This document shows positions 1-20,235 of a stretch of 20,235 nucleotides of DNA, one piece after another (positions within the stretch are counted from its first letter, which is position 1; every line of letters starts with the position of its first letter). The position numbers were made by a program, and so were the translations under genes. Origin of the DNA: a virus; the IMG/VR virus record IMGVR_UViG_3300042868_001070, positions 1 to 20,235 of that record, one strand, 5' to 3'. The notes under the pieces were generated by a model. That model was not told where the DNA came from. It did not search any database and worked only from the letters and a program-made list of their open reading frames with translations.

Positions 1-180
1 GTTGCTTGGCACATTACGGATGGCAAGAGCTGAACCCGTAACGGTCAAAATTGCCGCAAAGACATTCAGTAGCGGTGAGGCAAGTTCCTCAGACAAGATA
101 CCGATAGCGACCAATAGTGGAACGATTGCGGCAATAACTCCGTAAATCCATTTACGAGTTTCAGGTGTTGGGTTTAGCAT
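1..180 (-). CDS. Holin-like small membrane protein, 3' end cut by window edge
   Basis: The frame opens with ATG at 180-178 and stays open for 60 codons to the window edge, so the C-terminus is missing. The first residues (MLNPTPETRKWIYGVIAAIV) lead into a hydrophobic segment at about residues 12-30. A second hydrophobic stretch (about 37-55, with LLNVFAAILTVTGSALA) follows a short acidic turn, giving a two-helix hairpin. An AAAGG ribosome site lies just upstream of the ATG. Small two-helix proteins of this kind next to a phage lysin are typical holins, which make holes in the inner membrane so the lysin can reach the wall. Its position directly after the amidase gene fits that role. The holin function is inferred from size, topology and neighbourhood. 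Confidence 0.7.
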   Translation of the reverse strand, partial: MLNPTPETRKWIYGVIAAIVPLLVAIGILSEELASPLLNVFAAILTVTGSALAIRNVPSN

Positions 181-352
181 TTGTAGCCTTTCATCTTGTC
201 TTATCAGTTTACCCAACCGAATAAACGCTATCCAGCCAGAAATTGAGGGGCTGTGAGGCTCATAGAGGGCTTGGCAGGGCTAGGGGTAGGTGATTGCCTT
301 ATCTAGGGCTAAAAGCCCTGTATGGGGCTTGTAGGGCTTGTGAGGCTAATGT
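181..352. repeat. Non-coding spacer with iterated GGGCT repeats and a small hairpin
   Basis: I see no gene in these 172 bases between the lysin stop and the holin start. The plus strand carries GGGCT at 248-252, 267-271, 277-281, 306-310, 325-329 and 334-338, and the inverted form AGCCC at 314-318. Two larger near-copies, gggctgtgaggct (248-260) and gggcttgtgaggct (334-347), differ by one inserted base. AGGGCT (305-310) and AGCCCT (314-319) form a 6-bp hairpin with a 3-base loop. No T-run follows the hairpin on either strand, so it is not a normal terminator. The function is unknown; a protein-binding array or recombination site is possible. Confidence 0.6.
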
Positions 353-1111
353 CTAGGGAAGTCTGCCCCAAGTAACCCAGCCAACCACGCCATCTACCCT
401 GATGCCCTGCTCACGCTGAAACTGCCTGACTCTGGCATCGGTGATTGGGCCAAAGATGCCGTCAGCCTTGATACCCAGAACGCTCTGAAGGTACTTGACA
501 TTTGAGCCTGTTGACCCACGCTTCAAGAATCTGAGTAGTCTTGGCTTTTTACTGGTCGGTGGTGGGGTTGGAATAACTGGTGCGACAGGTGCGACTGCTT
601 GGTTGGCTCTCTTGTTGCACTCGGCAACGATGTAGTCAAGCTGTGAAAGTATGAATGGCCCTGGGCAAGCTGTGGCTGAATACTGCTGGTGCCAAGCAAT
701 AAAGAACTCGCTCTGTACCTGAGTCTTGATGTTTTTAGCAAAGCCTCGGTTAGCTCTTGGAGAGATGCTGGCATGAAAGATAATGACATCTATCAAAGCC
801 TCGATAGCAGCAGATGAAACAGGCCAATCTCCACCGACAGATGAGTTGTCAATCTCAAAGGTCACAGCACTAGGGTCAGGCTGTCCACCTGTTGAGTAAG
901 GTCTGCGCTCAGGGTTTACGATTCCTGTTACTGCACCTGAGTTAGAGATGTGATAGGTCGGGTGAGAGTTTCTTGAGTTTTTGTTGGCAACATAGTTCAG
1001 GCCATTGGTTCCTGCTACATGGTGAATGACTACTCCGTTGATAGCTTGCCCATTACGAGAGCCACCGAATCCGTTGTCTTGTATTCCTGCAACCTTTGGG
1101 TACCAGCTCAT
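353..1111 (-). CDS. Endolysin: N-acetylmuramoyl-L-alanine amidase with peptidoglycan-binding domain
   Basis: This 252-aa protein should cut the amide bond between N-acetylmuramic acid and L-alanine in the host cell wall at the end of infection. The N-terminal part (about 20-160) is an Amidase_2/PGRP-type domain. VVIHHVAG gives a zinc-ligand His (H30 or H31), and WHQQYSATACPGP supplies H141 and C149, the usual remaining ligands. A Pro/Ala-rich linker spans about 172-190. The C-terminus (about 195-250) is a PG_binding_1 domain, with LKRGSTGSNVKYLQ and DGIFGPITDARVRQFQ motifs. No signal peptide is seen, so export should depend on a holin. Its ATG overlaps by one base the stop of the upstream XhlA-like gene (TAATG), which implies translational coupling. 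Confidence 0.93.
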   Translation of the reverse strand: MSWYPKVAGIQDNGFGGSRNGQAINGVVIHHVAGTNGLNYVANKNSRNSHPTYHISNSGAVTGIVNPERRPYSTGGQPDPSAVTFEIDNSSVGGDWPVSSAAIEALIDVIIFHASISPRANRGFAKNIKTQVQSEFFIAWHQQYSATACPGPFILSQLDYIVAECNKRANQAVAPVAPVIPTPPPTSKKPRLLRFLKRGSTGSNVKYLQSVLGIKADGIFGPITDARVRQFQREQGIRVDGVVGWVTWGRLP

Positions 1112-1356
1112 TATTTTCCTATCGTGTTGATGATTAGCCCGATGATGGCTACAACTGCTGCTGTTAGCCCTGTGTATGAAACTCTCTCAATCCAAGCTAG
1201 GCGAGCAAGGGTGAGTTCTACTTCTCTGATTCGGTCTGGTACATCGTCAAGGTGGTCTAGTTTCTGCAAAACCTGGATAAGAATCTGTCCATGCTCAAGT
1301 TGCTTCTTGTAGATGTCGGCCTGAGTAATCCGAACTGATGAAGTTTCGTCACTCAT
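1111..1356 (-). CDS. XhlA-like / holin-associated small membrane protein
   Basis: This 81-aa protein has a polar, probably helical N-terminal two-thirds (about 10-55, rich in Q, L, D, E and R). One clear C-terminal membrane segment follows (about 61-78, GLTAAVVAIIGLIINTIG). This architecture resembles haemolysin XhlA and similar phage lysis-cassette proteins, which work with a holin and lysin. Its stop codon overlaps the lysin start, and a second membrane protein lies beyond the lysin, so the lysin is flanked by two membrane proteins. I assign it to the lysis cassette on topology and context. I cannot tell whether it is the holin, a holin partner or a regulator. Confidence 0.6.
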   Translation of the reverse strand: MSDETSSVRITQADIYKKQLEHGQILIQVLQKLDHLDDVPDRIREVELTLARLAWIERVSYTGLTAAVVAIIGLIINTIGK

Positions 1357-1358
1357 GA

Positions 1359-1592
1359 TTAGCCTTTGAGTGCCGAGATTTCGTCTGCGGTAAGTCCGAG
1401 CTTGGTTAGCTTGGCAATGGCACTAGCCTCAGCCTTTTCTTTAGCCTCTTGTTCGGCAAGGCGTTCAGCCTCAGATGCCTCGTAAGCTAGTCGGTCAACT
1501 TCACGCTGGTCTAGTTCCTCTTGAGTAAGGGGGACTGTTATGGACTCTCCTGTTGAGCAGTCCACTATTACTTTCATTTGGGTTTCAGTCAT
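1359..1592 (-). CDS. Small acidic hypothetical protein after the tail-fibre genes
   Basis: This 77-aa protein is highly charged. Its centre (about 25-58) is rich in E, A and R and probably forms a long helix or coiled coil. The C-terminus (KLTKLGLTADEISALKG) resembles an ending often seen in small proteins encoded after phage tail-fibre genes. No catalytic or membrane motif is visible. The ribosome site is weak (an A-rich GAAAGAAAAC tract before ATG), and a second in-frame ATG lies five codons in, so the start is slightly uncertain. A fibre-assembly or lysis-linked role would be speculation. Confidence 0.6.
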   Translation of the reverse strand: MTETQMKVIVDCSTGESITVPLTQEELDQREVDRLAYEASEAERLAEQEAKEKAEASAIAKLTKLGLTADEISALKG

Positions 1593-1615
1593 TTTGTTTT
1601 CTTTCTTTTCTAATT

Positions 1616-2143
1616 CTAGGCTACTGTGACTATTCCATCAGAGCCTGATGTAATACCATACAAGCTGACAGTTGAGCCAGCTATAAAGTTTGAGCTAAAA
1701 AAGTTTGACAGCTTGAAGCTAGTTATAGCACCTGTGCCTGTCCAAGCATTAGCAACTATGTTGAGGTAGGCACTAAACTGCCCCGTTGCGTTGTTTTCAT
1801 TTACCGAGTCTGTGCTAAAAGTTTTGGCTGCTGATGAGGTGTAGTTGGGTATGTAGTTTATGTCATTTGAGAATGTATTAGCTGTGTTTGATGTCCCAGG
1901 TATCAAAGCAAATCGAGTATAAGAACCATTAGATGTGGCAACAGTCGAGCCATCGGCGACTAACTCTCTATATGTGTACCCAGTAGTAACTGTGTTAAAC
2001 TCTAGTTTTACAATTTCAACAGTAGATGCTCGACTACTTCGCAAAGAAGAAAAAACAATTAAGTCTGTAAAGGTTTGCGGTATAGAAGTAAACTCGATTG
2101 AGGCTGCTGCTACTGTTAGGGTTTTGGTTTCTATAAGCTTCAC
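1616..2143 (-). CDS. Tail-fibre-like protein, paralogue 3 of 3
   Basis: This 175-aa Ser/Thr/Asn-rich beta-type protein shares a frame with the two genes upstream of it. It starts with an LIETKTLTVAAASIEFTSIP-type strand followed by a YxxL-like segment. It ends in an ITSFKLSNF...GSTVSLYGI motif. It lacks the clean RFNGDxGxNY motif of its two neighbours, so it is the most diverged copy, and it carries a short extra tail (TSGSDGIVTVA). The start is GTG at 2143-2141, overlapping the TGA of the previous gene. The family is common near phage tail tips and is probably a fibre or receptor-contact component; the exact role is unknown. Confidence 0.7.
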   Translation of the reverse strand: MKLIETKTLTVAAASIEFTSIPQTFTDLIVFSSLRSSRASTVEIVKLEFNTVTTGYTYRELVADGSTVATSNGSYTRFALIPGTSNTANTFSNDINYIPNYTSSAAKTFSTDSVNENNATGQFSAYLNIVANAWTGTGAITSFKLSNFFSSNFIAGSTVSLYGITSGSDGIVTVA

Positions 2144-2619
2144 GAGATAATCCCATACAAGCTAAATGTTGAACCAATGGCATAAGGGTTAGTCCCGCTT
2201 ACTGCAATAGTTGTGACAGCACTTGTGTTTGCCCATCTGCCAAACCATGCGTAGGTTGTAGTTGCACTCTCGTTCATTCTATTCAAGACAGTCTTGTGCT
2301 TATCAGTAGCACTGTAATCCATAATGTGAAAGACAACATTGTTTCTAACTGCTGAGTTAAAACCACCAGTCAAAAGCGAAGTAGTGGTTGATTGCCCTGA
2401 GCTAGTCCCTGAAGTACCACCTAACATAAATACATATGGATAGTTAGAACCAGTATCGCCATTAAACCTTATGCTTGCGTTACCAGTCCCTGTTGAGTAA
2501 GTTCCTTCAATAACTAAAACCAAATCTCGATAAGTACCAGGAATAGATGAAAAAGTAATGGTTGTGGCTGTTGCTGTAAGTGTCCTAGTCGCTAAGGCTT
2601 TATATGTTGGGGTAGGCAT
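2140..2619 (-). CDS. Tail-fibre-like protein, paralogue 2 of 3
   Basis: This 159-aa protein has the family landmarks in order: an ATRTLTATATTITFSSIPGTY-type first strand, IRFNGDTGSNYPYVFMLG near residue 50-67, and a central HIMDYSATDKHKTVL segment. It ends with TSAVTTIAVSGTNPYAIGSTFSLYGI. The same landmarks occur in the gene upstream (RFNGDSGNNY, IVDAYSSTKNKV, FSLYGI), so these are tandem duplicates. The composition (Thr, Ser, Gly) fits a trimeric beta-rich tail fibre or tail-tip decoration. The ribosome site is weak. The role in host recognition is inferred from position and composition. Confidence 0.75.
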   Translation of the reverse strand: MPTPTYKALATRTLTATATTITFSSIPGTYRDLVLVIEGTYSTGTGNASIRFNGDTGSNYPYVFMLGGTSGTSSGQSTTTSLLTGGFNSAVRNNVVFHIMDYSATDKHKTVLNRMNESATTTYAWFGRWANTSAVTTIAVSGTNPYAIGSTFSLYGIIS

Positions 2620-2623
2620 AGTC

Positions 2624-3175
2624 TTACTTTATTCCGTAAAGGCTAAACCGAGAGCCGATTCTAAATGAGTCGGCAAAGTTTGATAATTCAATGCTAGTAA
2701 CTGAAGCTGTGTTTATCCATAAACCAGCGTTTAGACCAATTAGTGTTTGTCCCGTAATGTGACCACCAGTAAAAGCTCTAATGACCTTATTTTTAGTGCT
2801 TGAATAAGCGTCAACAATGTCAACGATGTTAGCAGCAAAAATTGTGGAGCTACCCCTGACTACGAGACCAGCCAAAGCTGATGATTGGGAGGCAGCCGAG
2901 TACGCATTTAGAACGCTGCCGTTACCCCAGAGTCTGTGATGAGCATAGTTGTTTCCGGAGTCACCATTGAAACGCAAACGCACATTGTCCATGTCGGCTG
3001 TGGCGTTGGTGTTTCCTGCTACAAAACGAATTTGTAAATGCTCGTAAACAGAAGCGTAAGTAGCAAGACCTGAAAAAGTAACTGAGGCAGCTGCCGTACC
3101 TAGTATCTGTGTTTCAATTAGCTCGTAATCCGAACCAACAGCCGATGCCGAAAAAATCCCAAATGGAATCAGCAT
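2624..3175 (-). CDS. Tail-fibre-like protein, paralogue 1 of 3
   Basis: This 183-aa protein begins MLIPFGIFSASAVGSDYELI, then ETQILGTAAASVTFSGL, followed by LRFNGDSGNNYAHHRLWGNG (about 66-85). Later landmarks are ANIVDIVDAYSSTKNKVIRAFTGG, a GLWINTASVTSIELSNF strand and a C-terminal GSRFSLYGIK. It is the most complete of the three tandem copies. The ATG sits two bases after the stop of the preceding gene and lacks a clear ribosome site, so translation is probably coupled. I recognise this as a recurring family near the tail tips of actinophages and marine phages. It is likely a fibre or receptor-binding subunit, with the precise role unknown. Confidence 0.78.
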   Translation of the reverse strand: MLIPFGIFSASAVGSDYELIETQILGTAAASVTFSGLATYASVYEHLQIRFVAGNTNATADMDNVRLRFNGDSGNNYAHHRLWGNGSVLNAYSAASQSSALAGLVVRGSSTIFAANIVDIVDAYSSTKNKVIRAFTGGHITGQTLIGLNAGLWINTASVTSIELSNFADSFRIGSRFSLYGIK

Positions 3176-3177
3176 GG

Positions 3178-3567
3178 TTATACGCTCGCAGCGTTACCGA
3201 TTATGCGGTAGGTATTGGTTGAAACACAAAGAACAGTAACAGCCTCGTATCGCTGACCAAGCCTGTAAGCTGTTCCAGCCAATCCTCGACCAGCCAAAGA
3301 TACAACAGTTCCTGAGCGGTTGATAGTCAAAGCACCAGCTCCGTCTTGCAAGATGTCAACACGCTCTCCAGGCTCAAAGGCTGTGGCAGTTCCAATGCTC
3401 ACAGTTACAGCAGAACCAGAGGTAAACATTAAGGTTTTGTAGCGGTCAGCGGTTGCGACTGTGTAAGTGGTGGCAGTAGAGCTAGTAAGGGTTACCTCGT
3501 TAGATAGGTAAGTATTTACATCTGCGGCATCTAGTCTTGTAAAAGACTCAAATACTTTTCTTGGCAT
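3178..3567 (-). CDS. Small tail-fibre / baseplate-associated protein
   Basis: This 129-aa protein has an N-terminal segment VFESFTRLDAADVNTYL (about 5-21), which recurs in small tail proteins of actinophages. The rest is Ser/Thr/Val-rich beta structure (TSSTATTYTVATADRYKTLMF, VDILQDGAGALTI) resembling repeats in fibre and baseplate proteins. A good ribosome site, AAGGAA, precedes the ATG. It sits between the FN3 tail-tip protein and the three fibre-like paralogues, so it is probably part of the distal tail structure, perhaps an adaptor. No enzymatic motif is visible. Confidence 0.72.
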   Translation of the reverse strand: MPRKVFESFTRLDAADVNTYLSNEVTLTSSTATTYTVATADRYKTLMFTSGSAVTVSIGTATAFEPGERVDILQDGAGALTINRSGTVVSLAGRGLAGTAYRLGQRYEAVTVLCVSTNTYRIIGNAASV

Positions 3568-3577
3568 GGTTTCCTTA

Positions 3578-4996
3578 CTATGGGCCTAGTATGTTCTGGT
3601 TGAGGATACCTTTGGTTTCGCTGTCCAGAATAAACATATTGCGTTCGTTCCTAAGTCTAAATTCTATCTCATGGCTGGTGATGGTTATGCGGTGCGAAAT
3701 ACCTGTGATAAGTCCAGCCGTAATCTTTGGGTCACCGACCCTGTTTGGGGTAAAGCTAACGCTGATGTAATCATCAAGCTCAAGGTCTAACACTTCAAGG
3801 CGTTGCTCGATGCTTAGGTTGCTAAGGTCAACAGTAATTGAGTCAACCCTTAGAGTCGGCTCGTAGTAGTAAGTCAGTAGGTCAGCAGCTACCTCAAAAG
3901 CACCTTGGTCAGTTGAGTTTAGAAGGTTGGTAATTGAGTAGCTTCTTACGCCATAGAGTCGCTTAGAGCCTGGTGCTGAGGCTAATTGAACCTCGGCAAA
4001 GGGGTCTTGAGTAGTTCCTTCAACCTCGTTGTAAAGAAACTCTGACCCATAAGACACATCTATCTTAGTGAACCGAATACCTGTACCTGAATCTGTGAAC
4101 TGAACTGGAGTTGGCTCAGGGTTGGCAACTGTCACAGTTAGCAAAGATGGTGCGTTACCAGCAGAGGCAGGGAAGGCAGGGGTAATCTCTACTGATGCGC
4201 TGTAAGGGCCAGAGTAGTCAGAACCAGCAGCCACAGCAACAGCGTTGATAGCGGCAACTCGATAGTAATACTTAGTACCTGGGGTTAGACCTGTGTTGGT
4301 GTAGGTAAGAGTAGTTGTACCTGTATTAGCTACAAGGGTTGAGAAGTTGATGTTGTCGGTTGAACGCTGAATCCTGTATCCAGTAACAGCCTTGCCACCA
4401 TTATCTGCTGGTGCTGTCCAAGTAATCGTTGCGCTAGTTCCTGTTGAGCTGGCAGTAGGGGTGCCTGGTGCAATAGGCAGAGTGTCATAAACAACCTCAA
4501 AAACTAGCGAACCATTTGAAGGTGTAATCCCACCACCACTAACAAGTCCATTGTCAGTAAAGTTTCCACCTGCTGAAGTGGTGTCCATCTTGATTGAAGC
4601 ACCAAAGGCTGTGTCAACAGAGTAGGTTACTTGAGCTGAGGTTTCTTTTGTAAAACCAATCCAATAGCTTGTATTAGCAAAGATAGAGCGTGTTAGACCT
4701 ACACCTACTTGATAAGGCGTTTGAGAGTTAGGCAGCGTAAAGACATTAGAATAGACCCCACCCTGTCCAGCGCTGTTCCACATAGCAAAAGCAGTTGTGG
4801 CGTTTGAGCTGTTGTAAGCCGTTAGCTCTATGTAAAGAGCAGATACTAAACCTGGTTTGGCGGCAGCTCCAGTCTTACCAGGCGCATCCCTGCCAGAGAT
4901 GTCGGGCATGGTAATAAGTTGGGCAATGTTGTATGGCGGTCTAAAACCATAGAACGGGTCAGCCCTTCTAACAGCACCATTACTGTAACTGGTCAT
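3578..4996 (-). CDS. Distal tail protein with FN3 domain and C-terminal half of a tail-hub module
   Basis: This 472-aa protein has three parts. Residues about 45-170 form a beta-rich domain (YIELTAYNSSNATTAFAMWN, SYWIGFTKE) of the kind seen in sugar-binding or fibre proteins. Residues about 173-273 are a fibronectin type III domain (PGTPTAS, ATITWTAPADNGGKAVTGYRI, YYYRVAAIN). Residues about 297-472 (VQFTDSGTGIRFTKIDVSYG, then FLYNEV, then ISVSFTPNRVGDP) look like the second half of the distal tail/hub protein that many actinophages carry as one chain with the type of N-terminus encoded in the gene just upstream. The two genes share a frame and are separated only by the stops TAG and TAA. It probably sits at the tail tip and contacts the host surface. 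Confidence 0.8.
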   Translation of the reverse strand: MTSYSNGAVRRADPFYGFRPPYNIAQLITMPDISGRDAPGKTGAAAKPGLVSALYIELTAYNSSNATTAFAMWNSAGQGGVYSNVFTLPNSQTPYQVGVGLTRSIFANTSYWIGFTKETSAQVTYSVDTAFGASIKMDTTSAGGNFTDNGLVSGGGITPSNGSLVFEVVYDTLPIAPGTPTASSTGTSATITWTAPADNGGKAVTGYRIQRSTDNINFSTLVANTGTTTLTYTNTGLTPGTKYYYRVAAINAVAVAAGSDYSGPYSASVEITPAFPASAGNAPSLLTVTVANPEPTPVQFTDSGTGIRFTKIDVSYGSEFLYNEVEGTTQDPFAEVQLASAPGSKRLYGVRSYSITNLLNSTDQGAFEVAADLLTYYYEPTLRVDSITVDLSNLSIEQRLEVLDLELDDYISVSFTPNRVGDPKITAGLITGISHRITITSHEIEFRLRNERNMFILDSETKGILNQNILGP

Positions 4997-4999
4997 TTA

Positions 5000-6181
5000 C
5001 TACAGCACCCACTCAGTAGCGTAAGATTCAAAGGCTCGCTGTGGTTGGTAGTCAGGTGCTTCTGGGTCTGTTGAGTTGTAAACAGGGTCATTAGCACCAT
5101 CAAAGTAAGCATCTACAACAGGTGTCGCTTCAATCAAAACAGCGTCAAGAAATACTGCGTTAGAGGATGGTGTCTGCCTAACGCTGATGCCAGAGAATAA
5201 GGTGCTGGCACTCAAACCTGTGTTTATTCTTGTCCACTCAGAGCTAGTCACAGATGCCGTTGAAGCTGCGTGTTGCGAGTAAGCGGTTCCGCTAGGTGAG
5301 GTAAGGCTTGCCACCTCGACCACTACAGTTCCAGAGCTTGCCTTGGCGTAAAGAGATAGGTTGTATTCCACGCCGACCTCACTTGTAAAGTATTGCTCAG
5401 CAGTAGCACCAGCGGCTAGTTGTCCACTTGCTGTGCCGATGTAAGCCTGAGCTGTTGACCTAGTAATTGTGCCAGCCGTAGAAATCCAACCAGTTGTGTT
5501 GTTCTCAAAGCTAGGGTTGTAACAAAGGTTGAGTCTTGTGTATTCGTAGCTTGGGTTGTTGACATCGTTGTTTCGGCTTCGGAATACGATGCGACCTGAC
5601 TTGTCAATAAAGAGTCTGCCTGGTTCTGCTTTTTCAACTTCTTGTAAATAACTTAGAGCGTTAGTTCCATCGGTAACTTCGTAGTCACCCATAGTTGCCA
5701 CACCAGGAGAGATAAGTCGAGATGATGAAGGCCAAACTGCTGTGCCACCAACTTCAGGCTTTAGCAACACATTTAGGATTCTTGCGCTACTGAGTTGTTC
5801 GGTTGGGGTGTAAGCAGCAAGAGTCTGGTTGTTTAGGTTCCAGAAAGCATCAGAAGCAACGATTTCAGCAATGGACTCACCTGTTGGGGAATAGCTAAAG
5901 TTCCAGTCAGTAATGTAGCCAGTAAAGACAATTTGGTTTTCTTTGTAAACCTTTACCTCACCAGTTGGAACAATCAAACCCTGGTAGGGGCTAGGTCCGT
6001 AGTCAGGGTCATATTGTCTGCGCTCGTTGTTTAGCTGAATAGAACAAGAAGCAGCGTTGAAGGTGTCCTGCTGTGGGTCTTTACCTCTTGTGACAGATAC
6101 GCTGATTACATCGGCGCTGATGTCATTGAAGTTGACAGGTACGCCAGATTCAGCGAATCCAAACTCTACTTTGATTGACAA
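5000..6181 (-). CDS. Tail-tip/hub protein, N-terminal half with C-terminal carbohydrate-binding-like domain
   Basis: This 393-aa protein follows the tape measure, where siphoviruses encode distal tail or hub proteins. Residues about 1-205 (SIKVEFGFAESGVPVNFNDI, SCSIQLNNERRQYDPDYGPS, FTGYITDWNFSYSP, LFIDKSGRIVFRSRNND) match the N-terminal half of an actinophage minor tail/baseplate protein. Residues about 216-352 (CYNPSFENNTTGW, LSLYAKASSGTVVVEV, AVFLDAVLIE) resemble a CBM_4_9-type sugar-binding jelly roll, followed by AYFDGAN. The start is TTG at 6181-6179, immediately after the tape-measure TAA, and a GGAGAG ribosome site six bases before it supports this choice. The chain stops before the expected second hub half, which is in the next gene. 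Confidence 0.82.
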   Translation of the reverse strand: MSIKVEFGFAESGVPVNFNDISADVISVSVTRGKDPQQDTFNAASCSIQLNNERRQYDPDYGPSPYQGLIVPTGEVKVYKENQIVFTGYITDWNFSYSPTGESIAEIVASDAFWNLNNQTLAAYTPTEQLSSARILNVLLKPEVGGTAVWPSSSRLISPGVATMGDYEVTDGTNALSYLQEVEKAEPGRLFIDKSGRIVFRSRNNDVNNPSYEYTRLNLCYNPSFENNTTGWISTAGTITRSTAQAYIGTASGQLAAGATAEQYFTSEVGVEYNLSLYAKASSGTVVVEVASLTSPSGTAYSQHAASTASVTSSEWTRINTGLSASTLFSGISVRQTPSSNAVFLDAVLIEATPVVDAYFDGANDPVYNSTDPEAPDYQPQRAFESYATEWVL

Positions 6182-8185
6182 TTATGCTCTCCACGCTGTA
6201 CCTGATTGACGCTCAAAGTCCTTGATGGCGTTTACCACTGCTCTACCGACATCTGAGCTAGTAGCCACACCACCAGTAACTTCAATGCTGTAATTGTTGA
6301 CTGTTCCTTGGTTGGCAAAAGCTCTTTCAGCCCCAATCCCAGCAATACCACCAGCCAAGTTACCGAACTCACTAAAAGCAGAGTTCAGCTCTTGCAAGAA
6401 ACCACTTCCGCCACCAACAAGTGCTTCAGCGAGTTTAGCACCTTCTATTGGGCCAGCTCCAATTACCTGTTGAAGCAAAGTTGCATCTAAACCTTGCTCG
6501 GATAAAGTCCTTATGTTTCTAGCAAAGGCTTTAGTTTTTTCAAGTAATTTACCTATGTTTTTGGTTATCGAGTTGACCGAATTACCAAGGTTAGGCAAAG
6601 TAAAGCTTGACATAATTGAGTCTTTTATTTGACTAAACAAGCTCTTTACGGCTGAGTTAAAAGACTCAAAAGCAGACTGTCTTTTATCGAGTAACTCTTT
6701 TTCCTTACGAGCCGCTTCTTCTGCTGCCTGTTGAGCTTTAGACTTGCCACCGCCACCCCTTGGGGCTATCGGGGTAGGAGGCGTTGGGGGTGGTGGGGCT
6801 GGTTGATTAGGCTTGCTTGAACCACCGAACTTTTGTTGCATTTGGCGTTCGATTGAATCCGCTGTTCCTGAGAGTGACCTTGCATAGTTGTATTGAGCAA
6901 GGTTCGCTCTTTCCCAGGCATCAGCAGTCATGCGGATTTGGTTATTGTGTCCATCTAGCGTGAGTTGGTTGGCCTTGTCCCATTCAGCTAGGTATTGCTG
7001 AACTTCGAGTTTGTTTGCGTTAAGAGTGTCTTTTAGGTCAATTCTTTTTCTAATCTCTCCACCAGCATCAAACGCTAAAAACGCACTAAAGTCAGTAAAA
7101 AACAAACCAAGTTGTTCGCCCATGACCTGAAAGCCAATAATTGTGTTTTCAACAATCATCAACACATCGTGTAAAAGGTCAGTAAGTATCCATATCAGGC
7201 CGTTTAGACCTTGGAAAAAATCACTTACAGAGGCGCCTTTTCCAAAAATCGTTGTAAATAAAGACTCAAACTGAATTACAAGCGCTGAAACGCTTTCACC
7301 AAATTCGGTGGTTGGGTCCATGCCTTGTTGAAAGATTCCAACAATACTTGTAAGAATTTCTGATAAAAAGCCAAAAGCAGATTCTAAACCAGGAGTAATG
7401 TCCTCAAGAAGTTCTCTAAAAAGTTCATTCAGGTCAGCTACCGCAGGAATAAGCTGCGCACCAAGAAGTGCTTGAAAGTTTTCAAAGGTAGCACCAAGCT
7501 TCTTTTGTTCAACATAAAGGCTTCCGCTTTGTTCGGCAAAAGTTCCTAGTGCGTCTGCGGACCTTTGATACAAAAGCTCCAACCGAATTGTCTGTTCAGC
7601 ATTTCGCCTTGCAGCACCCTCAAGTTGGTCTAGCCCTCTCGCGGCAAGCTCAGAGTTGATTTCGCTCTGCTTCATAGCGACACCGAACTTCTCAATCGGG
7701 TCGTACTCACCTCGGAACAAGGCAGTCATACCAAGCAATGCCTCTTGGACATCGTAGCCATAGAGGGCAGATAGGTCAGTAGCTAGTCCGATAAGTTTTT
7801 GTGTTTCTACTGCAACATCGCCCATAGCAAAGCCAGATTGCTTTAGAACCGAACCAATAAAGGTTGTTGCCTTAGCTGCCTTTGACTGGCTCAAACCCAT
7901 TTCAACAGCGTTTTGGCTAAATTGCTCCATTTGAGGCGCAAGGTTTCCAAAAACCTTCTCAACACCGAAAAGGTTTCGCTCTAGGTCACGAGCAGCTTCA
8001 ATAGACTCTCTACCAAAGCTAATTGCCTTGGCTGTAACACCAAAAGCTGCTAGTGCGGTAGCGGCCTTGCCCAGCATGGAGCCTATTCCACCGATTTTGC
8101 CGCTAAAAGCACCTAGCTCGTTGGTAGCTTGCTTTATTCCATCGCCCTTGAAGGTGCTGACGATGTTCAAGAACATATTGCTCAT
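6182..8185 (-). CDS. Tail tape measure protein
   Basis: This 667-aa protein sets tail length and is expelled during DNA injection. The N-terminal third (LERNLFGVEKVFGNLAPQME, MGLSQSKAAKATTFIGSVLK, ALLGMTALFRGEYDPIEKFG) matches TP901-type tape measure proteins. Hydrophobic segments lie at about 264-290 and 326-362. A Pro-rich stretch (about 459-475) and a Gly/Lys linker then lead to a charged helix (about 483-505). Length scaling of roughly 0.15 nm per residue suggests a tail near 100 nm, which is an estimate. The ATG overlaps the TGA of the upstream gene (ATGA). It is the longest gene in the window and sits directly before the tail-tip genes, as expected. Confidence 0.93.
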   Translation of the reverse strand: MSNMFLNIVSTFKGDGIKQATNELGAFSGKIGGIGSMLGKAATALAAFGVTAKAISFGRESIEAARDLERNLFGVEKVFGNLAPQMEQFSQNAVEMGLSQSKAAKATTFIGSVLKQSGFAMGDVAVETQKLIGLATDLSALYGYDVQEALLGMTALFRGEYDPIEKFGVAMKQSEINSELAARGLDQLEGAARRNAEQTIRLELLYQRSADALGTFAEQSGSLYVEQKKLGATFENFQALLGAQLIPAVADLNELFRELLEDITPGLESAFGFLSEILTSIVGIFQQGMDPTTEFGESVSALVIQFESLFTTIFGKGASVSDFFQGLNGLIWILTDLLHDVLMIVENTIIGFQVMGEQLGLFFTDFSAFLAFDAGGEIRKRIDLKDTLNANKLEVQQYLAEWDKANQLTLDGHNNQIRMTADAWERANLAQYNYARSLSGTADSIERQMQQKFGGSSKPNQPAPPPPTPPTPIAPRGGGGKSKAQQAAEEAARKEKELLDKRQSAFESFNSAVKSLFSQIKDSIMSSFTLPNLGNSVNSITKNIGKLLEKTKAFARNIRTLSEQGLDATLLQQVIGAGPIEGAKLAEALVGGGSGFLQELNSAFSEFGNLAGGIAGIGAERAFANQGTVNNYSIEVTGGVATSSDVGRAVVNAIKDFERQSGTAWRA

Positions 8186-8862
8186 TTAGAGGTCCTATCA
8201 ATATTGGCTGACACTATTCTGACAGCCTTTTCTATAACCATTTCTGTCTCTCGCCTCATGGCTGGAAAAGCCTTATCAAATCCAGGGTAAACATTCCTTG
8301 ATTTGCGTTTTGCGCTTGGCTTTGCAATCGGACCAAGCCCTTTGATAAAGTAGGCAACACCTTTCCAGGTTGTAGTGTGTGTACGCATGATTACTGGGCC
8401 ACCAAACAACCGAATTGGGTAAGAACGAGTCTTTCTTGCACCACCAAAGCTTCTAGCCAAATCAGTAAGTACGGTAGCGGCAGACCTGACTCTTAGTCGA
8501 GCTATACCTGTCCTATTTTTTCCAGGTCTTGCATAGGTTTCGATTAGCACCGAATCGTATGGGTATCGTTTTTGCTCGCCCAGCGATGTACCTGAGCTTC
8601 CCCAGCCAGTTCGACCACCATGTAACATACCGTTTGCGGGTTTTCCTGTTGAACGCCTTTTAGAACCTGCAAAAGGACCGTTTTTGCCGACTGACTGAAT
8701 TTCTTTTTTGACTGATATTTGAGCAACAGTAGCGATTTTTCGGTATTCTTTTCTGAGCTGTAAAGACAGCGTTTTGTCAATGCTGTTCAGTTGTCGAACA
8801 ATGTTTTTGTAGTCTGATGCTGACACTTGAATTGTGTTTTGCCCACTTGTGTAAAATCTCAA
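8182..8862 (-). CDS. HK97 gp10-like tail/head-tail joining protein
   Basis: This is a basic protein, 226 aa from the start chosen here. The N-terminal helix region (VSASDYKNIVRQLNSIDKTL, LRKEYRKIATVAQISVKKEI) and a C-terminal PGFDKAFPAMRRETEMVIEK resemble HK97 gp10-like proteins, which help complete heads or tails. The open frame extends upstream to a TTG at 8937, but those 25 codons read through a terminator hairpin and give an implausible MRRRSSECLLFFCF start. The TTG at 8862-8860, with AGGTGG nine bases before it, is better. It lies between the tail chaperone and the tape measure rather than beside the connector genes, so a tail-assembly role may fit better than a head role. The family assignment is moderate. 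Confidence 0.65.
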   Translation of the reverse strand: MRFYTSGQNTIQVSASDYKNIVRQLNSIDKTLSLQLRKEYRKIATVAQISVKKEIQSVGKNGPFAGSKRRSTGKPANGMLHGGRTGWGSSGTSLGEQKRYPYDSVLIETYARPGKNRTGIARLRVRSAATVLTDLARSFGGARKTRSYPIRLFGGPVIMRTHTTTWKGVAYFIKGLGPIAKPSAKRKSRNVYPGFDKAFPAMRRETEMVIEKAVRIVSANIDRTSK

Positions 8863-8895
8863 TGTCTTAGACCACCTATCTTTACTTATTCTACT

Positions 8896-8935
8896 AAAAC
8901 AAAAAAAGAGAAGGCACTCCGAAGAGCGCCTTCTC
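8896..8935 (-). terminator. Rho-independent terminator after the tail chaperone
   Basis: On the minus strand, arms GAGAAGGC (from 8935) and GCCTTCTC (to 8908) pair perfectly. One mismatch and three more pairs follow, closing on a four-base loop. Seven T (8907-8901), then G and four T, come next. The hairpin begins inside the chaperone frameshift ORF stop and lies wholly upstream of the next gene's likely TTG start at 8862. It should reduce transcription into the tape-measure unit. Confidence 0.88.
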
Positions 8936-9143
8936 AAATTCGAGGTGCTTGGTGCTGGTTCTTATAGACCAGATACCTGCCTAATGTCCACAACATTCGT
9001 TCATCGAGTTCCATTAGCTCCCTGGGACTTATCCCAGTTTCAATAGCTAATGTTGCGATGTACCAATGAGCAGATGAGTCACCAAGCCCAACTATTTTTT
9101 TTGTTCGTCTGACGGATTCACGGACTCTACTGTGTCCACCCAT
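8934..9143 (-). CDS. Frameshift extension of the tail assembly chaperone (GT-like part)
   Basis: This 69-codon frame overlaps the end of the chaperone gene in the -1 frame. It has no ribosome site of its own at its nominal ATG. Its real product is probably made by -1 slippage on the A-tract at 9102-9095. The zero frame ends E-Q-K-K-stop, and the shifted frame continues K-K-I-V-G-L-G. This adds 53 residues (including SAHWYIATLAIETGISPREL and LDERMLWTLGRYLV) and gives a 138-aa fusion. It corresponds to the T domain of lambda G/GT-type chaperones, which bind tape measure and tail-tube subunits during assembly. The extension ends at TGA 8936-8934, inside the terminator stem. Confidence 0.85.
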   Translation of the reverse strand: MGGHSRVRESVRRTKKIVGLGDSSAHWYIATLAIETGISPRELMELDERMLWTLGRYLVYKNQHQAPRI

Positions 9144-9349
9144 TCGTCAAATGACAAAGTTGTTGCTTTTGTTCTAGTTTCACTTGCCCAAGCTAGGAAA
9201 AGCAAGTGAGTAATCTTGATGTTTGATTCAAGACTTGCTATTGAAATGTCAAATCTGGTTTCCAACTTAATCATGTCTGACGGGTTGCAAACAATTTGCT
9301 TTATTTCTTCTGGCTTGTCTGTGAACTGTAATTGTAGGTTTAGTTTCAT
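9092..9349 (-). CDS. Tail assembly chaperone (G-like)
   Basis: This 85-aa soluble protein follows the major tail protein and precedes the tape measure by one gene, the standard place of the G/GT chaperone. It starts MKLNLQLQFTDKPEEIKQI with an AGGA ribosome site just upstream. It ends in an acidic region (SFDEWVDTVESVNPSDEQKK). The last codons, CAA AAA AAA TAG, contain the slippery heptamer A AAA AAA. Most ribosomes should stop here, and a minority should shift -1 into the next frame to make the longer chaperone. The sequence is too diverged for a confident family match by eye, so the call rests on order, size and the frameshift signal. Confidence 0.85.
   Translation of the reverse strand: MKLNLQLQFTDKPEEIKQIVCNPSDMIKLETRFDISIASLESNIKITHLLFLAWASETRTKATTLSFDEWVDTVESVNPSDEQKK
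9095..9101 (-). promoter_or_regulatory. Programmed -1 ribosomal frameshift site (A AAA AAA)
   Basis: The minus strand reads CAAAAAAAATAG at 9103-9092. In the chaperone frame this is C-AA, AAA, AAA, then stop TAG, so the heptamer A AAA AAA fits the X XXY YYZ rule exactly. A -1 shift gives ATA GTT GGG and an open frame of 53 more codons. I did not find an obvious strong stimulatory hairpin just downstream. Confidence 0.85.
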
Positions 9350-9365
9350 GTTCCTATCCTAGTTG

Positions 9366-9782
9366 TTATGCGGATGGAGCTGTGCCACGCACAACTTCAC
9401 CTGATACAGGCCAAGAAACTGAGAGTGTTGCTAGGTCTCCCACAGCACCCGCGAATGGCTGGTACTGGGTTACTAGAGCATCAAAGCGGTACTCAGGGTT
9501 GGTAGCGGTTACAGTTCCAGAGGTAGGTGCAATCTTGACAGCTACTGTTGAACCCATAAGTGGGAACAGAAGTGCGTCAACAGCGCCAGCTCCGAAGTCC
9601 TGGTGGAAGTCTAGGGATACAGACGCATCCTTTAGTCCACCAATTCTGGTGCGGTATGAAGAACCGAAAGCAGTTGTTTCAACTTCATCGGTTGTAATGT
9701 CAAGAGTCACCGAAGCGATTGAGGTGCTTAGAACGGTAGTTCCAATGGTGACCTTGTAGTCTTGTGCGTAAAATTTAGCCAA
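9366..9782 (-). CDS. Major tail (tube) protein
   Basis: This 138-aa protein should polymerise into the tail tube. The N-terminus (MAKFYAQDYKVTIGTTVLST) begins a beta-rich fold with VTLDITTDEVETTAFGSSYR. A central GLKDASVSLDFHQDF strand follows, and the C-terminus is QYQPFAGAVGDLATLSVSWP, a pattern I associate with actinophage tail-tube proteins. Its place between the tail terminator and the chaperone is the standard one. It should be among the most abundant proteins after capsid, which fits a terminator lying soon after it and the short chaperone gene. The ATG follows the previous stop by about ten bases. Confidence 0.85.
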   Translation of the reverse strand: MAKFYAQDYKVTIGTTVLSTSIASVTLDITTDEVETTAFGSSYRTRIGGLKDASVSLDFHQDFGAGAVDALLFPLMGSTVAVKIAPTSGTVTATNPEYRFDALVTQYQPFAGAVGDLATLSVSWPVSGEVVRGTAPSA

Positions 9783-9792
9783 TTTATTTCTC

Positions 9793-10194
9793 CTAGTTTG
9801 CTATGACTGTGACTGTGAAGTCAGCAGCCAGGTATGTGGTGTCGCTAATTGTCAATGAACCAACTGAGTCCATAGACACAACTCGGCAGTCGTAGGCATA
9901 ACCACCAAGAGTCTTATCTGATTCTACTGCACTTTTTATACTACTAGCCCCAGTAGAAATGTAGGCATCAAGCTTTCTTTGCGCCTCTCTTTCAGCACTT
10001 CTGCCAACAATGACCGTAACGCTGAAATTGTATGTAGTAAGTCCCTTGGCGTAAGCACCATCGTAAGTAACCGAGTTTAGAGACACCACAGCAACAGGAG
10101 GGTTTGGTAGGTCTGGAATCTCGGCAGCAGTTCTAAGCCCTGAGATTGTGGCAAGGTTTGTAGCCAGTCGAGTTCTAATCTGACTGATGCTCAT
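9793..10194 (-). CDS. Tail terminator / tail completion protein
   Basis: This 133-aa protein (MSISQIRTRLATNLATISGL, IPDLPNPPVAVV, YDGAYAKGLTTYNFSVTVIV, RKLDAYISTG, TYLAADFTVTVIAN) matches the recurring small actinophage protein between connector and tail tube. I interpret it as the tail terminator, capping the tail tube and joining it to the head. Its ATG overlaps the last base of the connector stop at 10194, so the two genes are coupled. The alpha/beta pattern, size and position all fit a lambda gpU-like role. Equivalence to a specific characterised protein is inference. Confidence 0.75.
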   Translation of the reverse strand: MSISQIRTRLATNLATISGLRTAAEIPDLPNPPVAVVSLNSVTYDGAYAKGLTTYNFSVTVIVGRSAEREAQRKLDAYISTGASSIKSAVESDKTLGGYAYDCRVVSMDSVGSLTISDTTYLAADFTVTVIAN

Positions 10195-10793
10195 TAGCCG
10201 AAATTCCTCATAATTCTGTATGGCATAGCTAATTGTTCAACATCTGGGTCTAGGTAGCGACCAACACGAATAGCACCGATGTCACCGAAGCCAGCAATTC
10301 CAAGAGGGCTGTCTAGTCTTTTGAAAAGTCGAGATGACTGAATTATTGTGGCTTGCTTGATGGCGATTGGGATTGAAGCCCAGCCCCATACACCTGTGAT
10401 GCGGCACAATGCCTGCTGGTCTACAACGGGCCAGGTGTAAGTGTTGACAGCCCTAATGCCTGTGTAAGGCATGTAAAGTCCGTCAGAGCGACTGTTCAGC
10501 GGCTCTAACTGAAAGTCTGTTGATGTCCATACTGTGTAGGTGTCCCCAACCTCATCGGTAGAGGCTACTTCTGAAACAGAGATTGCATCGTCAATGATTA
10601 GGTTGATTGCATCGGTAGCTGCATAGTTTCTGACGGCGGTTCCACCATTGTAAAAAGTACGAGCTGTGTATCCGTCAATCATTCGAGAAGCAGACTCGAT
10701 AGCGGTCTCTAGTAGGGTGTCATCGATATTATCAGTTATGCGAAGTGAACTTTTAACTTCTGAAAGTGTGGCGTAGCCGTTTGTAATTGCCAT
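10194..10793 (-). CDS. Head-tail connector (adaptor) protein
   Basis: This 199-aa protein begins with MAITNGYATLSEVKSSLRIT and DDTLLETAIESASRMIDGYT, the helical start typical of gp6-like head-tail adaptors that dock on the portal. The middle has a beta-rich insert (about 75-130, with TVWTSTDFQLEPLN). The C-terminal helix reads AIKQATIIQSSRLFKRLDSP and ends AMPYRIMRNFG. In most phages of this type it would follow the capsid gene directly. Here three sugar-modifying genes lie in between. No strong promoter is evident in the 40-base gap upstream, although TATAGT and TAGAAT hexamers occur there. Confidence 0.8.
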   Translation of the reverse strand: MAITNGYATLSEVKSSLRITDNIDDTLLETAIESASRMIDGYTARTFYNGGTAVRNYAATDAINLIIDDAISVSEVASTDEVGDTYTVWTSTDFQLEPLNSRSDGLYMPYTGIRAVNTYTWPVVDQQALCRITGVWGWASIPIAIKQATIIQSSRLFKRLDSPLGIAGFGDIGAIRVGRYLDPDVEQLAMPYRIMRNFG

Positions 10794-10833
10794 AATGTTC
10801 TCTATTCTAGCGGTTGGAAACTATACTCTTAGC

Positions 10834-11475
10834 TTACTCCCAGCCGTTCTCACGCCTTATGTCTAGTGACCAGTTGCCAGCGGTGTAATCATCGTTGTGA
10901 ATCTTTGACTGAAAGTAAGCCTGATTTTTGACAAAGGTTTTCGTGTTTTTGTCTTGATACCCAGCCTTGATGGTCGAGCTGTTATCGTGTCTGTGCTTGA
11001 TGTCCAGCAACCGAATGTTGATTCCAGCAAACTCGGCTCTGCGAGCATAGTCATTGTCCTCAAAGTAGGCAGGAAACAGGGACTCGTCAAATAGTCCTAT
11101 GTCGCTGACTACCTCGTCACCTATAACAAAGGCTTGCCAATGCGGTGGCTCACCAGTCAAGGTTATTTCGTCTCTGCGAGCCTTTGCTAGTTCCTCAAGC
11201 GCACCTGGCTCAAAGACAACATCGTTAGAAGCGATAAACCACCTAAAGGCGTATGGGAATGACCGAATAGCCAAGTTCCACGAACCCGCCACACCTAGAT
11301 TGGCTGGCATAGATAGGACAGTTACTTTCTTAAAGTTCTCGTTGAAGGTTAGGTCTGGCTTGCCAGCTCCGTTGTCAATTATTAGCAGGTGGTCAACAGG
11401 CACATCCACGCTGTCCAGCATCCGTTGAAGTAAGTCATAGCGATTCAGGACTGGGACTGTTAGGTTCTCAAGCAT
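10834..11475 (-). CDS. GT2-family glycosyltransferase
   Basis: This 213-aa protein (from ATG 11475-11473) has the short N-terminal Rossmann-like start of GT-A enzymes: ENLTVPVLNRYDLLQRMLDS, then HLLIIDNG. NLGVAGSWNLAIR and FIASNDVVFEPGALEELA follow; the latter carries the acidic metal/sugar-nucleotide motif. FPAYFEDNDYARRAEFAG is a typical acceptor/catalytic segment. It probably transfers a sugar from a nucleotide donor to a protein or glycan. The open frame extends to 11556, but the extra residues lie inside the methyltransferase gene. The chosen ATG overlaps the methyltransferase TGA by eight bases, indicating coupling. The target is unknown; virion protein or host surface glycan are the two options. 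Confidence 0.8.
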   Translation of the reverse strand: MLENLTVPVLNRYDLLQRMLDSVDVPVDHLLIIDNGAGKPDLTFNENFKKVTVLSMPANLGVAGSWNLAIRSFPYAFRWFIASNDVVFEPGALEELAKARRDEITLTGEPPHWQAFVIGDEVVSDIGLFDESLFPAYFEDNDYARRAEFAGINIRLLDIKHRHDNSSTIKAGYQDKNTKTFVKNQAYFQSKIHNDDYTAGNWSLDIRRENGWE

Positions 11476-12001
11476 TTGCTTTCTTTTCCCCATAGAAGTA
11501 AAGGTCACAAGAGTCAGCGTTGTAGTCAAAGTAGTAGTTCTCAAACATCTCATCAAGGTTGAACTCAGCCCTAAAGTCCTGCTCTGTTAGATTGCGGTAA
11601 TAATCCCAACCGAGTGTCAGGGGTGACGAGCCAGGGTCAGACCTTGTAGTGCCATGCTCGGCTCTGCCTTCTGAGGCACAGGTCATCATTACATACTTCT
11701 TGCTCATACGCCACATATTGCGAAAGGTAGCAACCCACTCAGGGTTATGCTCAAAGCACTCAGCAGACACAGCCACATCAAAGCTGTTGTCAGGGTAGTC
11801 AAGGTTCTCACCATTACAGACAACATCTACATCTCTGCCCTCGGCTACATCAGCACCAATGTACCGAGTCGAGTCAAAGAAATCTCGGACTGTGCCGTTG
11901 ATGTTTAGACTGCCAATCTCTAGGACTTCAACACCTGTAAAGGCTTCGGGTGACTTGTTCTTGACACCCTGAAAGAAGTCCCTTTGCTGACTGTGTGCCA
12001 T
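11468..12001 (-). CDS. Class I SAM-dependent methyltransferase
   Basis: This 177-aa protein has the SAM-binding motif I VEVLEIGSLNINGTV (about 24-38). YIGADVAEGRDVDVVC (about 47-62) carries the acidic residue after strand 2, and LDYPDNSFDVAVSAECFEH (about 67-85) resembles Methyltransf_11 motifs. It lies between two glycosyltransferase genes, with its ATG directly after the first one's TAG and its stop overlapping the second. This makes O-methylation of a sugar or a protein-linked glycan the simplest idea. No DNA-methyltransferase motif (such as DPPY or NPPF) is visible, so it is unlikely to modify phage DNA. Substrate assignment is inference. Confidence 0.8.
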   Translation of the reverse strand: MAHSQQRDFFQGVKNKSPEAFTGVEVLEIGSLNINGTVRDFFDSTRYIGADVAEGRDVDVVCNGENLDYPDNSFDVAVSAECFEHNPEWVATFRNMWRMSKKYVMMTCASEGRAEHGTTRSDPGSSPLTLGWDYYRNLTEQDFRAEFNLDEMFENYYFDYNADSCDLYFYGEKKANA

Positions 12002-13180
12002 CTACTTCAACAGCTCTTTTAGAACAGGCATCCAGTTCTCTTGCCAGACCTTTTCGTGGTCATAGGCTTGAGCGAACTCCACAGCTTTAGCCGACTTGCC
12101 CTTGCCTCTTGCGTAAGCCTGTTCTAAAGCTTCTACTATTTCTGGAACCGAAGGCACATGCCAGAAAGAGTGTTGTGCAGGGTCGTAGAGTGGCTGACCT
12201 GAGATTACCCAGCCATCTCCAACTAGCTCTGGACTAGCGGCAAAGTTACTCACGATAACAGGAACACCACAAGCCTGAGCCTCGACTGTTGGAATACCAA
12301 AGCCCTCACCATAGCTAGTAGCAAGCATTACATCCCAAGACGAGTAGATGCCAGCTAAAGTTTCTTGAGACATTCCATAGCGGTAAGCCAATGGGTCAGG
12401 GAAGGTTAGGTTGTCTGTCGGGATACCGAGTAGCTGAGCAAGAGCAATCAAGTTCCAACCATGCTGTGAGCTTGCATCTGCGTGAACATACAACATAGCG
12501 TCAGGATGCTTACGAGCAAACAAAGCAAAAGCCATAAAGTTTTCTGAGTAAGCCTTGCGGTGCAAGATGCCTGATGACTTGTTAGCAGCGTTCATACCGA
12601 CAATAAAGCGACCATCCTCAAAGCCCATAAACTCGGCGATTGGCTGACCCTTGATGTTGTCAGTCTGACTGAATACTTTAGTGTCAATGCTGTGAGGTAC
12701 ATAGTGACCCTTGACTCCTACTTGCTCAATCTGCTGTAAACCGAATTTGCTCATAGCAAGCGGTGTGACATTTTCTTTTTGTAGCCATTTCAAAACTGCT
12801 GGTGGAACTGGGTTGTGGTCAATAGGTGTCCAGCTTGCAATAGGGATTGAATCAAAAGCTTTATTGTTTAGCACCCAGACATCGTAAAGAGTAATCAGCA
12901 AGTCGGGCTGGTCAGGGTTTAGAGCTTTCCAATGCTTGTGATGAGCTGGGGTTACATCGTTTGAGTAAGACTCATTGCCTCTTGCGTAAACAGGTATCTC
13001 ACCGAAACCTGTGTCGTAGGTTGTGTTGACACCTTCGTTGCCGTAGTTGGATAGCGAAGCGACATCAGCTCCGTCACGCTTCAGTAACTTTACAAGTGCC
13101 TCGGTTGCCTGTCCGTATCCTGTCGGTTGTCCAGGTGAGTTGGAAAAGACTGAAACTGTCCCTTTTATCTTTTTAGTCAT
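12002..13180 (-). CDS. GT4-family (GT-B fold) glycosyltransferase
   Basis: This 392-aa protein has the two-domain GT-B layout. The N-terminal domain contains SPGQPTGYGQATEALVKLLK, a Gly-rich acceptor loop. The C-terminal domain has GRFIVGMNAANKSSGILHRK and the GT4 signature EGFGIPTVEAQACGVPVI, an E-x7-E motif that binds the nucleotide sugar. It is the first gene after the capsid terminator and starts a tight three-gene cassette with the methyltransferase and GT2 enzyme. It probably adds a hexose-type sugar; the acceptor could be capsid, tail or a host surface polymer. Its ribosome site is modest (GAAAG before ACCTACATG). Confidence 0.85.
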   Translation of the reverse strand: MTKKIKGTVSVFSNSPGQPTGYGQATEALVKLLKRDGADVASLSNYGNEGVNTTYDTGFGEIPVYARGNESYSNDVTPAHHKHWKALNPDQPDLLITLYDVWVLNNKAFDSIPIASWTPIDHNPVPPAVLKWLQKENVTPLAMSKFGLQQIEQVGVKGHYVPHSIDTKVFSQTDNIKGQPIAEFMGFEDGRFIVGMNAANKSSGILHRKAYSENFMAFALFARKHPDAMLYVHADASSQHGWNLIALAQLLGIPTDNLTFPDPLAYRYGMSQETLAGIYSSWDVMLATSYGEGFGIPTVEAQACGVPVIVSNFAASPELVGDGWVISGQPLYDPAQHSFWHVPSVPEIVEALEQAYARGKGKSAKAVEFAQAYDHEKVWQENWMPVLKELLK

Positions 13181-13212
13181 GTAGGTTCTTTCTCTCGTCT
13201 GATAAGGATAGC

Positions 13213-13255
13213 AAAAAGATAGACCCCAGGCGAACCTACACGCTTGGGGTCTATC
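13213..13255 (-). terminator. Rho-independent terminator after the capsid gene
   Basis: Arms GATAGACCCC (13218-13227) and GGGGTCTATC (13246-13255) are perfect inverted repeats. They extend inward by four more pairs, one of them a G-T wobble, around a ten-base loop. On the minus strand the hairpin is followed by five T (13217-13213). It lies 18 bases past the capsid stop and before the glycosyltransferase start, so it should end most capsid transcripts. Confidence 0.9.
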
Positions 13256-13273
13256 AGCTTTTGTGCTAAGGGC

Positions 13274-14425
13274 TTAGCTTGCGCCACCCTTGAAGTACCC
13301 GATATGGGTAGCGTGTGTTAATCCACCGTCAAGTCTAATTAGACCTCTGTAACTTACGGTGTCTGTGTTGAAAGCGAAGTCGGTTGACTGGTCAACGCGG
13401 ATTCCACCTGCAACGCGAACCTTGAAGCTTGGAAGGTGTCCGAATAGGACAGACTTAGCTCCAGTTGCAACTGCTGCAACATTTGGGTTCTCGTAAACTG
13501 GGTAGCCAAGCAAGGTTGCTGGCTGACCTGGTACTGCTGAGTTGGTCCAGATGTAGTTACCTGCACCATCCTTCAGCTTGCGAGCTGCTGCGATTCCTGA
13601 CTTGCTCATCTGGAAGCCTAGACCTGGAAGTACGCGAGCGCCATCGGCGATTCCGTAAACAAGGTCAATTAGGTTCTCGTATGAAGCAGCGCCACCTACA
13701 CCAGTTCCACCAGTTACAACAGAACCTGCTGCGGTTGATAGCTTGCTGGTTAGTACATCGTTAGCCTTTAGACCCAAAGAGGTTCCTAGTTGCTGTGCGA
13801 TGTAGCTGGTGATGTTGAATCCTGCGTCAGATACTAGCTCTGAAGCAACCTGCACCAAAGCACCGTACTTCTCAGCACCAAGAGTGATGGATGAGAATGT
13901 TGGGTTGCTTTCGGAGATAGTTCCTGCTGCTGCTACTGAACCAGAGGTTGAAGTAGCTGTAACAGTTGGGATTACTAGGTTCTCGCCAGAAGTGGTGTTG
14001 AAGATTTCAGAAACAGTTAGCATTGGGCCAACTAGTTGTGCAATCTCGAATACCTGGTCGTAGAAGCTCTGTCCAACTGTGTTAGCGGATGGAACTAGGG
14101 TACGAGCCTCACGAGCGAACTCGTGTCCACGCATTTCACCCAAAGCGATTGAGCGAAGGATGTCAGCGTCAGAGTTTTTTGCCTCTGGAGCTGATGGAAC
14201 GAATGAAGCTGCTGCTTCAGATGCGCGAGCTTCGCGGTCTGCAAGCTTGCGAGCGGTTTCGATTGTTGCATCGGCCTGGTCAATGTCAGCCTCGATACGA
14301 GCAATCTTTTGGTTTTCTTCAGCGGATAGTCCACGCTTCTCTGCCTCAGCAAAGTCAAGAACTTCTCTTGCCTGTGCGATGAGGTTGTTGCGGGCATCCA
14401 TCTGAGTCTTAATGAAATCAGACAT
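13274..14425 (-). CDS. Major capsid protein, HK97 fold
   Basis: This 383-aa protein forms the icosahedral shell. Residues about 1-100 are a charged helical delta/scaffold region (FIKTQMDARNNLIAQAREVL, LSAEENQKIARIEADIDQAD), normally removed by the prohead protease. The rest is the HK97 fold, with VGQSFYDQVFEIAQLVGPML, VIPTVTATSTSGSVAA, KYGALVQVASELVSD and the C-terminal DTVSYRGLIRLDGGL. The ATG at 14425 has a strong AGGAG site. The open frame runs to a TTG at 14500, but that extension reads through the direct-repeat spacer and is rejected. The gene stands alone between two intrinsic terminators, so it probably has its own transcription start or attenuation control. Confidence 0.93.
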   Translation of the reverse strand: MSDFIKTQMDARNNLIAQAREVLDFAEAEKRGLSAEENQKIARIEADIDQADATIETARKLADREARASEAAASFVPSAPEAKNSDADILRSIALGEMRGHEFAREARTLVPSANTVGQSFYDQVFEIAQLVGPMLTVSEIFNTTSGENLVIPTVTATSTSGSVAAAGTISESNPTFSSITLGAEKYGALVQVASELVSDAGFNITSYIAQQLGTSLGLKANDVLTSKLSTAAGSVVTGGTGVGGAASYENLIDLVYGIADGARVLPGLGFQMSKSGIAAARKLKDGAGNYIWTNSAVPGQPATLLGYPVYENPNVAAVATGAKSVLFGHLPSFKVRVAGGIRVDQSTDFAFNTDTVSYRGLIRLDGGLTHATHIGYFKGGAS

Positions 14426-14458
14426 GATTCTCCTATAAATGGTTTGTAATGGATTTCT

Positions 14459-14501
14459 GCGGTGCTGACACTCAACAGGAACAGCGGTGCTTACACTCAA
14501 C
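14459..14501. repeat. 18-bp direct repeat pair upstream of the capsid gene
   Basis: Plus-strand gcggtgctgacactcaac (14459-14476) and gcggtgcttacactcaac (14484-14501) match in 17 of 18 bases and start 25 bases apart. They lie between the upstream terminator and the capsid ribosome site. On the minus strand each contains TTGAGT, which resembles a -35 box, but I find no convincing -10 at the right distance. They could be operator or activator sites, or mRNA leader elements. Confidence 0.75.
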
Positions 14502-14526
14502 TGTTACCAACAAGTTTATAGGCAAG

Positions 14527-14565
14527 AAAAAACCCCAGCTCAGGAAAGGGGGCCGAGCTGGGGTT
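14527..14565 (-). terminator. Rho-independent terminator upstream of the capsid gene
   Basis: AACCCCAGCTC (14531-14541) and GAGCTGGGGTT (14555-14565) are perfect 11-base inverted arms around a 13-base loop. On the minus strand the stem runs into six T (14532-14527). It lies 9 bases past the stop of the 58-aa gene and about 100 bases before the capsid ATG, closing the packaging/portal/protease unit. Confidence 0.9.
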
Positions 14566-14574
14566 AAAGAAACT

Positions 14575-14751
14575 CTATCGGGTTTCTTTGGTGTCAATAA
14601 CCCTTGCTTCTTTGGCTGGGTTATATGAGTTCTTGTTGTCTAGCTCCCATACTGCTTTAGCTAGGTCATCTGCCATGTCAGCGATTACACCGATTGAAGG
14701 GTTGCCAGCAGCCTTTAGGATTGCGTTTTTGATTTCGTCTTTAGTAGCCAT
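14575..14751 (-). CDS. Small conserved protein between protease and capsid (58 aa)
   Basis: The frame runs from ATG 14751-14749 to TAG 14577-14575. It begins MATKDEIKNAILKAAGNPSI and ends with NPAKEARVIDTKETR. An AAGGA ribosome site lies about eight bases upstream, and the gene starts two bases after the protease stop. The helical N-terminus (NAILKAAGNPS, then IADMADDLAKAVWEL) and the ETR ending match a small protein I recall in the same place in actinophages. Its role is unknown; a capsid-assembly or decoration helper is possible. The upstream ribosome site, tight spacing and terminator immediately after it support it as a real gene. Confidence 0.8.
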   Translation of the reverse strand: MATKDEIKNAILKAAGNPSIGVIADMADDLAKAVWELDNKNSYNPAKEARVIDTKETR

Positions 14752-14753
14752 GT

Positions 14754-16295
14754 TTATATCCTTTTCAATAGAAGGTCGAACTGCTTTTTCTTTAGGTCTA
14801 GCAGGTCAAGTCCGTTGTCAATTACTTCTTCAACCTCTGGTTGAGCCTTTAGCTTGTTGACCACCTCGGTAATCAAGTTAGCGTTAGCCTCGTCAAGTTC
14901 TTCGCCTGACTCTAGCTTTAGCAGAGCATCGGCTAGTTGGTCGGGGTTGATGGTTGGCTGTGACCGAACTGTTGCGGTTGTTTCCGAGTAGGCGGGAAAG
15001 CTTACTACCGAAACTTCAAAAAGTCTTACTGATTCCAAGGTTCTTGTCTGCCCATCTCTTGACCACGAGTCTTTGATGACATTGAAGCCAAAAGACATTG
15101 AATCTATAACCTTAGTGCGTAAAAGCTCAGCTATGTCTCTTCCCCTGGTCGTGTTGGGAAGTTTTGCAGAAACTTTTAGTCCACGCTCATCTTCGACAAG
15201 TTGCATAGTGCCGCCCCTGAGAGAAGCTAGAGGCTCACCCGAATCGTGGTTCCAAAGTAGCTTTACCTCATTGCGGGATTGTAGGGAACGCTTGAAAGCA
15301 CCAGGAGCAACATACTCAACAAAGCCACCAAGGTCCTCGGATGCTGAATTGAATACAGAGGCGTAGCCAGTAAAGGTCATGCCGTCACCTTCAGCCCTGA
15401 CCTCAAAGTCAACGCTGTTGGTTCTTACCTCTGGCTCTTTAGTCTGTGGGCCGTCAATCTTTAGTGCGATTGCCCTAGCAACCGATAGCCACTTGTCTTT
15501 GTTATCCATGCTGTTAGTTTCCTCTGCTCTGATTCTAGCAACTACCGAATCAGCGTAGTCTTGTGTTCTTTGTGCTGCTCGCTTGCTTGGCCCTGAACCC
15601 CAAAGTAAGTGAGCTACCACACCTGCGGATGGGTAGTTATCAGACTCTGGGTTTGCGTCTGGTGAGTCAAGGTCAACTAGGTGTCGAGCAATCCAAGCAG
15701 CTATCCTTATCCACTTGTCATCGCTGACTCTACCCTCAGCCATTTCTCTTGCTTCTCTGATTGTCTTTGGTGTTACGCCGTCACCAGCCAAACCTTCTTC
15801 GTAATACTCAAGTCCACGCCGAGCGGCTGCCCTCATGTAAGCAGGTGCTTCTTGGTTGATGGCTCGCTCTGAAACTTCTTCCATGTCCATTGGCTCATCC
15901 TCAACCTCTGGCATGTCCTCGATTTCGACAGCAATCATCTTTGGTGTTGGTATCTTTTCCAACTGAAATACATTTATGACCATCATCTTGTCGGTTGGCT
16001 CAAAGATGCCATCCTCGTAATCGAACAACCGAACAACAGCAAACTGCCCCTCGACCATTTCAACCTGAGAAGCAATCTTTGGGTCAAGTGGTGACCAAGA
16101 AACAAAGTCACCAACTGCTAGAGAACCAATAGCTGCTCTTTCGCCAACAAACTCTGTACCCTCGTCAATGCTGATAGCAACGGCTTGGTCAATGGCTGAT
16201 TGCTTAGAGTCGTGGCAACCGATTATCTCGCCATCTTCTTTTTCCACAGCCCAACCAGAGCAGTCGGGGTTCGTTTCTGTAATGTAGTACGGCAT
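14754..16295 (-). CDS. Multidomain prohead protease (S78/HK97 family)
   Basis: The C-terminal domain (about 295-445) is a prohead protease that trims capsid and portal proteins during maturation. VKLLWNHDSGEPL gives the catalytic His (H350), KVIDSMSFGFNV gives Ser 401, and RLFEVSVVSFPAYS follows (E427). The protein is 513 aa, against roughly 200 for simple members. Extra parts are an N-terminal small domain (1-50, YITETNPDCSGWAVEKEDGE), a beta-rich segment (about 52-115, VGDFVSWSPLDPK), an acidic linker (about 120-145) and a helical module (about 148-258, APAYMRAAARRGLEYYEEGL, then AGVVAHLLWGSGPSKRA). A charged C-terminal tail (about 450-513) may be scaffold-like. Its ATG overlaps the previous stop (TAATG). 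Confidence 0.9.
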   Translation of the reverse strand: MPYYITETNPDCSGWAVEKEDGEIIGCHDSKQSAIDQAVAISIDEGTEFVGERAAIGSLAVGDFVSWSPLDPKIASQVEMVEGQFAVVRLFDYEDGIFEPTDKMMVINVFQLEKIPTPKMIAVEIEDMPEVEDEPMDMEEVSERAINQEAPAYMRAAARRGLEYYEEGLAGDGVTPKTIREAREMAEGRVSDDKWIRIAAWIARHLVDLDSPDANPESDNYPSAGVVAHLLWGSGPSKRAAQRTQDYADSVVARIRAEETNSMDNKDKWLSVARAIALKIDGPQTKEPEVRTNSVDFEVRAEGDGMTFTGYASVFNSASEDLGGFVEYVAPGAFKRSLQSRNEVKLLWNHDSGEPLASLRGGTMQLVEDERGLKVSAKLPNTTRGRDIAELLRTKVIDSMSFGFNVIKDSWSRDGQTRTLESVRLFEVSVVSFPAYSETTATVRSQPTINPDQLADALLKLESGEELDEANANLITEVVNKLKAQPEVEEVIDNGLDLLDLKKKQFDLLLKRI

Positions 16296-16555
16296 TAGAC
16301 CTGCTTCAAGAATCCGAGTTTGAGTCCAGCTTTATCGGCTACTGCGTAAAGCTCTGTCATTGGTGACATGTCTAGTTGTAAGGTTTCTAGCTTTAGTAAC
16401 TGCATCCCAGTAGCAATAGTTACATTAGGGCCACCGATGTAGATGCCGTCATCGTTATTCATGTTGTGAATCGTCAACCTAAAGTCTGAGGTGCTTGTTC
16501 CGTCAACAAGTGTTGCGGCTGTACCGACAGTTACTTGACCTGAAGTGATTGGCAT
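16295..16555 (-). CDS. Small head-decoration / head-fibre-like protein
   Basis: This 86-aa beta-rich protein (MPITSGQVTVGTAATLVDGT, then FRLTIHNMNNDDGIYIGGPN, TGMQLLKLETLQLDM, LYAVADKAG) resembles small beta-sandwich head proteins found between portal and protease in actinophages. The even spacing of hydrophobic and polar residues fits a small beta barrel. Its ATG comes two bases after the portal stop and its own stop overlaps the protease ATG, so it belongs to one tight operon. A capsid surface role is likely but unproven. Confidence 0.65.
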   Translation of the reverse strand: MPITSGQVTVGTAATLVDGTSTSDFRLTIHNMNNDDGIYIGGPNVTIATGMQLLKLETLQLDMSPMTELYAVADKAGLKLGFLKQV

Positions 16556-16557
16556 GC

Positions 16558-17895
16558 CTAGACCTCGTAAACAGCTTCTGGGTCATCTGGGTTTACCTGA
16601 GCAACACCTTGTAGCTGAACTGAAGGTAGTCCCGTGTGTGCAATTTCTGGCAAGCCAAGAGCAGATAGGACTTCTTCAGGGTCAAATCCTGACTGAATTA
16701 GCTGTGTGACCATAGTTACGCGCTTTTCGCTTGTAATTACTTCGGTGTCCGCTAGTGCGATGTTAGCTAGTGGCACTCGGTACTGGTCACCAGCGGTAAC
16801 TGGAGCCATGTCCTCTAAGCTGCGAACATCGTTTGTTGACATAAAGCCAGCCTGAGTTGCAACCGAGTATGACCGAACTCTAGCCTCAAGGTCAGCTCTT
16901 AGTAGGTCAGCGAACTGAAACTTGATAAAAGCATCCCCTGGAAGTAAGCGAGAGAAGGCTGCTTCTACCTTTTCGGCTAGTGGGCGTAAGGTCATAGAAA
17001 CAAACTGAAGGTTGTTCTGCTCAACCGAAGCGTAGCTTGCTGTTCCTGGTACGCCTAGTAGGTGAAGTGGCACATTGAAGGCTCTTGCGATTTCTTCTAC
17101 TGCAAACTTGCGGGACTCTAGGGCTTGGCTTCTTTCTGGGTCTGTCTGAGTAGAAACAAACTTAGCTCCGCCAGATAGAACACCAGTCTTGTGTGCGCGT
17201 CTTGTTCCATTACGGTGACGAGCATCAAATCCGTCAGCTAGTTGTTTTGCTTGCTCAGAGGTCAAGTTACCTGGAAACTCAATAACGCCAGCAGCAGAAG
17301 CACCTGTACCGAAGAATCTAGCTGCGTAATCGTTTAGAGCAATGTTTAGACCAAGTGATTGCTTTAGGGTTTCTACTCGGCTCATGCCTTTTAGCTCACC
17401 AGGAAGAATTAGGTCAACAATGTGAATTACCTCATCGCTGTTTAGTGGTCTTGCTTCATCTTGGTATCGGTAGATTTTGCGACCAATCTTAGAACGCTCT
17501 ACTTCAATCTTTTCTGGATTTAGGTTTACTAGGTTTACAACTTGACCTTGTGCATCTCTAAATACTCTGGTGTAAGAGTTGCCATGAACCAACAAGCTTG
17601 AAAAGACCTGCTGAAAGAAAGCTGCTCTTGTGCTTAGGTCAATGTCTGGCTGGTCTAACCACATAGGTCTAGGGTTTAGAGGTCTGCGTGTTGCACCAAT
17701 CCTCAAGTACGCCCCACATGGCAAAGTCGAGATAGTGTCAGAAATCAAACTGACTGCGGAGAAGAAAGCAACAATCTCAAACGACTTCTTGGTTGTTACA
17801 TTCACCCCAGCTTCGGACTGTAAGCCCCAAGGCTCACCAGCACCCCAAACAGTCTGAAAACTGACTGCTCTTTGCTCAAAAAGATTACCTAGCAT
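16558..17895 (-). CDS. Portal protein, HK97 family
   Basis: This 445-aa protein forms the ring at one capsid vertex through which DNA is pumped and which later holds the tail. Family landmarks are FEIVAFFSAVSLISDTISTL near residue 38-58, SSLLVHGNSYTRVFRDAQGQ and LNPEKIEVERSK. The helical segment SRKFAVEEIARAFNVPLHLL then leads into GVPGTASYASVEQNNLQFVS. The length is near the usual 400-450 aa. The C-terminal tail ends VNPDDPEAVYEV. Its ATG overlaps the stop of the 45-aa membrane protein (TAATG). Terminase, portal and protease in this order identify an HK97-like head module. Confidence 0.93.
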   Translation of the reverse strand: MLGNLFEQRAVSFQTVWGAGEPWGLQSEAGVNVTTKKSFEIVAFFSAVSLISDTISTLPCGAYLRIGATRRPLNPRPMWLDQPDIDLSTRAAFFQQVFSSLLVHGNSYTRVFRDAQGQVVNLVNLNPEKIEVERSKIGRKIYRYQDEARPLNSDEVIHIVDLILPGELKGMSRVETLKQSLGLNIALNDYAARFFGTGASAAGVIEFPGNLTSEQAKQLADGFDARHRNGTRRAHKTGVLSGGAKFVSTQTDPERSQALESRKFAVEEIARAFNVPLHLLGVPGTASYASVEQNNLQFVSMTLRPLAEKVEAAFSRLLPGDAFIKFQFADLLRADLEARVRSYSVATQAGFMSTNDVRSLEDMAPVTAGDQYRVPLANIALADTEVITSEKRVTMVTQLIQSGFDPEEVLSALGLPEIAHTGLPSVQLQGVAQVNPDDPEAVYEV

Positions 17896-18032
17896 TACTT
17901 ACCTCGTTCAATGGCGATACCGAATACTAGAGCGCCAGTCCCTAGTAGAATTAGACCTAACGGTGGGTAGATAAAGGCTGCACCGATTGAAATAACCAAG
18001 ATGCCTGTTGCCTGAAGTATTGTCGCTATCAT
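17895..18032 (-). CDS. Small membrane protein between terminase and portal (45 aa)
   Basis: This short frame runs from ATG 18032-18030 to TAA 17897-17895. It begins MIATILQATGILVISIGAAF and continues IYPPLGLILLGTGALVFGIA, then ends IERGK. It is almost entirely hydrophobic, with two likely membrane segments (about 3-21 and 24-41) and a PP turn, and ends in charged residues. It starts seven bases after the large terminase stop, and its own stop overlaps the portal ATG. Similar tiny membrane proteins occupy this slot in other actinophages, as I recall. The function is unknown. The one-base overlap and compact spacing support a real gene. Confidence 0.75.
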   Translation of the reverse strand: MIATILQATGILVISIGAAFIYPPLGLILLGTGALVFGIAIERGK

Positions 18033-18039
18033 TACCAAC

Positions 18040-19575
18040 CTAATTGAAAAATTGCGGTGTTAGTTCATCCTCTAGTTTACTGCTATTTATACACCTGTCT
18101 AAAGCAATAACAGCAGCAATAGCAGCGTCAATCTTTCTTGGGCTACTTGCGGATTCTTTTGTGATTCTTCTACCCTGTCTGTCTGACTTTACTACTGTGT
18201 TGTCTAAATGCCTTGTAAGCACAGGGTTTCCATCGTGAGTGATGGTTTGCTCGGTTACGGCATCATAGAAGATTTGACAAGCGGGAACTATTCGAGCTGC
18301 CGAGTATGTTGGGAAGGCTACAACTGGAAAACCCATGTCCTCAAGCATTACCATCGTTTTTTGCCAGCGTGGAGGGTCAAAGACGAGTTCTCGAACATTG
18401 CGGTACTTGGTGCAGAACTGAATAATGACATCTTCGACTTCTAGGGTGGGAACACGCCAGCTTGCGTCATCTTCTGAAGTCTTTTCCCAAACAGCAATTG
18501 TAAAGATGTGTGGCTTGTCGTTTTCGTCTCTCGGTAACCGAACCCCGATTACTGCCGTTGAGTCATTTGACCAAGAACCGTCAAAACCAATAATAAACTC
18601 ATCATCTTCGTTGTAATCCTGCTCAACTTGTAGTTTTTCCCAAGCACCTGACGGTAACCAGCTATCTTTAGAAGAAACCCATTGGTTTACTCTTTTACGG
18701 CGAAACTCCGACTCTGGAGTTCGCAAAACAGCCGATTCAAAGTCTGACCGAGCGCAGATGTCATCAAAGCCAGGGTTAGACAGTTCCCAAGTCGCAGGGT
18801 CATCATAAGGCAGGTCTTGAGGTGCTTCCCACCAAGCCATGAAGAAAGTAGGGTCTTTTATTTCACCTCTTGCAACCTTCTGACCGTACTGATACAGCGA
18901 GTAGGCGATTGAGTCTGCGCCTGAGCTATCGGACTTCACACCAGCGGTTGTAATAGCAATCATTGTGGCTAAGTTACCTCGCGCACCCTGAGCAAGAGCC
19001 ATAACATCGAATAGCTCTCTATTGGGCTGTGCGTGTAGCTCATCAAAGATAGTCATGGTTGGTGACAAACCTTCTTTAGAGAAAGCTTCGGCTGATAGCA
19101 CTCGATAGACCGAACCTGTACTTGGCACTTCAATCGCATCTCTGTAAAGCTTGCAGATTTCTGATAATTCGCTGGCTTCTATCAGTTTCTTAGTATCACC
19201 GAATACTAGGCGAGCCTGGTCTTTGTCAGCCGCACAAGAATAGACCTCAGCACCTCGAATACCTGAGCCAACAAGTCCGTAAGCAGCAACAACAGACATA
19301 AGTGAGCTTTTGCCGTTCTTTCTCGGCATACCCACAAGACTGACCCGATTCTTTAGTCCTTTGTCATCGTGAGCGAATAAATTGCGTAAAAGCTCTGATT
19401 GCCAATCTCGCAAGTCCATAGGCGAACCTGCTTTACCTGCAACCGAGTCTTTTGTAATAATTCCAAAGGCTTCAGCAAAGTCAACAATGTCCTCGCCCTC
19501 ACCTTGAGCTATTTCATCCTCTGATACTGGGGTTAGCCAGATAGGGGGCCAGCTACTTACCTTTTTCAAGCTCAC
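18040..19575 (-). CDS. terL: Terminase large subunit
   Basis: This 511-aa DNA-packaging motor (from GTG 19575) has an N-terminal ATPase. The Walker A-like GMPRKNGKSS is at about 82-91, the Walker B TIFDELH with catalytic Glu at about 179, and the coupling ITTAG at about 208-212. The C-terminal nuclease has acidic residues in GFDGSWSNDS (D332), LVFDPP (D400) and RKIDAAIAAV (D483). The open frame starts at TTG 19605, but GTG 19575 has a GAAGGA ribosome site six bases upstream and is the better choice; the gene still overlaps the small terminase by 23 bases. The length matches the HK97-type (Terminase_1) group. Confidence 0.93.
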   Translation of the reverse strand: MSLKKVSSWPPIWLTPVSEDEIAQGEGEDIVDFAEAFGIITKDSVAGKAGSPMDLRDWQSELLRNLFAHDDKGLKNRVSLVGMPRKNGKSSLMSVVAAYGLVGSGIRGAEVYSCAADKDQARLVFGDTKKLIEASELSEICKLYRDAIEVPSTGSVYRVLSAEAFSKEGLSPTMTIFDELHAQPNRELFDVMALAQGARGNLATMIAITTAGVKSDSSGADSIAYSLYQYGQKVARGEIKDPTFFMAWWEAPQDLPYDDPATWELSNPGFDDICARSDFESAVLRTPESEFRRKRVNQWVSSKDSWLPSGAWEKLQVEQDYNEDDEFIIGFDGSWSNDSTAVIGVRLPRDENDKPHIFTIAVWEKTSEDDASWRVPTLEVEDVIIQFCTKYRNVRELVFDPPRWQKTMVMLEDMGFPVVAFPTYSAARIVPACQIFYDAVTEQTITHDGNPVLTRHLDNTVVKSDRQGRRITKESASSPRKIDAAIAAVIALDRCINSSKLEDELTPQFFN

Positions 19576-20002
19576 GCCTAGTCCTTCTAGCGAATAGTTC
19601 CTCAAGCTTTGACTCGCGCTTGACTTCGGCTAAACCGAGTCTTGACCGAGCCTCTGGTGAAAAGCCGAGTTTGTTGATGTTTGACGAGATGATGTTTTCA
19701 AGGTCATTGAGTTGTTTGTACAAGTGCCAGTCATAGTCGTTCTGCAAGCGTTCCATAATCTCACGCCGCCTGTCGTACTGTTCGCATGTCATCTGGAGAA
19801 GGTGAACATCTATCGCGCCAATCCAAGGCAAGCCGTACTTGAACACATCATCCCAGAGCTGAGAGCCGTCTTGACCGAGTTCACGCAAGGGTTGGCGCTG
19901 CCCTGACGGAATAGAAGCTAGTTCGCCGACTTTGGGCAGAGTTTGATGACCTGGGTTACCGAGCAAGCGTTTCTGCTCGATTGGCTTTGCTGGATTTGGC
20001 AT
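19553..20002 (-). CDS. terS: Terminase small subunit (P27-like)
   Basis: This 149-aa protein should recognise the packaging start site on phage DNA and present it to the large subunit. It has a basic, Pro-containing N-terminus (MPNPAKPIEQKRLLGNPGHQ), then GSQLWDDVFKYGLPWIGAID and LLQMTCEQYDRRREIMERLQ, and a charged C-terminal helix with RSRLGLAEVKRESKLEELFA. This pattern resembles P27-family small terminases. A strong AAGGAAGG ribosome site precedes the ATG. It is the first gene of the late block here, with more than 230 non-coding bases upstream, and it overlaps the large subunit gene. Confidence 0.87.
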   Translation of the reverse strand: MPNPAKPIEQKRLLGNPGHQTLPKVGELASIPSGQRQPLRELGQDGSQLWDDVFKYGLPWIGAIDVHLLQMTCEQYDRRREIMERLQNDYDWHLYKQLNDLENIISSNINKLGFSPEARSRLGLAEVKRESKLEELFARRTRRELEKGK

Positions 20003-20235
20003 GGCCCTTCCTTCCCTTTGTTTCTACGCTACCAGAAAAACTTTGAACATAGAAAAAGCACGCAAGTGGCGGGGCGGGGTGTCAATGGACTGTCGGCGCT
20101 GGTTTTTGACCCTACCCCCAAGGGTACGCCTAGGGTGTGGCTGTATTTGTGCTGTTTGCGGGCGTGTGTGCCTCCTAGAGAGGCTGCCAGAATAGCGCCC
20201 TAGTGATTCCCTAGGTATTATTTTTTGTGGCTTGT
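20003..20235. other. GC-rich non-coding region upstream of the small terminase
   Basis: I see no supportable gene in these 233 bases; frames on the plus strand lack ribosome sites and read against all neighbours. The stretch contains G/C-rich runs (20067-20080) and ACCCT/AGGGT inverted arms (20109-20113 and 20121-20125). A GCCTC-CTAGA-GAGGC hairpin lies at 20170-20184. CCCTAG or CCTAGG occurs at 20129-20134, 20198-20203 and 20209-20215. Its place just before the small terminase makes it a candidate packaging (cos or pac) and late-promoter region. I find no clean -35/-10 pair on the minus strand. Confidence 0.45.

Follow-up and report, generated by a model that had tools for sequence, protein, structure and literature searches.

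A putative viral tail hub encoded by two adjacent genes with adhesion-type domains at the break

Organization of the locus

The stretch of viral DNA analysed here, referred to as the window, is 20,235 nucleotides long (IMG/VR record IMGVR_UViG_3300042868_001070). Two adjacent genes, A and B, lie on its minus strand directly after the tail tape measure gene, whose stop codon overlaps the start of A (TAATTG). The features of this region are the following:

6182 to 8185, minus strand: gene for the tail tape measure, immediately before A (best match to PHROG tape measure families at E 7.1e-18)
5000 to 6181, minus strand: gene A, 393 amino acids, TTG start and TAG stop, encoding the putative hub N-half, a CBM and a conserved C-terminal tail
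5570 to 6181, minus strand: hub N-half (hub-N, residues 1-204 of A), a predicted tube-type beta barrel with a helix/sheet part (39% identity to phiPsal1 gp19, profile match in at least 135 single chains, AlphaFold secondary structure)
5219 to 5530, minus strand: CBM_4_9 domain (PF02018, residues 218-321 of A), at the C-terminal side newly made by the break (E 1.3e-6 in Pfam, which passes the curated cut-off)
5003 to 5131, minus strand: C-terminal tail of A (residues 351-393), predicted to be disordered (low pLDDT) and nearly invariant among close relatives
4994 to 5002, minus strand: gene junction, TAG TAA ATG in one frame
3578 to 4996, minus strand: gene B, 472 amino acids, ATG start, encoding a beta domain, an FN3 domain and the putative hub C-half
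4481 to 4996, minus strand: beta (jelly-roll-like) domain (residues 1-172 of B), the fastest evolving domain
4238 to 4468, minus strand: fn3 domain (PF00041, residues 177-253 of B; Pfam E 1.9e-12)
3581 to 4105, minus strand: hub C-half (hub-C, residues 298-472 of B), a predicted helix/sheet part with a second tube-type domain (31% identity to phiPsal1 gp19, profile match in single chains)
3178 to 3567, minus strand: small gene after B

A sequence-only reading of the window had placed two adjacent genes at 3578-6181, in the same frame with TAG TAA before ATG, and had proposed a CBM-like domain in the first gene and FN3 in the second, with sugar-binding insertions at the break. We recovered both genes (A 6181..5000, B 4996..3578) and the junction sequence as described; the two domains are Pfam CBM_4_9 and fn3, and adhesion-type domains lie exactly at the break, CBM_4_9 on the A side and the beta and FN3 domains on the B side. 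Sugar binding by the inserted domains is a prediction at the level of the family. No Pfam family was matched above its cut-off by residues 1-204 of A or by the final 175 residues of B.

The two genes occupy the position of a hub gene, within the tail module and directly after the tape measure, an order shared by the window (6181-8185) and phage phiPsal1 (L001:3683-7092); no Dit (distal tail) gene was recognised between the tape measure and hub genes of either. The small gene after B has a relative behind the single-chain hubs of L109 and L112 as well, indicating that the position of the hub is syntenic. Searches for a sequence link to Mu gp44, p2 ORF16 and A118 gp18 were negative, a PDB profile search gave no sequence match for the hub, and GpP-like_1st gave only weak sub-threshold matches. 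No sequence link to a proven hub having been found, we use the name "hub" on the grounds of position, size and fold. The presence of CBM_4_9 at the break is as expected of an "evolved Tal", the carrier protein being presumably gp27-like.

Other genes of the window deserve mention. Three consecutive genes at 1616-3175 (minus strand; 183, 159 and 175 amino acids) resemble paralogues, with "SVTFSSIP..Y.DL" and a C-terminal "SLYGI" in common, and L112 has comparable tandem genes behind its hub; they are a possible receptor-binding set. Between the capsid and neck genes, at 10834-13180 (minus strand), are two glycosyltransferase-like genes and one methyltransferase-like gene. phiPsal1 has the same arrangement (group I GT, SAM methyltransferase, GT2), and glycosylation of the virion or of the host surface is a possible role.

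Single-chain relatives, predicted fold and selection

When phage records were searched with tblastn, phiPsal1 gp19 (AUV61428.1) was the sole relative of A as well as of B. Within this single 395 amino acid ORF, adjacent stretches match residues 16-204 of A (39%) and then residues 298-471 of B (31%), with nothing large between them. We then ran half-hub profiles over fetched IMG/VR loci, keeping the best 80 loci per scan, and found at least 135 distinct ORFs that carry both halves in one chain, where the linker at the position of the break is always 9-14 amino acids long. At least 23 distinct gene pairs besides that of the window, from many metagenomes, are split hubs, all with inserts. The homology to the phiPsal1 gp19-like single-chain tail proteins is significant over both halves, and a profile comparison of the composite with the single chains gave 384 aligned columns in which the entire insert appears as one gap. 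The statement in the sequence-only reading that the halves are continuous in single-chain versions proved accurate, and the case it had named as contrary, a second gene devoid of hub similarity, was not encountered, the hub C-half being present in every B. Instead of the single continuous polypeptide of the phiPsal1 gp19-like proteins, the window and its at least 23 split relatives have two genes.

CBM_4_9 is absent from the single-chain relatives. No single chain with an insert, no split hub without one and no other type of split was seen among the loci listed (two rounds, best 80 per scan), and hence no intermediate that would place insertion before fission, the order put forward in the sequence-only reading; some viral matches obtained with Foldseek, among them A0A6J5SSE1 (802 amino acids) and A0A6J5PV29 (798 amino acids), could be single chains with inserts. 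The search for a donor of the beta domain returned the split clade only, at this sensitivity, and GTDB genomes yielded no relative. An actinobacterial host is suggested, from phiPsal1 only.

AlphaFold (AF2) was applied to a read-through composite of the window, in which the stops were modelled as linker residues of a single chain. With split relatives only in the alignment, the mean pLDDT was 63.4, with high confidence in the inserted domains but not in most of the hub halves; once single-chain relatives were added, it was 79.8, with both hub halves mostly at 80-90. In the predicted secondary structure, A has a barrel and a helix/sheet part, and B has a helix/sheet part followed by strands, an order that would place the cut between the two tube domains. 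Foldseek viral matches are single-chain proteins of 300-420 amino acids (TM 0.78-0.89 of target length) aligned over 786-903 columns, and such alignments must bridge both hub halves. Fold matches in the PDB, among them lambda J, diffocin, the HFTV1 tail and chains of contractile injection systems, had low TM throughout with this multidomain model. An arrangement of two tube-type domains flanking helix/sheet parts would fit the AF2 secondary structure; the viral matches span the halves, and the TM to PDB hubs is low. Both halves are compatible with one predicted fold, which does not imply that the separate chains meet. As for the composite hub fold anticipated earlier, one fold for both halves is seen in the homology-guided model only, and they stay unfolded without the single-chain rows.

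All domains are under purifying selection. Against the eight closest relatives, dN/dS was 0.03-0.12 for hub-N, 0.07-0.13 for hub-C, 0.01-0.13 for the CBM and 0.03-0.23 for the beta domain, and every domain remained below 0.25. The beta domains of L037, L038, L044 and L086 have an identity of only 28-45%, as opposed to 63-86% for the hub halves. The last 43 residues of A, despite their predicted disorder, gave values of 0.01-0.05 against the same eight relatives, indicating constraint on the very chain end that the split created. This tail (5003-5131, minus strand) is among the most conserved parts of A and a candidate docking segment.

We consider it likely that A and B are the halves of one Tal/gp27-type tail hub, in which insertion into the linker roughly coincided with the gene break and which is now encoded by two coupled genes. 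Separate genes can diverge in role, and the co-assembly of A and B is something we infer; it is conceivable, though unlikely, that the halves no longer make up one hub, A closing the tube alone or with another protein and B being a peripheral adhesin with hub-C as its anchor. However, identity is similar and dN/dS low in hub-N and hub-C alike, and we saw no other hub candidate in the part of the window that separates the tape measure and lysin genes. The halves also diverge together, with a distance correlation (r 0.94, or 0.89 without L108) comparable to that of the single chains (0.94), although gene linkage alone could yield such a value.

Origin and nature of the gene break

In a tree of the two hub halves, which is unrooted, all 17 split hubs used fall on one side of a branch with support of 100/98. 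The deepest split member, L108, whose hub halves are 48-49% identical to those of the window, is already split and has CBM-like, beta and FN3 domains. Because the most distant relatives found, L063 and L067, are both single chain, we take insertion and fission to be the derived state. An ancestral split form, from which the single chain would have arisen by fusion and loss of the inserts, would be allowed by the unrooted tree alone, but is very improbable given these two distant single chains and given that described hubs consist of one chain (PMC13252515, PMC10038345).

At the 20 junctions listed, the spacing of stop and start goes from an overlap (ATGA or GTGA) to a gap of 3 bases. The frame of B relative to A is the same in the window and its close relatives, and other frames occur among more distant members, where the overlap forms are TAATG, ATGA, TAGTG and GTGA. 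The first stop is always a stop, and the codon after it in close relatives is TAA, TAG, CAG, TCA, CCG, CTA or CGC. Contact between stop and start is therefore kept as the frame varies, which points to translational coupling and argues against read-through as a general mechanism; A and B fit the description of translationally coupled genes. The tandem stop TAG TAA of the window is incidental and not conserved.

The frame shared in the window and its close relatives is what one would expect if read-through of the stop codon, or frameshifting, caused A and B to be made in part as a single polyprotein, the working hub then being a single chain with inserts. We regard this as highly unlikely: as a general mechanism it is ruled out by the relative frame, which differs among relatives, the drift of the codons around the stop leaves no single recoding signal conserved, and the window itself has two successive stops. 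A stop inside a usually continuous protein family could also reflect a sequencing error, an assembly error or a pseudogene, but the chance of this is negligible and it is ruled out by conservation and dN/dS, with at least 23 further distinct pairs from many metagenomes under purifying selection throughout. The sequence-only reading had also argued against a simple sequencing error, and that conclusion is upheld by the further conserved pairs; its argument from the two stops falls, since the tandem stop is unconserved.

A second division and the proposed hub assembly

In L041-L043, three contigs with two distinct sequences, B is divided again, inside the beta domain (L041:1223-3304, L042:7179-9260 and L043:6120-8201 for the twice-split hub). 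The first part of the beta domain forms a 65 amino acid ORF, followed by in-frame stops (two to four), AAGGAAG and ATG, and then by a 621 amino acid ORF, in which about 210 additional residues precede the remainder of the beta domain, FN3 and hub-C. A fragment, L098, carries part of the same insert. Comparison of L041 with L042 showed 16 synonymous and 0 nonsynonymous codon changes in the 65 amino acid ORF (about 2e-10 if sites were hit randomly), and 61 synonymous and 14 nonsynonymous changes in the long ORF. To judge from these substitutions, the 65 amino acid piece is very probably translated and needed, and pieces of the hub protein would thus stay functional as separate chains. This second cut, with its small piece under strict purifying selection, suggests that assembly from fragments has been tolerated more than once. 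Downstream of the three-chain hub, at L042:9803-11293, is an open ORF of at least 497 amino acids, very glycine-rich and unlike the short genes found there in the window.

We propose that, in the ancestor of the split clade, which consists of uncultured phages, adhesion-type domains came into the linker between two tube-domain modules, and that the hub gene was broken in two by this event or by one near to it. The N-terminal half (tube 1 and helix/sheet) and the C-terminal half (helix/sheet and tube 2) would reassemble as a ring of three A and three B chains, replacing the usual homotrimer with its pseudo-six-fold symmetry. The new C-terminus of A would then display the CBM toward the cell surface, and the new N-terminus of B would likewise display the beta domain on an FN3 spacer; more speculatively, the disordered conserved tail of A may help to dock the chains. 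On balance we lean toward a tail-tip ring that is an obligate hetero-oligomer (three A and three B, to which the L041-L043 lineage would add a chain of a third kind), repeated insertion with fission being a means for phages to hang adhesion domains on new chain ends and spare the essential assembly protein.

The tail hub is conserved and mechanically critical. It has been described as a homotrimer of a single kind of chain, in which the two tube domains mimic a hexamer. If our proposal is true, the two tube domains have gone back to separate polypeptides in this clade, and the cut has served to expose domains of host-binding type. This would be a natural experiment that undoes an old domain fusion, and it would point to a testable way for tails to acquire recognition modules. 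In the literature searched, which takes in few subscription journals, we met no account of a hub that is split within its gp27-like part.

The pseudo-hexameric ring of the Tals is built from subdomains 1 and 4, and the intervening subdomains 2 and 3 are of helix/sheet type (PMC9437275). The linker that joins the two tube domains of T5 pb3 has expanded to larger domains (PMC10038345). The mycobacteriophage hubs are described as homotrimers in a 6:6:3 core (PMC13252515). The hubs of T5 (pb3), Douge, Claus, Corndog and Mysterious, also homotrimeric, share with the window hub the presumed role of closing ring under the tape measure (PMC10038345, PMC13033339, PMC13252515), but they have one chain per protomer with both tube domains. 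Pontimonas phage phiPsal1 gp19, annotated as "putative tail fiber", is homologous over both halves and has the same place after the tape measure, but is one 395 amino acid chain without inserts. The window hub is best read as a split "evolved Tal". The insertion of domains into the gp27-like part is already known from the evolved Tals of siphophages, where the inserted domains are likewise directed to the host surface (PMC7291167; for Brussowviruses PMC9437275). Those, however, are described as single chains, and in Brussowviruses the insertion lies between subdomains 3 and 4, whereas the window hub has its inserts at the meeting point of the two helix/sheet parts, which is also where the chain breaks.
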